Assembly (NCBI RefSeq): GCF_001280425.1
Contig: NZ_LIUF01000010.1
Location: 1-64,000 of the forward strand
DNA: 64,000 nt
From: Haloarcula rubripromontorii
Lineage (GTDB): Archaea; Halobacteriota; Halobacteria; Halobacteriales; Haloarculaceae
Direction of reading: 5' to 3'
Every line of letters begins with the position of its first letter. Position 1 is the stretch's first letter. Below the pieces are notes generated by a model. The model was not told the DNA's origin. It worked only from the letters and a program-made list of their open reading frames with translations, and did no database searches. The position numbers and the translations under genes were made by a program. This document shows positions 1-64,000 of the stretch, piece after piece.

Positions 1-220
1 TGTCAAGGCCGATCTTCGCGTGCGCGAAGATCGTGCCGGTCTTGTCGTTGAACGTGCGGTCGCAATCCTTACAGAGATACCGTTGATACTCTCGATAGCT
101 GCCGTGTTTGATCACCGATTCAGACCGGCAGCGCGGGCAACAGAGGCCCTCGCGCCAGCGAACCTGCTCCAGCAGGTTCGCGGCGCTCTCCTCTGAACTC
201 AGCAATTCAAATGGGAACAT
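1..220 (-). CDS. IS1595-family transposase, N-terminal part (runs off left edge)
   Basis: Reading the minus strand from an ATG at 220 gives about 73 residues that continue past the window edge. They contain a zinc ribbon (CPRC near residue 26, then CKDC about 20 residues later) followed by RTFNDKTGTIFAHAKI, the N-terminal layout of IS1595-type transposases of haloarchaea. The DDE catalytic core would lie outside the window. The gene is oriented away from the ATPase remnant, so the end of this insertion sequence probably lies between 220 and about 300 and caused the ATPase truncation. The family is inferred from the zinc ribbon and the GTIFAHxKI motif only. Confidence 0.8.
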   Translation of the reverse strand, partial: MFPFELLSSEESAANLLEQVRWREGLCCPRCRSESVIKHGSYREYQRYLCKDCDRTFNDKTGTIFAHAKIGLD

Positions 221-1449
221 TGCGTCCGGGTGACGCGTTCGCGTCACCCTTGCCCGCTACGCTTTCACAGCGACAGCTCTACCCGACCAACAATCTGCTT
301 CGGAAGAGCGACCCAGAGAACATGGAGGACGACCTGGTGTTCGTCGGGCTGGTCGGGATGATCGACCCGCCACGAGAGGAGGTCGCCGACGCACTCGCGG
401 CAACCGAGCGGGCCGGAATTGATGTGAAGATGATAACCGGCGACAACGTCCGCACGGCTGCCGCGATTGCAGGGGAACTCGGGATGCACCAAGAGGTGAC
501 AGAGGGGCGTGAACTCGATGGGTTGGACGATGAAGAACTCGCAGAGCGGGTCGAGGAGGTCACCGTGTTCGCTCGGACGTCTCCCGAACACAAAGTGCGT
601 ATCTTGCGGGCACTCCAGGAGAACGGTCACATCGTCGCGATGACGGGTGACGGTGTCAACGACGCGCCAGCGCTGAAAAACGCTGACGTCGGCGTCGCAA
701 TGGGAATCCGGGGGACCGACGTGGCTAAACAGGCGAGCGACATGGTGTTGCTGGATGACAACTACGCGACCATCGAGCGGGCGGTCGAACGCGGTCGAGC
801 CATCTTCGATAACCTCTGGAAGTTCGTCGCCTTCCTGCTCAGTGCGAACGTAGCGGAGGTCGCACTCGTCTTTCTCGCGTCGCTGTGGGGCTACCTCGTG
901 CTCCCGGCAGTTCAACTGCTGTGGATCAATCTGCTCACTGACGGGTTACCTGCGCTGGCGCTGGGTGCGGACCCCCAAAGCGGGGACGTGATGGACCGAC
1001 CGCCGCGTGATCCCGACAAGGGCATTATCGAACGCCCAATGCTCGGGCTCATCGGGGGCGCCGGGACAGTCTCGACCGTACTCATGCTCGGGTTGATGTT
1101 CTACGTGATCGGTGGAGCGGCCGCAATTACCCCGTATGCGATGACGATGGTGTTCACGGGCTTCGTCTTCCTCGAGTTCGAGAAGCTCTACGTCATCCGC
1201 TGGCTCCGGGAGACGCCGACGTTCTCGAATCCGTGGCTCGCACTCGCGGTCGGGGGGTCGATGGTGTTGCAACTTGCTGTACTGTACACCCCTCTCAATC
1301 AGTACTTTGGAACAGTGCCCCTCGGGGTCGAAGACTGGGGTATCATTGGCGTTGTGCTCGCCATCGGCCTCCCCGCATACCTCGCTATCGTCCTTACAAT
1401 CAAACGATATCTACCACTCGATGAGAACTCCGGAGAAGGTCCTCACTGA
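211..1449 (+). pseudogene. P-type cation-transporting ATPase, 5'-truncated
   Basis: The recognisable homology starts near residue 35 (ENMEDDLVFVGLVGMIDPPR) and runs to the C-terminus. Present are TGD (residues 76-78), the hinge motif MTGDGVNDAPALK (144-156) and the C-terminal membrane bundle with LLWINLLTDGLPALALGADP, all typical of P2-type Ca2+ or cation ATPases (normally about 900 residues). The actuator domain, transmembrane helices 1-4 and the phosphorylation motif DKTGT are missing. The first about 34 residues read from the ATG at 211 are unrelated and overlap the transposase start region on the other strand. I infer that insertion of the IS1595-type element removed the front half, so the product cannot catalyse ATP-driven transport. 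Confidence 0.85.
228..249. repeat. Perfect 10-bp inverted repeat, 2-nt loop
   Basis: GGGTGACGCG and CGCGTCACCC are separated by TT. It lies directly upstream of the IS1595-type transposase start and at the junction with the ATPase remnant. It could be part of the insertion sequence end or an operator for the transposase. It is a structure without an assigned role. Confidence 0.6.
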
Positions 1450-1494
1450 GGTTTCACTGATCAGTCCTCTAGGCCGAAACCCCTCACTGAGCCG

Positions 1495-2364
1495 CTACTC
1501 CTGGTTTCCAACTGTGATGACTGGAACAGGCGCGGTTCGGACGGTCTTTTCAGCGACGCTCCCGAGCAAGATTCGATCAGTCCCGCGCTTTCCCGTCGTC
1601 CCCATCACGACGGCGTCGATATCGTTCGAGTCGATAGTGTCGAGTATTTCCTCGATAGGTGCGCCGTGTTCGATGTGACGAACGGTGTTCGTGATCCCGC
1701 AGGTTTCTGCCTCGGATACCACATCCTCGACGGCATCGGTCGCAGCCTGTTCAGTTTCCCGCCCAGACACGGTCGAGCGAACGTCCACACCGAGGGAGGG
1801 TTCCTCCACGACAGACAGCACGTGAACGGTCGTATCGAGAGCCGATGCAAGGGCAAGGCCATGCTCGGCAGCATGAGCTGCACCGTCGCTCCCATCTGTC
1901 GGTAAGAGGATATTCTCGTAGGGGAACGCCAGTTGCTCGTCTGGCTGCATCCGCACCGTCAGGACGGGAACGGAACACAGACGCACGACCTTCTCAGTGA
2001 CACTTCCAAGAAGGTATCGAGAAATCCCTTCACGGCCGTGCGTCGGCATCACGACGAGGTCGTGGTCGTATCGCTCCGCGTACTCGGCGATGGTCGGCGC
2101 TGGATTCCCCTGGACGACATCAGACTCGTAGTCCGCTCCGAGGGTCTGTAGTGTCTTTTCTGCTTCCTTGACGATGTCCTCACCCTCTTGGACGAGTGCG
2201 TCAACGACCTGGGATTCAACGACAGTAACGCTATCACGTGCCGTATCAGCTACAAAGAGGACGTGGATGGTAGCGTCGGCCCAGTGGGCGATCTCGGCAG
2301 CATGATATAGTGCCTCCGCAGCCCCATCACTACCATCGAACGGGAGCAAAATGTCCTCATACAT
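1495..2364 (-). CDS. Universal stress protein, tandem UspA domains
   Basis: 289 residues form two UspA-type alpha/beta domains (about 1-145 and 150-289), each starting with a beta strand and DGSDGAA. The nucleotide-binding signature G-2x-G-9x-G(S/T) is complete in the second domain (MGTTGKRGTDRILLGS). The first domain has Pro at the first Gly position (MPTHGREGISRYLLGS). Tandem Usp proteins are soluble cytosolic proteins that often bind ATP; the specific stress is unknown. It lies back-to-front after the ATPase remnant and is followed upstream by a second tandem Usp (2407-3285) on the same strand with a 42-bp gap, so the two may share regulation. Confidence 0.93.
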   Translation of the reverse strand: MYEDILLPFDGSDGAAEALYHAAEIAHWADATIHVLFVADTARDSVTVVESQVVDALVQEGEDIVKEAEKTLQTLGADYESDVVQGNPAPTIAEYAERYDHDLVVMPTHGREGISRYLLGSVTEKVVRLCSVPVLTVRMQPDEQLAFPYENILLPTDGSDGAAHAAEHGLALASALDTTVHVLSVVEEPSLGVDVRSTVSGRETEQAATDAVEDVVSEAETCGITNTVRHIEHGAPIEEILDTIDSNDIDAVVMGTTGKRGTDRILLGSVAEKTVRTAPVPVITVGNQE

Positions 2365-2406
2365 GTGTCTCGGTAGTAGCTACGGGAATCACCCACAAGT
2401 GGTTTG

Positions 2407-3285
2407 TCACCCACCAGATTCCGACTCACGAACCCACATCACCGGAACTGGTGACGTTCGAACGATTTTCGCGCTCACGCCACCCATCATGTACCGACTG
2501 AAATCGGTCTCGCCGTGCGTGCCCAGAATAGCGAGATCGATTTCGTTTGCTTCCATGTAGTTCCGGATTTCCTTCGACGGAACCCCGACTTCGATCTCGC
2601 TCTTGATGGTTTCGAGTGACGCCGCCTCTGCGGTCTCAGTGGCTGTTGTCATGATTTCGTTCGCCCGTTCCGTCAACTCTCCCTCTTTCAGGATAGATCG
2701 AGCATCAGGGCCCAAGCTCCCCGTCTCGACGACGTGAAACAGGTGTAGCGCTGCACCGGTCGCTTTCGCCACGGCGATTCCCTCGCTCAATGCGAGTTCG
2801 GCACCGCGGCTTCCGTCCGTTGGAACGAGGACGTTCTGGCATGGATAGGTGAGTGGACGTTCTCTGTCGGGGTTGACCGCAACCACGGGCAGTTCAGCTG
2901 TGTTGATGACCCGTTCTGTAACGCTTCCAAGGAGGAATCGCTCGAGTCCACGACGCCCGTGTGTGGGCATGACGATCAGGTCGATATCTGATTGGTCGCC
3001 ATACTCGACGATCGACGTAGAGGGATCGCCTTGGCGTACCTCCGAGACGACGGAGACACCCTGTTCGGTCGCGCGCTTTGCTGCGTCCGCAACGATCTGT
3101 TCTCCTTCTTGCTCCAGCACGTCGATGACCTCCTCTCGTATCCGGGTGAGGCTGCCCTGACTCGTGTCTGCAACGTTGAGGATGTGGATCGTCGCCTCGT
3201 GTTCGTATGCAATCTGGAGTGCATAGTCGAGGACAGACTCTGCCGGCTCGCTTCCGTCCGTTGGAAACAGGATTTGATCGTACAT
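2407..3285 (-). CDS. Universal stress protein, tandem UspA domains
   Basis: 292 residues, two UspA domains starting MYDQILFPTDGSEPAES and, after about residue 148, NVLVPTDGSRGAEL. Domain one carries PTHGRRGLERFLLGS and domain two GTHGETDFSRYMMGG. The second ends in GG rather than GS/T, so nucleotide binding may differ between the halves. It lies upstream of, and in the same direction as, the tandem Usp at 1495-2364. The start codon at 3285 gives the canonical N-terminal strand directly. Confidence 0.93.
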   Translation of the reverse strand: MYDQILFPTDGSEPAESVLDYALQIAYEHEATIHILNVADTSQGSLTRIREEVIDVLEQEGEQIVADAAKRATEQGVSVVSEVRQGDPSTSIVEYGDQSDIDLIVMPTHGRRGLERFLLGSVTERVINTAELPVVAVNPDRERPLTYPCQNVLVPTDGSRGAELALSEGIAVAKATGAALHLFHVVETGSLGPDARSILKEGELTERANEIMTTATETAEAASLETIKSEIEVGVPSKEIRNYMEANEIDLAILGTHGETDFSRYMMGGVSAKIVRTSPVPVMWVRESESGG

Positions 3286-3314
3286 GGTGGTGTATCGGAA
3301 TGAACGAGCGGGCG

Positions 3315-3602
3315 CTACGTCCCCTCGGTGCTGATGTCTAACGTTCCCTCTTCCGGTGTCTGAGCTTCACGCCACCAGACCAACTCGAACTCGATACTCT
3401 GTTTTGCCTCGGTGTCGCCCTCAGACCAGTCCGACTCGCCTTCCAGTTTGAACGTCACTGGATTCGTGGGATTCAACCGTACCTGTTGACCCCCGAGCTC
3501 GAGTGTCACATCTCCGCCGGCGTCGAGTTGATCAGCTAATTCACGGAGGTGCGATGCGATTTCTGACCGCGTTTTCTCGGCTTCGGTTTCGAGCTCTCCC
3601 AT
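3315..3602 (-). CDS. Amphi-Trp domain-containing protein
   Basis: I start this gene at the ATG at 3602, giving 95 residues (MGELETEAEKTRSEIASHLR...). The open frame extends further upstream but the extension is low-complexity and not family-like. The helical N-terminus is followed by DVTLELGGQQVRLNPTNPVTFKLEGESDW and a strand with SIEFELVWW, the alternating amphipathic, Trp-containing pattern of the small amphi-Trp family found in haloarchaea and bacteria. The function of the family is not established. It sits between Usp genes and beside a DUF2267 protein, a combination consistent with a general stress block. Confidence 0.75.
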   Translation of the reverse strand: MGELETEAEKTRSEIASHLRELADQLDAGGDVTLELGGQQVRLNPTNPVTFKLEGESDWSEGDTEAKQSIEFELVWWREAQTPEEGTLDISTEGT

Positions 3603-3799
3603 ACCGATGGATACGCGAGACGTCCCGATAAGCGACGGGGCGCATTCTCGACCCGGGGAAACCACGTACCCATCATAAACTGTGGATGACGACGAGTCTC
3701 GGTCACTTAGTTGAGGTGTGATTCGACAGCGACCCGAAGGCACAGGTACACGAAGCGATGTCACGACCGTAGGTACGAGGGAGGGAGAACGCTTCGTTG

Positions 3800-4285
3800 C
3801 TACTCACTCGACGGCTCAGTATCGGTTTCATCGACGGGTTGTGGACCCCCACCAGTTTGTGCCTCTTGTGCGTCCCCCCACCCGCCCGCATCGATTACTG
3901 CGAAGAGTTTGCGCCAGTTCTCGTCGTCTTCGCTCTCCGGGAGCTGGTCACGGAGTTGTTGTAGGTCGGACGGCGGAACGAGCGTACTCACGAGGTCCAC
4001 GATGACTTGCGCGTGGTAAGCTGCCTCCGGTCGATCCGCCCCCTCAATCTCGCTGACGCGCGTGACGAACTCTTTCCAGTCGAATCGCTGGCCGTGCTCG
4101 TGGACCGCCCCGGTCAGGTACCACTTGATCTCCATCGGGAGCGAAGCGGCCAAATCCTCGGCGTTTCCCTCGGGGATCCGTTGACCCAGCGTCATCAGCG
4201 TCGCTCGGATCGCTCGCACAGCCTCACCGGTACCCGGAAGTTCGAGACGGTGTTGAACCTCTCCCGTGAATTCGTCGAAGTTCAT
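3800..4285 (-). CDS. DUF2267 family protein
   Basis: Starting at the ATG at 4285 the product is 161 residues, MNFDEFTGEVQHRLELPGTG..., matching the usual N-terminus of DUF2267 proteins (F-V...RLPPE/RAxxAxxATLxxLGxRIxxGEAxxLAAxLP). Here AIRATLMTLGQRIPEG and AASLPMEIKWYL are clear. The C-terminal about 35 residues are Gly/Pro/acid-rich and probably disordered. The function is unknown; such proteins often co-occur with Usp and other stress genes. The gene is divergent from the Usp at 4389, with about 100 bp between them that must hold both promoters. Confidence 0.8.
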   Translation of the reverse strand: MNFDEFTGEVQHRLELPGTGEAVRAIRATLMTLGQRIPEGNAEDLAASLPMEIKWYLTGAVHEHGQRFDWKEFVTRVSEIEGADRPEAAYHAQVIVDLVSTLVPPSDLQQLRDQLPESEDDENWRKLFAVIDAGGWGDAQEAQTGGGPQPVDETDTEPSSE

Positions 4286-4388
4286 GGATCTTCCAATGAA
4301 ACTACGGGACAAGGTCTGATAATGTCTGCCCCGTTGAGGTCACTCTGCCAAACGATGAAGGAAGTAGCCCTCAAAATCTCACCCCAAG

Positions 4389-5285
4389 ATGTATGACCGT
4401 ATTGTAATCGCTGTGGATGGGAGTGACGAAGCGAGACAAGCAGCACGACGTGGAATTCGACTCGCTCAGGGCTTCGGCGCGACTGTCGATGTTCTCTCCG
4501 TCGTTGAGCAGAAAGCACTCCAGCTCACAGAAACGTCTGCTGAGAAAGCACAGTTGCGGGAACGTGGGGAGGCAGCCCTCACGGAAATCGAGGAACTTGC
4601 GTCAGAGTTCAGCCACCCTGTTACCACGAACCTGCTAGAAGGAAAGCCCGCTGTCCGAATCAGCGAGTACGCTGACGAGCAGGACGCAGACCTGATCGTC
4701 GTCGGGCGACAGGGTCTGACCGGGCTCGGCCGGCGTCTCTTGGGTGGTGTTACTGAACGGGTCCTCCATCGAAGTGACGTCCCGGTGCTCGTCATCTCGG
4801 GCGAGGACAACGAAGGTGATGTGGAGGACGATTATTCAAGAGTCCTCATCACGACAGATGGCAGTGAAAACGCCGAAGTGGCGATTCCCCATGGAACAGC
4901 CATCGCGCAGCGCTACGGTTCAGAGGTTCACGTGTTGAATGTCGTGGATATTCAAGCTGCAGGCGGTGCGTTCAACGCGGGGGGTCTCGAAAAGGAGTTC
5001 CTTGAACGACTCGACGCCAGAGGACAAGAGGCCGTTGACAGCGTTGCGGATGAAATCAAGGAATCCGCTCCCGATCTGACTGTGGAGACTGCTGTCGAAC
5101 GGACGACGTCATTCGATGGGGCGGCTGCTGGTGTTCGTGAATACGTCGAGGAAAACGAGGTCGATCTCGTTGTAATGGGTTCGCACGGTCGGTCGAATTT
5201 CAAGCGTCAAATTCTCGGCAGTGTCGCGTCCACCGTGCTTCGGACTGTTGATGTCCCAGTTCTCGTGGTAAAGCGAGCTGAGTGA
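4389..5285 (+). CDS. Universal stress protein, tandem UspA domains
   Basis: 298 residues with two UspA domains (MYDRIVIAVDGSDEARQA at 1 and SRVLITTDGSENAEV near 153). The signature is GRQGLTGLGRRLLGG in domain one and GSHGRSNFKRQILGS in domain two. This is the first gene of a plus-strand run Usp-Usp-SNF symporter; the next Usp starts 49 bp downstream, so co-transcription is likely. Confidence 0.93.
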   Translation: MYDRIVIAVDGSDEARQAARRGIRLAQGFGATVDVLSVVEQKALQLTETSAEKAQLRERGEAALTEIEELASEFSHPVTTNLLEGKPAVRISEYADEQDADLIVVGRQGLTGLGRRLLGGVTERVLHRSDVPVLVISGEDNEGDVEDDYSRVLITTDGSENAEVAIPHGTAIAQRYGSEVHVLNVVDIQAAGGAFNAGGLEKEFLERLDARGQEAVDSVADEIKESAPDLTVETAVERTTSFDGAAAGVREYVEENEVDLVVMGSHGRSNFKRQILGSVASTVLRTVDVPVLVVKRAE

Positions 5286-5334
5286 CTCAATCTCCGGCAG
5301 AGCTATTTTGGGTAATCGCAACAAATCATAGGGT

Positions 5335-6216
5335 ATGTCCTCCCGTATTTTGGTGCCAGTCGATGGCTCGGGGGAATCACGTCTTGCGCTCACCCACGCT
5401 ACCGCGCAGTTCCCCGAGGCGCACATCGTCCTTCTCCATGTAATCGAACCATTTGCCGACCACTCGAAAGCGGCGGGATACCAAGGACAGCGAACAAAAC
5501 AGGTCTTCGAAGAAAGACAGCAGCTGTTAGACGAGATGATGGAACGAGGAGACGAGTACGCAGGGACGTTCTCGACGGAACTCGTCTACGGTCGGCCGGT
5601 TCACGTAATTCCGCGATACGTCGAGACACACGGGATCGATGAGATCGTCATCGGCTCACGTGGGCGCGACGGGACTGCCAGGCTCTTGTTAGGGAGCGTC
5701 GCAGAGACGGTTGTACGTCGTGTCCCGGTTCCGGTGACGGTCGTCCGGTCGAAGAACGGAGACGACGAAGAGGATGACCAGTCTCCCGAGCACGTGCTCG
5801 TTCCATTTGATCGATCCTTCTGTTCGCGCAATGCACTCGAATACGCCTTCGAGCAGTTCCCGGACGCAACGGTGACCGCGCTCTTCGTGAAGTCTCCGTT
5901 ATTCGAAGCGTACGAGACCATCGAATCAGAAGACGACCTCGACGACATAATCGCTGAAGACGAAGAGGTCGAGGACGAGACTCACAACGTCTTTGAGATG
6001 GCACGGCGAATTGCTGGCCGGAATAGACGAACTGTTGAAACCGTAACTGCGGAGGGGGACCCGTCGCGGGGGATTCTCGGGTGGCTCGACGAGAACGACG
6101 TCGATCACGTAGTGATCGGGTGTCACGGACGAGACGGAGTCGCCAGATGGGTACTCGGAAGCGTCGCAGAGACCGTCGTTCGCCGTGCAGCCGTTCCCGT
6201 TACTGCGATAAAATAA
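5335..6216 (+). CDS. Universal stress protein, tandem UspA domains
   Basis: 293 residues, more acidic than its neighbours, with an acidic linker (GDDEEDDQS, around residue 140) between two UspA domains. Both signatures are complete (GSRGRDGTARLLLGS and GCHGRDGVARWVLGS), so both halves are likely to bind nucleotide. In the plus-strand run it lies between the Usp at 4389 and the SNF symporter at 6286, 69 bp away. Confidence 0.93.
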   Translation: MSSRILVPVDGSGESRLALTHATAQFPEAHIVLLHVIEPFADHSKAAGYQGQRTKQVFEERQQLLDEMMERGDEYAGTFSTELVYGRPVHVIPRYVETHGIDEIVIGSRGRDGTARLLLGSVAETVVRRVPVPVTVVRSKNGDDEEDDQSPEHVLVPFDRSFCSRNALEYAFEQFPDATVTALFVKSPLFEAYETIESEDDLDDIIAEDEEVEDETHNVFEMARRIAGRNRRTVETVTAEGDPSRGILGWLDENDVDHVVIGCHGRDGVARWVLGSVAETVVRRAAVPVTAIK

Positions 6217-6285
6217 CCAATTGAGCTTCCAATATCGGTTGGCATACCGAGCTATAACCAACCGGAATCTGAAGAGAACTGTATA

Positions 6286-7686
6286 ATGGATCTGTGGTCG
6301 TCGCGCACCGGCTTTATTCTCGCTGCGACCGGTGCAGCTGTCGGTATCGGGAATATCTGGCGCTTCCCGTCGGTCGTCGGTCGAAACGGCGGGGGTGCGT
6401 ATCTGATTCCGTTCCTCATCGCCGTGTTCGTCTTCGCAGTGCCGCTCATTATTCTCGAAATCAACAGCGGCCGTCGCACACGCGCCGACATCGTCGCCAC
6501 GTTCCGTGACGTTCGGCCAGGATTCAGGATCTTTGGGTGGTTCATCGTCGCTATCGTCATTCTGATTCTCAGCTACTATCTCGTCATCACGGGCTGGATT
6601 CTCGCGTTCCTGGTATCCGCGATAACCGGAGGAGACATTTCGTTGGGTAGCTTCACCGCGACGTACGCACCGGTACTTTCCTTTACTGTCTCGCTCGGTA
6701 TCGTTGCAGCCGTACTTTCCCTCGGGGTGCGAGAGGGAATCGAACGATTGACGACTGTTCTCATGCCGCTCGTGTTCGTGATTCTCCTCGGTATGGCGGT
6801 CTTCTCGGTGACGCTATCGGGGTTTTCAGAGGGAGTGGCGTTCTTTTTGACACCCGATCTATCTGTGCTCACTGATCCACTCATCTGGAGCGCTGCATTC
6901 GGACAGGCCTTCTTCTCGCTATCCGCAGGAATGGGGATTCTCATCACGTATGGAAGTTACGTGGGCGAAGAGATGGACGTTCCCGAGGCCGCGGCTATCA
7001 TTGCGGTGGCGGACGTGATTGTCGCCGTCTTGGCCGGCATCGTCATCTTCCCTATCGTCTTTACATTTGATCTCGAACCATCGCTCGGCACTGAACTCGC
7101 GTTCTCCACGCTTCCTGCAGCGTTCTCGCTTCTTCCCGGTGGCCGAATCGTTGCGGGAGCGTTCTTCGGTCTCCTCTTTGCGGCCGCGATCACGTCAGCT
7201 GTCTCAATGATGGAAGTCGGTGTCTCGACCGTTCGGGGTGAAACGCAATTCTCACGGCGACAAGCGACTATCCTTGTCTCCGTCCTCGTTTTCTTCCTCG
7301 GGATGCCCTCACTCCTGAGTTACACGCCGTTCCAACTCCAAGTATGGGGGACGCCCTTCCTCGACCTCCTGGACAACTCTGTTGGGACGCTCGGACTGCC
7401 AGTCACGGCGCTCGTCATTTCGATCACGTTCGGCTATTTTGCGAGACACGAGGAGGTCCGGGTACCGCGCATCGAGCGATTGACTACCACGTCTACGAAA
7501 TACCTTCTTCCCCCGGTTCTCGTCGCAATTATCGCCTCACAGCTGTTCCTCGGGTTCGATTTCCCCGGCTGGCATACACTTCCTGGTAGTACGCTGGACC
7601 GAGCGCTCGTCTCCGCCGCTATCCTCGTCTGTATCGGTGTTCTGGCCTATCTCCTGCTTCGACTCCAGCGAGCGGCGGCAAAGTGA
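6286..7686 (+). CDS. Sodium-dependent symporter, NSS/SNF family
   Basis: 466 residues, hydrophobic throughout, with about 11 membrane helices. The N-terminal signature of the neurotransmitter:sodium symporter family is clear: WSSRTGFILAATGAAVGIGN followed by IWRFP, and GGGAYLIPFLI. Family members couple Na+ to uptake of amino acids or related solutes; the substrate cannot be read from sequence. It is likely co-transcribed with the two Usp genes in front and followed at 7754 by another Usp. This pairing of a transporter with Usp partners is common in haloarchaea and suggests Usp-linked control of transport. Confidence 0.93.
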   Translation: MDLWSSRTGFILAATGAAVGIGNIWRFPSVVGRNGGGAYLIPFLIAVFVFAVPLIILEINSGRRTRADIVATFRDVRPGFRIFGWFIVAIVILILSYYLVITGWILAFLVSAITGGDISLGSFTATYAPVLSFTVSLGIVAAVLSLGVREGIERLTTVLMPLVFVILLGMAVFSVTLSGFSEGVAFFLTPDLSVLTDPLIWSAAFGQAFFSLSAGMGILITYGSYVGEEMDVPEAAAIIAVADVIVAVLAGIVIFPIVFTFDLEPSLGTELAFSTLPAAFSLLPGGRIVAGAFFGLLFAAAITSAVSMMEVGVSTVRGETQFSRRQATILVSVLVFFLGMPSLLSYTPFQLQVWGTPFLDLLDNSVGTLGLPVTALVISITFGYFARHEEVRVPRIERLTTTSTKYLLPPVLVAIIASQLFLGFDFPGWHTLPGSTLDRALVSAAILVCIGVLAYLLLRLQRAAAK

Positions 7687-7753
7687 CTACGACGCCTGTT
7701 CCAGAGATGGGGTGGTGAGAGTGTTAATGGATCGTCCACACTAAGTAGTCGCC

Positions 7754-8608
7754 ATGGTCACAGAAACTCCGAGCGGGACGCTCCTGGTGCCTGTAGCGAA
7801 TCCAGAAACAGTCGAGCGATTACTGGACACAGCTATCGATATCGCCTACGGCCAGTCGATGCGAATCGTCCTAGTACATGTTGTCGAGGTCCCGCCGCAG
7901 ATTCCACTCTCCGCGGGTGACAGTCTTATCGACGACGATGGTGAAGAGGTACGACTCCTCAATGAGGCAGTCGAACAAGCAGCAGACGCTGACGTCGCAG
8001 TCGAATCACGGATGCGGTATGCGCGGGACATTGCAACCGGAATCGTAGGTGCAGTCGATGTGCACGACGCTGACGCTCTGCTCGTCGGATGGCGGGGACG
8101 ACCTCGACGACGCGACATCATATTGGGGAGTTTCCTCGACCGAATTCTCGGTGAAGCACCATGTGACGCCTTCGTCAAACGCATACGCACACCATCGAGA
8201 GACATCAGCTCCATCTTAGTTCCAGTCGCAGGTGGCCCACACTGTAAGCTGGCCGTAGAACTCGCCGGTACAATTGCAGCACAGCACGACGCGCCCGTTC
8301 ATCTTCTTCACGTTACTCACCCCGATGCAGATGACTTGACGCAGGAGGATACCTCAGCACTTCTCCAGAACTACAGTTCTTTACTCAGCGACATGGATGT
8401 CAAAGCCGAGTCAACAACACTCCGGAGTGACCACGTTGCGGGTACGATCACAGACGAAACTGCAGACCATGATCTCACTATCCTCGGCGCGACACGCGAC
8501 CCATTTCTCAAGCGAAAGCTCGTGGGGTCGGTCGCCGAAGGCGTTGGGCGGGCAGCTGCCAGTTCGGTCATTTTGACGCGTAAAGCCCCGAAAGACGAAG
8601 ACGCCTGA
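7754..8608 (+). CDS. Universal stress protein, two UspA domains, second degenerate
   Basis: 284 residues. The first domain has GWRGRPRRRDIILGS, an intact G-2x-G-9x-GS signature. The second has GATRDPFLKRKLVGS, in which the middle Gly is replaced, so nucleotide binding there is doubtful. The gene follows the SNF symporter by 67 bp on the same strand and is probably its accessory partner. Its 3' end faces the single-domain Usp at 8650 on the other strand. Confidence 0.88.
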   Translation: MVTETPSGTLLVPVANPETVERLLDTAIDIAYGQSMRIVLVHVVEVPPQIPLSAGDSLIDDDGEEVRLLNEAVEQAADADVAVESRMRYARDIATGIVGAVDVHDADALLVGWRGRPRRRDIILGSFLDRILGEAPCDAFVKRIRTPSRDISSILVPVAGGPHCKLAVELAGTIAAQHDAPVHLLHVTHPDADDLTQEDTSALLQNYSSLLSDMDVKAESTTLRSDHVAGTITDETADHDLTILGATRDPFLKRKLVGSVAEGVGRAAASSVILTRKAPKDEDA

Positions 8609-8649
8609 TGATACACGGGGACGCTTAGAGCGATGCAACATCAAGCGAC

Positions 8650-9084
8650 TCACTCGCCAGTACTATTGACCACCAAAACGGGAACTTGATCTGCCCGTAG
8701 AAGCGCCTCCGTTGTGCTTCCAAGCAGAATGGTCTTGAAGGCGGATCGACCTTTGGCACCCATAACTACGAGATCGATTTCTTGTTCCTCAATGTACCAG
8801 AGAAGTTCTTCGTGCGGAATCCCTTCTCGGACTGATGTGACAACGGAGACATCGGGCTCACCTTCTGCTTCGATTGTATCTAGTGCTTCTTCTCCATCTT
8901 CTCGAAGGTTTTGCCGGACGGTGTCGGGATCGACAATTGCGTTATCATACCCTGTTCTGGTTTCGATAACGTAGACTGCGTGTAGTTCGGCTCCGTACTG
9001 CCGAGCCAGGTCGAGAGCTTGGCGTGTCGCGCGCTGGGCATTATCACTACCATCTGTGGCGACGAGAATCCGATTGTACATCAC
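8650..9084 (-). CDS. Universal stress protein, single UspA domain
   Basis: 144 residues, a single UspA domain (MYNRILVATDGSDNAQRAT) with the complete signature GAKGRSAFKTILLGS. The start may be either of the two adjacent Met codons. It is divergent from the DASS transporter at 9238, with about 150 bp of shared upstream DNA. It is the only single-domain Usp in the block. Confidence 0.93.
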   Translation of the reverse strand: MMYNRILVATDGSDNAQRATRQALDLARQYGAELHAVYVIETRTGYDNAIVDPDTVRQNLREDGEEALDTIEAEGEPDVSVVTSVREGIPHEELLWYIEEQEIDLVVMGAKGRSAFKTILLGSTTEALLRADQVPVLVVNSTGE

Positions 9085-9237
9085 ATCCAGCTACGTGTCC
9101 AGGAGCAAAGAAACGGGGGCTAAAACAGGATGCTCAGGAGTGCTCCACCAGTCACAACCGTTCTCCCACCAGAACCTTCACTGATACGTACATTGTAGCC
9201 GTTCGCACTCTCTCGAACACTGGCTCAGCATACACAT

Positions 9238-10761
9238 ATGATGTCTCACAGTCGTCTCTCTAAGTTTGTCACCCGACAGCAAATCGGGTTAGTTTTGGGA
9301 CCCTCACTTTTCGCCAGCGTTCTCCTGTTTTCACCGTTTGACATCCTCTCGGCCGCGAATGCAGCGCTCGCAAGCACTCTCTGGATTGCAGTCTGGTGGG
9401 TGACAGAAACCATTCCGATCCCAGTGACGAGCCTCCTTCCTATCGTACTCTTCCCCCTGACCGGCGTCGCTGATGCCCCGGCGGCTACGGCACCGTATGC
9501 CGACCCGGTGGTGTTTCTGCTACTCGGAGGATTTCTGCTCGCACTTGGAATTGAGCGGTGGGGTCTCCACAGGCGAATCGCACTCACTATCATGAGTCTC
9601 GTGGGAACGCGGTCTGACCGGATTCTGCTCGGGTTTATGCTGGCAACTGCCTTCCTCTCGATGTGGATCTCGAATTCCGCGACGGCAATGCTGATGGTAC
9701 CAATTGGGACCGCAGTCGTCGTCTCGGTCGAGGCTGTTGACGAACAAGAGATGGCTGCGGGTAACGAGGACGATGATATCGTCGCAGGTGTTCGTACCGA
9801 TCCAGACGAACGTCCTGCTAGCGCCTTTGGACTCGCACTGATGCTTGGGATTGCGTATAGCGCATCAATTGGTGGTGTAGCGACCCTGATCGGTAGTCCT
9901 CCGAATGCCGTCTTTGCGGGCGTGGCAGAATCCCGGCTGGACGTACAGGTCAACTTTCTCGACTGGCTCGTCTTCGCCGGGCCGCTTTCCGTCGTGTTTC
10001 TGTTCGTCACGTGGGTGCTGCTGGTGAAACTCCTTCAACCGGAGTTTCCACACGACCAAGGTGTTGAAGGCATAATTCGGACACAGCGGGAGAAACTCGG
10101 AGCGCTCACGCGTGGTGAGCGACGGGTGCTGGTAATCTTCGTACTCGTCGCAGCTGGATGGCTCCTCCGACCGTTTGTCCTGCAACCGCTGTTCCCGGCA
10201 GTAACAGACACTGTCGTTGCCATCGTCGGCGGGGTGCTCTTGTTTGTCGTTCCTGTTGACTACGAAAAGCGTGAGTTCCTTCTTGACTGGAGTGATGCGG
10301 CACGCGTACCATGGGGTGTCCTCCTTCTACTTGGAGCGGGATTTTCACTGGCGAACGGGTTTCAGGAAAGTGGACTAGATACGGTCATCGCCCAAGGCTT
10401 GGCCGGTATTGCGGGGGTTCCAGTAGTTGTGCTTGTCCTTGTGATCGCTACGGTCGTCGTGTTCCTGACGGAGGTCACGTCAAACACGGCGACGGCAACG
10501 GTCTTCATGCCGATCATGATCAGCCTCGGCCTGACCCTCGGTGTGTCGCCGCTCACGCTGATGGCGACCGCTTCGCTCGCGGCCTCGATGGCGTTCATGC
10601 TTCCGGTGGCGACACCCCCGAACGCAGTCGTCTTTGGCAGTGGCTACGTAACGATTCCCCAGATGTCGCGTATCGGCCTATGGTTGAACCTGCTCGGCAT
10701 CGTCGCTATTATCGTGCTCACGTACCTGTGGCTGCCAATCGCCTTCGCATTCGCTGGGTAG
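9238..10761 (+). CDS. DASS/SLC13-family anion symporter
   Basis: 507 residues, about 11-12 membrane helices. Two SLC13/DASS hallmarks are visible: WWVTETIPIPVTSLLPIVLF near residue 55 and the paired SNT-type loops, SNSATAMLMVPIG (about 145) and TSNTATATVFMPIM (about 420), each followed by a PPN motif (IGSPPNAVFAG, ATPPNAVVFGS). The family imports di- or tricarboxylates, sulfate or other divalent anions with Na+; the substrate is not determined. A hydrophilic acidic loop (about residues 170-190) separates the two halves. Confidence 0.9.
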   Translation: MMSHSRLSKFVTRQQIGLVLGPSLFASVLLFSPFDILSAANAALASTLWIAVWWVTETIPIPVTSLLPIVLFPLTGVADAPAATAPYADPVVFLLLGGFLLALGIERWGLHRRIALTIMSLVGTRSDRILLGFMLATAFLSMWISNSATAMLMVPIGTAVVVSVEAVDEQEMAAGNEDDDIVAGVRTDPDERPASAFGLALMLGIAYSASIGGVATLIGSPPNAVFAGVAESRLDVQVNFLDWLVFAGPLSVVFLFVTWVLLVKLLQPEFPHDQGVEGIIRTQREKLGALTRGERRVLVIFVLVAAGWLLRPFVLQPLFPAVTDTVVAIVGGVLLFVVPVDYEKREFLLDWSDAARVPWGVLLLLGAGFSLANGFQESGLDTVIAQGLAGIAGVPVVVLVLVIATVVVFLTEVTSNTATATVFMPIMISLGLTLGVSPLTLMATASLAASMAFMLPVATPPNAVVFGSGYVTIPQMSRIGLWLNLLGIVAIIVLTYLWLPIAFAFAG

Positions 10762-11172
10762 AGGTGACGAGTCATTCAGGATTGACGTTCGGCTTCTCAC
10801 CTCAAGCCCCGCTGAAGCGATCTCATTGAAAATTCAATCGGCAACAGATCATTGAGACTCTAAGGAATATAGAGTGTCAATTCAGACAGACATTCGAGAA
10901 ATCGAGAATAATGGCATTGAGCCGGTCGAAACACGCCACGGTCTCCTCATGCGTCTACTAATCGAGGAGGTCAAGCAAGCGATCGGGCGGTGGCGGCTGG
11001 TTCGATTCACTCATCGGCGCGATGGATATGTAAGTGATTTTCACGACCGGCCGCTTCAATCCGGTGGTTCTGTGCTGGTCTGCGCGCCCTCTCCTGACAG
11101 GGGTATCGACGAACGATGTCGATGCAGACGAGACCGCGGCCACTTCCGTTCCACCGATACAATCGAGAAGTG
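10762..11172. other. Gene-free stretch with two short inverted repeats
   Basis: I see no convincing gene. Inverted repeats ATTGAA-aa-TTCAAT (10825-10838) and ACTCTA...TAGAGT (10857-10875) lie after the DASS gene and could be a terminator or the left end of the insertion sequence whose transposase starts at 11173. An open frame from a GTG at 10874 shows no family features. Confidence 0.4.
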
Positions 11173-12780
11173 ATGTCGGAGACATTAGATCCGCTTTCGA
11201 CCCGTGCCTGCCGGATGACCCACGCCTACAACACAGGAATCGAAATCACTGAGAAGCTGCGAGCTGGTGACTCCCTGCTATCGAGCGTTGTAGATAGCAC
11301 AATCCAGACGGAACACCTCAACGATAACTATCCAGAGTGGCATCCTGCTCCACACTCCTTTCTCGGAATGGATCGGCTCCTCATCTACCGAGAGGCCACA
11401 GGTGAGAGCTATCGAGCGCTGGCTCGGTACCAAGAACTCGCCGAGCCACTCGGTTTGAAACACATCCCTGATGAATCCGTGTTGTCCCGAACGTGGCGTA
11501 AACGCTTCGACGACGGCGTTCGGGAGTTCGTCCAGGTTGCTGCGAACTTCGTTATCAAACAATCTCACGACCGCGAGTTTTCAGCTCCCGCTGTCCGGCC
11601 GAAAGCAGAGATCGTCGACGAAGTGGACCTCTCCACTGATGATGAGACGGCTGGGTGTGAATTCTCCGACAAGCAAATCTACCGGACAACTCGACTCGCT
11701 CGTGATCACGGCTTCGATGAGTTTGATTCCGATCGCGCTGCGAACGCGACCTACGAAGACACGCAGTTCTTCGAATTGCAGACGTTCATGGGAATGGTCA
11801 ACTGCGGGACGCCGCAAGGAGCAGCTCGGTTCCGATATCGACACGGATCGGACAGCAGTCCACACGGCGATACCCATCTTAGAACGATCAAACAGTTTGC
11901 GCCAGGGGAGCTGATCAATGGATTCGATGCAGTGGCTGATCAGCTGCTCTCGGTAATCGAATCCGAAGCATCGTTCCGTCGACCGGTCACAGTTGCGATC
12001 GACATCACGACCGTCCCGTACTATGGCAATGTCGAGGGAATGGTGATGGTCAGCGGACTCAATCATGAAGAGCGAGCGTTCAAATTCGCTACCCTGTCGA
12101 TTGTTGGGCTGAACATCCCACTCATTCTGGCCGTCGAACCTGTCCGAGAGAGTTCAGCGTGGGACGAGAACCCGCCGAACCAGATTCACAGTGTCGTCCG
12201 ACGATTAGTGCGGCGAGCTAGGCAGCACGTTCCAATCGAGACAGTACTCTGCGACCGCGAGTTCGACTCGATGCGTGTCTTTCAGACGTTGTCCAATCTC
12301 GGTGTGAACTACCTCATCCCGAAGCGAATCACCAGTACGGAGAAGGATGTGATCGAGACGATGGAGAGTGATGGAGAAGACGTAGCCGTCGAATCGGCCT
12401 CTGTACACGTTGAGTCGGGAGAGCACTCAATGCAGTTTCTGTACGTCCCGTCGACAAAAGGCGAGGGAACGACTGTCTTCGCCACGAATCTCCGAGTCGG
12501 ACCGGAGGAAGCCGAGTCGTTCTGTCGGCGGTACAGCCGCCGCTGGCAGATCGAAAACGAGTACAAATCCATCAAGAACGACTTTCTCGCGAAGACATCC
12601 TCGAAGGACTACCGCGTGCGCCTGTTCTACTTCGTGTTCGCGGTGCTGCTGTACAATATCTGGCGGCTGACCGACTTTCTGCTGAAAGCGGGTGTCGACA
12701 GCGAGATGGAGTACGCGCCGGTCCTAACCGCAGGTGAGTGTGTTGAGATTGTTGTCTCGGCGTTGATCCCGCCTGACTGA
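11173..12780 (+). CDS. IS4-type DDE transposase
   Basis: From the ATG at 11173 the product is 535 residues. The catalytic triad can be placed: D in TVAIDITTVPYYG, D in VLCDREFDS, and E in YSRRWQIENEYKSIK. The last segment exactly fits the Y-(2)-R-(3)-E-(6)-K signature of the IS4 group. The frame is intact, so the element may be active, but I could not find convincing terminal inverted repeats. It shares architecture with the transposase at 15836 and forms the left boundary of the regulator-halocin cassette. Confidence 0.88.
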   Translation: MSETLDPLSTRACRMTHAYNTGIEITEKLRAGDSLLSSVVDSTIQTEHLNDNYPEWHPAPHSFLGMDRLLIYREATGESYRALARYQELAEPLGLKHIPDESVLSRTWRKRFDDGVREFVQVAANFVIKQSHDREFSAPAVRPKAEIVDEVDLSTDDETAGCEFSDKQIYRTTRLARDHGFDEFDSDRAANATYEDTQFFELQTFMGMVNCGTPQGAARFRYRHGSDSSPHGDTHLRTIKQFAPGELINGFDAVADQLLSVIESEASFRRPVTVAIDITTVPYYGNVEGMVMVSGLNHEERAFKFATLSIVGLNIPLILAVEPVRESSAWDENPPNQIHSVVRRLVRRARQHVPIETVLCDREFDSMRVFQTLSNLGVNYLIPKRITSTEKDVIETMESDGEDVAVESASVHVESGEHSMQFLYVPSTKGEGTTVFATNLRVGPEEAESFCRRYSRRWQIENEYKSIKNDFLAKTSSKDYRVRLFYFVFAVLLYNIWRLTDFLLKAGVDSEMEYAPVLTAGECVEIVVSALIPPD

Positions 12781-13354
12781 CGGGCTGAACCCCACTGAGT
12801 CCGCAGCTCACCAGTAGCTACGCTGTTAGACATCGCTAGAATGCACGGGTTTTCCCACATCTATCTAACAGATTCGGATTTGAAGGTTCGCTATCGGCGG
12901 TTGATCGTAGGGAAATAATCCGAGACGACAGCAATTTGGCCCAGAAATATCTCATCCTCCGAAACTGTGAACTTCCCAGGCCCGACAGTAGTTGAGACTG
13001 GCGTTCTCAATGCGTACGAAATGATATTCGAAAGGTTGTTGGTTGAATTAACTATTCAATCTGAATGTAAATCTACTTTCAATTATTCAGCCGTCGATTA
13101 ACTTTGCCTCCCGAGAACCAAACAATGGCCCTCGAAATTGCCATACCGACACCACAGCCGAGAGCAGTAAAGAGTGTACTACGTAGCGACTCACCAAGCA
13201 GAAGGGGTAGACGCTTGGATCTGGTATGTCAAAACTGTGGCGAGCACCACTGGGGGGATGCACCCACGTGGACCTTCCCTCGAAATGACCTCCGGTCTTG
13301 ACTCAAGAGATCAAGGGTCATACAAATCTTCACAAGATTTTGTTCGGATAGTAA
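12781..13354. other. Gene-free stretch (574 bp)
   Basis: No gene-like frame is seen. It holds the right flank of the IS4-type transposase, a 27-bp element shared with 25543-25569 (listed separately), and an AT-rich stretch (13015-13110). Confidence 0.4.
12990..13016 (+). repeat. 27-bp dispersed repeat containing an inverted repeat (copy 1)
   Basis: 25 of 27 bases match the reverse complement of 25543-25569. The core is TTGAGACYGGCGTTCTCAA, itself an inverted repeat (TTGAGA/TCTCAA, 7-nt spacer). The flanks do not match, so this is a short conserved site, an element end, or a relic of a longer repeat. Confidence 0.6.
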
Positions 13355-14134
13355 TTAGCGATCCGGCTCTGCCAACGTCATGCAGGAGTCAGCTTTCGCA
13401 GATTCATACATTTCAGTAGCCCAAGTAAGTGCATTAGGATTAGAATTGATAAGAAAGCAAGAGATGCCGTGATCTTCAAACACGGCAACTCCGGCATAAT
13501 CATCATCGATGAGCCATAGTCCGAAGGGGTAGGTTGAATCAGAGTGATGGAGTCTAAACGAATCGTCAGATTGGATAGTTGATGTTATATCGGTACAAGT
13601 AGTGCGAAGTCGTTTGAGTGCATCACTAGGAATAATGATATCAACTCCGTAAGAGTCAGTTGCAGTGATACAGTCGTAGAATTTCTCAGCGAATAACAGC
13701 ATAACAGCAGGTGTGACGATCCGAACACGGTTTGTACCATCCACGTATCCAAGGATTTTTTCAAACAGGATGTCCGGTGTTGTTGAAGGGGCCTGATAGG
13801 CAGTTGCGCCTATGAGCATGGCTTCGTCAAGCTTTGCGTGAGGTGGCAAGTCGCTTATAACAGGGGAAACAGTCGTGTAATCGTCAAGAGCATCCAAATA
13901 TGTTGCTTGTGCACGTCGGCAGAGGCAGCCGATGTTGGTCGGCCGCCACTTACCGTCTTCGTAGTAGACTAGACCTGCATCACGAAGTTCACCAAGTCCA
14001 CGACTAATTGTTGACCGCGAGCACTCCAGTGTATCAACAAGTACTGATTTCGATTTTGGTGAGGAGTTAATAGTATCGAAGAGTTGAGAACGTTTCGAGA
14101 GGACTTCTGCCACCTGTCTTGGAGGGGGAGACAT
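13355..14134 (-). CDS. Winged-helix transcriptional regulator, haloarchaeal type
   Basis: From the ATG at 14134 the product is 259 residues. Residues about 5-65 form a winged helix (RSQLFDTINSSPKSKSVLVD, SRSTISRGLGELRDAGLV, YYEDGKWRPT), and the rest resembles the C-terminal ligand/oligomerisation domain seen in haloarchaeal MarR/FilR1-like regulators. It is divergent from the halocin C8-like gene at 14407, sharing a 270-bp AT-rich intergenic region, so control of that gene is a reasonable inference. It lies inside the segment between two IS4-type transposases. Confidence 0.8.
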   Translation of the reverse strand: MSPPPRQVAEVLSKRSQLFDTINSSPKSKSVLVDTLECSRSTISRGLGELRDAGLVYYEDGKWRPTNIGCLCRRAQATYLDALDDYTTVSPVISDLPPHAKLDEAMLIGATAYQAPSTTPDILFEKILGYVDGTNRVRIVTPAVMLLFAEKFYDCITATDSYGVDIIIPSDALKRLRTTCTDITSTIQSDDSFRLHHSDSTYPFGLWLIDDDYAGVAVFEDHGISCFLINSNPNALTWATEMYESAKADSCMTLAEPDR

Positions 14135-14406
14135 CAATATCACGTTTGTAGTGTATAATATTTATGACTTGTGTCGTTTTCTTGATTAAGAATTGATAGA
14201 CGTTAATCTGATGATTAGTAGTCTCGAAACCTCACTGAGGTGACCCTAGTCTAGTAAAACAATTTTGTAATCGGAATAACAATCTTTGAAATTATGATTA
14301 TCAGTTGGGGAGGGTTGCTAGTTATTGGGTGAGGTGCCAACAAATGATGATATAGGTGTCCAGTGACATAATTACCACCCCCACCTTGACTTGAATTGGG
14401 TTGAAA

Positions 14407-15323
14407 ATGTCCGAGAAAAATGATGTCGGAGACGCAGAAGCCTACCAAGAAGAACTAAGCGAACAGGTAGAGGATGGGGGAGGCTGTGCAGAAACGTGGG
14501 CTGCTCTTGCTGAAAATAGAGAGAACAACATCTCTCGCCGGTCGGTTCTTCGTGGAGTTGGAGGAACAGCTGGTGTTGCTTTAGCGAATACTGTGGGGAT
14601 CCTCTCTCCTGTGGAAGCCTCTGAAGGAAAATCTCAAGAGACACTAGAGATCGTTGAAGCCAGTAAGGGATTTCAGGCAATTCGGGGTCAGATTCAGTCG
14701 ATTTTAGAGAAGGACGACGCCGTTTCCAATAAAAACAAAGGGGACTATTTCACTTCTCGTAAAGTACAGAAGCCTGACGCAGAGGAAGTATCCTTCCTGA
14801 TCTCAAGTCACACTGGCTCTTTCCAAAATGAAGAGCTAGATGTCGACATATCAGTGGAGATTTCTGCTATGGTTGACGAAAAAAAAAGGTAAAGCAAGTT
14901 AAAGGACTCATCAAACGTAAAGGCGCAGACGAAAAGAAGTATACTTCTATCGCTCACGATTCGTCTGGTCTAGAGCAAGAGAGTGTTACATTCCCAGGAG
15001 AGGATTCATCAAAAAACATTGGGATATTTTCGAACCAAGTTCAGTGTATTCCTTGTAATTATCCTCAATGCGAGTCTACGTGTGTGGCCGTCTGGGATAC
15101 GATCTGCAATAATAAGGCCAAAGAGGAGCTCTGTAGTAATAGTTATACTACCTACGCTGCTTGTCTGATCATTGGCGCCTATGCAAGCGGTCCATATGCT
15201 GCAGCGGCTTGTGGTCTTTTCTTGGCCGCAATCTGTGAAGGGGACATTAGTTGCTTCGACACACCTGAGGCGATGTGTGACGAAGTGGAATCAGCATGTG
15301 GTGACGGCGCGTGGGTCAACTAG
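14407..15323 (+). CDS. Halocin C8-like precursor, split by a -1 frameshift
   Basis: The first frame (14407-14892, 161 residues) has a Tat signal (SRRSVLRGVGGTAGVALA, about residues 41-58) and an acidic, lysine-rich domain. It ends at TAA just after a run of nine A (14879-14887). A one-base slip back at this run continues without a stop to 15323, for 305 residues in total. The second part ends in a 12-cysteine, Gly/Ala-rich domain (CIPCNYPQCESTC ... AAAACGLFLAAIC), which matches the halocin C8 bacteriocin domain in Cys spacing style. In known halocin C8 the N-terminal part of the precursor is the immunity protein and the C-terminal 76 residues the microhalocin. Whether this is programmed slippage, phase variation, a real mutation or a read error cannot be decided here. 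Confidence 0.85.
14879..14887 (+). other. A9 slippery run at the halocin frame change
   Basis: GAC-GAA-AAA-AAA-AGG-TAA in the zero frame becomes GAA-AAA-AAA-AAG-GTA after a -1 slip, joining two long frames that both look coding. Nine A followed by GG is a strong context for polymerase or ribosome slippage. Confidence 0.75.
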
Positions 15324-15407
15324 AATAGCATAAATCCAGATTATAGAATTTTCTTAACACCACTGATTAGTCACAATATTTATAAAGAAACCAGAGGTCG
15401 TTATGAT

Positions 15408-15773
15408 ATGATCAAGTCCAAATGGGCACAAGGTGTTTTGGCACTCACACTTGGTTCTATCAGCGGATTTTACTTCAGTAATGCAACTCAAGAGATGTGG
15501 TTCGGTGGTCTCATTGGGATTGTCGTTGGTGTCTCTGTTTTCGGATTTCTTTCATTTTCCGATTTATTATTTCCTCATCAGAATCTAAATTGGTGGCATT
15601 CTCTATTATCGTTCTTACTCTTAACCGTGATTAGCACCCCACGGGCTACCAGCGTAATCAAGACGACTTCTCTCTATGGGACCATTCTTTTCCTGGCAGG
15701 GGTACTGATCTCAGGAGTTACTATTGGGATTGGTATAGACCGTAACTTCGCTAACGAAAGAGTGGATGAGTAA
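15408..15773 (+). CDS. Small membrane protein downstream of the halocin gene
   Basis: 121 residues with about four hydrophobic helices (around 8-25, 30-50, 62-78, 85-106) separated by short loops; no recognised family. It follows the halocin C8-like gene by 84 bp on the same strand and has the same AT-rich composition. By position it may be an immunity or export partner, which is inference. An intact frame and a strong ATG start support it as real. Confidence 0.7.
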   Translation: MIKSKWAQGVLALTLGSISGFYFSNATQEMWFGGLIGIVVGVSVFGFLSFSDLLFPHQNLNWWHSLLSFLLLTVISTPRATSVIKTTSLYGTILFLAGVLISGVTIGIGIDRNFANERVDE

Positions 15774-15835
15774 AATCCGAATTTGTTCTTAGTAGTTAGA
15801 TGGATTCTTGAACGTGTCGTGACCAGTATTTTGTA

Positions 15836-17509
15836 GTGGTTGCGAGTTGTGACTCACAACGCAGTGTCTTTCGACGGATCGCACAACAGTCATACACTGA
15901 GTGGCCAGCGTATAATTCGACACCACTGTACGACCGGAGTTCACTTGGTGGCCTCGAAGAAGACATCTGGGCCGTTGCCTCCACTTGGTTCGACAACCAG
16001 GCTCACAACTCCGCCGACGAGTTTGCGTCCCATTACCCAGTAGCGTATTTCCAGTTTCGACCACACGACCGGTATTCTGGGGCCACTCAGTACGAGATGG
16101 CTCAACTGTTCCGATTGTTTCTGCTCAAAGAACTTCACGGCTGGACCCACGAAACGCCACTTCTCACATACCTCAGCCACCACCCTGACCTCGGTGAGCA
16201 ACTGGGCTTGGAGAACGTCCCGGACCAGTCGACGCTGTGGCGTACATGGCACGAACGGTTCACTGCGGATCTTCGTGAGACAATTGAGGCAGCCGCCCGG
16301 ACGATTCTGATCAAAGCTGAGGACGCGGGTGTGACTGTCCCTCGTGAACCAGAACGGAAGTTTCCATCTCACGGTGACGACGAGGAACCAGCCCCAGACG
16401 ATCAAGCTATCCTCAACGAAGCGGGATCGATTACCGACCACATCAGCCGCATTGTCTTCCCAGCCTTCTCACTGAAGCGGGACAACGGCTGTGAAATCCA
16501 TGAAAACGCGTATTGGGACTTACAAACGCATCTCGGCCTACGGGAGCGGTTGGCTGCTAACGAAGGAGCTCGCAGTTTCGTCTATGAATCGACCCGGGAC
16601 CGGACACCGCTGGGTCACGCTCATCGCGAGCACATCCGCGACCTCTCTATTGAACAGATTCGGGAGATGTACCGGCGAGCAGTGAATCGATTACTGGATG
16701 AAGTCGCAGAGACGAAAGAGTTCTTCCGAGCTGGGATCGTCGCTATCGATATTACGGAAGCCGACCCGTTTACTGGGGATCGGACGGGTCACGAGGACGA
16801 AATCATCGGCACGAAGGAGAAAACCGACGAGTACGCCTATCAGTGGGCCACTGTTCAACTGGTCGGCAATGCGGTTCCAATCGTATTGGATGCACGGCCT
16901 GTACGAAAAGGCGAATCACGGAAAGAGATAGTTGAGGATCTGCTGGATTCAGCCCAAGACGCCGTTCACGTCGATAACGTACTGATGGATCGAGAGTTCG
17001 ACAGCCAGCACATTCTGGAGATGCTCAGCCAACGAGGGCTTTCGTATGTCGTGCCGAAACGAATGCAGACCAGCGAGAAAGCCCAGGCCAAACGCCTGCT
17101 CCAGCGGGGTCAAGACCGATACGAGACCGACCGGAAACTCCATCTCGGGAAAAACGAGTGGCACGAGACAACGCTGATCTATCGACGAAAGGAGGACTCT
17201 GAGCATAATGATCACCGGCAGTACTCGGTGTTCATGTCGAATCATGGGGGTAGTTTCCTCACCGAGTACGGCTATCGCTGGGAGATCGAGAGCGGATACA
17301 AATCGATCAAGCGGTTCATGGCTGCGACGACGTCGAAAGATTTCGGGCTGCGATTCTTCTATTTCGCGTTTGCGTGCCTGCTGTACTCAATTTGGCGAGC
17401 TGTCGACCTGCTGGTTCAGGTCGAATTGACTGGTGAGTACGAGCATTCGCCGATTGTGACGGCTGATAATACGCTGACGCTGTTGAAGAAGGAAACTGGA
17501 ATCGGGTAG
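15836..17509 (+). CDS. IS4-type DDE transposase
   Basis: 557 residues from a GTG at 15836; the exact start is uncertain. D in IVAIDITEADPFTG, D in VLMDREFDS and E in YGYRWEIESGYKSIK (Y-2-R-3-E-6-K) define an IS4-group catalytic core. It is similar in order and length to the transposase at 11173 but clearly divergent, so the two are not copies of one element. The frame is intact. It closes the right side of the halocin cassette. Confidence 0.87.
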   Translation: MVASCDSQRSVFRRIAQQSYTEWPAYNSTPLYDRSSLGGLEEDIWAVASTWFDNQAHNSADEFASHYPVAYFQFRPHDRYSGATQYEMAQLFRLFLLKELHGWTHETPLLTYLSHHPDLGEQLGLENVPDQSTLWRTWHERFTADLRETIEAAARTILIKAEDAGVTVPREPERKFPSHGDDEEPAPDDQAILNEAGSITDHISRIVFPAFSLKRDNGCEIHENAYWDLQTHLGLRERLAANEGARSFVYESTRDRTPLGHAHREHIRDLSIEQIREMYRRAVNRLLDEVAETKEFFRAGIVAIDITEADPFTGDRTGHEDEIIGTKEKTDEYAYQWATVQLVGNAVPIVLDARPVRKGESRKEIVEDLLDSAQDAVHVDNVLMDREFDSQHILEMLSQRGLSYVVPKRMQTSEKAQAKRLLQRGQDRYETDRKLHLGKNEWHETTLIYRRKEDSEHNDHRQYSVFMSNHGGSFLTEYGYRWEIESGYKSIKRFMAATTSKDFGLRFFYFAFACLLYSIWRAVDLLVQVELTGEYEHSPIVTADNTLTLLKKETGIG

Positions 17510-17823
17510 AGAGGAGACTCAATCTGGGATAGCACGATGTTTGAGTGGCTACACTACAGAAAGCAATCGGAGTTCGGTGATATAGTCAGTAGTACATCAA
17601 TAACGGGTGATTGAGAGCTAATCTGAAGCTGTTCTTGGTCACTTAATCGTCCGAATATATGCATTACAGCCCCGCTAAATCCGCTGTAGTCTCAACTTCA
17701 CGTGAACTGGCGTCTGATGCGCTGAAATCACCCCAAACGGTGGAATTCTGGGTTTCAGTTTAGGTTTGTATTATCGTAGTAAGCACCACCAGTTTTACCC
17801 GCACCCACGCTGTACGGGAAGCA
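17510..17823. other. Gene-free stretch between transposase and integrase relic
   Basis: 314 bp without a convincing frame. It must contain the right end of the IS4-type element and the old integrase promoter; no inverted repeat was recognised. Confidence 0.4.
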
Positions 17824-18319
17824 TGAATCGTCTTCCGCCTGCATACGACGCTACTCCCCGGGATGACGCCCTCGAAGCAGCCATCGACAAACGATTAGTC
17901 GATAAAACGATTAGTCGATATCGACTCCGGGCGCTACCGAACCAACGTCGCCAGCGTCCTCCGAAAGTTTGCAGCGTGGAGTCGCGACCAGCATGGCATC
18001 ACGAGTCCAGAGATTATTGACGACGACCTCTGTCGGCAATACGCTCGTGACCTCGCCCGGACCGAGGACCGAGACGCAATCTCCCCAGAAACAGCCCGCC
18101 GCTACTTCGCCTATCTGCGCTCGTTCCTCACCTAGGCTGTCTACGAGGGTCTGATCCAGACAAACCCAGCAAAGACCAACCACGCCGAAGACCCGCTTCC
18201 AACCGACGAGACAGAGAGTGACCAACAGTACTGGACGACACGCGACCGCGACGCCATCTGTGCGACTGCCACTACCCGCGTTGACGAAGCTGACGAGAGC
18301 GAGGATATCGACCGGACAG
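17824..18319 (+). pseudogene. Tyrosine integrase, N-terminal half (broken)
   Basis: The ATG at 17824 starts MNRLPPAYDATPRDDALEAA. A 16-bp tandem duplication (ACGATTAGTCGATA at 17891-17904 and 17907-17920) shifts the frame. Removing one copy gives KRLVDIDSGRYRTNVASVLR and a normal core-binding domain (RKFAAWSRDQHG, PETARRYFAYLRSFLT). A TAG at 18133-18135 replaces a likely Trp codon. The frame is then cut at 18319 by the 2.17-kb element and resumes at 20489. The catalytic half is listed separately. The gene cannot make a working recombinase. Confidence 0.85.
18310..18319 (+). repeat. 10-bp target site duplication, left copy
   Basis: GACCGGACAG here and at 20489-20498. Joining the integrase across one copy restores DIDRTAAYRDQALVFLL, so the duplication arose on insertion. 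Ten bp is the size reported for ISH8-group IS4-family elements. Confidence 0.85.
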
Positions 18320-18426
18320 CATTCTTCTTTAGTTAATACTCAAAACAATACTATCAGAGCGTGATTTTCAGTAATATATTGAGGGAGATTGGTCTATCTG
18401 GTGTTATAATGAACGTTAAATCTGTA

Positions 18427-18681
18427 TCATTTTATGTAATTGAGTGTTGAAGTTACCATGTAGCAGAAACAAAAGTATATCGTAAAAAATACCAAATAAA
18501 AAATCACTACGTCCACAATTGTAGAAGCACTATACTGTCGCTGCCATAGAGTGGATAATCTTAGAGTGATAATCCATGTGATAGCTGTAGTGACTATTAT
18601 AACTAAAATTTTTATTGATGAATATTCAAACCGGGTTGTATCAGTCCACACCTCTTTGAATGTGGAAATTATGTTGGGCAT
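18427..18681 (-). CDS. Small membrane protein (cargo of the ISH8-like element)
   Basis: 84 residues, with two or three hydrophobic stretches (about 23-42 and 55-80). No family is recognised. Strongly AT-rich. It lies downstream of, and on the same strand as, the Tat-exported protein at 18760-19524, 78 bp away, so the two may form an operon. The pairing copies the order halocin precursor then membrane protein seen at 14407-15773; an immunity role is only a hypothesis. Confidence 0.55.
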   Translation of the reverse strand: MPNIISTFKEVWTDTTRFEYSSIKILVIIVTTAITWIITLRLSTLWQRQYSASTIVDVVIFYLVFFTIYFCFCYMVTSTLNYIK

Positions 18682-18759
18682 AGTTATTGATTAGTACTGA
18701 ACATCATAAAATGCATCTTAGCTGAAGAGTTATACTTTTGTCACTCTAATTTTTTGATG

Positions 18760-19524
18760 TTAGAATGATGGTGGTACGGCATGCATTCCTTCCTCTTTGC
18801 TATACAGCGTCATCTCATCCGTATCGTATTCTTTCCAACCTCCGGTGACATAACAGTACGTGTACGGAGTATCTCCGAAATCCACTTCTTCAAATACTAG
18901 GCTAATATCATCTTCTTCACTTACAAGCGCGAGTGCAGCACCACTGATCATAATGGCTGCAGTGATGCCTGTACTGGTCGCCCAAGAGGCTAATATAGCG
19001 GCAACGGTTGTCCAACCTAAGTTGTTCACTGACTGCTTGAAATCAACACTCAATTTGGCTTTATTATGATTATCATGGCCATGTAGTTCATCGCAATCCC
19101 CGACCTCATCAATGTCTTTGTGTACTCGGTTAATTGCTTCAACTGAATCCTCAATTCCTTGTGGAGAAATTGTATTCGGTTCCCCTAGATAAGATATTTC
19201 CCCCGATTCGTTATTTATTTTTACCTCTTTCACCTTAGTAATAACATCATTTGTCTCTTTCTCTTTCTCTTTCTTTTCTACAGTAACAGTATAAATTGTT
19301 ATTTTCTCACCTTTCTCATTTTCTTTTTCTTCTTCTTCAATATCCTTAGCTATTATTTCATATTCTACTTCTTTAGAACTATATTGTTCTGATTCCTGCT
19401 CATCGTTATCATCGCTAGACTTTGCAGATGCAACCCCGGTTAATCCAGTCATGGACACAAGAGTTGCACCACTAATTCGTAGTACCTCACGCCTATTTGA
19501 TGAAGTATGCTTGTTGGAGGGCAT
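18760..19524 (-). CDS. Tat-exported protein with a C-terminal hydrophobic hairpin (cargo)
   Basis: From the ATG at 19524 the product is 254 residues. SNRREVLRISGATLVSMTG (about 8-26) followed by an Ala-type cleavage region is a Tat signal. Then come a highly charged Glu/Lys segment (about 50-110), a helix-rich part, and a Gly/Ala hydrophobic stretch (TTVAAILASWATSTGITAAI onward, about 170-200), ending in an acidic tail. This resembles secreted pore-forming peptides or halocin precursors in layout, but there are few cysteines and no recognised family. It is AT-rich compared with the rest of the window. Carried inside the ISH8-like element. Confidence 0.65.
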   Translation of the reverse strand: MPSNKHTSSNRREVLRISGATLVSMTGLTGVASAKSSDDNDEQESEQYSSKEVEYEIIAKDIEEEEKENEKGEKITIYTVTVEKKEKEKETNDVITKVKEVKINNESGEISYLGEPNTISPQGIEDSVEAINRVHKDIDEVGDCDELHGHDNHNKAKLSVDFKQSVNNLGWTTVAAILASWATSTGITAAIMISGAALALVSEEDDISLVFEEVDFGDTPYTYCYVTGGWKEYDTDEMTLYSKEEGMHAVPPSF

Positions 19525-19765
19525 ACAAATATCAATTAGATTTGATCTCATAAAGAGATACTTATTCTGACATATAGTAATATATTATTGTGATATTTTG
19601 AGTGTTGGTGTTGTCCTCTCTTTATAAAAGAGTTATAATCAATTCAATATTTCAATAGATTATTCTATTCTTCTTCTTATCCTACTTAATGGCTCTAGTG
19701 GATTACGTGGCAGTTCTAGCTTCAATCTTTAAACTGGGCACGTGAAGCGAGAATCCGCAGATTCC

Positions 19766-20265
19766 CATTCGTCTTTAGCTAAACTCAAACCCCGGCTGCG
19801 TAGCGGTAGCGAGCTTCTCTTGAGGTATCGGTCGTTGCTGGTGAATCTTCGGTGTATCCTTGATCAGCGATCCAGCAACGGTGGTGGCGAGTAGCCGAGG
19901 TACTCACCGAGTTCGTGGAGGATGAGTTGGGCGTGCGACTGGAAGGTCGCCACCCAGCGTTCCGGCGGAAACACAATCTCATCAGCATCTTGCTCGGTGA
20001 CCAGATCCAACAGATCACGGCTCACCAGCAGTGACAGCAACGCCGCATACAGCAGAACTTTCACGATATACGCCTTGCCTGTGTCGCACTCATCTGGATT
20101 GTACTGCGTCTTCATCTCACAAACCAGTAGTTCTACCCCAACCGACACCAGTAGATCGTTGCTGAATCTGCTGGCAGAAACTCGTCTCTCGGCAGATTCG
20201 TGATATAGTGATGGTAGTCGTCGGGGTCCTTGTCACGGACGCCGACGACGGGGAATGTCTTGCTG
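19766..20265 (-). pseudogene. IS4/ISH8-type transposase, C-terminal remnant
   Basis: The minus strand reads VVGVRDKDPDDYHHYITNLP ... IYWCR, then after a frame change VELLVCEMKTQYN, LLYAALLSLLVSRDLLDLV and SHAQLILHELGEYLGYSPPP, the C-terminal third of ISH8-type transposases. The Y-2-R-3-E-6-K motif is broken by the frameshift near 20130. The N-terminal catalytic part is absent. The fragment ends at 19766 in a CATTCGTCTTTAG element end. Confidence 0.75.
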
Positions 20266-20488
20266 CATACGTCTTTAGCTAACACCACTGATAATATTCG
20301 GGATAAAACCATAACTTAAGGTATTTATTGGATCGAATCCGTCAGCCGAGACGCTGTACCTTGTGAAAACTGCGGATACGGAATAATCCAAAGTGGTGTT
20401 TGCGGCGTGTTGATGAGGTCTACGGACCGGATTCGGTCGAAAATCGCGGTCTAACAGTATTACCGTGAGTATTATCTAAAGACGAATG
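20266..20488. repeat. 223-bp segment bounded by ISH8-type ends
   Basis: CATACGTCTTTAGCTAA at 20266 and the reverse-oriented end finishing at 20488 give a MITE-like unit without coding content. Its left flank does not match the 10-bp duplication, so it is better seen as the deleted interior of the larger element than as an independent insertion. Confidence 0.4.
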
Positions 20489-21061
20489 GACCGGACAGCG
20501 GCGTACCGCGATCAAGCACTTGTCTTCCTCCTCGCCTATTCTGGTGCTCGCAGCGCGGAACTCGTCGCCGTCTCCGACGATGAAGACCGCAACGGCCTCC
20601 GATGGCGACACGTCGATCTCGACGCCGGCACGATGCAGGTATTCGGCAAGAACCGCACTCGTCAGTCCGCGCCAATCCTCGACGATGCTATCCGTCCACT
20701 CCGACGCTGGAAGCAACTTCGAGAGCCTTCTGACGACGAGGCTGTGTTCCCCAGACTCGACAACGCTGCGAAAGCGTTGGAACCGACGCCGTCGATCACA
20801 ACGCAGTCAGCACGAAATATCCTCGCTGACCTCTGTGAGTGGTCCGACTATGTGTTCGAAGAACCGCTGAAACCACACGGTGCTCGCCGTGGCCTCGGTC
20901 GGGAAATCTATCGCGAGAATCCACAGCTTGCACGGGACGTACTCCGTCACAAGTCTATCGAGACAACCCACGAGGGTTACGCACAGGAGGCGGCAAAGCG
21001 GACACGTGATGAAGCGAACGATATCATCAACGGTGGATCGGTTGCTGACCCCTCCTCATAA
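20489..21061 (+). pseudogene. Tyrosine integrase, catalytic half (separated from its N-terminus)
   Basis: The frame resumes after the second 10-bp duplication. It holds the catalytic residues of a tyrosine recombinase: R in SGARSAELVAV, HGARRGLGREIY (HxxR), LRHKSIETTHEGY (H and nucleophile Tyr). The domain itself looks complete but has no core-binding domain attached and no original start codon. A short internally started product is possible. It is the continuation of 17824-18319. A second partial copy lies at 22478-22690. Confidence 0.85.
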
Positions 21062-21281
21062 GAGAGGATACAGACGACACCAGCGTGTCATAGAAACGTT
21101 CGCAATCCTGTTGCAGTCATCGGTGAACGATTGGTACAGGGAAGCCTACCAGTCCGATCTGTACGATCTATAGCCCGCTCCGCGAGAGAGACAGCCTGAT
21201 AAGGTGGTTCTGACATCAGTTGGAGATAGCGAGTCCACTGATATATTGACGAACGATTACTTTTTGATGACTCGGTATTTT

Positions 21282-22352
21282 TTACTCGAGTACGCTAGAG
21301 CTGCCTTGGTCAAGCGGATCTTCGATATCACCAATGATCGTTTCCAGCAGGTCAGTGACGGTCACCAGTCCAATAACCTCGCCGTCTTCGATGATGAGAG
21401 CCATCTCTTGTCGCTCTGCCTGGAACTGATCGATCGCGTCGCTCACATCGGTATCGGGCGAAAGCGTCATCGTCGGTGCCGCCAGTTCAGTGAACGCACC
21501 GTTGCCACTAGCGAGTTCCTCGCGATGGCTGAACAGAGCTGGACTGTAGACGATCCCATAGAATTCAGTCAAATCTTCACCGATTAGTGGATACCGTGTG
21601 TGAGGGTGCTCTTCGAGCTTTTCGAAGTTCGACTCGGCTGAATCCTCAGTTGATATGGCTACGATTTCTTCGGTGGGAATCATGACCTCTCTCACTGACT
21701 GTTCCCCAATCGTCAATGCGTTCATGATCTCTTCACGCCGATCTGCGGGCAATTCACCTTCCTCGAGTACCGATCCAAGCCGGTTCCGAAGGTCAGCGCG
21801 GGTTTCGACGACTTCTTTCTCGGTTTCTGTCCATGCCTGAGTCATCTCGATGCCGAACAGGCCCAGTGTTCCCTTTGCAACCGAATCACCGACCCAGATG
21901 GCTGGAGCGAGTATCTTGGCAAACCAGTACAGCGGCCGTGACCCATACTTGGCGACCTGTTTGGAGCGTTCGACACCAAGGTAGGTCGGCGTCTGTTCCC
22001 CGTGCGTGAGGTGGACTAAGTTGATAATAAGAAAGCCGAGTAACGAGCCAGCCCCGACCGATGCGAACGTGGTGTTTTCGAACACCGGTTCAATCAGAGC
22101 CGCTAGTCCAGGTTCGGCGATAATCCCTAATGCGATACTCGTTGCGGAGATCCAGACCTGACAAGTGGTTAGATAAAACTCCAGATCAGTAGTCATTTGC
22201 CAAGCAAGCTCAAGCCCAGGCGTATCGAACTCCGATTTGGAATACTGTCTGACACGAGTCAGCGCGAACTCGATCGCGACAAAATACGCGTTCACCCCGA
22301 TGAGAATGATACCACCGAGAATCCGTAATCCAATCTCAAGCGGCTCCATCAT
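21282..22352 (-). CDS. CNNM/CorC-type membrane protein (DUF21 plus CBS domains)
   Basis: I start at the ATG at 22352 (MMEPLEIGLRILGGIILIGV; the second Met is also possible), giving about 356 residues. The open frame upstream overlaps the integrase fragment and is not family-like. An N-terminal DUF21 domain with three to four helices (including GVNAYFVAIEFALTRVR and the HLTHGEQTPTYLGV region) is followed by two CBS domains (REVMIPTEEIVAISTEDS from about 220; LAAPTMTLSPDTDVSDAI and GEVIGLVTVTDLLETII). The family contains Mg2+/Co2+ efflux-linked proteins, often mislabelled hemolysins. It lies between two copies of an integrase segment. Confidence 0.88.
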   Translation of the reverse strand: MMEPLEIGLRILGGIILIGVNAYFVAIEFALTRVRQYSKSEFDTPGLELAWQMTTDLEFYLTTCQVWISATSIALGIIAEPGLAALIEPVFENTTFASVGAGSLLGFLIINLVHLTHGEQTPTYLGVERSKQVAKYGSRPLYWFAKILAPAIWVGDSVAKGTLGLFGIEMTQAWTETEKEVVETRADLRNRLGSVLEEGELPADRREEIMNALTIGEQSVREVMIPTEEIVAISTEDSAESNFEKLEEHPHTRYPLIGEDLTEFYGIVYSPALFSHREELASGNGAFTELAAPTMTLSPDTDVSDAIDQFQAERQEMALIIEDGEVIGLVTVTDLLETIIGDIEDPLDQGSSSVLE

Positions 22353-22477
22353 CCGGCCGTACCAACACCAGACAGAAAATAGTGCGCAGTTCAAGATCAG
22401 TAAACATACTCTCTGGGCGGCTGTTTCAATCCGGAGTTTGGCGAAACCAGTCCCCACGATTGTTTCTATGATCGCTT

Positions 22478-22690
22478 CAACGATGCCATCCGGCCACTCC
22501 GGAGCTGGAAGCAACTCCGTGGTTCCGATACAGACGAAGCTGTGTTCCCCAGTCTTGATAACGCGGCGAAGACATTGGAGCCGACACTGTCAATTACAAC
22601 GCAGTCGGCCCGGGACATCTTGGGAGATTTATATGAGTGCCATGACTACGAGTCTGAAAACCCACTGAATTCACACGGCGCTCGCTGGCA
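22478..22690 (+). pseudogene. Second, partial copy of the integrase segment
   Basis: Translates as IRPLRSWKQLRGSDTDEAVF ... TTQSARDILGDLYEC ... NSHGARW, parallel to 20685-20890 of the catalytic half with many silent and some coding differences. Both ends are missing. It lies in the same orientation as the other copy, so the CNNM/CorC gene is flanked by direct repeats of about 210 bp. Confidence 0.8.
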
Positions 22691-22864
22691 TTGTGATGAT
22701 CATCGGTGGGATTGGTCAACACTATTTATCATCTATCTTATACTGATACGGCGGGTGAGGTGTACAAGCAGTACGGTTCTAATAATACAATACTGTTGTG
22801 GTGAATACACCAAAGTGGAAACCATGGGGCTACCCATAAACTATTGTGCCGTAGCGTGAGGTGA

Positions 22865-24313
22865 ATGGATCCAATCACACTATTGAGTGCCGTCGATCCG
22901 GTATTGGCGACATTCCTACCTCCGGAACTCGCGAGCCGTATGCAGTTCGGATGGACGATCTCCGTTCACATCATCTTCGCGTCCCTTTCGATCGGGCTCG
23001 CACCGTTTATCATCTACTTTACCTGGAAAGACGTGCGGACGAACGAGCAGCGGTATGCGCGATTGCGCTCGTTCTGGGTGAAGGTTTTCGCCGCCGGTTT
23101 CGTGATGGGTACAGTCACCGGGATTCCGATGAGCTTCCAGTTCGGCACAAACTTCCCACAGTTTGCCGAGGTGGCCGGTGAACTGATCGGCGGCCCGCTA
23201 GCCTTCGAAGCGAAGATGGCGTTCTTTTTAGAGGCCGTCTTCCTCGGCGTGTTGCTGTACGGCCGCGACCGCGTCAAAGATCGGACATATATCATCTCGT
23301 CGGTACTCGTCGGCTTCGGTGCCTGGCTGTCGGGGTTCTGGATTTTGATCGTCAACGCTTGGATGCAGACCCCACGGGGCTACGAGATGGTCACCCGCAA
23401 CGGGATGGAAATCGCCAAACTAACCGACCCGTTCGCCGCGTTCTTCACCCCGCGAATGCCCTGGATGTACGTCCATATGATGAACGCGTCGGTGATCTCG
23501 GTCGCACTGCTGGTCGCGGGCGTCTCGGCGTACATCGTCTGGAAAAAGCCCGACGCTGAAGCCTGGAACACCGCACTCAAGCTGGCTGTCGTACTCCTGA
23601 TCGTCTCCGCACCGTTCCAGGCGGTCCACGGCGACGCCTATGGCCGCCACGTCGAGGACACCCAGCCACAGAAGTTTGCCGCGATGGAGGCACACTACGA
23701 GACGGGGCAGGCCGACCTACACCTGCTCGCGTTTCCGAAGTCACCTGAGGCACTCACCGACCCGCGCGCCGAGAATCTCGTCACCGTGAGCCTTCCCGCA
23801 GTCGGGTCATTCCTCGCCAGTGGCGGGGACTTCGACGCCGAGGTCATCGGACTGAACGAGTACGAGGAGAACCCCCCCGTAGCACTCGTGTTCTGGTCGT
23901 TCCGTTTCATGGTCGGGCTCGGGTTCCTGTTCATCGGGCTCGCGCTCTGGGGCGGGTTCCTCATGTACCGAGGCCGGTTGGCCGACAGCACACGCTACCT
24001 GCAAGCGATGATCGCTGCATCGCCGTTCGGCTACGCTGCGTTGCTCACCGGCTGGTACGTCACTGAGATCGGCCGGCAGCCGTGGGTCATCCAGGGCGAG
24101 CTCAAAACGAGCGAGGCGGTGTCATCGACGCTCACCGGGGCCGAGGCGACACTGACCCTAGGCGGGTTCGTCGTGCTCTACGTCGGGCTGATGCTGACTG
24201 CGCTGTACATCCTGAAGTGGCTGGTCCGGGAGGAACTCCGGTCACTCGGCATCCGAGAGTCGAGTGGCGGCCGCTGGCACGGCCCGATTCCGTGGGTGAG
24301 TAGCGATGACTGA
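22865..24313 (+). CDS. cydA: Cytochrome bd-type quinol oxidase subunit I
   Basis: 482 residues, about nine membrane helices. MQFGWTISVHIIFASLSIG has the conserved N-terminal His. FGTNFPQFAEVAG, AFEAKMAFFLEAVFLGVLLY, MYVHMMNASVIS and WYVTEIGRQPWVIQG are all standard CydA motifs, including GRQPW. The Q-loop region (residues about 250-320) is short, as in archaeal and CIO-type enzymes. With CydB it oxidises quinol and reduces O2 to water with high affinity. cydB overlaps its end by 8 bp, so they are translated together. Confidence 0.95.
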   Translation: MDPITLLSAVDPVLATFLPPELASRMQFGWTISVHIIFASLSIGLAPFIIYFTWKDVRTNEQRYARLRSFWVKVFAAGFVMGTVTGIPMSFQFGTNFPQFAEVAGELIGGPLAFEAKMAFFLEAVFLGVLLYGRDRVKDRTYIISSVLVGFGAWLSGFWILIVNAWMQTPRGYEMVTRNGMEIAKLTDPFAAFFTPRMPWMYVHMMNASVISVALLVAGVSAYIVWKKPDAEAWNTALKLAVVLLIVSAPFQAVHGDAYGRHVEDTQPQKFAAMEAHYETGQADLHLLAFPKSPEALTDPRAENLVTVSLPAVGSFLASGGDFDAEVIGLNEYEENPPVALVFWSFRFMVGLGFLFIGLALWGGFLMYRGRLADSTRYLQAMIAASPFGYAALLTGWYVTEIGRQPWVIQGELKTSEAVSSTLTGAEATLTLGGFVVLYVGLMLTALYILKWLVREELRSLGIRESSGGRWHGPIPWVSSDD

Positions 24314-25301
24314 CCCGCTGTTGCCCGTCGACGCCTACCTCGTCGAATCGCTGCCAGAGATCTGGTTCGGCGCCGTGCTGTTCGCGTTGGGGATGTACGT
24401 CGTCCTCGACGGGTTCGACTTCGGTATCGGGATGCTTTACGCGACCCGGACGGACGAACGCGAGCGGGAGACGTTCCTGGCGGCGTTCGGACCGGTCTGG
24501 GACGCGAACGAGGTGTGGGTCGTCGCCTTCGGGACGATGCTGCTAGCGGCGTTCCCGCGCGTGTACTCGCGCCTCCTGGCGGACAACTATCTGCTCGCGC
24601 TCGGGTTCGTCGTCGCGTTGGTGTTCCGCGGCCTCGGTCCGGAGCTCCGCGAGCAACGCGACGACGAGCGCTGGAAGCGCTACACTGACTACGCGTTCAT
24701 CGGCGGGAGCGTGTTCACGCCGCTCTTGTTGGGGATGCTCGCGGGTCGCTGGCTGTTCGGCGGGGCGACGCTACCAGTGGCGTTGACTGGCGTCGGCCTA
24801 GTCGCCGTCTCGATAGTCACGGGGGCGGCGTTCCTCGCAGCCAAGACCGAGCCCGGTCTGGCATCGGAACTGCGAGCGTACGGCATCGGTGCGACACTGG
24901 CGTACCTTGGCGGTGTGGTCGTGCTGCTGGGAACCGTCGTCGTGACCGATGCGGGCGGTGCTGCCGACGCGGTGCTCTCGCTGCCCGTCGCTGCAGTCGT
25001 CGCTCTCTCGGTCGCTGTCGGGCTAGGCGGGAGCGTACTGGCCAGACGTGATCGGTACCAAGCCTGGCTCGCGAGCGCGCTGGCGCTGCCCACACTATTG
25101 ACGATCTTAGTCGCAATTCTGCTGTACCCGACGATTTATCCACCAACCGGGCTGCTGGTTAGGGAAGCGGTCGTGTCGCCACTAGCGCTGAACCTCGTGA
25201 CCGTCCTCGGGTTTCCGGTCCTGCTGCTGGTACTGTGGTACTTCAAGTTCCTCTACGGCGTGTTTAGCGGCCCTATCGAGGGAGAGGGCTACGGGGGGTA
25301 A
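24306..25301 (+). CDS. cydB: Cytochrome bd-type quinol oxidase subunit II
   Basis: 331 residues with about eight membrane helices. LPEIWFGAVLFALGMYVVLD and GFDFGIGMLYATRTDERERE followed by FGPVWDANEVWVVAFGTML are characteristic of CydB. It overlaps cydA by 8 bp. No cydCD-type transporter or CydX-like peptide is visible nearby. The GC content is higher than in the mobile region to the left, which marks the edge of that region at about 22.86 kb. Confidence 0.95.
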   Translation: MTDPLLPVDAYLVESLPEIWFGAVLFALGMYVVLDGFDFGIGMLYATRTDERERETFLAAFGPVWDANEVWVVAFGTMLLAAFPRVYSRLLADNYLLALGFVVALVFRGLGPELREQRDDERWKRYTDYAFIGGSVFTPLLLGMLAGRWLFGGATLPVALTGVGLVAVSIVTGAAFLAAKTEPGLASELRAYGIGATLAYLGGVVVLLGTVVVTDAGGAADAVLSLPVAAVVALSVAVGLGGSVLARRDRYQAWLASALALPTLLTILVAILLYPTIYPPTGLLVREAVVSPLALNLVTVLGFPVLLLVLWYFKFLYGVFSGPIEGEGYGG

Positions 25302-25542
25302 CCCCACCAACCTCTCGTCGTTCCCTTCTCCGCTCAGTACTGGTGGCTCTCCGATCGGCGATGTGTGCGATATGATAGAATCACATCCTCGCGATAGTGT
25401 ATCTCTCTCGGCGTCACACATCACCAGTGCCGGCAACTGGAACGCGACGGAGCGTATCGGCTTCGGACTTCCGAGGACTGCATTGTCTCGCAGTTTGTCG
25501 AGCAGACACTCTAGCTGGGGCCATCGAAGGAAGGGAGTTCCA

Positions 25543-25569
25543 TATGCATTGAGAACGCCGGTCTCAACT
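25543..25569 (-). repeat. 27-bp dispersed repeat containing an inverted repeat (copy 2)
   Basis: The reverse complement matches 12990-13016 at 25 of 27 positions. It lies between cydB and the 3' end of the DUF5684-type gene. The DNA at 25302-25576 has no other convincing gene. Confidence 0.6.
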
Positions 25570-25576
25570 TCTGAAA

Positions 25577-25969
25577 TTATGCGATGGCACTGGACTGGCG
25601 ATGCTGATAATCGCCAAAGCCCAGCAGTGGAAAAAAGAGGACACCAAGGAAGGTGAGTCCCAGTCCAAAGCCGATGCCTCTCCCGAACGCTCGAGCCACT
25701 CCAGCATGAATCTTGTACAGTGCGTAGAGATTTACTATCGGAATAAATATGAGAAGTAACCACCACCATGCATTCTCCCCGATCCGAAGCATAATATAAA
25801 GATTATAGATCGGAATGATTGCCTTCCACCCTGCGTGACCAGCTTTTTTGAATACCATCCACATCCCGGCAATCTGGATGCCAGCAATCAACAGGTTGAA
25901 CAAAGGGAGCACAATACCACCGGCGTCACTGCTTTGGAGGGGGGTGATTAACACCTCAAAGGGGACCAT
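25577..25969 (-). CDS. DUF5684-type small membrane protein
   Basis: 130 residues with three to four membrane helices. AGMWMVFKKAGHAGWKAIIP followed by IYNLYIMLRIGENAWWWLLL matches the conserved core of DUF5684 proteins (signal-peptidase-like membrane proteins of unknown function). The C-terminus includes GRGIGFGLGLTFLGVLFFPL. It faces cydB tail to tail and shows no operon partner. Confidence 0.78.
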   Translation of the reverse strand: MVPFEVLITPLQSSDAGGIVLPLFNLLIAGIQIAGMWMVFKKAGHAGWKAIIPIYNLYIMLRIGENAWWWLLLIFIPIVNLYALYKIHAGVARAFGRGIGFGLGLTFLGVLFFPLLGFGDYQHRQSSAIA

Positions 25970-26066
25970 ACCGGTAGTGGTTTACTGATTTAATAAAAAA
26001 GTGGTGAATCTGATAGGCGTGATTGAATCTGTTTCTATCAGATGATCGTATTGACTAATAAAGAGA

Positions 26067-26219
26067 CTACTCCGGCGCAACGACATCCTCACACATTGGA
26101 CACTCGGCCCAGATACCCTCCGTGCCATCGTCTTTCTCGTATTCAACCAGCAGCCACGGAGTTGTGATACGCTCGTCGCAGTTTGGACAGCGACCGAGAC
26201 TTTGCGTGTCATCAGGCAT
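26067..26219 (-). CDS. Small zinc-ribbon protein
   Basis: From the ATG at 26219 the product is 50 residues, MPDDTQSLGRCPNCDERITT... with two CxxC pairs (CPNC, CPMC) forming a zinc ribbon. The longer open frame starts before the first sensible ATG and is not supported. Such mini-proteins are common in haloarchaea and probably bind nucleic acid or protein. A weak stem (GCGTG/CACGC) followed by AAAAA lies 25-50 bp upstream of the start. Confidence 0.7.
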   Translation of the reverse strand: MPDDTQSLGRCPNCDERITTPWLLVEYEKDDGTEGIWAECPMCEDVVAPE

Positions 26220-26383
26220 GGAACGGGGATGGAAGGAGCGTGTGACAGTATTCCCTTCACGCAAAAATTGCCTACCCTCGGACATAAGCGTTTAGCCACT
26301 GTCTCGCGCTAATTAACAGAACCGTGTGCTCTGCCGTCGCGGTCACACTCACCTAAAACCGCTTAGCAGTATAATAGAGAGTC

Positions 26384-26647
26384 CTACTCGCCTGCTTCGT
26401 CTTCTCCTGGCTGGATATCTCGAAGCCGACCACTGATCTCCTGCTCGTGCTCTTCGAGGAGCTCGTAGAACTCTGCAATCGTCTCCGCAGCAGTTTCGCC
26501 CTTCGACTTGATCGTGACTCTGTCTTGATCTCGGGTGTCAGTTCCTCGATCCAACCGTGCTTCCATACTGCACCCAAAGTCCGTTCGTTCAACCTTCTCC
26601 ACTGTGTCGTGAGCCGCGTCTGGATCTGAGTCTTGTTCTGTTGACAT
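26384..26647 (-). CDS. Small acidic haloarchaeal protein, unknown function
   Basis: 87 residues from the ATG at 26647 (MSTEQDSDPDAAHDTVEKVE). The middle (MEARLDRGTDTRDQDRVTIK and KGETAAETIAEFYELLEEHE) has the layout of a short beta strand plus helix found in plasmid-linked haloarchaeal proteins. I do not recognise a function. A leader hairpin of the repeated family lies 31 bp upstream. It is the gene downstream of the broken methylase. Confidence 0.65.
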   Translation of the reverse strand: MSTEQDSDPDAAHDTVEKVERTDFGCSMEARLDRGTDTRDQDRVTIKSKGETAAETIAEFYELLEEHEQEISGRLRDIQPGEDEAGE

Positions 26648-26677
26648 GGGTCTTCTCAGGACGCTCTCACTGGAACG

Positions 26678-26695
26678 CCCCTCGCCCGGTTGGGG
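26678..26695 (-). promoter_or_regulatory. Leader hairpin, distal type (gene 26384-26647)
   Basis: CCCC/GGGG stem with GGCGAG in the 3' arm in gene orientation, preceded by TTTTGTGTG. It belongs to a family of such elements seen before at least 15 genes in this window. Confidence 0.6.
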
Positions 26696-26710
26696 CACAC
26701 AAAACAGCCG

Positions 26711-27534
26711 TCAATCGCTGCTCTCGAACGCACCCAGACTGGCCTGTTCAGTCGGGACAGACGTCGTGACCGGCGGCGTCCGGTCACCCGAATCCGTCTC
26801 TGTCTGCTGTTCTGAGCCGGACTGGCTCCCTCCTTCGACCGTGTTCTCGAAGGCGTCGGTCATCCACCCGTGAAGATTCTCGACCTCCTCGTCGTCTAGC
26901 TCGCGAACGCTTCCACCCATCGGAGAGTAGGAGGTTTCCCACGCCTGTTGGAACTCGACAGTCAGCGAGTTACCTTGCACGATGTAGGCATCCAGATTCA
27001 GGAAACAGCAGTTCAGCGCGCTCATGCGGGCACACAGTGGGTCCTTGTCTTGCCCGACAAACAGCGCGTCTGGCTGGTTCCGACCGGCAGTCAAGAGCAT
27101 TCGACCGCTCCCGCAGGCTGGGTCAAGCACCGTCTGTCGGTCGTCGGTATCGTTCTCGTCGACGACACCAGCAATCTCGACCATCATCTCGCAAACAGAG
27201 TGAGGCGTGAAGTGTTGGCCGAACGCATCGCTGGACATCCCAGACTCCTCGTAGACCGCTCCAAGAACGTCAGCATCCGTGGCTGCCATCCGCTCTTGCA
27301 GCTGGCCGAACGCTTTTGAGAAGAGGTCGACTGACCGCTGCCCGTGGGGTGGTCCATGTCGCTACGCTCTCGATAGTCGTCGACGATCTCCAGGTACGGA
27401 TCGTCCCGCCGTTGGAGTGCATAGAGCATGAGGTTAATCCGGTCTCGGAAGACCGTGTGGGCGCTGTGCCCACGCTGGCGAATCTGTGCAAGCGTTTCAA
27501 TGATTTCGTCGACGTCGATCTGTGGCGAAGCCAT
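26711..27534 (-). pseudogene. N6-adenine-type DNA methylase, frameshifted
   Basis: The N-terminal frame (from the ATG at 27534) reads MASPQIDVDEIIETLAQIRQ; the C-terminal frame (26711 to about 27345) contains FGQHFTPHSVCEMMVEIAG and the SAM-binding DPACGSGRML motif of HsdM-like methylases. The two are in different frames and join near 27345, where GACCACCCCACGGG lacks one base relative to the copy at about 49080 (which reads DHSDGQQSVD). Restoring it gives HSDGQRSVDLFSKAFGQLQE. The catalytic NPPF/DPPY-type motif is not obvious; the region after GQDKDPLCARMSALN ends early. The C-terminus is Ser/Gln/Thr rich. It could also be a read error. Confidence 0.75.
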
Positions 27535-27588
27535 TCTCTCTCAGCTACCAGAGAGGCACAAAATCCGGCCACCCGACAGTCAGGAGTC
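27326..27588 (-). repeat. About 260-bp direct repeat, copy 1 (methylase 5' end)
   Basis: Matches 49058-49320 over the leader hairpin, the start codon and the first about 60 codons of the methylase, with scattered substitutions. Both copies have the same orientation and enclose the polysaccharide island. Confidence 0.8.
27536..27555 (-). promoter_or_regulatory. Leader hairpin, proximal type (methylase 5' end)
   Basis: CTCTCT/AGAGAG stem directly before the ATG at 27534, preceded in gene orientation by TTTTGTGCC. Duplicated with the truncated methylase copy at 49268-49287. Confidence 0.65.
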
Positions 27589-28461
27589 TGGTCACTCTGA
27601 CCGTAGCGTTCTCTGGTCAGTCCACATAATGCATGGAATTTATCTGTACTTAGATCATAACTCTATGTGAGATGGTAACATAGGTTTTGACCAGACCTCC
27701 GACAGCGGAGAAGCAGGAGACAACTGGGCCTCTGATAAACAGGAGATCTCTGCTCTCGTTGAGGATTTTATAACTACGGACGCAGTTCCTTCTGAGGTGC
27801 AAAATAGGGCTGCGAGACTGCACAATTCTCAGCCTGTCATAGAATACGTCTCATACCCTCTACGTCGTGATTCGAACAGCTTCAGCTCACGTCTGAGTGA
27901 GTGAAATACTCCATTTCAAAAGCTATCCACACGAATCTGCTCGAAATCTTCCGGCTGAGAACCATTGTATGACAGGCTCCAATTCTGGCAAGTCATCAGC
28001 ACTCAAAATAATTCTCAAATCACTGGATTAATTGCGTGATAGTGACATAGATGGGTACCCCGCTTCTCTGGGAGTAACGAGTGTTCTGACAGACTGTCGG
28101 AATCTAGGAGTGAACAGCAGGGGTTGAGCGGGCACAGCAGTTGCAAGCCATGAACGCAGCGAGTTGGGTTTCCACCCAAAGGATGCTTCTGTGAACGTAC
28201 TAAGAAGTGCTACAGAATCGGTGAGATGCCGTCCCCAAACCATAAGCGGTGGGGAATCAGCATGGCTCCCACGGTGATGACACGGATTCCGATGGGGCCT
28301 GCTTGAGCGGACCATTGATCTAGAGATGGAAGGAAACGCGAGTTCCTCCGGTATGCTGCCGGCTCCTCTTGAATGTGTGTTGGAATCTCAAATGACTCAC
28401 TTGGCCGAAATCCGATCGGCTGATTCCACGTTCTTCAGGACGTCAAGAAGATCAATTGCGC
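27589..28461. other. Gene-poor stretch with possible coding relics
   Basis: A frame on the plus strand at 27668-27904 reads like a haloarchaeal protein tail (DNWASDKQEISALVEDFITT...) but has an in-frame stop instead of a start. The segment 28030-28400 contains several short palindromic pieces and a minus-strand open frame without family features; it may be an insertion-sequence relic. I see no intact gene, tRNA or CRISPR here. Confidence 0.4.
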
Positions 28462-29841
28462 TCAGTCCACGTTTCCGCGCCCGACAGTGTAGACGCGATG
28501 ATTAGTATCAGATAACATTAATGAGTCTCGTCCGTCGATGACGACTGAGCCCGCTGGTCGGCCCATCGAGTCCCAGTCTAGCGCCTCGAAGTCGTCGTGC
28601 GGTGTGACCATGACGATAGCATCGTAGTCCCGCTCTGACGCCCGAGAAAGTGGTAGCTGCTCTAGGTCGAACTCGGCGGTATCGTCGAGAAGCGGGTCGA
28701 TCCCGTCGACGTCGGCCCCGGCCGCTGACAGCCTCTCTGCGATTGGACGGGCAGGCGATGTCTGCGTTTCCTCCACACCGGGGCGATAGGTCAGCCCAAG
28801 CACAAGGACGCTGGCCGCGGCCAGTTCCACGCCGTCGGCGGCCAGTTCCCCGCGGAGTTTCCGGATGGTAAACGCTGGCATTGAATTATTGACCTCGCGT
28901 GCGGTCTCGAGCAGTGGCGTCTCAGTGTCAAACGGTTCGATGAGAAAGTGGGGATAGACCGGGATGCAGTGGCCACCAACCCCTGGTCCAGGGTCGTGGA
29001 TATCACAGAACGGTTGCGTGTTGGCAGCCTCAATTGCTGCCCGAACATCGACACCAAGCTCGTCGGTAAAAGTCGCTAGCTCGTTTGCCAGCGCGATGTT
29101 GACATCACGGTACAACCCTTCAAACAGCTTGACACATTCGGCAGTGGTAGCGTCGGCGACAGCGATAACACCGCTGTCGTTGATACTGGCGTAGATGCAC
29201 TCTGCCAGTCGGGTGCTCTCATCGTCGACACCACCAACGACCTTCGGGTACGCGCCGCGGATGTCCTGAATAGCGCGTCCACTCGCGGTCCGCTCGGGAC
29301 AGAATGCGACACCGAACGCATCAGTCTCTAAGCCGGCTGCCGTAGCGATGCCGGGCCAGACGCGGTCAGCAGTCGTCCGTGGTGGAACGGTACACTCTAC
29401 GATGACGAGATCGCCGGGCGCGACGCCCTCCGCAACCCCATCGATAGCAGCGTCAAGCATCGAGAGATCGGGCTCAGACGTGTCAGTGAGCGGTGTCGGC
29501 ACGATGACTACGTGAACGGTCGCTGCAGCCGCCGCAGCGGCCGGGTCAGACGTCGCACGAAGGTCCCCGGCGGCGACACAGTCTGCCACTAAATCGGACA
29601 GTCCCGGTTCGCGCCGGACGTGGCAGTTGCCAGCATTGACAGTTTCAACGACTTCCGGATCGATGTCGACACCGATGACAGCGCCACAGACATCGGCAAA
29701 TACAGCAGCTAGCGGGAGCCCCATCTTGCCGAGTCCATACACTGCCACCGGGAGGGTTCCGTTTTCAAACGCGGCTTGAACCTGCTCGGCAGTGGCGTCG
29801 TTCCCGTAAACGCCACCTACTGACTCAGTCTGTCTGTGCAT
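28462..29841 (-). CDS. UDP-N-acetyl-hexosamine 6-dehydrogenase (WbpA/WecC-like)
   Basis: 459 residues from the ATG at 29841. The NAD-binding Rossmann fold is at the start (VAVYGLGKMGLPLAAVFADV). The central CPERTASGRAIQDI and the catalytic Cys in GPGVGGHCIPVYPHFLI are hallmarks of UDP-glucose/UDP-GlcNAc/ManNAc 6-dehydrogenases. VLVLGLTYRPGVEETQTSPA begins the C-terminal UDP-binding domain. It oxidises C6 of a nucleotide sugar to a uronic acid, with two NAD+. It is the last gene of a four-gene overlapping operon (17-bp overlap with the gene in front) that fits UDP-2,3-diacetamido uronate synthesis. Confidence 0.92.
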   Translation of the reverse strand: MHRQTESVGGVYGNDATAEQVQAAFENGTLPVAVYGLGKMGLPLAAVFADVCGAVIGVDIDPEVVETVNAGNCHVRREPGLSDLVADCVAAGDLRATSDPAAAAAAATVHVVIVPTPLTDTSEPDLSMLDAAIDGVAEGVAPGDLVIVECTVPPRTTADRVWPGIATAAGLETDAFGVAFCPERTASGRAIQDIRGAYPKVVGGVDDESTRLAECIYASINDSGVIAVADATTAECVKLFEGLYRDVNIALANELATFTDELGVDVRAAIEAANTQPFCDIHDPGPGVGGHCIPVYPHFLIEPFDTETPLLETAREVNNSMPAFTIRKLRGELAADGVELAAASVLVLGLTYRPGVEETQTSPARPIAERLSAAGADVDGIDPLLDDTAEFDLEQLPLSRASERDYDAIVMVTPHDDFEALDWDSMGRPAGSVVIDGRDSLMLSDTNHRVYTVGRGNVD

Positions 29842-30817
29842 TGGTGGTGAACTCCCCTTCCGAAGATCCCGCGTCGAACGCTTTTCGGTCAATCGTCTGT
29901 GCTAACTCAACGGCTCGGATTCCGTCCTCACCTGTAACACGCGGCTGGCTGTTTGTCTGTACAGCATCAAGGAAGGACTCGAGTTCGCGCTTGAGTGGCT
30001 CACCGGTGCGTACTGCCGGTTTCTCGACGATACTCTCATGACGGTACCGAACCTCGTTGTCCGTCGCAACGTACTCCGGAACTGACTGGCGATGGACTTC
30101 CAGCGACTGATCAATGAAGTCAGCGGTCACGTAACAGGAATCCGCGGTGATTTTGAACTGACGGATCTTCTTTTCTGTGACCCTGCTCGCCGTCAGCGAG
30201 CCAATGACCCCAGAGGCAAACTCTAACGTTGCTGTCGCGTATCGGCCCTGTGCAGCGCCGCTGACCTGAATATCTGACACCGAAGACGGCAGGAGATGAC
30301 AGATCAGATCGATATCGTGTATCATGAGGTCAGTGACTGCCGAGTCCTCGACGGTGCGATCGACTGACGGCCCTAGCCGTTTGGCCGACACAGAAATAAC
30401 ATCGATATCTTCGAGGATCCCCTCCAAGACCTCTGTCACAGGGTTGAACCGCTCTATATGGCCTACCTGAAGGGTCACGTCCTCGGCATCCGCAGCTTCG
30501 ATGAGGTCGCGTCCTGTCGCAGCCTTCATGACCAACGGCTTTTCGATCAACATCCCAGTCCCAGCGTCAATACACTGGCGAGCAACCTCGGCGTGGTACC
30601 GCGTTGGGACGGCGATTGAGACCGCATCAGCTTGCTTGCACAGATCCGCGCTGTCACAGGCCCGGACCCCATTTTCGTCAGCGATCTGCTTTGCTCGATC
30701 CGCGTTGGCGTCGGCAACGCCGATCAGCGTCGCTCCGGACAGTTCGTTGTAGACTCGGGCGTGGTGTCGACCCATTGCTCCGACGCCAACAACACCGACA
30801 TCGAGCGTCTCACCCAT
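29825..30817 (-). CDS. Gfo/Idh/MocA oxidoreductase (WbpB/WlbA-like 3-dehydrogenase)
   Basis: 330 residues from the ATG at 30817, MGETLDVGVVGVGAMGRHHA, a GxGxxG NAD-binding motif. AEVARQCIDAGTGMLIEKPL is the conserved Glu-Lys-Pro signature of the family. The C-terminal alpha/beta domain is standard length. In the WbpB/WlbA role it oxidises C3 of UDP-GlcNAcA, supplying the 3-keto substrate for the aminotransferase encoded directly in front of it. The start overlaps the end of the aminotransferase by 8 bp. Confidence 0.88.
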   Translation of the reverse strand: MGETLDVGVVGVGAMGRHHARVYNELSGATLIGVADANADRAKQIADENGVRACDSADLCKQADAVSIAVPTRYHAEVARQCIDAGTGMLIEKPLVMKAATGRDLIEAADAEDVTLQVGHIERFNPVTEVLEGILEDIDVISVSAKRLGPSVDRTVEDSAVTDLMIHDIDLICHLLPSSVSDIQVSGAAQGRYATATLEFASGVIGSLTASRVTEKKIRQFKITADSCYVTADFIDQSLEVHRQSVPEYVATDNEVRYRHESIVEKPAVRTGEPLKRELESFLDAVQTNSQPRVTGEDGIRAVELAQTIDRKAFDAGSSEGEFTTNAQTD

Positions 30818-31883
30818 ACGTCTGGACCACCTCCGCCACTCGTTCGATATCACGTTGATCCAGCGCCGGATGTACCGGAAGTGAGCATACTTCCGCAGCT
30901 GCGCGCTTCGCTTCGGGTGTGTCGGCAGTAACACCGCTGTACGCCTCTTGTTCGTTGATCGGGGTCGGGTAATAAACACCGTGTCCGATATCGTGTGCGG
31001 TGAGCTGGTCGATCAATCCATCCCGATCCTGACAGCGAACAGTGTACTGATTGTAGGCGTGCCGGCGATCGGACGGTTCGACAGGAGTCGTCAGGTCAGT
31101 TGCCGAGAGCGCGTCAGTCAGTATCGCCGCGTACTCACGCCGGGTCGCAACGTACTCTGGAAGGCATTCTAGTTGTGCCAAGCCGATAGCGGCGGCGATA
31201 CTCGTCATCCGGAAATTATGCCCTACATCGGTGTAGCCCTCGTCGCCACGACCGTGGTTGACGAACCGCTCGGTCCGAGCCGCGACCACAGGATCGTCGG
31301 TGACAACCATCCCACCCTCGCCAGTAGTCATATTCTTTGTTGGATAAAAAGAGAAACAGGCCACATCGCCGAGACTACCGACCGGCTCGCCGTCGACGGC
31401 CGCTCCATGGGCCTGTGCCGCGTCCTCCACCAGCGGGATGTCATGCTCGTCAGCGATCTTTCGCAATCTAGTCATGTCGGCAGGCAATCCGTAGAGATGA
31501 ACAGCGATGATAGCGTCGACGGCTCCATCGTGGGCCGCAATAGCCTGTTCAACGCTGTTGGGGTCTAAGGTGTACGTTGTCGGATCGATGTCGGCAAATA
31601 TCGGCTCCGCACCGGCGAGGCGAACTGCGTTCGCGCTCGCGATGAACGAGAACGGCGTCGTCAAGACACAGTCGCCGCTTCCGATGCCGAGTCCTTTGAG
31701 CGCGGCGTGGAGAGCTGTGGTCCCGTTGGCGGTAGCAACGGCGTGGGAAACCTCACAGTGCGTGGCGAACTCAGTTTCGAACTTTCGCACCTGCGGGCCA
31801 TCTGCCAGCTGTCCGCTATCGAGTACTGCTTGCACCCGCTCGCGCTCCGCATCCCCAATGTCGGGCGTGGCAAGGTTGATCAT
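30810..31883 (-). CDS. DegT/DnrJ/EryC1/StrS aminotransferase (WbpE/WlbC-like)
   Basis: 357 residues. NGTTALHAALKGLGIGSGD, the PLP site region VEDAAQAHGAAVDG, and FSFYPTKNMTTGEGGMVVTD with the Schiff-base Lys identify a sugar-nucleotide aminotransferase. It would convert the 3-keto sugar to 3-amino. The start overlaps the stop of the acetyltransferase at 31880 (ATGA), and the end overlaps the oxidoreductase, so the four genes are tightly coupled. Confidence 0.93.
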   Translation of the reverse strand: MINLATPDIGDAERERVQAVLDSGQLADGPQVRKFETEFATHCEVSHAVATANGTTALHAALKGLGIGSGDCVLTTPFSFIASANAVRLAGAEPIFADIDPTTYTLDPNSVEQAIAAHDGAVDAIIAVHLYGLPADMTRLRKIADEHDIPLVEDAAQAHGAAVDGEPVGSLGDVACFSFYPTKNMTTGEGGMVVTDDPVVAARTERFVNHGRGDEGYTDVGHNFRMTSIAAAIGLAQLECLPEYVATRREYAAILTDALSATDLTTPVEPSDRRHAYNQYTVRCQDRDGLIDQLTAHDIGHGVYYPTPINEQEAYSGVTADTPEAKRAAAEVCSLPVHPALDQRDIERVAEVVQTYG

Positions 31884-32464
31884 TGCTCTAGCCTGTTTCG
31901 TGTATCTAGTTCAGGCGGCAGTGGTTCGTGGCTGGCCGGGACGCCCACCGCCAAGCTATTCGGCGGAACATCTGTCGTGACGACTGCCCCTGCAGCAACA
32001 AAGCTGTGCTCTCCGATAGTCACATCGGGTAACACCGTAACGTTCGCCCCGACAGTGACTCCGTCCTCAATAGTCGGCCCCGCCAGTCCACCGTCGCTAC
32101 GCACTGGATATCTGTCGTTTGTCAGGACTGCATGTGGGCCGAGGAAGACGTTGTCCCCGATGGTTGTCTGCGACGGGACGTACACCCCTGTCTGAAGGCT
32201 AACATGAGAGCCAATGGTCGTCTTCCCATCGATAACGGCGTTCGTTCCGAGTACGACATTGTCACTGATGGTTGTATGCTCCCGAACCAGTGCGTTGTGT
32301 CCTGTAACAAACGATGCTCCAATGGCGACATCACAGTAGATGACTGTCCCGGCACGTACTGTTGCCGCTGTTCCGAGGACTGCCGGCGAGACATCGTCGT
32401 TGTACTCGTAGCCCACTGTCGCCTGTGGTGAAATAGCTGCGCTCTCACCCACCTCAGCTTGCAT
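31880..32464 (-). CDS. Hexapeptide-repeat N-acetyltransferase (WbpD/WlbB-like)
   Basis: 194 residues built of left-handed beta-helix hexapeptide repeats (for example VVLGTNAVIDGKTTIGSHVS, TIGDNVFLGPHAVLTND, VTVGANVTVLPDVTIGEHSF). The layout and the DRYPVR loop fit sugar 3-N-acetyltransferases of the WbpD/WlbB type that use acetyl-CoA. It is the first gene of the operon; about 245 bp of AT-rich DNA upstream (32465-32709), including a long A/T run at 32595-32695, probably holds the promoter. Confidence 0.9.
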   Translation of the reverse strand: MQAEVGESAAISPQATVGYEYNDDVSPAVLGTAATVRAGTVIYCDVAIGASFVTGHNALVREHTTISDNVVLGTNAVIDGKTTIGSHVSLQTGVYVPSQTTIGDNVFLGPHAVLTNDRYPVRSDGGLAGPTIEDGVTVGANVTVLPDVTIGEHSFVAAGAVVTTDVPPNSLAVGVPASHEPLPPELDTRNRLEQ

Positions 32465-32709
32465 AGAATTCGATCCCTCCGCTCACCCCGTTGTTCATAA
32501 ATACGTTGTTCAGTAGGAAAGTAACCAGCGTGTTACTGGTCGAGTACTGCTCTCCATTCCACCAACAAGGCCTATGATTAGAAGGCATGTCCAATCGACT
32601 ATTTTTACTACACAGGTATTATTATAAAGTATATATTTTACATAATACTACCATACTATCAGTAAGTTATTATTTGTAACGAATAATTATATGTACAACC
32701 TCTGTAAAA

Positions 32710-33735
32710 TCAGGAGTACTGCACAAACCGCCGATACAGTTGCAGTAGTGAATCGATACCGGTTCCGCTCCGCTCCACAGAGTAGAACCCGGTTAGCTCG
32801 GGTCCGAAATGGAGTTTATACCTGTTTAGACGGGGGTCACCTGCACCCACCAGCTCATAGGCTGTTCGCCCTCGCCCGATCGCATCAGTAATCCCTCGCC
32901 AGATGAGCAACTCATTGACCGGGAGATCCACATGATCGGGGGGCTTGACGTTCCCGAGCCAGCCCGAAATTGTGTCTCCGTCGTCGTAATAAATATGCCC
33001 ACCGACGACATCGCCATCGACACGGAGGACGTAGGGGCGGATTTGCCCCGGTTGAAGCGCTTCGTAGAGCCGCCCGGGGAACCCAGTGGGAACGGGGAAC
33101 GGCTCGCCCTGCTCGTTGTACCGGCTTTCAACGTGGTGCATCACCGTCTCAGTCGCGTCGAGTCCTTCCTCAGAGATCGTGTACTCGGAATCCGACTCCT
33201 GCCCGTTACGGAGCCGCCGACGCGCCTCGCTGGTGAATCGGTCTCGAACGGCGTCCTTTCCACCAGAGAGGTCGGTGACATATGTATACTCCGGCCGAAC
33301 TGTACAGTCATTCCACTTAAATTGCCGGACGTCATCGAGTTCGGTTGGCGTCCGCACTCGGAGGTACTTCGGATCAATCGTGTCTTCGATATACTCGAAT
33401 GCCGCATCGATAAATCCCTGCCGACGTCGCTCACGCTTGCGTTGCTTGGGGTCCCCTCGAACAATGAACGCCGGACCAAGTCGGGGAATCCAGAGGTTCG
33501 GTGGCGGGGAAAAAACAGCACTGAACGGCCCCTTGTGAAGCTCGAAGATCGGAAGGACACCGATCGGCTCCTGTCCCTTGAACCCCATCAGTCGGTGGAG
33601 TTCCGTCCCTGAGTCGGCTGCCAGTTGCTCTAGAGCCGCACACCGGTGAAAGACAGTAGCGTGTGGCGAATGTTCAAGAGCGCTATCCCACTCTTCATGT
33701 CGGTCTGTCCCGACGCACTCAATCTCGATACTCAT
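32710..33735 (-). CDS. FemAB-like aminoacyl/acyltransferase
   Basis: 341 residues. Two GNAT-like halves: the first includes DSALEHSPHATVFHRCAALE and the second VLRVDGDVVGGHIYYDDGDT with INELLIWRGITDAIGRGRTA-like helices and YELVGAGDPRLNRYKLHFGP, the C-terminal motif common to FemAB/BioF2-like transferases of polysaccharide clusters. It presumably modifies a lipid-linked or polymer sugar. A related gene (33762-34841) lies 26 bp upstream, so this may be a paralogous pair acting in sequence. The substrate is not known. Confidence 0.8.
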   Translation of the reverse strand: MSIEIECVGTDRHEEWDSALEHSPHATVFHRCAALEQLAADSGTELHRLMGFKGQEPIGVLPIFELHKGPFSAVFSPPPNLWIPRLGPAFIVRGDPKQRKRERRRQGFIDAAFEYIEDTIDPKYLRVRTPTELDDVRQFKWNDCTVRPEYTYVTDLSGGKDAVRDRFTSEARRRLRNGQESDSEYTISEEGLDATETVMHHVESRYNEQGEPFPVPTGFPGRLYEALQPGQIRPYVLRVDGDVVGGHIYYDDGDTISGWLGNVKPPDHVDLPVNELLIWRGITDAIGRGRTAYELVGAGDPRLNRYKLHFGPELTGFYSVERSGTGIDSLLQLYRRFVQYS

Positions 33736-33761
33736 TGTCGTAGTTAGTTTTAGTTGTCATC

Positions 33762-34841
33762 TCAGTAGTTCTGTCCGCGATAGAGCCGGCGTCCGAATTT
33801 GAACGCACGCCAGGCGACCGCCGAAAGCCCTCTGTCCCACTGGACGATCGGGCAGATCGCTGGTCCGTACTGTGACTTATACGTAAACAATCCGTCTCTG
33901 AAGTCTGCACCCGTCGCGCCGAAGTCATAGCTCTCGAAGCCAGCGTCAATGGCCCACTGAATGGCCGCGCCATGGAGCTGTTCCGATGTCCCGTATTCGT
34001 AGGCTGACGTCTCCGGAATCGCCGAAAAGTAGTATCTGAGGGCTGACTGCTCCTCATCTACGATGCAGATATGTCGGCCGAGGGTATCACCCTCGCGGTG
34101 AGCAGTAAACACCTCGACTCGTTCGTCCATGTGTTCGGCAAGCGCCTCAAAGAATGCCATTGGAAAGCTATCCGCTCCGATTCGCTCCATGTTCTGGACG
34201 TAGTTGGCATGGATCGAGGCCAGCATCGGGCCATCGAAGTCAGTCCGTTCGACGGTGACTGCGTCGTTGCGTAGTTCCGTCCGTCGTGTCCGGTCCATTC
34301 CGGACCTGATATGATCCCACCCGGGCGCAAGGTCAAGCACAAGTCGACAGGAGGTGACTGTCGATTCATACCCCTGACCGATGAGGTACTTACTGTATCT
34401 GTTCTGTGCCTGGCTCCCGAGCCTTATTTTATGCGAAAGCGCCTGCCGTGGCGCTGCTGTTGTGAGTGCCGACAGCATCGAATCGAGGCACGCCTCGTGG
34501 TCTGTGGCGATTACTGGACCGCCAGTACCGGGATAGAGCGACACTAGACGCTCAGTTGGCAGGTGCGAAGCCGTCGCTTCCACGACCCGATCGGGGCCCG
34601 GTAGATCCGCTGGGTCGGGGGTTGCAACCGGTGTCAGAACAGTCGGAAGCACAGCAACCGGGTTCGATCCTTTCGTCACGACTGCGTGATAGGCTGGCCG
34701 ATCCAGGCCTGCTTCGACTGCCCTAAGCCACTCGTACCGGTGGAACACCGTTCCGAGGTCCGACTGTGTGACGAGATTATTCCACTGGTTCGCGTTGACG
34801 GCTGTAACTGTATCGTGGATCGTCGTCTCGTGAGCAGTCAT
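33762..34841 (-). CDS. FemAB-like aminoacyl/acyltransferase
   Basis: 359 residues from the ATG at 34841, which overlaps the stop of the glycosyltransferase in front by 4 bp (ATGA); the earlier in-frame start at 34847 is less likely. It shares FHRYEWLRAVEAGL with its neighbour, the RRTELRNDAVTVERTDF segment, and the closing motif YDFGATGADFRDGLFTYKSQ of FemAB-type transferases. No signal peptide; cytosolic or membrane-associated. Confidence 0.8.
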   Translation of the reverse strand: MTAHETTIHDTVTAVNANQWNNLVTQSDLGTVFHRYEWLRAVEAGLDRPAYHAVVTKGSNPVAVLPTVLTPVATPDPADLPGPDRVVEATASHLPTERLVSLYPGTGGPVIATDHEACLDSMLSALTTAAPRQALSHKIRLGSQAQNRYSKYLIGQGYESTVTSCRLVLDLAPGWDHIRSGMDRTRRTELRNDAVTVERTDFDGPMLASIHANYVQNMERIGADSFPMAFFEALAEHMDERVEVFTAHREGDTLGRHICIVDEEQSALRYYFSAIPETSAYEYGTSEQLHGAAIQWAIDAGFESYDFGATGADFRDGLFTYKSQYGPAICPIVQWDRGLSAVAWRAFKFGRRLYRGQNY

Positions 34842-35761
34842 GCACACCTCCGGTCGATAGCTGATCGGTACACTGCGGTCAGACGCTCTGCCATCCGATC
34901 CAGACGTAGCGGCTCGACAGCAGCCCGTCCGTGGACAGCCTCTGACGACTGGAGGGTCGCTGTAAGTGCCGTTGTGAGTTCTTCGTCGTCCGCGCAGACG
35001 GCAGACCGAGCGGCCCCATCGATCAGACTCGCGACGTCACCGACATCTACTGAGACCACTGGTGTATTACACGCCAGCGCCTCTTTGACCGCGTTCGGTG
35101 ACCCCTCGTGGGTCGAGGTCAGTATGAGCGCATCTGCGGCGTTCATGTATGTCGGGACCCGGTCGTGGGCGACCCCATGGACGACTTCAAGCGATACCGG
35201 CGTGTCGAGACGCTCGTTGACCGCATCTATGACACGGACCGCTCGGGGATGGTCCTTTTCGGCACGGTCGGGGTCGTAAGGAAACAGCACGTGATGCCTA
35301 CCGTCATCCCAGCCCAACGTTTCTTTGGCAATTTCGGTCGGGACTGGCTCGAACTGCTCGAAGTCGACGGCATGAGGGATCACATGACACGCTTTTCCAA
35401 GCGCGCCAGCCATTGCCGTAGACATTACGACGACTTCGTCAGCGAGCGTGGCACACTGGCGACTCAGCCAGTCGTACTGGTCGAAAATGTCCGACCCCCA
35501 TAACGACAGGACAACCGGACGGGTCGGCTGTGCCAGTGCCATCGGTGCAGTCAATCCATAGTTAGCGTGGACGAGGTCGTATTGCCACGGGGAGGCACTG
35601 AGCGATTCCGTGTAGAACCGGAGATACGCCATCGGCGACCGAGCAGCTTCGTCGCCACCGGGTACCTCCAGAACCGTACAGTTGATGCCGTGACGCTCCA
35701 GCGCTTCGACTTGCTTGTCAAAAAACGGCCGCCGGGTTGTCACAAGCTGAAGAACGTCCAT
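34838..35761 (-). CDS. Glycosyltransferase family 4
   Basis: 307 residues with a GT-B fold. DLVHANYGLTAPMALAQPTR and VVLSLWGSDIFDQYDWLSRQ in the N-terminal domain, and ADALILTSTHEGSPNAVKEA with the E-x7-E-type site in the C-terminal domain, are typical of GT4 retaining transferases. It adds a hexose-type residue from a nucleotide sugar to a growing lipid-linked glycan. Translationally coupled to the FemAB-like gene at 33762. Confidence 0.9.
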   Translation of the reverse strand: MDVLQLVTTRRPFFDKQVEALERHGINCTVLEVPGGDEAARSPMAYLRFYTESLSASPWQYDLVHANYGLTAPMALAQPTRPVVLSLWGSDIFDQYDWLSRQCATLADEVVVMSTAMAGALGKACHVIPHAVDFEQFEPVPTEIAKETLGWDDGRHHVLFPYDPDRAEKDHPRAVRVIDAVNERLDTPVSLEVVHGVAHDRVPTYMNAADALILTSTHEGSPNAVKEALACNTPVVSVDVGDVASLIDGAARSAVCADDEELTTALTATLQSSEAVHGRAAVEPLRLDRMAERLTAVYRSAIDRRCA

Positions 35762-35816
35762 CGGAATTTACACCCTCTTTGTGGCAGGAGTGGCCGCTGG
35801 GTCCTGCCAGAGACAC

Positions 35817-36809
35817 TCAGTCACTCACATCCACCTCTGTCCCAGGACTCTTCCGGTGGTCGAGGACCACTCCGAGCGAAAAGACGAGGACGCCAAACAG
35901 GTTTGCGAGCGCCGCCGCTGTAAGTCCAGTGTCTTGTGCTAGCCCCAGTACGCCGACGACCAGTCCGACACAGATCGCACTGAAACCAGCGACGTAACAC
36001 AGTACGAGTGGGTAGGCCCCCTCTCGGACGTATGCTCGATCTAGTCGTGAACAGAAGTTCCGCACCAACAGCCACGAGACCTTTGGAATGTACTCCCGGT
36101 AGCGAATACTCGACTCGGCTTCATCGTACTTCGCTGGCATCGGAACATCTGCAACCCGCATCTCACTGACGCTGAGTTCCACAAGCAGATCGTTGCAGTA
36201 CCCGTAGTACTCATACATCCCGTCAAGGTCGATCGCCAACAGCGCCTTGCGTGAGATGGCTGTATACCCGTTCTGGGGATCTGTTATCCCCCAATAGCCC
36301 GATGCGACCCTTGTCAACGCTGTGAGGATCGCATTGCCGACAAGCCGGGCACGGGGCATCGCTTCACGATACGCCGGTCTGTGGAGGCGGTTACCCTTCG
36401 TGTAGTCCACCTCGCCGTCGATGATGGGATCGAGGAACGAATCGAGAATACTCGGGTCCATCTGTCCATCACCGCCCATAACGGCAGTAACGTCAATGTG
36501 GTCCCGCAATGCATGGCGGTACCCTGTTTTGATCGCGCCACCGACGCCGCGATTAGTTTCGTGGCGTATCGGGCAGACTCGCTGTTTAAATCCACCATCT
36601 GTTTTCACGGATTGCTCCGGATTGGGCGGGGCATCTGCCCGGTCCAGCCTTGCGTGTGCCTGAATTTCTGTCCATGTGTTGTCCGTCGAGCAGTCGTCGA
36701 TAGCGTAAATACGGTCGACGTATTCGGGAATTGTATCGATGACAGTCCCAACGAGTCCCGCTTCGTTGTACGCTGGGACAACCACACCAACAGTGTATCC
36801 TCTATACAT
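35817..36809 (-). CDS. Glycosyltransferase family 2 with C-terminal membrane helices
   Basis: From the ATG at 36809 (330 residues; a GTG two codons upstream is possible). VGVVVPAYNEAGLVGTVIDT and IYAIDDCSTDNTW mark the GT-A nucleotide-binding region; VMGGDGQMDPSILDSFLDPI holds the DxD-like site. YWGITDPQNGYTAISRKALL is typical of dolichyl-phosphate sugar synthases. Two helices near the C-terminus (about 245-290) anchor it. Likely makes a polyprenyl-phosphate sugar or adds a sugar at the membrane face. Confidence 0.9.
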   Translation of the reverse strand: MYRGYTVGVVVPAYNEAGLVGTVIDTIPEYVDRIYAIDDCSTDNTWTEIQAHARLDRADAPPNPEQSVKTDGGFKQRVCPIRHETNRGVGGAIKTGYRHALRDHIDVTAVMGGDGQMDPSILDSFLDPIIDGEVDYTKGNRLHRPAYREAMPRARLVGNAILTALTRVASGYWGITDPQNGYTAISRKALLAIDLDGMYEYYGYCNDLLVELSVSEMRVADVPMPAKYDEAESSIRYREYIPKVSWLLVRNFCSRLDRAYVREGAYPLVLCYVAGFSAICVGLVVGVLGLAQDTGLTAAALANLFGVLVFSLGVVLDHRKSPGTEVDVSD

Positions 36810-36971
36810 CCTCACCCATCAGGCTGAGACAGTCGACCGGCCCCACCAAGGCCTCACTCAACCGCCTAGCACATATGTATAGTATCATATCTATCTGCCA
36901 ACTCCCACAGATAGTGTGGCGATGGCTGACTGTCAATTAATTATAAGTTGATTATTCGTAGAAGGATCCCC

Positions 36972-37901
36972 TTACCAGGTCTGTTGCGGGGCCGAGCCGA
37001 CAGTCCGCTGTGCGACTGTATCCATGGTGCGGACCGCGAGACCCGGCCCACGCTTTTGATCGATATATGACAATACTGACTCCATCCGCTCGATCCCCGC
37101 GTCGTTGATGAGATTGTTTGGATGAAGCCAGAGGTGGAGGATTCCATCACCACCGTCGACCTGATCGACCCCTCGCTGGACCATTTTGACAACGGGGTCA
37201 GCCCACAGTGTCTCAGTTATCTGGCGAGCCCATCCTTCGAAGCAAAACAGTAACAGCGACGCCGGGATCTCAACGAGCCCATGGTCGTCGACACGAGGCT
37301 GGACAATGGGCGGCGTAATTCCTAACGGCGAGCCACTGACGGCCCGAACCAGTGGCGTCAATCGATTATCAGTGTGCCAGCACGGTGGCTGCCGCCCACG
37401 ATAACAACGAAAACCTGATTTCGCAAGGACATCGCGATGCGCAACACGGTTACGTGGGAACACGAAACTGGACAGCTCAATTCCGCAACGGTCGGCGAGC
37501 TTGTGACACCGCCCCAATTCGGCCGTCACAACAGACTTCGATACTCTGCTAGCCTGGAAATTAACGTGTGAAAAGGAATGACAAGCGATCTCGTGGTCAA
37601 CTGACGCGTCGGCAACTGTGTCAATGAGAGTTGGCGCGCACCACAGGTCCTCTTGCCCCGAAGACCGTTCTATGTCAAACCACGTCGCATCAAGTGGGTG
37701 GTTCGGATGTCGACCATCACAGTCTTCAAGGAACAAGTGGCCAACGACCGCCCAAGTGGCAGGAAGATCATACTTTTCAAACAGCTCCACCAATTCCAGC
37801 CACATCTCCCGAGCGCGCGCGAGTCGTCGGCTAGGTAAGACCGGGAAATCGACAAACCCCCATGCGAGTTCGGCGTCCAGCGAAATGACGACAGTCCCCA
37901 T
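36972..37901 (-). CDS. Polysaccharide deacetylase-like protein
   Basis: I choose the ATG at 37901 (MGTVVISLDAELAWGFVDF), giving 309 residues; the frame is open upstream to 38186 but that part overlaps the beta-helix gene's C-terminal region and is Ser/Thr rich. DAELAWG and DHEIACHSFSHVNF correspond to the metal-binding Asp and H-x3-H motifs of the carbohydrate esterase 4 fold. The N-terminus has no signal, so it may act in the cytosol on a lipid-linked glycan. The start is inferred from where homology begins. Confidence 0.82.
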   Translation of the reverse strand: MGTVVISLDAELAWGFVDFPVLPSRRLARAREMWLELVELFEKYDLPATWAVVGHLFLEDCDGRHPNHPLDATWFDIERSSGQEDLWCAPTLIDTVADASVDHEIACHSFSHVNFQASRVSKSVVTAELGRCHKLADRCGIELSSFVFPRNRVAHRDVLAKSGFRCYRGRQPPCWHTDNRLTPLVRAVSGSPLGITPPIVQPRVDDHGLVEIPASLLLFCFEGWARQITETLWADPVVKMVQRGVDQVDGGDGILHLWLHPNNLINDAGIERMESVLSYIDQKRGPGLAVRTMDTVAQRTVGSAPQQTW

Positions 37902-37956
37902 CGATTGGGTGTCTTCAGAACATAGGGTGTTAGTAACGTTCTCCTTAGAGTACTTT

Positions 37957-39681
37957 TTAGCGCCGTGGACACCCCACATCGCCGCTAGGAATATTCTGTC
38001 CGTAGTGGTTGTTCCCGAAACTGAGGTTCGTGAACGATTCGACATGTGGCTGGATGACTGCTTCGTTACCCCGACCCGCTGATGGCTGCTTTGGGTTGTA
38101 GAACCAGTTGTGGTGGATCTCACCACGGTCTTCGGGGACACCACGGATGCTGACGTGCGTTCCCGGTTCCTCAGGATGTCGACCAACGTGTCGGAGAGGG
38201 GTGAAGGTGTTATGATGGATCAGCAGCGTTGTCCCACCCGGCTGATGTGTTCCGACCTGATAGGAGGGGGCTTCGGTGCCGCCAAAGTGATTGTATCTGA
38301 CCTCGTAGCCGGCCTCTCCGGTCCCATTCGCAACAGAATGGCGATTAAAGTCGAATCTGTTGTACTCTATAAGCGTGTTGTCCCCGTCTAAACATTGGAT
38401 ACCGTAGCCCAGTCCGCCCATGGGGTTATCGTGGATATGGCAGTGATGGATATGTGTCGACGTTCGGAGTTTGAGTGCTGCGTGGTTGAACCCCCATAGC
38501 TCGGTGTTGTCGATTTCACAGCCTGTTCCTTCGACGGTGACGCCGCTGGATACTGGGGTACTGTACTCGCGATATCCGGTTTCGGGTCCACTGATCCGGA
38601 GTCCGGTCAATCGGACATCCTCGCTCAGGCCCATGAGGTGTTCATAATCGATGACGCCAGTGGAGATGTGGCCACCCGACGCGCCGTCGATACCACGGTT
38701 AGAAGCGAGTGTTACTCCGGCAGGCACAGTTAGCCGGTCACTTCCGGTAACTGGTGAGGCATCAATGGTAGCGTTGCCAGCAACGTAGACAATATCGCCG
38801 TGACTGGCAGCATCCAGTGCAGTAAGCAACTCAAAGAGTGTCTCGACTACGTAGTTGGCATCTGACTCAGGAACGGTGTTGGTATACCTGCCGCCACCGC
38901 CGATCTCTGTAGCCGGATCTGGAGACCGCTCAAACGGTGAGAGGTCGATCTGCTTCCCATCAACGTATACCGCAGCGAACGGCTCAACGGGCCCGAAGTC
39001 AATAATCTCGCCCGAGAAGTAGTACTGGTCGCCGTAGCCATTACCAGTATGTCCTTCGATCGTCCAAGTGTCATCATCGTTACGGACGATGCTGTCATTG
39101 TCGTCAGCGGCGTTTTCCGAATCACCAGTACACGGAATCGGCTCACCTGTCGTCGTCAGTTCGTAATCGAGTTCAGAGGGGTCTTCGGTGGTCTGTATCT
39201 CAACGACGTGGTCAGCAGGCGCAACTATTTCCGAGACTGTAACTACCGCTCCGTCCAGCCGGATTTCGTAGTTCCCACTGGCATTGAAATCGGTAACGAT
39301 ACCGTTGATTTCGTAGCCGTCGCCGAACCCGTTGCCCGTCCGCCCAATCGCAGTCCACGTTCCGTCATCGTTTTTCGCTACGCTATCATTGGCCTCTGCT
39401 GCGTTCGCGCCGTTATTTACCGGGACGATCTCGCCTGTTGTGGTGAACTCGTAGCGCACATCAAGGGAGCCAGTCTCGCTTTGCTGATCCGTTGAAATTA
39501 TTTCGACAGTGCGGGAAGATGGTATTGCAAATCCCTTCGGAATCATAGGTACTGTACCTGCAGCCAGTATGCCTCCCAGTAGCTGTCTTCGCGTCAGCAG
39601 TGACCGTCCCTCTTTGTCAGAGTCTGCACTGAAACTGGCCCCATCATAATTGTGGGGTAGTATGTAATTCTTTTCGACCAT
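37957..39681 (-). CDS. Tat-exported right-handed beta-helix protein with N-terminal repeats
   Basis: From the ATG at 39681 (574 residues; a second ATG at 39693 is possible). SLLTRRQLLGGILAAGTVP is a Tat signal. Residues about 55-225 form two copies of a repeated module (each with DYELTTTGE-like, NAA(E/D)xNDS(V/I)xxN, DDxTW and HTGNGYGDQYYF-like motifs). The rest reads as a pectate-lyase-like beta-helix (TGLRISGPETGYREYSTPVS, HIHHCHIHDNPMGGLGYGIQ). It is predicted to be extracellular and to bind or cleave a polysaccharide. It belongs with the 39783 gene as the two exported beta-helix proteins of the island. Confidence 0.87.
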   Translation of the reverse strand: MVEKNYILPHNYDGASFSADSDKEGRSLLTRRQLLGGILAAGTVPMIPKGFAIPSSRTVEIISTDQQSETGSLDVRYEFTTTGEIVPVNNGANAAEANDSVAKNDDGTWTAIGRTGNGFGDGYEINGIVTDFNASGNYEIRLDGAVVTVSEIVAPADHVVEIQTTEDPSELDYELTTTGEPIPCTGDSENAADDNDSIVRNDDDTWTIEGHTGNGYGDQYYFSGEIIDFGPVEPFAAVYVDGKQIDLSPFERSPDPATEIGGGGRYTNTVPESDANYVVETLFELLTALDAASHGDIVYVAGNATIDASPVTGSDRLTVPAGVTLASNRGIDGASGGHISTGVIDYEHLMGLSEDVRLTGLRISGPETGYREYSTPVSSGVTVEGTGCEIDNTELWGFNHAALKLRTSTHIHHCHIHDNPMGGLGYGIQCLDGDNTLIEYNRFDFNRHSVANGTGEAGYEVRYNHFGGTEAPSYQVGTHQPGGTTLLIHHNTFTPLRHVGRHPEEPGTHVSIRGVPEDRGEIHHNWFYNPKQPSAGRGNEAVIQPHVESFTNLSFGNNHYGQNIPSGDVGCPRR

Positions 39682-39782
39682 GCAGGAGTACATTACTAAT
39701 AATGGAATAAAGCGTGATTACGACTACCGCATCTTTCGGAGCCAAGTAACTGCCATTTACGTTTCAGTTGGTGAAAGCAGAT

Positions 39783-41105
39783 TCATACAGTAAGCCGAAC
39801 CTTCCGCACGGATGAGTCGATAAGAGACAACGGCTCGCCGGGAACCTGAATGGTTGAGTCGGTTATTAGGCACTCGTTTGCACTGGTGAACCTAACTCCA
39901 TCGCGCCCCGCTCCCGACTGCTCGATTACGCAGTCCCGCAGTACTGTTCTGTCTCGATCAGCGATAACAACAGCAGCACCGCCGGCTGCGTCGCCGGTCA
40001 CACTAACGTTTTGGAGAGTAAGTGGTCCCCCAGTACCGCCACTGTCCCCACTGACGGCTCTGACCGCATTGTACTCGTCTTTGTCGACGTGGATGGTCGT
40101 GTTGCGAACGGTCGAAGAGTCGTGGTCGGGGTGATAGACGATAGCACCGAATCCGGGGCCTGCGTCACTAGTGATAGTGATATCGCAGTCGCTGATGAAC
40201 TGTCCAGACTGGGCACGTAGCCTGATGCCGCGGACGTTTAGCTTCTCCAGTGACGGGTATGGTGGTACCGAATCGACGCGAACCGTGACTCCGTAAGCCG
40301 TCGATCCGGTCGATCCCAGCCGAACGTTAGCGATATTGTTATTGGCATACAGGCCACCTCTGACGTGTACAACACCGTCCCGACCCCTATAGTTCCGACT
40401 GCTTCGGCCCGGCGCAGAGGCGTAGAGTCCGTTATTGGGGAAGTTAGCAACAGTGCAGTTCTCGAATCGAAGTGTTCCGGCGTGGTTTTTACCGACGAAG
40501 ATACCAACACCGTTCCCCCCTTGATGTCCACCGTCTGGGGCAGAGACATCTCTTACAACCCCTGTCGAATCGGGGTCGCGGACGTCAAACCGGAACCCGA
40601 CATGCGGTGTTGTCCGGTCCTGATCCGCCAATTGACCACAGATTCTGAGGTCCTGAGCCAGAAAGTCACCGTTAGCAATCACCCTGAGAGTGTTTCCGAA
40701 TCCCGGCCGCGAAAAGTCAAATGTCAGGCCGTTTAAAAGGAGGTCTTCGATACCCTCGAATGTAATGAATGAGCGTTGATCGCTGGCTGGTGTCGCGGGT
40801 TCAAACAAGACCCGCGCCTGGGGCTTCGCTCGTAGACCCAAGTTACGGACAGGGCCGACGTCGAGGGAGCCCAGACGGTACCTTCCCGCGGGGAACTCGA
40901 TGAGTGTATCATCATCGATGTACCCCTCCAGGACGTTGTCGATCCGTTCCGACCCATTAGGGTCTGCACCCGCTGCAATGGCGTTAACCACAGTGTCGAA
41001 TCGCGACTGGGTCGTGACATTCCCGGGATAGCTAATACCGACTGTCAAGGCCGTAGCGGCGATTCCTTTAAGAAATCCCCGTCGCGTCCGCTGGCCCCTA
41101 TCCAT
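39783..41105 (-). CDS. Tat-exported right-handed beta-helix protein
   Basis: 440 residues. QRTRRGFLKGIAATALTVGI at the N-terminus is a Tat signal. The remainder is rich in beta-helix repeats (LRFENCTVANFPNNGLYASA, VRVDSVPPYPSLEKLNVRGI, LQNVSVTGDAAGGAAVVIAD). Start TVVNAIAAGADPNGSERIDN resembles proteins with pectate lyase_3 folds. The catalytic residues cannot be assigned by eye. It is divergent from the glycosyltransferase at 41318, with about 210 bp of shared upstream DNA. Confidence 0.85.
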   Translation of the reverse strand: MDRGQRTRRGFLKGIAATALTVGISYPGNVTTQSRFDTVVNAIAAGADPNGSERIDNVLEGYIDDDTLIEFPAGRYRLGSLDVGPVRNLGLRAKPQARVLFEPATPASDQRSFITFEGIEDLLLNGLTFDFSRPGFGNTLRVIANGDFLAQDLRICGQLADQDRTTPHVGFRFDVRDPDSTGVVRDVSAPDGGHQGGNGVGIFVGKNHAGTLRFENCTVANFPNNGLYASAPGRSSRNYRGRDGVVHVRGGLYANNNIANVRLGSTGSTAYGVTVRVDSVPPYPSLEKLNVRGIRLRAQSGQFISDCDITITSDAGPGFGAIVYHPDHDSSTVRNTTIHVDKDEYNAVRAVSGDSGGTGGPLTLQNVSVTGDAAGGAAVVIADRDRTVLRDCVIEQSGAGRDGVRFTSANECLITDSTIQVPGEPLSLIDSSVRKVRLTV

Positions 41106-41317
41106 TGCCGCCTGTAGCTGTCTGAGATATTATATAATACACACCTTACCGTCGACGAGTCGGGTGGTTCTCGCTGCCTTCTCGTGTGGCCTCCGGGTTA
41201 TGTACGCATAACTCCCCTTTACTTATGACCGCAACCGTAGACTTTCGGTGCAAATGATAGCAGAAACAACCACACGAGTCACTGGACCCGCACCGGTGGG
41301 TCTGTAACCCTGAGCCG

Positions 41318-42529
41318 ATGGCACAGCGTCGCTCTCTCCTACTGATTCATCACCGCGATGTTAGATCACCGTTCAGTGCGACTGTCCCACACTATATCTC
41401 GACAAAGCTTGCAACTGTACATACTGTTCATGTCATCTGTAGCGCCGACAAAGACCACGATACAGGCGATACCGGTAACACATCAGTCGTTTACCATCCG
41501 ATCCGAACAGGCAATACCCGCCTCGTTTCGACAATAGCGTTTTTCATCATCGCCACACTGTACGCGACCGTACTCGGGGCACGGCATCGATTCGATGCCA
41601 CCTATGGCTTCCAACGAACCCTCGTTCAGGCATGGGTTGGCGCTATTGCCGGTGACTCGCGCTTTGTCGCTGGTCTTCAGGTGGTTCCGGTCCGACAGAA
41701 GCGTGACTTTGTCACATCTAGACAAGCAGATATGTCGCTCGCGGAGCGCCTCTCCGTCATGATCTGGACAGGGTACGCCGCCGCAGTCAAAGTGGCTTTG
41801 CAGCGGTGTGATCAGGTCACCTGTCTAACTGAAGGGATCCGTCAAGTCACCGAACAAGAGTACGGGCTGGACCTCTCGTCGGCGGCAGTCATCGGAATGG
41901 GCGTTGATACTGAGACGTTCGAGCCCGCTGACGGACGACAGGCCGGTGATTCCTTCTCTAGACCACTGACCGTGACATACGTTGGCTCGCTCGGCGCAGC
42001 CAGGGGGCTCCCACACGTTATTGAAGCGCTCGCAGAGTGCGGCGAGACGTTTGAGTTCCATATCGCGGGTGATGGCCAATCTGGTTACATCGATGCAATG
42101 CAGGCAAAGGCTGCGAAGTTGGGAGTGGCTGACCAAATCGTCTGGTATGGACGGGTGCCCCACAGTGATGTCCCGGGGCTGTTGACCCGGACTGATGTGG
42201 CCCTTTCTCCGCTAGAGGATATTGAATCGTATCGGATCAGTTTCCCGGCGAAACTGCTCGAATACATGGCAGCCGGCGCAGTCGTCATGGCAACGGATAT
42301 TCCGCCACATCAGCGCCTGATTACGGACGGAGACAATGGGCTCCTGTACGATGGAACAGCAGCGGGGCTTTGCTCGGCGATCGAGCAGTGTCTCGATGAC
42401 CCGGCTCTCGCCGGTCAAATCGAGCGCACGGCCAGAGAAACTGCTGAGGCGTATGACTGGGACACCATTGTCGACAAACACGCCGCAGCGCTGTTCCCAA
42501 CTGCTACGCCCAATCAAACGACCCCATAG
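41318..42529 (+). CDS. Glycosyltransferase family 4
   Basis: 403 residues, GT-B fold. GMGVDTETFEPADGRQ, LTVTYVGSLGAARGLPHVIE and ISFPAKLLEYMAAGAVVMAT with the E-x7-E-like site are hallmarks of GT4. It is the only plus-strand gene of the island and its 3' end overlaps the flippase gene tail to tail by 26 bp. This antisense overlap could limit expression of both. The donor and acceptor sugars are unknown. Confidence 0.92.
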   Translation: MAQRRSLLLIHHRDVRSPFSATVPHYISTKLATVHTVHVICSADKDHDTGDTGNTSVVYHPIRTGNTRLVSTIAFFIIATLYATVLGARHRFDATYGFQRTLVQAWVGAIAGDSRFVAGLQVVPVRQKRDFVTSRQADMSLAERLSVMIWTGYAAAVKVALQRCDQVTCLTEGIRQVTEQEYGLDLSSAAVIGMGVDTETFEPADGRQAGDSFSRPLTVTYVGSLGAARGLPHVIEALAECGETFEFHIAGDGQSGYIDAMQAKAAKLGVADQIVWYGRVPHSDVPGLLTRTDVALSPLEDIESYRISFPAKLLEYMAAGAVVMATDIPPHQRLITDGDNGLLYDGTAAGLCSAIEQCLDDPALAGQIERTARETAEAYDWDTIVDKHAAALFPTATPNQTTP

Positions 42530-43922
42530 CCTGCCGTAACTGGATTCGGATACCGGAGTTAGCCAACAACAGCCCGGCGTAACTCAGCACGCCGACTCCG
42601 AGGCCAACACCGAGACGAAGCCAGCCGGGATCGAAGAGACGAATCACCAGCGCAACCGTACCAGCCATCAGCGTTGCCGCGATAGCGCTCCAGACGATTC
42701 GTTTACGCGGGAGTGGAATACGGACGAACTGCCGCACGTAATAAATTGACACCACGGCGGCCGACGCCGCGCTCAGAGTCGTTGCGACCGCTGCTCCACG
42801 GATACCGAAAGAGGGAATGAGCGCGAGATTGAGAGCAACGTTCACACTGATAGCGACGACACTGCCCCGGTAGCCCAGTTGTGGCGCATCCATTGCGTAC
42901 AGTGCCGGGCCGATAACAAGCTGTACTGACCGGAGAATCTTCTCTAGCATAAACACAACCAGCACAGGATAGCCTGCGGCAGCCGCGCTTCCGAAGATAG
43001 TGGTCAAAAGATCGGGGCCAAGGACGACTGCGCCAGCGAACGCTGGAATAGTTGCGTACAGCGACAGTTGAACCCAGGTTCGGAAGGCGTCTTCAATGCG
43101 TTCAAACTGGTCTCGGTCATGCCATCTTGAGATCTGTGGGAACAGCGATGTGCGGATAGCGTTGGTCAACAGCAGCGCGACAGCGGCAACCCGCCAAGCG
43201 ATTTCGTACACACCGACGAGCGATACCGGGACGAACAGACGGAGGATCGCCACGTCGATCCACTCGTAGACGATTCCGCTGACACTCCCGACGAACAGGT
43301 ATCGCCCGAATCCAACGAGTGCGCGAGCCCGGTCCGGCCGGGGCCAGCCCACCCTGATATCGAGTCGTGACATGGCTCCGAGCGCGGCCGCGAGGTCGCC
43401 CAGCACGAACCCGAGAACGAGGCCACTAGCACCCATTCCATTTACCACAAAAACGGCACCCGTTCCAACCCAAGTCAGCTTTCCGAATACTTTCACCGCT
43501 GCGTTACGCTCAACTTGGAACTCCCCCGCGAGCAGGCGCAGCGCAAGCTCTCGGACCTGTCTGATCACGAGACCGGCGACCAGAATGGGTACGACGCCCG
43601 GAATGCCGATATACTGCTCAACATACGAGGCAAATGCCACTAGACCGGCCAGCCACGGCAGCACCAGTAATGTCTTGACGACGAGTGCTGTCCCGAGAAC
43701 CTCGCCCATTGGGGCAGCAGCCGAAAGCTGTTTTTCAACCGCCTTTGAGACGCCCAGATCCGCGGGAATATTGAGCATCCCAATGACTGCCTGAAAAAGA
43801 AAGAACGACCCGATAGCCGCAGTGCCCATGGCACGAGTGAACCCGGCAACCGCCGCAAACTCGATAATCGCGAGTGCGATATTTCCGGAGAATAACTTCA
43901 GGATGGCCGTTCTAACTTCCAT
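42504..43922 (-). CDS. Oligosaccharide flippase (polysaccharide biosynthesis/Wzx-type)
   Basis: 472 residues with about 12-14 membrane helices and no large soluble domain. KLFSGNIALAIIEFAAVAGF at the start, ADLGVSKAVEKQLSAAAPMG, and GIRGAAVATTLSAASAAVVS in the C-terminal half are typical of the MATE-like polysaccharide flippases (AglR/Wzx group). It would move the lipid-linked glycan across the membrane. Its place between a GT4 and a DUF354 gene supports that role. Confidence 0.9.
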   Translation of the reverse strand: MEVRTAILKLFSGNIALAIIEFAAVAGFTRAMGTAAIGSFFLFQAVIGMLNIPADLGVSKAVEKQLSAAAPMGEVLGTALVVKTLLVLPWLAGLVAFASYVEQYIGIPGVVPILVAGLVIRQVRELALRLLAGEFQVERNAAVKVFGKLTWVGTGAVFVVNGMGASGLVLGFVLGDLAAALGAMSRLDIRVGWPRPDRARALVGFGRYLFVGSVSGIVYEWIDVAILRLFVPVSLVGVYEIAWRVAAVALLLTNAIRTSLFPQISRWHDRDQFERIEDAFRTWVQLSLYATIPAFAGAVVLGPDLLTTIFGSAAAAGYPVLVVFMLEKILRSVQLVIGPALYAMDAPQLGYRGSVVAISVNVALNLALIPSFGIRGAAVATTLSAASAAVVSIYYVRQFVRIPLPRKRIVWSAIAATLMAGTVALVIRLFDPGWLRLGVGLGVGVLSYAGLLLANSGIRIQLRQAMGSFDWA

Positions 43923-44050
43923 ATAGCAACACCAGTACCTCGTGGACCGCGCTGGTATCCATTTGTTAGCAGGAAATTATCTAGCTATAGCAAGGCGTAC
44001 TGCGATTGAAACCGATACATACCGACGGGATAGACGGTGCATATGTCGGT

Positions 44051-45106
44051 TCAACCGTTACCACCAGTTCGGATAAGCTCGACCATGTGCTCCGTCACGT
44101 CACGCTGCTGTGCTAGGAGTCGCTTACGTTCGCGCTCCCAGCGCTCTGCGTCGTCGTCAGCCAGCAGGGCTTCGGCCCGGTCGATGGCCGCTGTCCCATC
44201 TGTATACGAGTACAACAGCTCCCGCTCCTCCAGTTCGAGGAAATTGTGCATATCGTTGTCTCCGACGACAGAATTTATTCGGATAGCTGGTGTCCCCAGC
44301 AGGGCAGCCTCAGTTGGCATCGTCTGTGAATCACCGATATAGAGGTCGGCAAAGTAGAGGAGGTCATGGACCAGATGCGGCGGGACAGCGAGCTGATACC
44401 GGTCGTACTCTGACGGCAAGTCCCCCTCACAGGTAATATACACCTCGCCCCGATCACACAGCTGCTCAACGAGCTGTGACCTAGCAGCCACGTCGAGCCC
44501 CTTTTCACCGATATCGTGGTACGCATCCCAGCCTGCCAGCCTGACCACGGTGTAGGTCGCATCCGGGTTGACACCGTGGGCTCGTAGACGCTCGGGTTCC
44601 GGCTTGAACCGGTCGGGGTGAAGGTACGCTAGCTCCTGGAACCCGACCGTGTGTGACTGTCCGAAGGGAACGTGAAAATCCATCCCCGGTGGTGAACAGA
44701 TATCGTCGACGAATGGGAGCGTGAGTCCGTGATACAGCAGTCGAACCGTCTGCGGGCGAAGGACTGTATCCATGTACACAAGGTTCCGACAGCCCAACGC
44801 AGTGGCGACGTGGACCGCTGGCGGGGCCAGCCGCGCGACGATTACGGAGGGATCAAACTCGCGCGCCAAGTTGTAGAGCCGCCGCTCTCGCTTCGCAAGC
44901 TCGGCTGTCAACTCCACTAGCCCGTCGCTTTCGGTGGTAAGTGTGACGTAGTCCAGTCCCTCGGCCGAGAGCAGGTCAGCTGTCATCTCCTTCTCGCGAG
45001 CAGCCACGAGCGTCTCGAAGCCCTCTGCTTCGAGCTCCCGAGCAGCATATTTGAAAAGATGGACCTGTGCGGGATGGTTGACGCTGAACAGGACCCGTTT
45101 ACTCAT
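44051..45106 (-). CDS. DUF354 family protein (UDP-GlcNAc 2-epimerase-like fold)
   Basis: 351 residues. MSKRVLFSVNHPAQVHLFKY, YMDTVLRPQTVRLLYHGLTL and HLVHDLLYFADLYIGDSQTM with TEAALLGTPAIRINS reproduce the conserved ends of DUF354, a GT-B-like family found in archaeal and bacterial surface polysaccharide loci. The reaction is not established; nucleotide-sugar epimerase or glycosyltransferase are the usual guesses. It lies upstream of the flippase, separated by about 130 bp, on the same strand. Confidence 0.9.
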   Translation of the reverse strand: MSKRVLFSVNHPAQVHLFKYAARELEAEGFETLVAAREKEMTADLLSAEGLDYVTLTTESDGLVELTAELAKRERRLYNLAREFDPSVIVARLAPPAVHVATALGCRNLVYMDTVLRPQTVRLLYHGLTLPFVDDICSPPGMDFHVPFGQSHTVGFQELAYLHPDRFKPEPERLRAHGVNPDATYTVVRLAGWDAYHDIGEKGLDVAARSQLVEQLCDRGEVYITCEGDLPSEYDRYQLAVPPHLVHDLLYFADLYIGDSQTMPTEAALLGTPAIRINSVVGDNDMHNFLELEERELLYSYTDGTAAIDRAEALLADDDAERWERERKRLLAQQRDVTEHMVELIRTGGNG

Positions 45107-45259
45107 CGGCTGTCTCCCTCGTCGACGTTGCAGTTTCAGGACGGGGCCCCTCGTGAGCCGGTGTCAATCGGTGCATAAGATTTGGTATCCCTGCAAGCGA
45201 TGGCCAGTAATTTATACTCGAATTAGCTGTCGAGAGTCGGAGGCTATACACGGATGGGC

Positions 45260-46240
45260 TCATGGTGATCGTATCTCGACAGGGACAGACACCACTCTGA
45301 GTGCATTGTCTCGCGTGGGTGTTTCCGGGGCCTGTCCCTCATACAGGAGCACGACGACGGTACCGTTGCCCGACGGTCCCTCGAGTTGCACGCTCACGTC
45401 GTCCGTTACCGGGGTTGACGGTCGGGCGGTAACAGACGTCCACTGCCTGACTGACCAAGAACCGGAGTCGTTCTCCGACTGGCGCTCAAAGCCGACAACG
45501 TACGTGTATTCTTGGGACGTATCGCCGTGGTGTTCGATTTGGACTGTGTAGTTACCCGTATCACCCGGGAAATAGACGCCTTGGTAGTCCTCGATGGTCA
45601 CATTTCCTGCAGCGTTCTCAGTCCCGATTGCGAGTTCGGCGTTCGCCGTTGCTCCGTTCCCATCGAGAACCACTACGCCAGCGGCGGTGACCAGTACCAC
45701 TGCAACGACGGCGGCCAAGATCGGTAGCACGTCGATACGCGACTCAATGCCGAGCATTTCGTGTCCAAGCCCGCCGTCTATCGGCGGCTCCCAGCTTGTA
45801 ACAGTCCGCCGGCCCGCAGCGACGGCACAGAACCCAACTGTCACGATAGCGACGACAGCACAGATCAGCGAGAGACGGATCCGAGTCACCATCGAAAGCC
45901 CGTACAACACCATTGGGAGTCCCGATGCGCTTGCGACAACTGCGAGTGTCACACGTTCGACCGGGACAAGCCCGTTTAGCCGGTTACGAGGTCGCGTAGG
46001 CGGGGCTCGACCATCGCTTGTGACTGATTCGACAGTCAAGGTCGGGAAGATCGCAGCGACCAGAGCATATCCCGGCGCGAACAGCAACACTGGCAGGGCA
46101 ATGGGGATCCGTGCCGTCGGTCCCAGCCATCCCGGAGACTGCAACACCGAAGCCACCACGGTCGTATAGCTGGCGACGACTAGTAGATCGGCGTACGGTC
46201 CCGTCCGGTGTAGCAGACGGTAACACAGTGAGCGAATCAT
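45260..46240 (-). CDS. DUF1616-type membrane protein
   Basis: 326 residues with about five membrane helices and an extracellular-type beta-rich domain (VYFPGDTGNYTVQIEHHGDT ... EYTYVVGFERQSEN) at the C-terminus. LLVVASYTTVVASVLQSPGW and LLFAPGYALVAAIFPTL match the DUF1616 N-terminal helices. Such proteins are common in haloarchaeal surface glycan loci. The large membrane protein at 46247 lies 6 bp upstream, so the two are probably one transcript. Confidence 0.85.
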   Translation of the reverse strand: MIRSLCYRLLHRTGPYADLLVVASYTTVVASVLQSPGWLGPTARIPIALPVLLFAPGYALVAAIFPTLTVESVTSDGRAPPTRPRNRLNGLVPVERVTLAVVASASGLPMVLYGLSMVTRIRLSLICAVVAIVTVGFCAVAAGRRTVTSWEPPIDGGLGHEMLGIESRIDVLPILAAVVAVVLVTAAGVVVLDGNGATANAELAIGTENAAGNVTIEDYQGVYFPGDTGNYTVQIEHHGDTSQEYTYVVGFERQSENDSGSWSVRQWTSVTARPSTPVTDDVSVQLEGPSGNGTVVVLLYEGQAPETPTRDNALRVVSVPVEIRSP

Positions 46241-46246
46241 CGGTAG

Positions 46247-48205
46247 CTACCCTGACACCTCGAAAGTACGGCAGTACTGGACCGCCCCATTATTATAAAC
46301 TACAGCCGAATCGGACGGACAGACGAGTTCTCTGTCAAGTTGTACTTTTTTGAACTGACCGTTAGCAGTGATGATTGGCGACCCAGTGGACTGATAGCGC
46401 CGGTACACCCGGTCTCTGCTCTCAAAGCCACCGCTATCGGTGTCGTACTCTAACGTCCGGGACGACTGGTTTTGCCAGAGTGGAAACACCATCCGGTAGG
46501 GGTGATCGGTCACGACTGTACTCTGATCCTGTGGCCGGAGCGTTGAGATTGATTCCACAGCGGCCAGCTCAGATTCCGTGTGTGAGTACCGCGGGTATGC
46601 TTCCTCAAAGGCAGGGTTCTCAAGCGTCGCTTTACGTGAGACGAAAACTGACCCGGGGAACACAAATGCGAGAATCAGCATACAGGCGAGGACAGTACGG
46701 GTCCCAAACTGTCGCGTGACGTATCGCAGGCCAAATACGCCAACAATTGCCATCAGGATATAGAGGAACGCGAACCATCGATCCGGAATAAAGACGTTGA
46801 CGCCAAACAACGGGAGTCCCAGCGTGAATACAAGCATAATCCCCGCGCCGACAACAAATATCGCGGAGAGCTGGGTAAGACGGTGTCGCTGAAGCAACAC
46901 CAGTAGTCCCAGCACTAGCAGACACAGCAGGATCGAGAACCCCATTGCGTCAACGAGAGTCACCGCAGTGGGGACATCTCGTACGATTGAGGCAGGCAGT
47001 TCTTCACTGGCGGCGTTACTGCTGCGCAGGTTGAGGAAGCCGGCACCCGAGAGGTCGCTGCTGAGCAGTACAATCATTCGGCCGATGAATGATTGGTCAC
47101 CATAGGGCGTAACCGACCAGAACCCCATTGCCAGTCCCGTCGTTGTACCGAATAGTCCAATCGTGTTTACCGTCGGCATCTCCGAGGGAACGCGGTCCGC
47201 GACGCCACTGAAATAGTCCGTATAATCTGTGATAAGCTTGGCGACGACACCGGCACCAAGCAGTGTAAGCACGATGAACGTCGACACCTGATGGATCAGC
47301 ACAACCGACAGACAGCAGTACAGTGTAAGCACATACAGCGGGCGCCGGGTATCAGTGTAGAATAACTTCGTTAGTCCGAATAGGACAGCGGCGAAATAGA
47401 CGAGCCCAAGACTGTTCGGGATAACGTCGATACTCCAGCGCAACATATAATCGCTCATCGTGAACAACGCTGCAGCGAGAAGCGAGCCCCGTACTGCTAG
47501 CATATACCGGGCTGTGCTATATACTAATAGCGGCGTCATCGGAATGACGAGTGCGACGCTCGCGAACATGGCTGTCCGGAGGCTGGATCCGAACAACGCC
47601 GCTCCGCTGACGACAAGTATGTGATACACCGGTGCCACCGAGTACTTTGACTCTGAGATAGCGGCGGTTGTTCCGGCGGACTGTATATCCGCGATGAACT
47701 GGGTTATGTGAACCCATGTGTCAACGCCAATGAATCCAGGGGTGGTCAGCAGGGCAGTGTACTGGATCACAAGCAGGAGCCCGAGCAGTTCTGTCAGCAC
47801 GACACGGGGCCGCAATGCTGATGTCTCAGCGAAAACAATCTGCGCAATGATTGCCGTGCCAATGACACCGCTCACGAGATGGAACTGAATCGTCCGGCCG
47901 TTCTGGAGAGCCCCAAGCAACGCTAGGGCTCCAATTCCAACGATGACAGCCGTCTCTACGACCCGTACCGCGTTCTTGTTCACGAACGCTGTCTTGTGCG
48001 TGCGTGCTTCGTCTGTTCGTAACCACCCCGCCAGATATGTCAGGCCGGCAACTCCACCGCATAACGGGACTATGAGAACAAATATCTCTGTGGTGAACAG
48101 CACCAGTGGTGCGAGCAGTACTGTGGCAACGATTCCGATACAGGCGATAACAACGTCTCTTGGAACGGACTTGCGACTGATTTTCGGGACCGACGGTAGA
48201 TTCAT
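46247..48205 (-). CDS. Large polytopic membrane protein, glycan locus
   Basis: 652 residues, about 14-16 membrane helices with a C-terminal extracytoplasmic domain from about residue 520. Loops with FIGVDTWVHITQFIADIQSA and ALFGSSLRTAMFASVALVIP resemble GT-C-fold membrane transferases or polymerases. No sure family or catalytic residues. Given the missing polymerase or transfer enzyme in this island, a GT-C-type transferase or a Wzy-like polymerase is a plausible role, but it is inference. It is co-directional with the DUF1616 gene. Confidence 0.75.
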   Translation of the reverse strand: MNLPSVPKISRKSVPRDVVIACIGIVATVLLAPLVLFTTEIFVLIVPLCGGVAGLTYLAGWLRTDEARTHKTAFVNKNAVRVVETAVIVGIGALALLGALQNGRTIQFHLVSGVIGTAIIAQIVFAETSALRPRVVLTELLGLLLVIQYTALLTTPGFIGVDTWVHITQFIADIQSAGTTAAISESKYSVAPVYHILVVSGAALFGSSLRTAMFASVALVIPMTPLLVYSTARYMLAVRGSLLAAALFTMSDYMLRWSIDVIPNSLGLVYFAAVLFGLTKLFYTDTRRPLYVLTLYCCLSVVLIHQVSTFIVLTLLGAGVVAKLITDYTDYFSGVADRVPSEMPTVNTIGLFGTTTGLAMGFWSVTPYGDQSFIGRMIVLLSSDLSGAGFLNLRSSNAASEELPASIVRDVPTAVTLVDAMGFSILLCLLVLGLLVLLQRHRLTQLSAIFVVGAGIMLVFTLGLPLFGVNVFIPDRWFAFLYILMAIVGVFGLRYVTRQFGTRTVLACMLILAFVFPGSVFVSRKATLENPAFEEAYPRYSHTESELAAVESISTLRPQDQSTVVTDHPYRMVFPLWQNQSSRTLEYDTDSGGFESRDRVYRRYQSTGSPIITANGQFKKVQLDRELVCPSDSAVVYNNGAVQYCRTFEVSG

Positions 48206-48465
48206 GTTTGGCCGTCAGCTGTCCTCCACCAGATCATGATCTCTCCTTGCGCGATACGATACTTTGTTAACAAGATCTTTCGGCGTAATGAGCCTGAAAG
48301 CGGCTGCTTTCTGTAAATGAGTGTGTGGTAATGCCACAGTCCACAGACGTGCTGGGCAAAGTCGGTTCTATTCGCTAGTCAGACATTTCTGAATGTGTTG
48401 TACACTCCCTAAATTACGCTGTACGAAGTACAAATTTGGTAATGTTGCATTATCAAAAACATAGC
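48206..48465. other. Intergenic stretch upstream of the large membrane gene
   Basis: About 260 bp without a gene; it holds the presumed promoter of the 48205 gene and AT-rich DNA that continues into the IS6-type relic. Confidence 0.4.
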
Positions 48466-48960
48466 AGGTTGAGCGGGCGTCTCCACGCGGCGGGGCTGCC
48501 GATTAGGGAGACGGCCGCAATCTTAGACCTGCTGGGTATCGATAGCTCTCACAGTGCGATCTGGAATTGGGACCACACTCTCTCTGAGGCATAGAGCGAT
48601 CAGCCGATGACGTCGCTTGTCGCGGATCGCAGTCAATGAGGAACAATCTATATTGACTGAAATATGGCTGTACGTCGGTATTGACACCGAATCAAAGCTG
48701 CTGCTCAAAGTTGATGTATTCAGGCGCCACGGGACTGACCCCGCGCGGTGTTCCTGCATCGATTCACCGAGAAACACGATGTCGCCAATACGCTGTTTCT
48801 CATCAATGCTGGCGGCTATTTGACTCCGTTTACTCGCCACAAATTTAGCGGTCGGCTCGACTGTCAAATTCGGGATCACATCGGAAAGTGGTTCGAGGCC
48901 GTTACGGTCCGGATCGACCGCTTTCAAATGGCAGTCAATCCAGCGCTAAACAGTAGTTAA
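48466..48960 (+). pseudogene. IS6-type transposase relic
   Basis: Reading through several stops and frame changes gives RETAAILDLLGIDSSHSAIW, then WLYVGIDTESKLLLKVDVFR with RRHGTD, FLHRFTEKHDVANTLFLINA and IGKWFEAVTVRIDRFQ, which follow the order of IS6-family DDE transposases (YxxIDxxxK, FLHRxTEKHD, EKWFxxxxxRIDRF). At least two stops (TAG after about 40 codons and TGA near 48657) and a shift make it inactive. It lies next to the truncated methylase copy at the end of the polysaccharide island. Confidence 0.78.
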
Positions 48961-48966
48961 AACGGT

Positions 48967-49266
48967 TCAGACGCCACTACAACCACGAATAACCGATCCA
49001 ACCGCTCGATAGATGAACGCCAACTGAGGAGGTCCAGAACTAGATATCTCTTCGAAGTCGACCGACTGCTGCCCGTCGGAGTGGTCCATATTGCCGCGCT
49101 CGGGATAGTCGTCGACGATTTCCAAGTACGGATCGTCACGGCGCTGGAGTGCGAACAACATGAGGTTGACCCAGTCCCGGAAAACCGTGTGTGCGCTGTG
49201 CCCGCGCTGGCGAATCTGTGCAAGCGTTTCAATGATTTCGTCAACGTCGATCTGTGGCGAAGCCAT
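48967..49266 (-). pseudogene. DNA methylase 5' end, truncated duplicate
   Basis: The first about 70 residues (MASPQIDVDEIIETLAQIRQ ... DHSDGQQSVDFEE) repeat the N-terminus of the methylase at 27534 with a few substitutions. The frame then runs into unrelated sequence and stops at 48967. No SAM-binding motif is present. The leader hairpin is also duplicated. Together with 26711-27534 it flanks the polysaccharide island. Confidence 0.8.
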
Positions 49267-49320
49267 GCTCTCTCAGCTACCAGAGAGGCACAAAATCCGG
49301 CCACCTGACGGATAGAAGTC
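49058..49320 (-). repeat. About 260-bp direct repeat, copy 2 (methylase 5' end)
   Basis: Same orientation as 27326-27588. The two copies are 21.7 kb apart and border the glycan island, so recombination between them could delete or loop out the island. Confidence 0.8.
49268..49287 (-). promoter_or_regulatory. Leader hairpin, proximal type (methylase duplicate)
   Basis: CTCTCT/AGAGAG stem with TTTTGTGCC in front in gene orientation; copied with the methylase start. Confidence 0.65.
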
Positions 49321-49323
49321 TGG

Positions 49324-49596
49324 TCAGGCGGTGTACTGGCGTTCCCAGTCGAGTCGGGCTTGAAGCTCTCGATGCCAACGATTGGTGACCAAATAAGTAT
49401 TCGTGCGTCCGTCTTTCTTCCCTTTCTCGACGAGACCTTTCTTCATGAGTGTATTCAGATTCGGGTACAGTTGACCGTAGTTGACCTTCTCCCTGTAGTA
49501 CTCTTCAATTTCGTCTTTAATCGCGACACCGGCCGGTTCGGATTGCCCAGCAACCACGAACAATAAGTCTCGTTGAAATCCTGTTAGGTCGTACAT
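49324..49596 (-). CDS. PadR-family transcriptional regulator
   Basis: 90 residues: MYDLTGFQRDLLFVVAGQSE, EIEEYYREKVNYGQLYPNLN, TLMKKGLVEKGKKDGRTNTY, the standard PadR winged helix without the long C-terminal domain. It probably binds as a dimer and represses nearby genes or itself. Haloarchaeal plasmids often carry such regulators. No operator was identified; the leader family hairpin is not present before it. Confidence 0.88.
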   Translation of the reverse strand: MYDLTGFQRDLLFVVAGQSEPAGVAIKDEIEEYYREKVNYGQLYPNLNTLMKKGLVEKGKKDGRTNTYLVTNRWHRELQARLDWERQYTA

Positions 49597-49649
49597 ATTC
49601 GCGGTTTCAATATGAGTTATATGATTAGATTGTCAGGAAATCGCCGCTT

Positions 49650-50090
49650 TCACTCCACGCCATACAGGTCTTCGACGGCTCGTCGATAGTGATCCTGACT
49701 GGAGTCTGGAACGGGGTCAGCCTCATCCGGGTGCTTCGCGATGATGCTAGCGAACTGCTTGGGAGGCCTCCAACTACCGTCAATTTCGCGAGCTTCGGAC
49801 TCTTCGACGACTGCGTGCTCACCGTCAACGGTGACGTACAGCACGCGGATTCCCGGCTTCTCACTCAGCGGCCCCCTGAGCAACTTCCCAGTCCGTGTAT
49901 TGACCAGCCACTCGAGTAAGAGTCCAGCCCGGCACTCAATTGCATACAGTTGCACCTCATCCTCTTTGGGAGATTCTGTGCGACCGTTGTCGGCCCACAA
50001 CTGGGGCAGCGACCGATTGTCAGTCTCGTCTTTCCAGCGCCATTTCAACTTTTTCGGACCAGTGTCACCACGTCGATATTTGCTGCTCAT
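49650..50090 (-). CDS. Haloarchaeal hypothetical protein, hydrophilic
   Basis: 146 residues with conserved-looking aromatic motifs (LKWRWKDETDNRSLPQLWAD near residue 15) and a helix-rich C-terminus (FASIIAKHPDEADPVPDSSQ). No known domain seen. It has a leader hairpin of the repeated family directly upstream of its ATG at 50090, which supports it as a real, regulated gene of the plasmid-type set. Confidence 0.65.
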   Translation of the reverse strand: MSSKYRRGDTGPKKLKWRWKDETDNRSLPQLWADNGRTESPKEDEVQLYAIECRAGLLLEWLVNTRTGKLLRGPLSEKPGIRVLYVTVDGEHAVVEESEAREIDGSWRPPKQFASIIAKHPDEADPVPDSSQDHYRRAVEDLYGVE

Positions 50091-50097
50091 AATTGGA

Positions 50098-50117
50098 TTC
50101 TCTCAGCCATCGGAGAA
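50098..50117 (-). promoter_or_regulatory. Leader hairpin, proximal type (gene 49650-50090)
   Basis: TTCTC/GAGAA stem, loop/3' arm with GGCTGAG, followed upstream in gene orientation by TTTTGTGC. The stem differs from other copies but pairs fully. Confidence 0.55.
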
Positions 50118-50196
50118 GCACAAAATCTACTGCTGATCACCTCTAGGGCAACTTTTTTGCTGTTTGAGTGTATACGTGTTAGTACGAGGACTCATC

Positions 50197-50568
50197 ATGA
50201 AAACAGCCGAGTCCCCCACCACGACAAGCGAATGTTCGCTCCCAGATCAGCGGGTTTCCCGCCAGCCCAGCGGCACCCGCAATCTTGACTTCCGGCAGAT
50301 CCGAGATGAGCGGTCAGCAACGTGGAACGCTGCCCTCGATGCCACTGTCGAGGTCACGAAGGGCGGCCGTCCAGACCTGTTCCTCGTCTCCGTCGACGAC
50401 GACTGTCCTGCGAACTGCTCGCTGGCCGAGCATCCCAACGGGACCCACGCCGGCTGGTGCAGCTGTGAAGTCTTCCAGGCGACGACTGTCTGCCCACATC
50501 TCTGTGTTCTTCGCCAGTACGCTGCTCTCAACAAACTTGACCTGCCAGAACGAACGAGCGATAGTTAG
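50197..50568 (+). CDS. SWIM zinc-finger protein
   Basis: 123 residues from the ATG at 50197. The C-terminal half carries a SWIM motif, CSCEVFQATTVCPHLCVLRQ (CxCx8CxH). SWIM domains bind DNA or protein. The 3' end overlaps the stop of the inactive toxin gene (50565) on the other strand by a few bases. Confidence 0.75.
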   Translation: MKTAESPTTTSECSLPDQRVSRQPSGTRNLDFRQIRDERSATWNAALDATVEVTKGGRPDLFLVSVDDDCPANCSLAEHPNGTHAGWCSCEVFQATTVCPHLCVLRQYAALNKLDLPERTSDS

Positions 50569-50852
50569 TCGTCGTCAGCCGTGTACGCACCGCTTCGGTG
50601 TTCGATCCTGTGGACTTCAAGTACCGAAGCATCGTGTGCAAGCACACACGCAAGACGGTACGTTCCAACTCGGAGTTTCCAGAACGGCCCGCCAGTCAGC
50701 GGTTCTAAGAAATCCTTTGGTTCCCGCCATGCTGAGTCAACAACCTCGTCTAATTTCGAAACGATTCGATCCTGAACGTGCGTATCGAGATCACCAAACT
50801 GCTCAGTCGCACGCTCAGTGAACTTCCACGTTCACTCAGCGTCACTCGTCAT
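50565..50852 (-). pseudogene. RelE/ParE-type toxin, disrupted by a nonsense codon
   Basis: The expected ATG at 50852 overlaps the end of the antitoxin gene. It reads MTSDAE then TGA (50834-50832), then an intact toxin-like frame: TWKFTERATEQFGDLDTHVQ, KLDEVVDSAWREPKDFLEPL, GGPFWKLRVGTYRLACVLAH to the TAA at 50565. The TGA most simply derives from a Trp codon (EWTWxF is common here). No alternative start gives a full fold. The toxin should be inactive unless the codon is read through. Confidence 0.75.
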
Positions 50853-51138
50853 TACCGTCTTGGTCCATCATTGCACGGACTTCCTCACGTGAAACCAATT
50901 CAGCATTACCCGCCCGAAGATCATGCTCGCTGGCGGCAATCTGTTTCCACCCACTCCGACTAAATGCGGGATGTTTCACTGCATCCCGAGCGACATGGCG
51001 AAGGAATTCACTCCGTGAATTGAACCCCTCTTCTTGCCATGTTGCATCGATGTCTTCAAGAAACGATCTGCTCAATCGGAGGTTAATCTGTACCATCTCT
51101 GGGCCACCGTTTCCAGTATCGCTGTCTGCATCAGACAT
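50842..51138 (-). CDS. CopG/ribbon-helix-helix antitoxin
   Basis: 98 residues from the ATG at 51138 (MSDADSDTGNGGPEMVQINL). VQINLRLSRSFLEDIDATWQ and GFNSRSEFLRHVARDAVKHP form the ribbon-helix-helix; the tail is charged and would bind the toxin. Its last codons overlap the start of the broken RelE/ParE toxin, the classic toxin-antitoxin order. With the toxin mutated it may act only as an autoregulator. Confidence 0.85.
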   Translation of the reverse strand: MSDADSDTGNGGPEMVQINLRLSRSFLEDIDATWQEEGFNSRSEFLRHVARDAVKHPAFSRSGWKQIAASEHDLRAGNAELVSREEVRAMMDQDGNDE

Positions 51139-51223
51139 ATACAAATACTATACGCTGGTATAGTATAATTCTTCACCTATTCTGAGACGTACGGCTGCGC
51201 TGTCGAGTAGTGGTATCGTCTCA

Positions 51224-51610
51224 TCAGCCGCTCTCAAACTCGACACCAGCCAGCGGTCGCACGTCGACGCGCCCGACCCGATCGTGATCGAGACACTGGC
51301 ACAGTCGTTCTCGAACCGTCGCCTGCGAACACGGTTCGATACCAACGCCCAATCGTGGATCGTTTCGAATCTGGACATACGCAGCGTCGACGTCCAGCGT
51401 CGTGTGCTCGACCCGACACCAGATCGTCTTCGCTCCAGTTTGGTCTAGATCAGTCACGTACCGAGCAGCCACGGCCTCGTGGCGAAGTTCGACGAGGACC
51501 TGTTCAACGAACGACGCGACCTTAGCTGGCGACCGGAGCGCTGGCGGTGAGGCAAAAACGGTCCCAGAGTCGTGCTGTGCGACTGTCTTAGGAGTCCTGG
51601 TAACTGACAT
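51224..51610 (-). CDS. Haloarchaeal hypothetical protein
   Basis: 128 residues from the ATG at 51610 (MSVTRTPKTVAQHDSGTVFA). Includes FVEQVLVELRHEAVAARYVT and GIEPCSQATVRERLCQCLDH. No family recognised. Downstream of the TFB gene on the same strand with a distal-type leader hairpin in between, so it is likely part of the same regulated set. Confidence 0.6.
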   Translation of the reverse strand: MSVTRTPKTVAQHDSGTVFASPPALRSPAKVASFVEQVLVELRHEAVAARYVTDLDQTGAKTIWCRVEHTTLDVDAAYVQIRNDPRLGVGIEPCSQATVRERLCQCLDHDRVGRVDVRPLAGVEFESG

Positions 51611-51639
51611 GGATCTTCTCAGGACGCGCTTGCTGGCCC

Positions 51640-51659
51640 GTCCTGCACCCGACTGGGAC
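51640..51659 (-). promoter_or_regulatory. Leader hairpin, distal type (gene 51224-51610)
   Basis: GTCC/GGAC stem, loop with CGGGTGCAGG in gene orientation, TTTGTGTG in front. It is 30 nt before the ATG and overlaps the 3' end region of the TFB gene. Confidence 0.45.
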
Positions 51660-51684
51660 ACACAAACCAATCCGTCGCGACCGC

Positions 51685-52584
51685 TCACTCAACAATATTC
51701 TCCTCGATCTGCTGGTACCACCGTCGGGTCGTCGTGATATCGAGGTCCGCCATCTCACTGATGGTCGCCTGTGTCAACCGGAGATCTGACTCCTGACCAG
51801 CGACATAAGGCGCACCCGCTGCGACACCGTCTGGTCGCCCGTTGATGTCCGTTGATCTGGTCGCCTCCTCAGCCAGTGCCAGCGCCCGCTGGCGACTCTT
51901 CGGAGTAACATCCAGCGGAAGGTCCGAACAGATCCTCGCCACCCAGTCCACCGGCAGCGAAACCGGGATTGGCAGTTCGAGCTCGGTCAAGAAGGTCCGG
52001 TAACAGGTCCAGATATGCGACGTGGAACACCGGGCAACGTCGGCGACCGTCTCCATCCTGACGAGGCCATTGCATCGACAGGCGGCGTACACGGCGGCCG
52101 CTGCACCGCCCTCAATCGACCGCCCGATAAGCAGGTCTGCCTTCTGCGCTTCCCGAAAGAACGTCGATGCCTGCTCTTTGACCGCTTTGCTCTCAGACAG
52201 CGCACTTCCAATCCGTCGGATTTCTCCAAGTCCATGTGCGAGGTTCCGGTCGCGCTTGCTGTCGAACTTCGACCGACCGTGGAGTCGCCGCTGACGAGCA
52301 AGCCGTCGACGCCGTCTCGACGAGATATCTGAACCCTCAGCCGACCCGATATCTGTTGACAGTCCCTGATCGTGGAGTGTCACCGTTCGGGGAGCCCCTG
52401 TCCGCTTTTGTTCCTCCCGATTGTACGCTCGCCACTCGGGACCTCGGTCAACCTGATCCTCTTCAACTACTAGGCCACAGTCTGTGCAATGCGTCTCCCG
52501 TCCACTGCTGTCGAGTGTTCCGCCACACTCGGGACAAGTCTGCGTCGACCCAACCAGTTCAGTCTGGATAGTCCGTGAAGCCAT
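51685..52584 (-). CDS. tfb: Transcription initiation factor IIB (TFB)
   Basis: 299 residues from the ATG at 52584. A zinc ribbon (CPECGG and CTDCGL) is at the N-terminus, followed by the B-finger (RGPEWRAYNREEQKRTGAPR). Two cyclin-like repeats follow (ESKAVKEQASTFFREAQKAD, IGRSIEGGAAAAVYAACRCN; and LPLDVTPKSRQRALALAEEA, GQESDLRLTQATISEMADLD). TFB recruits RNA polymerase to TBP-bound promoters. Haloarchaea carry many tfb paralogues and plasmid copies may redirect transcription. A leader-family hairpin precedes it. Confidence 0.94.
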   Translation of the reverse strand: MASRTIQTELVGSTQTCPECGGTLDSSGRETHCTDCGLVVEEDQVDRGPEWRAYNREEQKRTGAPRTVTLHDQGLSTDIGSAEGSDISSRRRRRLARQRRLHGRSKFDSKRDRNLAHGLGEIRRIGSALSESKAVKEQASTFFREAQKADLLIGRSIEGGAAAAVYAACRCNGLVRMETVADVARCSTSHIWTCYRTFLTELELPIPVSLPVDWVARICSDLPLDVTPKSRQRALALAEEATRSTDINGRPDGVAAGAPYVAGQESDLRLTQATISEMADLDITTTRRWYQQIEENIVE

Positions 52585-52594
52585 TAAGAGCACA

Positions 52595-52612
52595 CCTCTC
52601 ACCCACCAGAGG
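52595..52612 (-). promoter_or_regulatory. Leader hairpin (TFB gene)
   Basis: CCTCT/AGAGG stem with GGTGGGTG loop, preceded by TTTTCTGCC in gene orientation, 10 nt before the ATG. A clear member of the family. Confidence 0.7.
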
Positions 52613-52636
52613 GGCAGAAAACACGCTACTGGGCCG

Positions 52637-53293
52637 TTACGCGTCTGGCAGCTTTCCATCCGGCCGGGGGACTCGCTCGGCGTTGATCTCGATATCGACC
52701 CGGCGGAGATGCTTGCATCGCTCAGCGACATCGGGACAACTGCACGTCTCCTCAAGCACATCCACCTCGTAGCGGCTGTCCGACGCTGAGTGAACCTCGT
52801 AGCGACCCGGCTTTGCCAGAAACGAGACGTCGATATCTTCTTGTTTCGCTCGCTTCGTACGTGGCTCGTCCTCGGAGTGGACAGCGAAGGGGTCTGTTGC
52901 CGGGGCTGTGACGCCGCCGTCAGCGACTGCTTGTCGGGGCTCGCCGTCGACGTGCATACCGAACTGGTCGTCCAGAGCGTCGTCGTTCATCCACTGTGGG
53001 ATGGGTCGCTCACCGGTCGCGAAGGCGACTCGCTTCTGGTGTTTGCATTCCTCATCGGGATTGTACTGCTTCCAATTGCACTCGCAACTGCCTGTTCTGG
53101 CGTCGATAAGGTACTCTGACCCGGACCCGGAGTTGACCAGGAAGAGGTCGTCGGCGTTTCGTGCCCGCCCAATCGAGTCCAGAACGGTCATCACTTCGGT
53201 CAGCGCCCGAACGGTACGGCTGTTCGGCGCTGCGTCCTCGATATCGCTGGCATCAATGCTCCCGGCGTCGCTACTGGATTCCGTTGTAGCCAT
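52637..53293 (-). CDS. Double SWIM zinc-finger protein
   Basis: 218 residues from the ATG at 53293. Two SWIM motifs: CECNWKQYNPDEECKHQKR (about residues 80-98) and CSCPDVAERCKHLRR near the C-terminus. The segment between them is acidic. SWIM proteins often bind DNA; the pair here may act with the TFB downstream. An N-terminal helical segment (RTVRALTEVMTVLDSIGRAR) precedes the first motif. Distal-type leader hairpin upstream. Confidence 0.8.
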   Translation of the reverse strand: MATTESSSDAGSIDASDIEDAAPNSRTVRALTEVMTVLDSIGRARNADDLFLVNSGSGSEYLIDARTGSCECNWKQYNPDEECKHQKRVAFATGERPIPQWMNDDALDDQFGMHVDGEPRQAVADGGVTAPATDPFAVHSEDEPRTKRAKQEDIDVSFLAKPGRYEVHSASDSRYEVDVLEETCSCPDVAERCKHLRRVDIEINAERVPRPDGKLPDA

Positions 53294-53324
53294 GAGTAAC
53301 AGGCGGCACGCCCTCTCTGGGACG

Positions 53325-53342
53325 CCCCTCACCCCCGTGGGG
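53325..53342 (-). promoter_or_regulatory. Leader hairpin, distal type (gene 52637-53293)
   Basis: CCCC/GGGG stem with GGGGGTGAGG in gene orientation, TTTTCTGCG in front, 31 nt before the ATG. Confidence 0.65.
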
Positions 53343-53431
53343 CGCAGAAAATTCGGGGACTAGAGTTCGTGAAGGCGAAACTCTATTTCAGACAGGAGTG
53401 GTCAGTACAAGAGACACATCAACTATATGAT

Positions 53432-54195
53432 TACTTGGTGATACCCATGTACAAAGTCAGACTGAGACGATTGAGGCTGGACAGACGGCCACAATCTCGA
53501 ATCGTCTACCGTGGGAGAGGCTACAGGAGAACTTCGACCTGATTCCGGGCGACTACGCGCTCGGTGTGCAGTTGCTTGGCGGCCCGTCGTGGGATAAGCA
53601 GACAACGACGTACGGAACGGTGCACGTCCACGAGAAGCGGGGTCCCGATACTGCCGGCGGTCGGGTCGGGCTACGGCGCTCGGAAATTATCGGGGTGTAT
53701 CCACAAGATTTCGTCGACAGACCGACCGGCGACCATATTCGAGTCTGGGAGAGCTACGCGAAGCAAGACAAGTACCGAGAGCTACCGGTCCCGAAGGGGG
53801 TCGTGACTATCGCGGAGACGTTGGCGTACCAGCAGGACGACGACGACCCGCTGCTGGATATAGCTGGGTCGACAGTGTACCGCTGGGTCCGGCGTACAGC
53901 TGATGTACTGGAAGAGGATACGGGAGACAAAGGCTGACAGTACCTCGATGTTCACGATCTCCGGCGGACATGGGGCGCGTATCTACTGGAGCAGGGTGTG
54001 ATTCTGTCGGTCGTGATGGCCGTCGGCGGCTGGGAAGACTGGGATACGTTCAGGAATCAGTACCTCGTGAGTTCAGCCCGGGAAGCGATTCCGCGGGAGC
54101 GCGGGAAAGTTGGTTTTCTTGAGGGTGGCGATGAGAGTACTGATGTAGTGCATCCCGGTACGATGCCAGCGACATCGCACCATACAGTAGATTGA
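53432..54195 (+). pseudogene. Tyrosine integrase relic fused to an unrelated gene tail
   Basis: 53432-53650 encodes a different protein's end (LPWERLQENFDLIPGDYALG and VQLLGGPSWDKQTTTYGTVH). In frame it then changes to an integrase: VGLRRSEIIGVYPQDF (catalytic Arg), HDLRRTWGAYLLEQG (HxxR) and the WEDWDTFRNQYL end with Tyr. A TGA (53935-53937) interrupts it where a Trp is expected. No N-terminal domain. It is a recombinant remnant of two genes. Confidence 0.7.
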
Positions 54196-54228
54196 CTTGC
54201 TGATTTGCCGAAAAAGATACTAACCCAC

Positions 54229-54243
54229 GTATACAACGTATAC
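54229..54243 (+). promoter_or_regulatory. Palindromic operator before vapBC
   Basis: GTATACAACGTATAC: two GTATAC half-sites, 3-nt spacer, ending 2 nt before the vapB ATG. Probably an autoregulatory site for the VapBC complex. Confidence 0.65.
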
Positions 54244-54245
54244 AC

Positions 54246-54461
54246 ATGAGCACAATACGAGTCTCTGACGACGTGAAGGAACGGCTGCGTGATCTGAAAC
54301 GGGACGACGAGAGTTTCAACGACCTGCTGGACCGGCTTAGTCGGAGCGAGAAGGATGTCGAAGCCATCGCTAAATCGCTACCACCTGTTGACGACGAGGA
54401 CATTCAGCAGATGGACGAAGCCCGCGAACGGCTGAACGAGTCGCTGGAGGAACGCCGGTAG
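54246..54461 (+). CDS. vapB: VapB-type antitoxin
   Basis: 71 residues. MSTIRVSDDVKERLRDLKRD with SFNDLLDRLSRSEKDVEAIA forms the short DNA-binding and helical arm of haloarchaeal VapB antitoxins. The stop is immediately followed by the toxin start (54462). A palindrome at 54229-54243 lies in front. Confidence 0.87.
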   Translation: MSTIRVSDDVKERLRDLKRDDESFNDLLDRLSRSEKDVEAIAKSLPPVDDEDIQQMDEARERLNESLEERR

Positions 54462-54863
54462 ATGATTGTTCTCGACAGAGACATTCTGGTAAAGCTACGA
54501 AACTCAGAAAAGCCGGTTGTCCAGCACCTTCAGCAGTACAAAACTGATGAGTGGACAATCCCGTCTCACGTTGCTTGGGAATCGTTTCAGCGGTACAGCA
54601 GCCGAAGCGATATTCTCCAAGAGCAGCAGCACCTCCGGGACAGTTTCGACCGGATTCTACCATTCACAACTGACACTGCACTCGAAGCCGCCTATCTCGA
54701 TGAAAAGCTTCAATCGCAAGGGGTAGCTCTCGACGCCATCGACCTACTGAATCTGGCGACAGCTCACGAAGCCGGTGGCAAATTTGTCACCCACAACAAG
54801 AACGATTTCGACAAGGAACCTCTTCTTGAGCTTGCTGACGTGGATGTTGTACATACCCCCTGA
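54462..54863 (+). CDS. vapC: VapC-type PIN-domain toxin
   Basis: 133 residues of a PIN ribonuclease. The first acidic residues appear in MIVLDRDILVKL (LD then D at 7), Glu in AWESFQRY and the C-terminal Asp cluster in LDAIDLLNLATAHEAGG and FVTHNKNDFD. It would cleave RNA when freed from VapB. The Arg in LDRD (usually LDTD) is unusual but the acidic pattern is intact. Confidence 0.9.
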   Translation: MIVLDRDILVKLRNSEKPVVQHLQQYKTDEWTIPSHVAWESFQRYSSRSDILQEQQHLRDSFDRILPFTTDTALEAAYLDEKLQSQGVALDAIDLLNLATAHEAGGKFVTHNKNDFDKEPLLELADVDVVHTP

Positions 54864-54966
54864 CCCTATCAGTTGTTGTGACTACGGCTTCTTAATTCAT
54901 CCAACTGGCTGAAACAACCGGTCAGTGGACACACTGACTAAGTAGACGTTGTAGCCATCATTATGG

Positions 54967-55203
54967 CTAAAAATTGCGTTCTCGCCGCCCAGTTAGAGTT
55001 TCCTGCATCTGCTCGTGGGCGTCGGGATTGACCACCGGGATGACGCCCTCAATCTCCTCCTTGCCGTACTCCTCACGAATCAGATCATGGATATCGTTCG
55101 CGAGAGCAACGGCCTCGTCTTGCTTGGTGGAACTCGCCTCGTTCTCAGGAAAGTCTGCTGGCCCAACGCCCTCCACGACGATGAACAGCTGGTCGTCACT
55201 CAT
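54967..55203 (-). CDS. Small hypothetical protein of the plasmid block
   Basis: 78 residues from the ATG at 55203 (MSDDQLFIVVEGVGPADFPE). Acidic, one beta-alpha unit; LANDIHDLIREEYGKEEIEG is helical. Its start overlaps the end of the upstream gene (55196-55399) by 8 bp, so the two are translationally coupled. Function unknown. Confidence 0.6.
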   Translation of the reverse strand: MSDDQLFIVVEGVGPADFPENEASSTKQDEAVALANDIHDLIREEYGKEEIEGVIPVVNPDAHEQMQETLTGRRERNF

Positions 55204-55399
55204 TTCCGACCGCCTCGACGAGTAGTGTCGTTTCGGGCAGGTCGTCGCGAGAGGTCGACAGGAACTCGGACGTTTCCAGCGTTTCCTCAACCAACTCGAC
55301 CAGTTCCTCCGAGACATCGCCAAAGTGAACGATAGCGTCGGGATCGGGGTAGTTGTCGTACTGCTGTGCAGTTGTCTCGGCTGTCTTGTTCTCACTCAT
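55196..55399 (-). CDS. Small acidic hypothetical protein
   Basis: 67 residues from the ATG at 55399 (MSENKTAETTAQQYDNYPDP). The N-terminus resembles that of the gene at 55631-55996 (MTESKTDETTAKQCDDLDID), suggesting a shared origin. Coupled to the next gene by an 8-bp overlap. Distal-type leader hairpin upstream. Confidence 0.6.
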   Translation of the reverse strand: MSENKTAETTAQQYDNYPDPDAIVHFGDVSEELVELVEETLETSEFLSTSRDDLPETTLLVEAVGNE

Positions 55400-55429
55400 G
55401 ATCAGTAGCAGAGCGCCCGCAGCGGGACG

Positions 55430-55447
55430 CCCCTCACCCCCAAGGGG
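55430..55447 (-). promoter_or_regulatory. Leader hairpin, distal type (gene 55196-55399)
   Basis: CCCCT/AGGGG stem containing GGGGGTGAGG in gene orientation, with ATTTCTGTG in front, 30 nt before the ATG. Confidence 0.65.
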
Positions 55448-55528
55448 CACAGAAATTACACGATGGCTCGTTCACAGCCATCCGATTTATCGCGATGAAC
55501 CCTCCCTGCCTCCAGAAGCGGGACCGCC

Positions 55529-55581
55529 GGACCGGCCTGCCGGTCCAAGGTGGAGCGTGTCCCCGAGCGCTTGCGCTCGGG
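55529..55581. other. Two adjacent strong hairpins in a gene-free gap
   Basis: GGACCGG/CCGGTCC (55529-55546) and CCCGAGCGC/GCGCTCGGG (55562-55581). They lie 3' of gene 55631-55996 and 5' of the leader hairpin of the next gene. Neither is followed by a T run; an RNA processing site or stable 3' end is possible. Confidence 0.5.
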
Positions 55582-55630
55582 AACCGTGAGCGTGTGATGA
55601 AGCGAAAGAAGAGCTGGTATGCCTCCTCAG

Positions 55631-55996
55631 TTACTTTGCGATCACATTCCCGTTCTCGTCGATGGCATACCTGAGTGGGTACACGTTCCCGTCGATATGC
55701 GTCGCCTTCTTCGGTAGCGTCTCGTTCAGCCACTCTTCCCGGTCGGCGTCAGTCTGAATGTCCTCGTTTGGAGAGTGGACGCTGAACAGGTCCATGCTGA
55801 CCCAGCGGTTGATCCGTAGCTCGCCGGACGAAGAGTACACCTTCACGCGCTTGTTTTCGGCGTCGACACCACCAACAACAACTTCGGGCGCGTCTTCGGC
55901 TGTTTTCAGCCCATCACCGATATCTACCGCGTCGGGGTCGATATCGAGGTCGTCGCACTGCTTTGCAGTTGTCTCGTCTGTCTTGCTTTCAGTCAT
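55631..55996 (-). CDS. Hypothetical protein of the plasmid block
   Basis: 121 residues from the ATG at 55996. Beta-rich middle (VVVGGVDAENKRVKVYSSSG, ELRINRWVSMDLFSVHSP) and a C-terminal KKATHIDGNVYPLRYAIDEN. No family recognised. The first about 17 residues resemble those of the gene at 55196-55399. Distal-type leader hairpin 31 nt upstream. Confidence 0.65.
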   Translation of the reverse strand: MTESKTDETTAKQCDDLDIDPDAVDIGDGLKTAEDAPEVVVGGVDAENKRVKVYSSSGELRINRWVSMDLFSVHSPNEDIQTDADREEWLNETLPKKATHIDGNVYPLRYAIDENGNVIAK

Positions 55997-56027
55997 GATC
56001 GGTCGGGAAAGCGCCCGCAGTGGGACG

Positions 56028-56045
56028 CCCCTCACCCCGTTGGGG
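56028..56045 (-). promoter_or_regulatory. Leader hairpin, distal type (gene 55631-55996)
   Basis: CCCC/GGGG stem, GGGGTGAGGGG in gene orientation, ATTTCTGTG in front. Its 3' flank also carries a second GC-rich stem before the ATG (GCGTCCCAC...GCGGGCGC). Confidence 0.65.
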
Positions 56046-56053
56046 CACAGAAA

Positions 56054-56290
56054 TTACGTGGCGGCTTGCTCCTCGGTGTCCGATTCGTCGCGACGGATCT
56101 CGCGTGCCCGCTCTCGAAGGCGAGACTGGACTGGCGTCCGGTTTTCGTGCTGGTTCTCATGGGCGAGATACCGCTGGATCGTCTCGATTGAGTGCATACA
56201 GTTGATGCCAGCCACGATTGGTTGGAGATGATCGGCGTCCAACAGCCGCTCTGGCGGGAGTTTGTTGAGAATCGGGTCGGCGTCGCTCAT
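56054..56290 (-). CDS. Small helical hypothetical protein
   Basis: 78 residues (MSDADPILNKLPPERLLDAD). C-terminal arginine-rich helix RLRERAREIRRDESDTEEQA. Its start overlaps the stop of the 56287 gene (ATGA). Last gene of a four-gene overlapping run 57097 to 56054. Function unknown. Confidence 0.6.
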   Translation of the reverse strand: MSDADPILNKLPPERLLDADHLQPIVAGINCMHSIETIQRYLAHENQHENRTPVQSRLRERAREIRRDESDTEEQAAT

Positions 56291-56493
56291 GCGTCCTCTC
56301 CCCGGAAGTCATCGAGTGTTGTTTTGCGCGTGTACCGACAGTCGGGGTAGTGAGCCAGCAGCGTCTCGTCGACGGCTTCCCAGAACCCGATCTTGTGTGG
56401 CGCAACCGACTGCCAGAACCGGGCCCGTGCCAGTGCGGCCGGAACGCGATGGCATTCCTCGCGATGCCAGCTGTCGCGCTCGATCATCGCCAT
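56287..56493 (-). CDS. Small hypothetical protein
   Basis: 68 residues (MAMIERDSWHREECHRVPAA), with aromatic and His/Cys residues (FWQSVAPHKIGFWEAVDETL). Overlaps both neighbours (ATGA at its end; 10 bp with the 56484 gene). Probably translated as part of the same run. Function unknown. Confidence 0.55.
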   Translation of the reverse strand: MAMIERDSWHREECHRVPAALARARFWQSVAPHKIGFWEAVDETLLAHYPDCRYTRKTTLDDFRGEDA

Positions 56494-56798
56494 GTCGCTG
56501 CTCCCGCCGGTCGATCTGCCATGTAGGTGTGGGCGAGTTCCAGACCCGCATCGAGTGTGCTTCGGGTCCCAACCAGTTTGGTTGCGCGTTCGAGCCTCCA
56601 GCCAGCATCACCTCGTTTGAGCAGGATTGTGGCTCCGGTGTCGGGGATGTGCCAGCCGATTGTGTCGTTCCCGGCAGCGAGAAATTCCCACTCGCCGGCG
56701 ACGGCCTCCTGTGCTGCGGCCTCCGTGTCGATCAGGACATCAGATCGAGGGCCACCAGCACCGAAATCGCCCAACGTCGCTGTTTCCGCTGGCGTCAT
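56484..56798 (-). CDS. Small hypothetical protein
   Basis: 104 residues. AQEAVAGEWEFLAAGNDTIG followed by WHIPDTGATILLKRGDAGWR is a short beta-rich fold. The start overlaps the stop of the 56795 gene (ATGA) and its end overlaps the 56287 gene. Function unknown. Confidence 0.6.
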   Translation of the reverse strand: MTPAETATLGDFGAGGPRSDVLIDTEAAAQEAVAGEWEFLAAGNDTIGWHIPDTGATILLKRGDAGWRLERATKLVGTRSTLDAGLELAHTYMADRPAGAATWR

Positions 56799-57097
56799 GC
56801 AAGAGCCTCCTGGCGGTCCCAGCCAGCGAGTTCGGCGTCGATAGCGCTGATAATGGTCCGGACTCGTTCCTCTAGAGTGTCGGCTTGCTCGCCGTCGACG
56901 TCCAGCAGTGAGCGAAGTTCGAGTACGTCCGGGAGGGCAATGCTGTCCGAGCGCCGAGCCACAGCACGGAGGACAGCAGCCTCAACGTCGGTACTGTCAG
57001 ACTGCACTCGAACAGTTCTCGCGATGGACTCGACGAACTGCGGAGTGGTTGACCGAGACAGGTCTTCTGGGCCACGACAAGACATATTTCGAGACAT
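56795..57097 (-). CDS. Small hypothetical protein, first of a four-gene overlapping run
   Basis: 100 residues; start at 57097 chosen because the leader hairpin ends directly before it (an internal ATG at 57085 is less likely). Helical with VESIARTVRVQSDSTDVEAA and LRSLLDVDGEQADTLEERVR. Function unknown. The run 57097-56054 shares ATGA overlaps and a single leader hairpin. Confidence 0.65.
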   Translation of the reverse strand: MSRNMSCRGPEDLSRSTTPQFVESIARTVRVQSDSTDVEAAVLRAVARRSDSIALPDVLELRSLLDVDGEQADTLEERVRTIISAIDAELAGWDRQEALA

Positions 57098-57115
57098 CCT
57101 CTCACCCGCCAGAGG
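57098..57115 (-). promoter_or_regulatory. Leader hairpin, proximal type (run 57097-56054)
   Basis: CCTCT/AGAGG stem with GGCGGGTG loop, directly touching the ATG; TTTTGTGTT in front in gene orientation. Confidence 0.7.
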
Positions 57116-57287
57116 AACACAAAATTAGGCCTGAGGGGGCTATGTATTCGGTTTATTTACCTACTTAGGTGCCCGAAATGCCCGTTCAGTCTGCCTGCGA
57201 GTTTACTGATGCCAATTTGCAACGTTAGTCCCCAGAACCGTTCTGCTCGACAACAATCTTATCTTGAGTCCCATTGGAAGTACCCGT

Positions 57288-57530
57288 ATGGATGCTATCG
57301 GGAATGCAATCGTTCGCGCCGACGGGTGGTTCTGGCATCTGTCCAACGTCACCGTTGGCGTCGCTGTCTTTCTTGGTACTGTCTTGTACGCCCCGCCGGG
57401 GACCTACTCATTGAATCTGATTATAGCCAATGTGGACCCATTCTACATCGTTGCTCCCCTCTCTCTACTGTACACCTGCTGGTGTGGGCTTGACTTGTGG
57501 CGGTGGTACGGGGATGACGAAATACTGTGA
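57288..57530 (+). CDS. Small membrane protein
   Basis: 80 residues from the ATG at 57288 (MDAIGNAIVRADGWFWHLSN). Two hydrophobic helices (VTVGVAVFLGTVLY and FYIVAPLSLLYTCWCGLDLW). No family recognised. It is one of the few plus-strand genes in this part and has no leader hairpin. It may be a membrane stress or immunity peptide; no evidence for either. Confidence 0.5.
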   Translation: MDAIGNAIVRADGWFWHLSNVTVGVAVFLGTVLYAPPGTYSLNLIIANVDPFYIVAPLSLLYTCWCGLDLWRWYGDDEIL

Positions 57531-57602
57531 TTCGGTAGGTCCACGACCTGTATTGCCCACACAACAGGGAAACGAACTCATCTGGCACAAATCCGCTCCC
57601 AG

Positions 57603-58133
57603 CTAGCCGACCCAGCCGCCGATCTCAACTTGTTCACTGTCGGTTGGAGCGTCGTCCGCTGTCTCCGTAACTGAGTCAAACGGCGGTTCAACGAGACGGG
57701 GCACTGCGTCGTTGTACGTCCGATCCGGAGACTTGACACACTCTATGGGCACAATGGGACTACAATCAACACAAGAGCGCGTTGCTCCGTCGAAGCCGTT
57801 GATCGTCACCGACCAGGTGATGATACTCGCAATCCGGTACGTGTCCGCTGCTGGCCGACGAGTGCTTGCAGACTGGCAGCCAACAGCCCCACAGACAGCG
57901 CACGTAAGGAGGTAGTCTCGATCTGCCTCGTGGAAGAGCGAAGCCGCCTGCTCGACGTTGGACCGCCGCTGGAGCGCACACTGCTCGCAGATCGTAAACC
58001 GGAACAGACCATCCGCTCGGTCGATCTCGTCGGGCCACCGGACATAGCTGCGTGCCTCGCCGAAAATATCGGCTGTCCTGTCCCCGCAGAACCGACACCG
58101 GTCAGCCGTTGCGTCGGGCTGGATGTCGGTCAT
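57603..58133 (-). CDS. Zinc-finger protein coupled to the Mom-like gene
   Basis: 176 residues from the ATG at 58133, which overlaps the stop of the Mom-like gene (ATGA). Four CxxC-type pairs (CRFCGD, CEQCAL, CAVCGAVGC, CVDC) suggest two zinc-binding units. The C-terminal 40 residues are acidic and disordered. The overlap implies that it acts with the Mom-like protein, for example in DNA recognition, but this is inference. Confidence 0.7.
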   Translation of the reverse strand: MTDIQPDATADRCRFCGDRTADIFGEARSYVRWPDEIDRADGLFRFTICEQCALQRRSNVEQAASLFHEADRDYLLTCAVCGAVGCQSASTRRPAADTYRIASIITWSVTINGFDGATRSCVDCSPIVPIECVKSPDRTYNDAVPRLVEPPFDSVTETADDAPTDSEQVEIGGWVG

Positions 58134-58894
58134 GCAGACCACCGTGCAAGTGTTGACTGCTCGCGAGCAGTCTCAACAGGACAGAGAAACCGCCACTTGT
58201 GCCGCTCGCGGATCGACTTGTCTTCCCGATTGCTTGCCTGCCCCGGCTCGCGATAGCCGGTACAGGTCCAGCCCTTGTCTTTCAGCGCTCGAACCATCGC
58301 GCCATCGTAGTCTGAGCGCACCCACGTCAACAAGAAGCGAGTGTCGCGGTCGTCGCCCGCTAAGAATCGGTCCTGCGAGCGGGCCAACGCCGCTGAAGCG
58401 AGGTTTGGCATCCGGACACCGAGACAAATCCGTGCGGCCTCAACGATTGTGTCGCCGGCGACTACCTCACTGTCGACGATGGGCTTGTCCGCTGACGGGA
58501 GGACTCGCCGGGCAGTCGCTCGAATCTCCGCTGGAAGATCGTCGATCTCGACTGGTTCGGGACAAAGTTCACCGTCGACGCCGTACCGGATTCGCTTCTT
58601 CGAGATGAGCGGATACCGATACGTGATTGCCCCAACCAGCGAGCCCTGAAAGTACAGTCCGTGGTGGGCGAGATTGACTGACGGGAGCGAGCCCATATAA
58701 GAGTGATGCGCCTCGTACACGGCGGCTGCGGTTTCTCTGTCGATTGGCTCAACAACGACGTGGTCAGCGAATCGAACCCCAAGCGGTGCCGTGAACGGAT
58801 CACTGTCAGCGTGGATCGGACAGGAACACTCTCTTGTGTCTGTTGGCGGGCGATGCTGGAACGACTGCGGTCGTGTCGATGCTGAGTGGGTCAT
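58130..58894 (-). CDS. Mom-like GNAT-fold DNA modification protein
   Basis: 254 residues. Features of the Mu Mom group can be followed: DRETAAAVYEAHHSYMGSLP at the start of the GNAT-like fold, YFQGSLVGAITYRYP strand, EAARICLGVRMPNLASAALA and SQDRF helices, and LLTWVRSDYDGAMVRALKDK with GWTCTGYREPG at the end. In Mu, Mom adds a methylcarbamoyl group to adenine in DNA, protecting against restriction. I rate the family match as good but the chemistry as unproven here. Its stop is coupled to a zinc-finger gene; a proximal leader hairpin lies in front. Confidence 0.75.
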   Translation of the reverse strand: MTHSASTRPQSFQHRPPTDTRECSCPIHADSDPFTAPLGVRFADHVVVEPIDRETAAAVYEAHHSYMGSLPSVNLAHHGLYFQGSLVGAITYRYPLISKKRIRYGVDGELCPEPVEIDDLPAEIRATARRVLPSADKPIVDSEVVAGDTIVEAARICLGVRMPNLASAALARSQDRFLAGDDRDTRFLLTWVRSDYDGAMVRALKDKGWTCTGYREPGQASNREDKSIRERHKWRFLCPVETAREQSTLARWSA

Positions 58895-58912
58895 CCTCTC
58901 ACCCGCCAGAGG
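58895..58912 (-). promoter_or_regulatory. Leader hairpin, proximal type (Mom-like gene)
   Basis: CCTCT/AGAGG stem with GGCGGGTG loop, touching the ATG at 58894; TTTTCTGTT in front in gene orientation. Confidence 0.7.
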
Positions 58913-58931
58913 AACAGAAAACTACCCAGAG

Positions 58932-59396
58932 TCACCACGGGATGATGACGATGCCGGCGTCTGGCCCCTCAATGTAGAGCGGTTCTGAGCCCCGGTAGAA
59001 GACCGTGAACCGTTCTGGCCGGTACGTGGGCCGCTTAGCAAGCGTTGCGATTGCACGGCTCACATCCGCTGGCGGGAACTGTGGCTCGCCCGACCGGAGT
59101 GCAAGGCGGCCAGACTGGAGTTCGTCCCAGGACTGGAATCGGTAGTCAGCTGGCGGAGTAAACGTCTCCCGGGCCGTTGCGACAAGATACGCAGCGCCGT
59201 CAACAACCGTTGCAGCGATTGGATACCGAGCATCTTCTGGGCGAACGGTCACGGCGCCGTCGAATGCAGGCACCACGTCGTCCGTCCAGACAAACGGCGA
59301 AGGGGGCTTGACGACCGGAATCGGTTGCTCGTCGACCGTCGATACGGCGCTGCTTGCAGGCGATGCATCGCTGGTTTCGGATGTATGCTCTGTCAT
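58932..59396 (-). CDS. Hypothetical protein, paralogue A of a tandem pair
   Basis: 154 residues. Shares with paralogue B (59432-60112) the layout YLVATARETFTPPADY, LQSGRLALRSGEPQFPPADV, TYRPERFTVFYRGSEPLYIE and GPDAGIVII, 40-50% identical by eye. No known domain. The N-terminal about 30 residues are Ser/Thr rich. Own proximal leader hairpin, so each paralogue has a separate control element. Confidence 0.7.
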   Translation of the reverse strand: MTEHTSETSDASPASSAVSTVDEQPIPVVKPPSPFVWTDDVVPAFDGAVTVRPEDARYPIAATVVDGAAYLVATARETFTPPADYRFQSWDELQSGRLALRSGEPQFPPADVSRAIATLAKRPTYRPERFTVFYRGSEPLYIEGPDAGIVIIPW

Positions 59397-59414
59397 CCTC
59401 TCGCCCGCCGGAGG
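59397..59414 (-). promoter_or_regulatory. Leader hairpin, proximal type (gene 58932-59396)
   Basis: Stem CCTC/GAGG plus a G-T pair where other copies have T-A. The pair changes but the stem is kept, which supports selection for the RNA or DNA structure. Confidence 0.7.
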
Positions 59415-59431
59415 AACAGAAAACTGCCGCG

Positions 59432-60112
59432 TCAGTCGAGGCTTGGCAGCCGCTCAGCGACGATGATACCGCCACTCGGCCCCTCCAAATACAGTGCTGT
59501 GTGCCCGCGGAAATACAGCGTGTACCGGTCTGGGACGTACTGATGCCCCGTCGAGAGCGTCGCGATGGTCTTCGACAAGAGCCGTGCCGAGAACAGCGGG
59601 TCGCCACAATGGTTCGACAGGCGGCCAGATTGCAGTGGCTCCCAGTCGCCGAACTCGTGGTTGGCCGGCGGCGTCAGCGTCGCTCGTGCCGTTGCGATCA
59701 GGAAGTCAGCTCCCTCAACAACTTTGCCGGCCGTGTTCGCTACATCTGGAATGTATTCGACACGCTCGTCGAATCCAGTCACCGCTTCGTTTTCCCAACG
59801 CAATTCTTCCGGGTGTCCGGCAACCGGCACCGGCGGGCCCTGGAAGGCCTTGTCGCGAATATGTGCCTTCGCTTCTGCCTCACAACCGAATGTCTCCCCA
59901 CAGGTGCACTCGAACGATTCGTCGTTACAGTAGTAGCCGTCGGTATCCTGTGAGCGGACGAGTTCGCCGTCCTCGTCCATGTAGATAGTGTCGACATACT
60001 CCCACGAGTACGACGCCTCGATTTCGTGTTCTTGATCTGGCTTGTTGAAGTTGAACCCGGCTTGTTGGTCTGGCTGTTCATCTCGGTCCTGAGTCGGATC
60101 AGTTGTTGTCAT
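59432..60112 (-). CDS. Hypothetical protein, paralogue B, with an N-terminal Cys-rich region
   Basis: 226 residues. The C-terminal 120 residues are similar to paralogue A (FLIATARATLTPPANHEFGD, QYVPDRYTLYFRGHTALYLE). The N-terminal extension contains CNDESFECTCGETFGCEAEA, a C2H2-like finger. No known function. The pair lies between the Mom-like and DUF6884-type genes, so a role in the same modification module is possible. Confidence 0.7.
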   Translation of the reverse strand: MTTTDPTQDRDEQPDQQAGFNFNKPDQEHEIEASYSWEYVDTIYMDEDGELVRSQDTDGYYCNDESFECTCGETFGCEAEAKAHIRDKAFQGPPVPVAGHPEELRWENEAVTGFDERVEYIPDVANTAGKVVEGADFLIATARATLTPPANHEFGDWEPLQSGRLSNHCGDPLFSARLLSKTIATLSTGHQYVPDRYTLYFRGHTALYLEGPSGGIIVAERLPSLD

Positions 60113-60130
60113 CCTCTCACCCCCCAGAGG
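60113..60130 (-). promoter_or_regulatory. Leader hairpin, proximal type (gene 59432-60112)
   Basis: CCTCT/AGAGG stem, GGGGGGTG loop, touching the ATG; TTTTCTGTT in front in gene orientation. Confidence 0.7.
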
Positions 60131-60156
60131 AACAGAAAATCACTCACTGCAGGGGG

Positions 60157-60990
60157 CTATTCTTCCTCGCCGTCGGTCGTAAGGCTCGTCTGCCTCGTGG
60201 CAAGGAACCGCTCAGGGACGGTCTCGAACGCATCCAGACCTGCCTGCTCGGTCCCTTCGACGTCAACGCCGCTGTGACTGGCTTGCCACGTAGCAGACTC
60301 GCGCTCGAAGCCGCCGTCGAAGGCTGTGAGTTCTGTTCGACGGGCCGGCTTTGCAGCTGCTTCAAGCTCCTCAGTGCGGTCTGAAAGCCATTCCATCTGG
60401 TCGAACATCCCGTCGAAGTCGCGCTCCTGAAACGGGAACCGGACGGTTGCCTTCGGCGGGAGGGCAGTGTGTGTCTCCCGGCCAGTCCGAATCGCAGTTG
60501 GCCGTCCATCGAAAATCCCCCGCTCACGCAATGCGTCGATGTAGTCACTGCCGGCCAGAACGACCAGTTCTCGACACGGAGAGTCCTTCTGATCGGCGGC
60601 GTAGGGCCGGCGGAGCCAATCGGCCAGCGCCGAGTGAACGCGAAGTGCCCAGCGATCTAGTCGGCTCTCAGCCCGCTCCCCCGACGGGAGCCAATAGTGT
60701 GACTCGCCCTCAATAGGTTCGTCACGCAGGTCTTCGATGGTCGTGTCGTACGGAGCAACCGTCTGCCGAGGCATCAAGATCCCGTGCTCCGCAGAGAGAA
60801 TGCCCCATGAGTTCGCCCGCCGACCAGCAGTTCGAGCCCATTGGACAGCTGCCTCGGCATACGATCGCTTGACCGAGAAGTACGACGAAGTGTACAGATC
60901 GCGAGCCGCAACTGGCTGGTCGGTTTTCGCATCGCCGCACCCGATAAGTACGAAGCGGCCACGAGTCCGCTCAGTCTGTGTAGCAGTCAT
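60157..60990 (-). CDS. DUF6884-type protein
   Basis: 277 residues. VLIGCGDAKTDQPVAARDLY, TSSYFSVKRSYAEAAVQWAR and SWGILSAEHGILMPRQTVAP give the DUF6884 pattern (Cys or Ser near the start, Arg-Asp-Leu-Tyr-Thr-Ser, then ILSAxHG). The C-terminal third is charged and not conserved in the family. Members occur in phages and mobile elements; a role in nucleotide or base metabolism has been suggested by the fold, but no reaction is certain. Next to the DUF6610-type gene. Confidence 0.75.
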   Translation of the reverse strand: MTATQTERTRGRFVLIGCGDAKTDQPVAARDLYTSSYFSVKRSYAEAAVQWARTAGRRANSWGILSAEHGILMPRQTVAPYDTTIEDLRDEPIEGESHYWLPSGERAESRLDRWALRVHSALADWLRRPYAADQKDSPCRELVVLAGSDYIDALRERGIFDGRPTAIRTGRETHTALPPKATVRFPFQERDFDGMFDQMEWLSDRTEELEAAAKPARRTELTAFDGGFERESATWQASHSGVDVEGTEQAGLDAFETVPERFLATRQTSLTTDGEEE

Positions 60991-60994
60991 CTGT

Positions 60995-61014
60995 CTCCCT
61001 CACCCCACTGGGAG
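60995..61014 (-). promoter_or_regulatory. Leader hairpin (gene 60157-60990)
   Basis: CTCCC/GGGAG stem with GTGGGGTGAGG in gene orientation, TTTTGTGGC in front, 4 nt before the ATG. The stem sequence is unlike its neighbours but fully paired. Confidence 0.7.
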
Positions 61015-61044
61015 CCACAAAACCTCTAGAGTGCACACCTTGTC

Positions 61045-61986
61045 CTACGTGTGCCCCTCGGTGGGAGTGAGTCCTGCCCGGTATTCGATTCTGTCTCGCT
61101 CGTGTTGGTTCCGGTATGCGAGCGTCTGTCCGTTTTCGTACTCGACGACAATCGCATCTTCGAGACCGTCTCCAGTCGCTCTTGACCCGTCAGCGGCCCA
61201 GACGGGGTCCATCGGTTCCGCTGTTAGCGGATTCCGATCCGTCTCTGTGGTGGGCCACACACCCTGCGATTTCCAGTATGATTTGATGTGTCTCAGACTC
61301 TCTCGAACCGTCTCCCGGATTGAGAGGTGGTCTGCACTCCCGTAGCCGTGTGGCGAAAAGTACTCGCCATGCAGCGCCGCCAGATGGATGCCGTTCCAGT
61401 CCACGCCGACGATATCAGCTGGCTCCTCACCAGTTACACGCGGCTGTGTTAGCTCCTCAATCACCGGATACTGCTTCGTCGGACTTGCGCCCAGCAGATG
61501 CACGCGCCGTCCGCGCCAGTCCACGATGTCCGTGTACTCGTCGGCTGTCTGATCGGAGTACCCCATCGGGTAGCCGAGTACAATGTCGTCGTCGATCTCC
61601 TTGATTGCCTCGTGGCACTTCGGGACGATGATGACCTCTATCCCCGGAAACTTCCGTTTCAGTTCCCGTGCGGCTTGGTTGTACCGTCGCGCTTCCTGCT
61701 GGTTGTATGCGTCGCCGAGCATCCCGACCGATGGCTCGTACTGCTCGAAGCGTTCGGTATATCGGTCCAAGTCTGGATTCCGGAAGTCGTTATCCAGCAT
61801 CTCTATCGGGACGTCGACGTTCCGCAGCGATGACTGATAGCTGTAGTCCTCGCGAACGCCGACGGTGAATCCAAGCCGGTAAGCATCAATTACGAACGGT
61901 TCTCGGTGGAGGAACCCAACCCACTCAGCCTGCTGTGCATCGTTGATTGCCGCCGCTGACCAGGAATGTCGCGCCTCTGAAGACAT
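61045..61986 (-). CDS. DUF6610-type protein, possibly a DpdA-like transglycosylase
   Basis: 313 residues from the ATG at 61986 (MSSEARHSWSAAAINDAQQA). AEWVGFLHREPFVIDAYRLG near the start, IVLGYPMGYSDQTADEYTDI, GRRVHLLGASPTKQYPVIEE and IVGVDWNGIHLAALHGEYFS are the conserved blocks. HLLGxSP and the nearby Asp recall the TIM-barrel of tRNA-guanine transglycosylase and its DNA-acting relative DpdA, which inserts 7-deazaguanine into DNA. The family call is fair; the DpdA-like function is a hypothesis. A GC stem (62012-62032) lies upstream. Confidence 0.65.
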   Translation of the reverse strand: MSSEARHSWSAAAINDAQQAEWVGFLHREPFVIDAYRLGFTVGVREDYSYQSSLRNVDVPIEMLDNDFRNPDLDRYTERFEQYEPSVGMLGDAYNQQEARRYNQAARELKRKFPGIEVIIVPKCHEAIKEIDDDIVLGYPMGYSDQTADEYTDIVDWRGRRVHLLGASPTKQYPVIEELTQPRVTGEEPADIVGVDWNGIHLAALHGEYFSPHGYGSADHLSIRETVRESLRHIKSYWKSQGVWPTTETDRNPLTAEPMDPVWAADGSRATGDGLEDAIVVEYENGQTLAYRNQHERDRIEYRAGLTPTEGHT

Positions 61987-62011
61987 GAAAAGCACCGAGC
62001 GCACCGACCGG

Positions 62012-62032
62012 CGCGCCCAGCTGGCAGGCGCG
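62012..62032 (-). promoter_or_regulatory. Divergent leader stem (gene 61045-61986)
   Basis: CGCGCC/GGCGCG stem preceded in gene orientation by TTTTTTGCC. It has the position of a leader hairpin but lacks GGTGAG, so it may be a distant variant. Confidence 0.4.
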
Positions 62033-62086
62033 GCAAAAAACAACCCCCCGGGTTAAATACGGAGACGGGAAGAAGTGTCTACCAGA

Positions 62087-62962
62087 ATGAAGGAAGGCAT
62101 CGAATCGCAATACGACGACCCTGAGAACTACGAGGGGGACTACCCCCCAGACTGGGCGTACCGGATTGTCTTCCGGAAGCAGTTGGATGACAACACCTGC
62201 GCCAACTGTAGCACTCAGTACCAACCGGAAGACTTGGAGGTTTTGCGACGGGTCCCTGCCGAGGACGGTGGAACGAACAAAACGACGAATCTCCTGACAG
62301 TGTGTGCGTTCTGCGAAAGCGATGTGAAGCAGGCGGGCCGACTAAACCTGCCGGAGTCAGCCAGACAAGAGCCAGCAGACAGTCCCGAAGAGGACACCTA
62401 CAGAGTGCTTGCGTTGCAGAGTGACGTTCCGATTACCGAGGAAGTCGAAGGAGAAGAGACTGAAGACAGCGGGCAGTCTCGTGATGTCTCGCGTGTAGAA
62501 GTCAACCATGTCCAGACACGGTCGACGAGTCCTCTTCCAGTCAACACGACAACACAGGAAAGCGACGAGCAGTCCGACCATGACGACACCGATGATCGTG
62601 CTGGATGGCGACAGTTAGCCATCGCATTTGTTGGAGGCACAGCGATGTTTCTGGGATATCTTTGTGCGATTGCTGTCGCCATTCCTTTCCCCTCGCCTGT
62701 GGGTGACGTAGCATTTTATGGCCTCCCGCTGGCCGGGCTTGTTGCTGGAGTCCGCTGGCGGCTGTCGACAGCCGTTGCATCTGTCTGCGTTGTTTTGATG
62801 TACGCTGGAATCTGGCAGGCATTCTCGGTGGAGCCGTTCATATCAGTACTGGCGTGGCTTCCCGTGGTTGCGCCACTAGCCGGGATTGCCTACGGGGTCG
62901 TAGTCGAGCGTACTGAGTTCTCGCTGCGGAATCATATCTCCCAGCCTCAGATTCTCGACTGA
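62087..62962 (+). CDS. HNH-like zinc-site protein with C-terminal membrane helices
   Basis: 291 residues from the ATG at 62087 (the GTG four codons earlier is possible). CANCSTQYQPEDLEVLRRVP followed by KTTNLLTVCAFCES looks like the zinc-binding frame of an HNH nuclease, but the catalytic His pair is not clear. A long acidic linker (about 90-175) leads to four or five membrane helices (QLAIAFVGGTAMFLGYLCAI, FYGLPLAGLVAGVRWRLSTA). Could be a membrane-anchored sensor or nuclease. It is divergent from the DUF6610-type gene and its end overlaps the GIY-YIG gene. Confidence 0.7.
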   Translation: MKEGIESQYDDPENYEGDYPPDWAYRIVFRKQLDDNTCANCSTQYQPEDLEVLRRVPAEDGGTNKTTNLLTVCAFCESDVKQAGRLNLPESARQEPADSPEEDTYRVLALQSDVPITEEVEGEETEDSGQSRDVSRVEVNHVQTRSTSPLPVNTTTQESDEQSDHDDTDDRAGWRQLAIAFVGGTAMFLGYLCAIAVAIPFPSPVGDVAFYGLPLAGLVAGVRWRLSTAVASVCVVLMYAGIWQAFSVEPFISVLAWLPVVAPLAGIAYGVVVERTEFSLRNHISQPQILD

Positions 62963-63699
62963 TGATCCAGCGCTTCCGTTGACGGGATATACGCTGACAA
63001 CTCGTCCACGACCGACGGGTCAAACGAGTCAGAGACGTGCCGGACATTCCATAGCCCAGACTGATACACTTCGGACTGCGGCGAGTGATACCCTAGCCAG
63101 TCGAGGTCTGACGGCCCTGCAGATCGACGATCCCTCGACACCATCGCGATGGCGTTCGCTTCGATCACCGCTCGGTCACACTCGGGTCCGGGCTTGCCCG
63201 GAACGTCAACCCAGAGAAGCGGCAGATCCCGGATATATTCTGAAACGCGCTGTTCGAGTTCGTGTTCCTGCTCGCGAACAGCGGTCGTCTCGGCGTCGGG
63301 ATTCTGCTCGCCCCAGTGGGGACACTCGTCGTGCCAGCCGTGCTTCTCGATCAGTGCGCGCCCGACGTGCAAGCGGAAGATTGAGCCTCGGTGATTCCCG
63401 CCGCCGGCGTACTTGCCCTGGACGTTGCCTCGGTGCTGCCGGAGCCGGTTCCAGAGTGTGTTCGACGAACCTTCACTGACGCCGACGGTGCCGATTCGGG
63501 AGAGTCGCCAATCGACCGCTGTCGTTGCGCGAAGGTCGCTTGCTGGCGAGAAAAAGAAGTACACTCCTCGGTCAGGCCAATCCAACCGACCAGTGACATC
63601 CCCGAGGTAGTACGGCCCTCCGATCTGGTCACGCAAATCTGCTAAGACACTCAGAAACTGTCCGACAGGACTGCCACCTGACGCTGCTGTGGAACGCAT
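62947..63699 (-). CDS. GIY-YIG nuclease-like protein
   Basis: 250 residues from the ATG at 63699 (the upstream in-frame start at 63714 is GTG and inside the leader hairpin). GVYFFFSPASDLRATTAVDW, RLSRIGTVGVSEGSSNTLWN and RLRQHRGNVQGKYAGGGNHR correspond to the GVY...RIGT...LxxRLxxHR core of GIY-YIG nucleases, and HRGSIFRLHVGRAL continues it. The catalytic Glu is probably in REQEHELEQRVSEYI. It may cut DNA or act in repair or mobility. Leader hairpin in front. Confidence 0.78.
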   Translation of the reverse strand: MRSTAASGGSPVGQFLSVLADLRDQIGGPYYLGDVTGRLDWPDRGVYFFFSPASDLRATTAVDWRLSRIGTVGVSEGSSNTLWNRLRQHRGNVQGKYAGGGNHRGSIFRLHVGRALIEKHGWHDECPHWGEQNPDAETTAVREQEHELEQRVSEYIRDLPLLWVDVPGKPGPECDRAVIEANAIAMVSRDRRSAGPSDLDWLGYHSPQSEVYQSGLWNVRHVSDSFDPSVVDELSAYIPSTEALDHQSRI

Positions 63700-63703
63700 A
63701 TTC

Positions 63704-63728
63704 GACTCCCTCACCCACCAAGGGAGTC
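63704..63728 (-). promoter_or_regulatory. Leader hairpin, longest stem (gene 62947-63699)
   Basis: GACTCCCT/AGGGAGTC, 8 bp, with GGTGGGTGAGGG in gene orientation and TTTTGTG in front, 4 nt before the ATG. Confidence 0.72.
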
Positions 63729-63773
63729 ACAAAATACGGCTCTCAAGCACGTCTGGAAAGACACCGCTCCTTC

Positions 63774-64000
63774 TCAGCTCTCACCTTCGACGGCGTTGAT
63801 CAGCTCCGCCGCAGTCGATGAGATACGGTTCAGCCGGTCCTGCAACGTCTCCGGTGCGTCGCCGTCCCACGCCGCCAAGTAGAACGCCGAGTTATCGGGG
63901 TCCAACTCGAAATGGCGACTCACGACGTAGGCGACCGCCTCGGCTTCGACCTCTCGCTTCGAGCGCTCCGTCTCATCGTCGACATCGAAGTGAAGAGCAG
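63774..64000 (-). CDS. ImmA/IrrE- or ArdC-type protein, C-terminal part (runs off right edge)
   Basis: The last about 75 residues of a minus-strand gene: RSKREVEAEAVAYVVSRHFE, SAFYLAAWDGDAPETLQDRL, NRISSTAAELINAVEGES to the stop at 63774. This is the C-terminal end of the large ArdC/DUF955-type proteins of haloarchaeal plasmids and viruses, which carry an HExxH-type protease domain. The catalytic part lies outside the window. Confidence 0.7.
   Translation of the reverse strand, partial: ALHFDVDDETERSKREVEAEAVAYVVSRHFELDPDNSAFYLAAWDGDAPETLQDRLNRISSTAAELINAVEGES

What the first reader, a model, noticed from the sequence alone, without database searches (positions are those of the whole stretch)
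14407..15323. Halocin C8-like precursor split at an A9 run: programmed or phase-variable slippage?
A 161-residue Tat-signal frame ends right after nine A; a -1 step joins it to an uninterrupted frame that ends in a 12-Cys halocin C8-like domain. In known halocin C8 the N-terminal part is the immunity protein. A slip at A9 would give a mixture of an immunity-only product and the full precursor, which would be an elegant control of toxin dose. A simple indel or a read error is the alternative.
Basis: partly seen in the sequence, partly recalled or inferred. Interest (0 to 1): 0.8.

Follow-up and report, generated by a model that had tools for sequence, protein, structure and literature searches.

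The report
Frame-broken halocin precursor at A-run
A salt-loving archaeon carries a gene for an exported, cysteine-rich peptide that probably kills rival archaea, but its reading frame is broken at a run of nine A; related genes in other species are often broken in other ways, so this is most likely an ordinary off or leaky allele rather than a designed dose switch.

Summary
In detail: a 161-codon Tat-signal frame (14407-14889, stop to 14892), A9 at 14879-14887, and a -1 frame open from 14877 to 15323 with 12 Cys. The frames overlap by only 13 nt, all at the A-run. The gene is a divergent halocin C8-like precursor. Its leader (DGGGCAETW..RR) is shared with at least 27 other haloarchaeal loci. 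An adjacent divergent HTH regulator and a downstream small membrane protein also recur in many of them. The C-terminal domain fits the halocin C8 cysteine spacing but misses the curated model TIGR04449.

The programmed-switch reading is weak. All 22 intact relatives are one frame, with no A-run of this kind. The RNA after the run is not unusually structured. Codon shuffling gives A9 or longer in 27% of trials. The short product stops about 50 residues before the cysteine domain, not at an immunity/toxin boundary. Six of 28 other leader-family loci are broken, by nonsense, indel, truncation or interruption. Assembly error is less likely but not excluded: three other coding A8/T8 runs in this genome are in frame.

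Best reading: a strain-specific indel at a mononucleotide run, possibly leaky because A9 is slippage-prone. Phase variation and recoding remain untested.

The parts
13355..14143 (-). Divergent HTH regulator (HVO_A0261 N-terminal domain + FilR1 middle domain); homologues (20-35% identity) sit next to precursors in other haloarchaea
   Evidence: Pfam PF08350 E 1.9e-20 and PF25213 E 8.1e-11; tblastn to L106 (two), L038/L107, L005, L042/L113, L043, L114, L119, L122, E 1e-9 to 1e-47
14407..14892 (+). Frame-0 ORF, 161 aa: leader with motif DGGGCAETW, Tat signal (SRRSVLRG) and first part of the propeptide
   Evidence: leader homologues E 4.5e-13 over residues 9-97; A1 profile E 6e-25 (the window leader is itself one of the 16 rows)
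14879..14887 (+). A9 run at the frame change; frame-0 reading GAA AAA AAA AGG TAA contains the heptamer A_AAA_AAA
14877..15323 (+). -1 frame: rest of propeptide, then 12-Cys halocin C8-like domain (about 15024-15320)
15408..15773 (+). Small hydrophobic membrane protein, 121 aa, candidate immunity or export partner
   Evidence: ORF; 12 of 23 precursor loci, counting this one, have a small ORF with 2 or more predicted TM segments 15-211 nt 3' of the precursor; no sequence homologue found
11116..12780 (+). ISH3-like transposase upstream of the low-GC block
   Evidence: NF033541 E 9.9e-30, below cut-off; 70-76% identical transposases near halocin-type loci L106, L113/L042, L043
15836..17509 (+). 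Second, different ISH3-like transposase downstream
   Evidence: NF033541 E 2.3e-30, below cut-off; 75-87% identical copies at L106, L119, L125

Best explanation
This is a divergent halocin C8-like precursor gene, acquired with its divergent regulator and a small membrane protein on a low-GC block between two transposases. Its frame was broken by an indel at a long A-run in the middle of the propeptide. Shown: the architecture, the single frame change at A9, the absence of any other visible lesion in the gene, and the absence of the split and run from the intact relatives. Inferred: the strain makes mainly a truncated, probably non-functional 161-residue secreted protein, so the halocin is off. 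Because A9 is prone to polymerase slippage and A_AAA_AAA to ribosomal slippage, a minor amount of full-length precursor may still be made by accident (a 'pseudo-pseudogene'), without being a selected regulatory device.
For: All 22 intact relatives with the same leader run in a single frame into a Cys-rich C-terminus. Six of 28 other leader-family loci are broken by unrelated lesions: TGA at the leader Trp (L093), TGA plus frameshift (L129), frame change and decay (L099), frameshift with truncation (L085), abrupt interruption followed by a transposase (L088), short remnant (L109). The A-run is expected from the Lys-rich stretch: 27% of synonymous shuffles reach A9. RNA after the run is not unusually structured, z -1.41, -0.14, -0.87. 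The short product stops at residue 161 while the Cys domain starts at 214. No species of the genus or other genome searched holds a close relative, which suggests recent acquisition. Frame-broken genes at A9 that slippage can partly restore are described in PMC1088944.
Against: The gene has only one visible lesion, the other two genes of the locus are open, and the lesion lies exactly at one of the four longest A/T runs of the genome, which selection for a switch would also give. With no close relative, neither the ancestral length of the run nor purifying selection on the C-terminal frame could be tested.
Confidence: 0.66

Rival explanations
1. Sequencing or assembly error in the A-run; the gene is in frame in the organism.
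For: A single indel in the longest homopolymer of the gene, with the rest intact; homopolymers are the classical place for such errors.
Against: Three other coding A8/T8 runs of this genome with a testable frame are in frame (L066, L068, L074), so the assembly does not misread such runs systematically. The genome is 18 contigs and 99.99% complete. The sequencing platform is unknown, and three A8/T8 runs are a small control for an A9 run.
Confidence: 0.13
2. Phase-variable contingency locus: replication slippage changes the run length, so cells switch between halocin-on and halocin-off.
For: A mononucleotide run of 9 inside the reading frame of a costly, secreted antagonistic protein; a single-step lesion; no other decay in the locus.
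Against: No relative has a comparable run in the gene (runs of 6-7 at most where listed). The run is explained by codon usage. No second isolate is available.
Confidence: 0.1
3. Programmed recoding (transcriptional slippage on A9 or -1 ribosomal frameshifting on A_AAA_AAA) sets the ratio of a short product to the full precursor.
For: Frame overlap of 13 nt centred on the run; perfect slippery heptamer; A9 drives slippage in Thermus dnaX (PMC1088944); -1 frameshifting at A_AAA_AAC and similar sites is reported for haloarchaeal viruses (PMC5009743, PMC8211752).
Against: Not conserved in any relative; no unusual downstream structure; the short product is cut about 50 residues before the Cys domain; PMC1088944 treats a run conserved among homologues as the sign of purposeful use, which is absent here.
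Confidence: 0.08

Closest known systems
Halocin C8 precursor (ProC8 = HalI immunity part + HalC8; TIGR04449 halocin_C8_dom)
   Same: Tat-type signal, propeptide, then a C-terminal Cys-rich domain with spacing C2C-x(3-8)-C3C7C ... C7C ... C ... C ... C shared with TIGR04449 matches L006, L027, L035 and with L077 of the same genus.
   Different: 12 instead of 10 Cys (two extra in the middle loop); no hit to TIGR04449 even at E 10; long DGGGCAETW leader ahead of the Tat motif, absent from L077; frame broken at A9.
DGGGC-leader Tat precursors of haloarchaea with diverse Cys-rich C-termini (e.g. Halar_0084 on phalar01; Halorubrum trapanicum pCBA1232-01 WP_157746044.1)
   Same: Leader 40-43% identical over about 90 residues, adjacent divergent HTH regulator, small membrane protein downstream.
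   Different: They are single open frames of about 345 codons; their C-terminal domains are of other Cys types.
Frame-broken genes restorable by slippage ('pseudo-pseudogenes', PMC1088944) and archaeal -1 frameshift genes (fucA1 of Sulfolobus, PMC8211752)
   Same: Homologues in one frame; break at a slippage-prone A-run.
   Different: No product evidence here; fucA1 has a putative downstream stem-loop and rare codons, whereas RNA after this run is not unusually structured.

Membership tests
Halocin C8 family (TIGR04449) | Match to the curated domain model | tested here: not met
   No hit of the C part at E <= 10; none in the own genome; hhalign to a 4-sequence HalC8-type profile, probability 1.5%
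Halocin C8 family (TIGR04449) | Cysteine spacing of the mature domain | tested here: met
   Pattern found in the window and in L006, L027, L035; its N-terminal part is absent in 4 other Cys types; 0 of 200,000 shuffles for the full pattern, 975 of 200,000 for the N part (post hoc pattern); independent member L077 fits
Halocin C8 family (TIGR04449) | Tat-exported precursor with N-terminal propeptide and C-terminal mature peptide in one frame | tested here: not met
   Tat motif present (SRRSVLRG in sequence; TIGR01409 E 0.042, below cut-off), but the precursor is in two frames
Halocin C8 family (TIGR04449) | Antihaloarchaeal activity and immunity by the N-terminal part | not testable with these tools
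   needs expression and assay
Programmed -1 ribosomal frameshift | Slippery heptamer X_XXY_YYZ in the zero frame within the ORF overlap | tested here: met
   A_AAA_AAA inside the 13-nt overlap
Programmed -1 ribosomal frameshift | Downstream stimulatory structure | tested here: not met
   z -1.41, -0.14, -0.87 against shuffles; pseudoknots not covered
Programmed -1 ribosomal frameshift | Split and site conserved in homologues | tested here: not met
   22 relatives in one frame, none seen with such a run
Functional transcriptional slippage at A9 | A or T run of 9 or more at the frame junction | tested here: met
   A9 at 14879-14887
Functional transcriptional slippage at A9 | Run length conserved among homologues | tested here: not met
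   No close homologue; distant ones lack the run
Phase-variable contingency locus | Run length differs among cells or isolates | not testable with these tools
   one assembly only; no reads

The most novel reading that the evidence does not exclude
The A9 run is a selected switch (slippage during transcription or translation, or reversible change in run length) that sets how much of a secreted archaeal bacteriocin precursor is made relative to a short secreted leader-propeptide product.
Probability: 0.13. Interest if true: 0.75.

Novelty: new member of a known kind. Interest (0 to 1): 0.3.

Why it matters
If the run were a real switch, it would be an early cellular case of slippage-controlled expression in haloarchaea and a dose control for an archaeal antimicrobial. 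As it stands, the useful results are a new divergent halocin C8-like locus, a leader family that links many different Cys-rich exported proteins, and a base rate (6 of 28) showing that such genes break often, which warns against reading each broken one as programmed.

Tried and rejected
Close relatives: none in 146 genomes of the family, 391 of the class, 170, 125 and 9 of other families, viral contigs, or plasmids, so no dN/dS or ancestral state could be computed. Curated families for the C part: none in Pfam, NCBIfam or PHROGs; PDB by sequence gave only chance hits. Structure prediction of the C part: mean pLDDT 48.8, too poor for a fold search. Profile comparison with the HalC8-type domain: no signal beyond a few residues; pairwise alignments are not clearly better than cysteine-preserving shuffles; against L077, p about 0.04. 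Independent start for the C frame: no ATG/GTG/TTG before the Cys domain. Downstream stimulator: not above shuffles. The review PMC11509114 gives HalI 243 aa, HalC8 76 aa and precursor 283 aa, which do not add up, so I did not use its lengths.

Full report
What is there. On the + strand, an ATG at 14407 opens a 161-codon frame that ends ..SAMVDEKKR with TAA at 14890-14892. Nine A lie at 14879-14887. The -1 frame is open from 14877 to TAG at 15321-15323. The preceding stop of the -1 frame is at 14874-14876, so the two frames overlap by 13 nt and any joining must take place at the run. The joined protein would be 305 residues: an N-terminal extension with DGGGCAETW, a twin-arginine motif SRRSVLRG, a propeptide, and from residue 214 a domain with 12 Cys. 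The C-terminal frame is real coding sequence rather than chance: a base-shuffled C part is stop-free in 3 of 20,000 trials, and 12 Cys was never reached in 5,000 base shuffles. It has no start codon ahead of the Cys domain.

What kind of gene. The leader finds relatives in haloarchaea at 33-53% identity over its first 50-100 residues. A profile of 16 leaders (A1) has invariant G26, C27, E29, W31, R38 and R44-R45. The relatives are Tat-signal precursors of about 270-370 residues with Cys-rich C-termini of several types. Three of them (L006, L027, L035) match the NCBIfam domain TIGR04449 'halocin C8-like', L006 just under its cut-off. The window C part does not, even at E 10. Its cysteine spacing 2-4-3-7-8-9-15-7-5-7-6 fits the halocin C8 layout (for example 2-7-3-7-13-7-7-7-7 in L035) with two extra Cys in the middle loop. 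The pattern was written after seeing the window, which weakens its 0 of 200,000 shuffles, but L077, a TIGR04449 member of the same genus that was not used to make it, fits too. I call it halocin C8-like by layout and not a tested member of the family.

The locus. Upstream and divergent lies an HTH regulator (13355-14143; PF08350, PF25213). Homologues stand next to precursors in at least nine distinct relatives. Downstream lies a 121-aa hydrophobic protein (15408-15773); a small protein with two or more predicted membrane segments lies 15-211 nt 3' of the precursor in 12 of 23 loci examined, counting this one. In some relatives an ABC transporter follows (L038/L107, L111). The block has 43-47% GC in a 56% GC window and sits between two different ISH3-like transposases.

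Does the split look functional? Four tests speak against a programmed device. First, conservation: 22 distinct intact relatives carry the whole protein in one frame, and none of those checked for runs shows one like this. Second, structure: the RNA after the run is not more folded than shuffles (z -1.41, -0.14, -0.87; pseudoknots not tested). Third, the run needs no special cause: with this protein and its own codons, A9 or longer appears in 27% of synonymous shuffles. Fourth, geometry: the frame-0 product stops 52 residues before the first Cys of the C-terminal domain, so it is not the clean propeptide or 'immunity' part. In favour of slippage, the site is physically suitable: A9 drives transcriptional slippage in Thermus dnaX and A9 genes restored by slippage are described (PMC1088944), and haloarchaeal viruses are reported to use A_AAA_AAC-type sites (PMC5009743, PMC8211752). 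Some accidental full-length product is therefore plausible.

Base rate of breakage. Among 28 other loci with the Tat-type leader, six are broken: L093 (TGA in place of the invariant leader Trp), L129 (the same codon TGA plus a frame change), L099 (decayed), L085/L041 (frame change and truncation), L088/L043 (sequence identical to L030 that ends abruptly, with a transposase gene following), and L109 (remnant). Loss of these genes is thus common and uses many kinds of lesion. A single indel at a homopolymer is an ordinary entry in that list.

Error or real? The genome has 3.97 Mb in 18 contigs. It has four distinct A/T runs of 9 or more and ten of 8 or more. Three runs of 8 that lie inside other genes with a testable frame are in frame (L066, L068, L074). 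This argues against systematic homopolymer miscalls but does not exclude a single one. No second isolate or read data could be consulted, and none of the other genomes of the genus has the gene.

Verdict. The most likely reading is a recently broken, possibly leaky allele of a divergent halocin C8-like precursor (0.66), then assembly error (0.13), phase variation (0.10) and programmed recoding (0.08).

Noticed in passing
L093 (minus strand, motif at nt 1561-1578 of the reverse complement) and L129: In two distinct leader-family genes of different genomes the invariant leader Trp (W31 of the profile) is a TGA codon, with the leader and much of the downstream frame still readable.
   Followed up: partly
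G000:C3:11097 (L050), G000:C1:587361 (L051), also L011, L014, L019, L020, L021: Short free-standing ORFs end right after a motif like the precursor leader (DGCGCAEVWEHMSEQR, then stop), without Tat signal or Cys domain; the leader motif thus also exists as a tiny protein of its own.
   Followed up: no
window 18760-19551 (-) and 18427-18681 (-): A second low-GC (33-39%) block nearby encodes a 263-aa Tat-signal protein with a long hydrophobic stretch and an 84-aa membrane protein: possibly another halocin-type pair; no plasmid homologue.
   Followed up: partly
window 11116-12780 and 15836-17509; L106, L042/L113, L043, L119, L125: Transposases 70-87% identical to the two that flank this block also lie near halocin-type loci in other haloarchaeal genomes, suggesting that such loci travel with these elements.
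   Followed up: partly
L111 (G401:C68): Two Tat-signal Cys-rich precursors on one strand with an ABC transporter ATPase and permease between them.
   Followed up: no
L077 (G018:C12:55848-56051): An intact single-frame halocin C8-domain precursor in another species of the same genus, with a plain Tat signal and without the DGGGC leader.
   Followed up: partly
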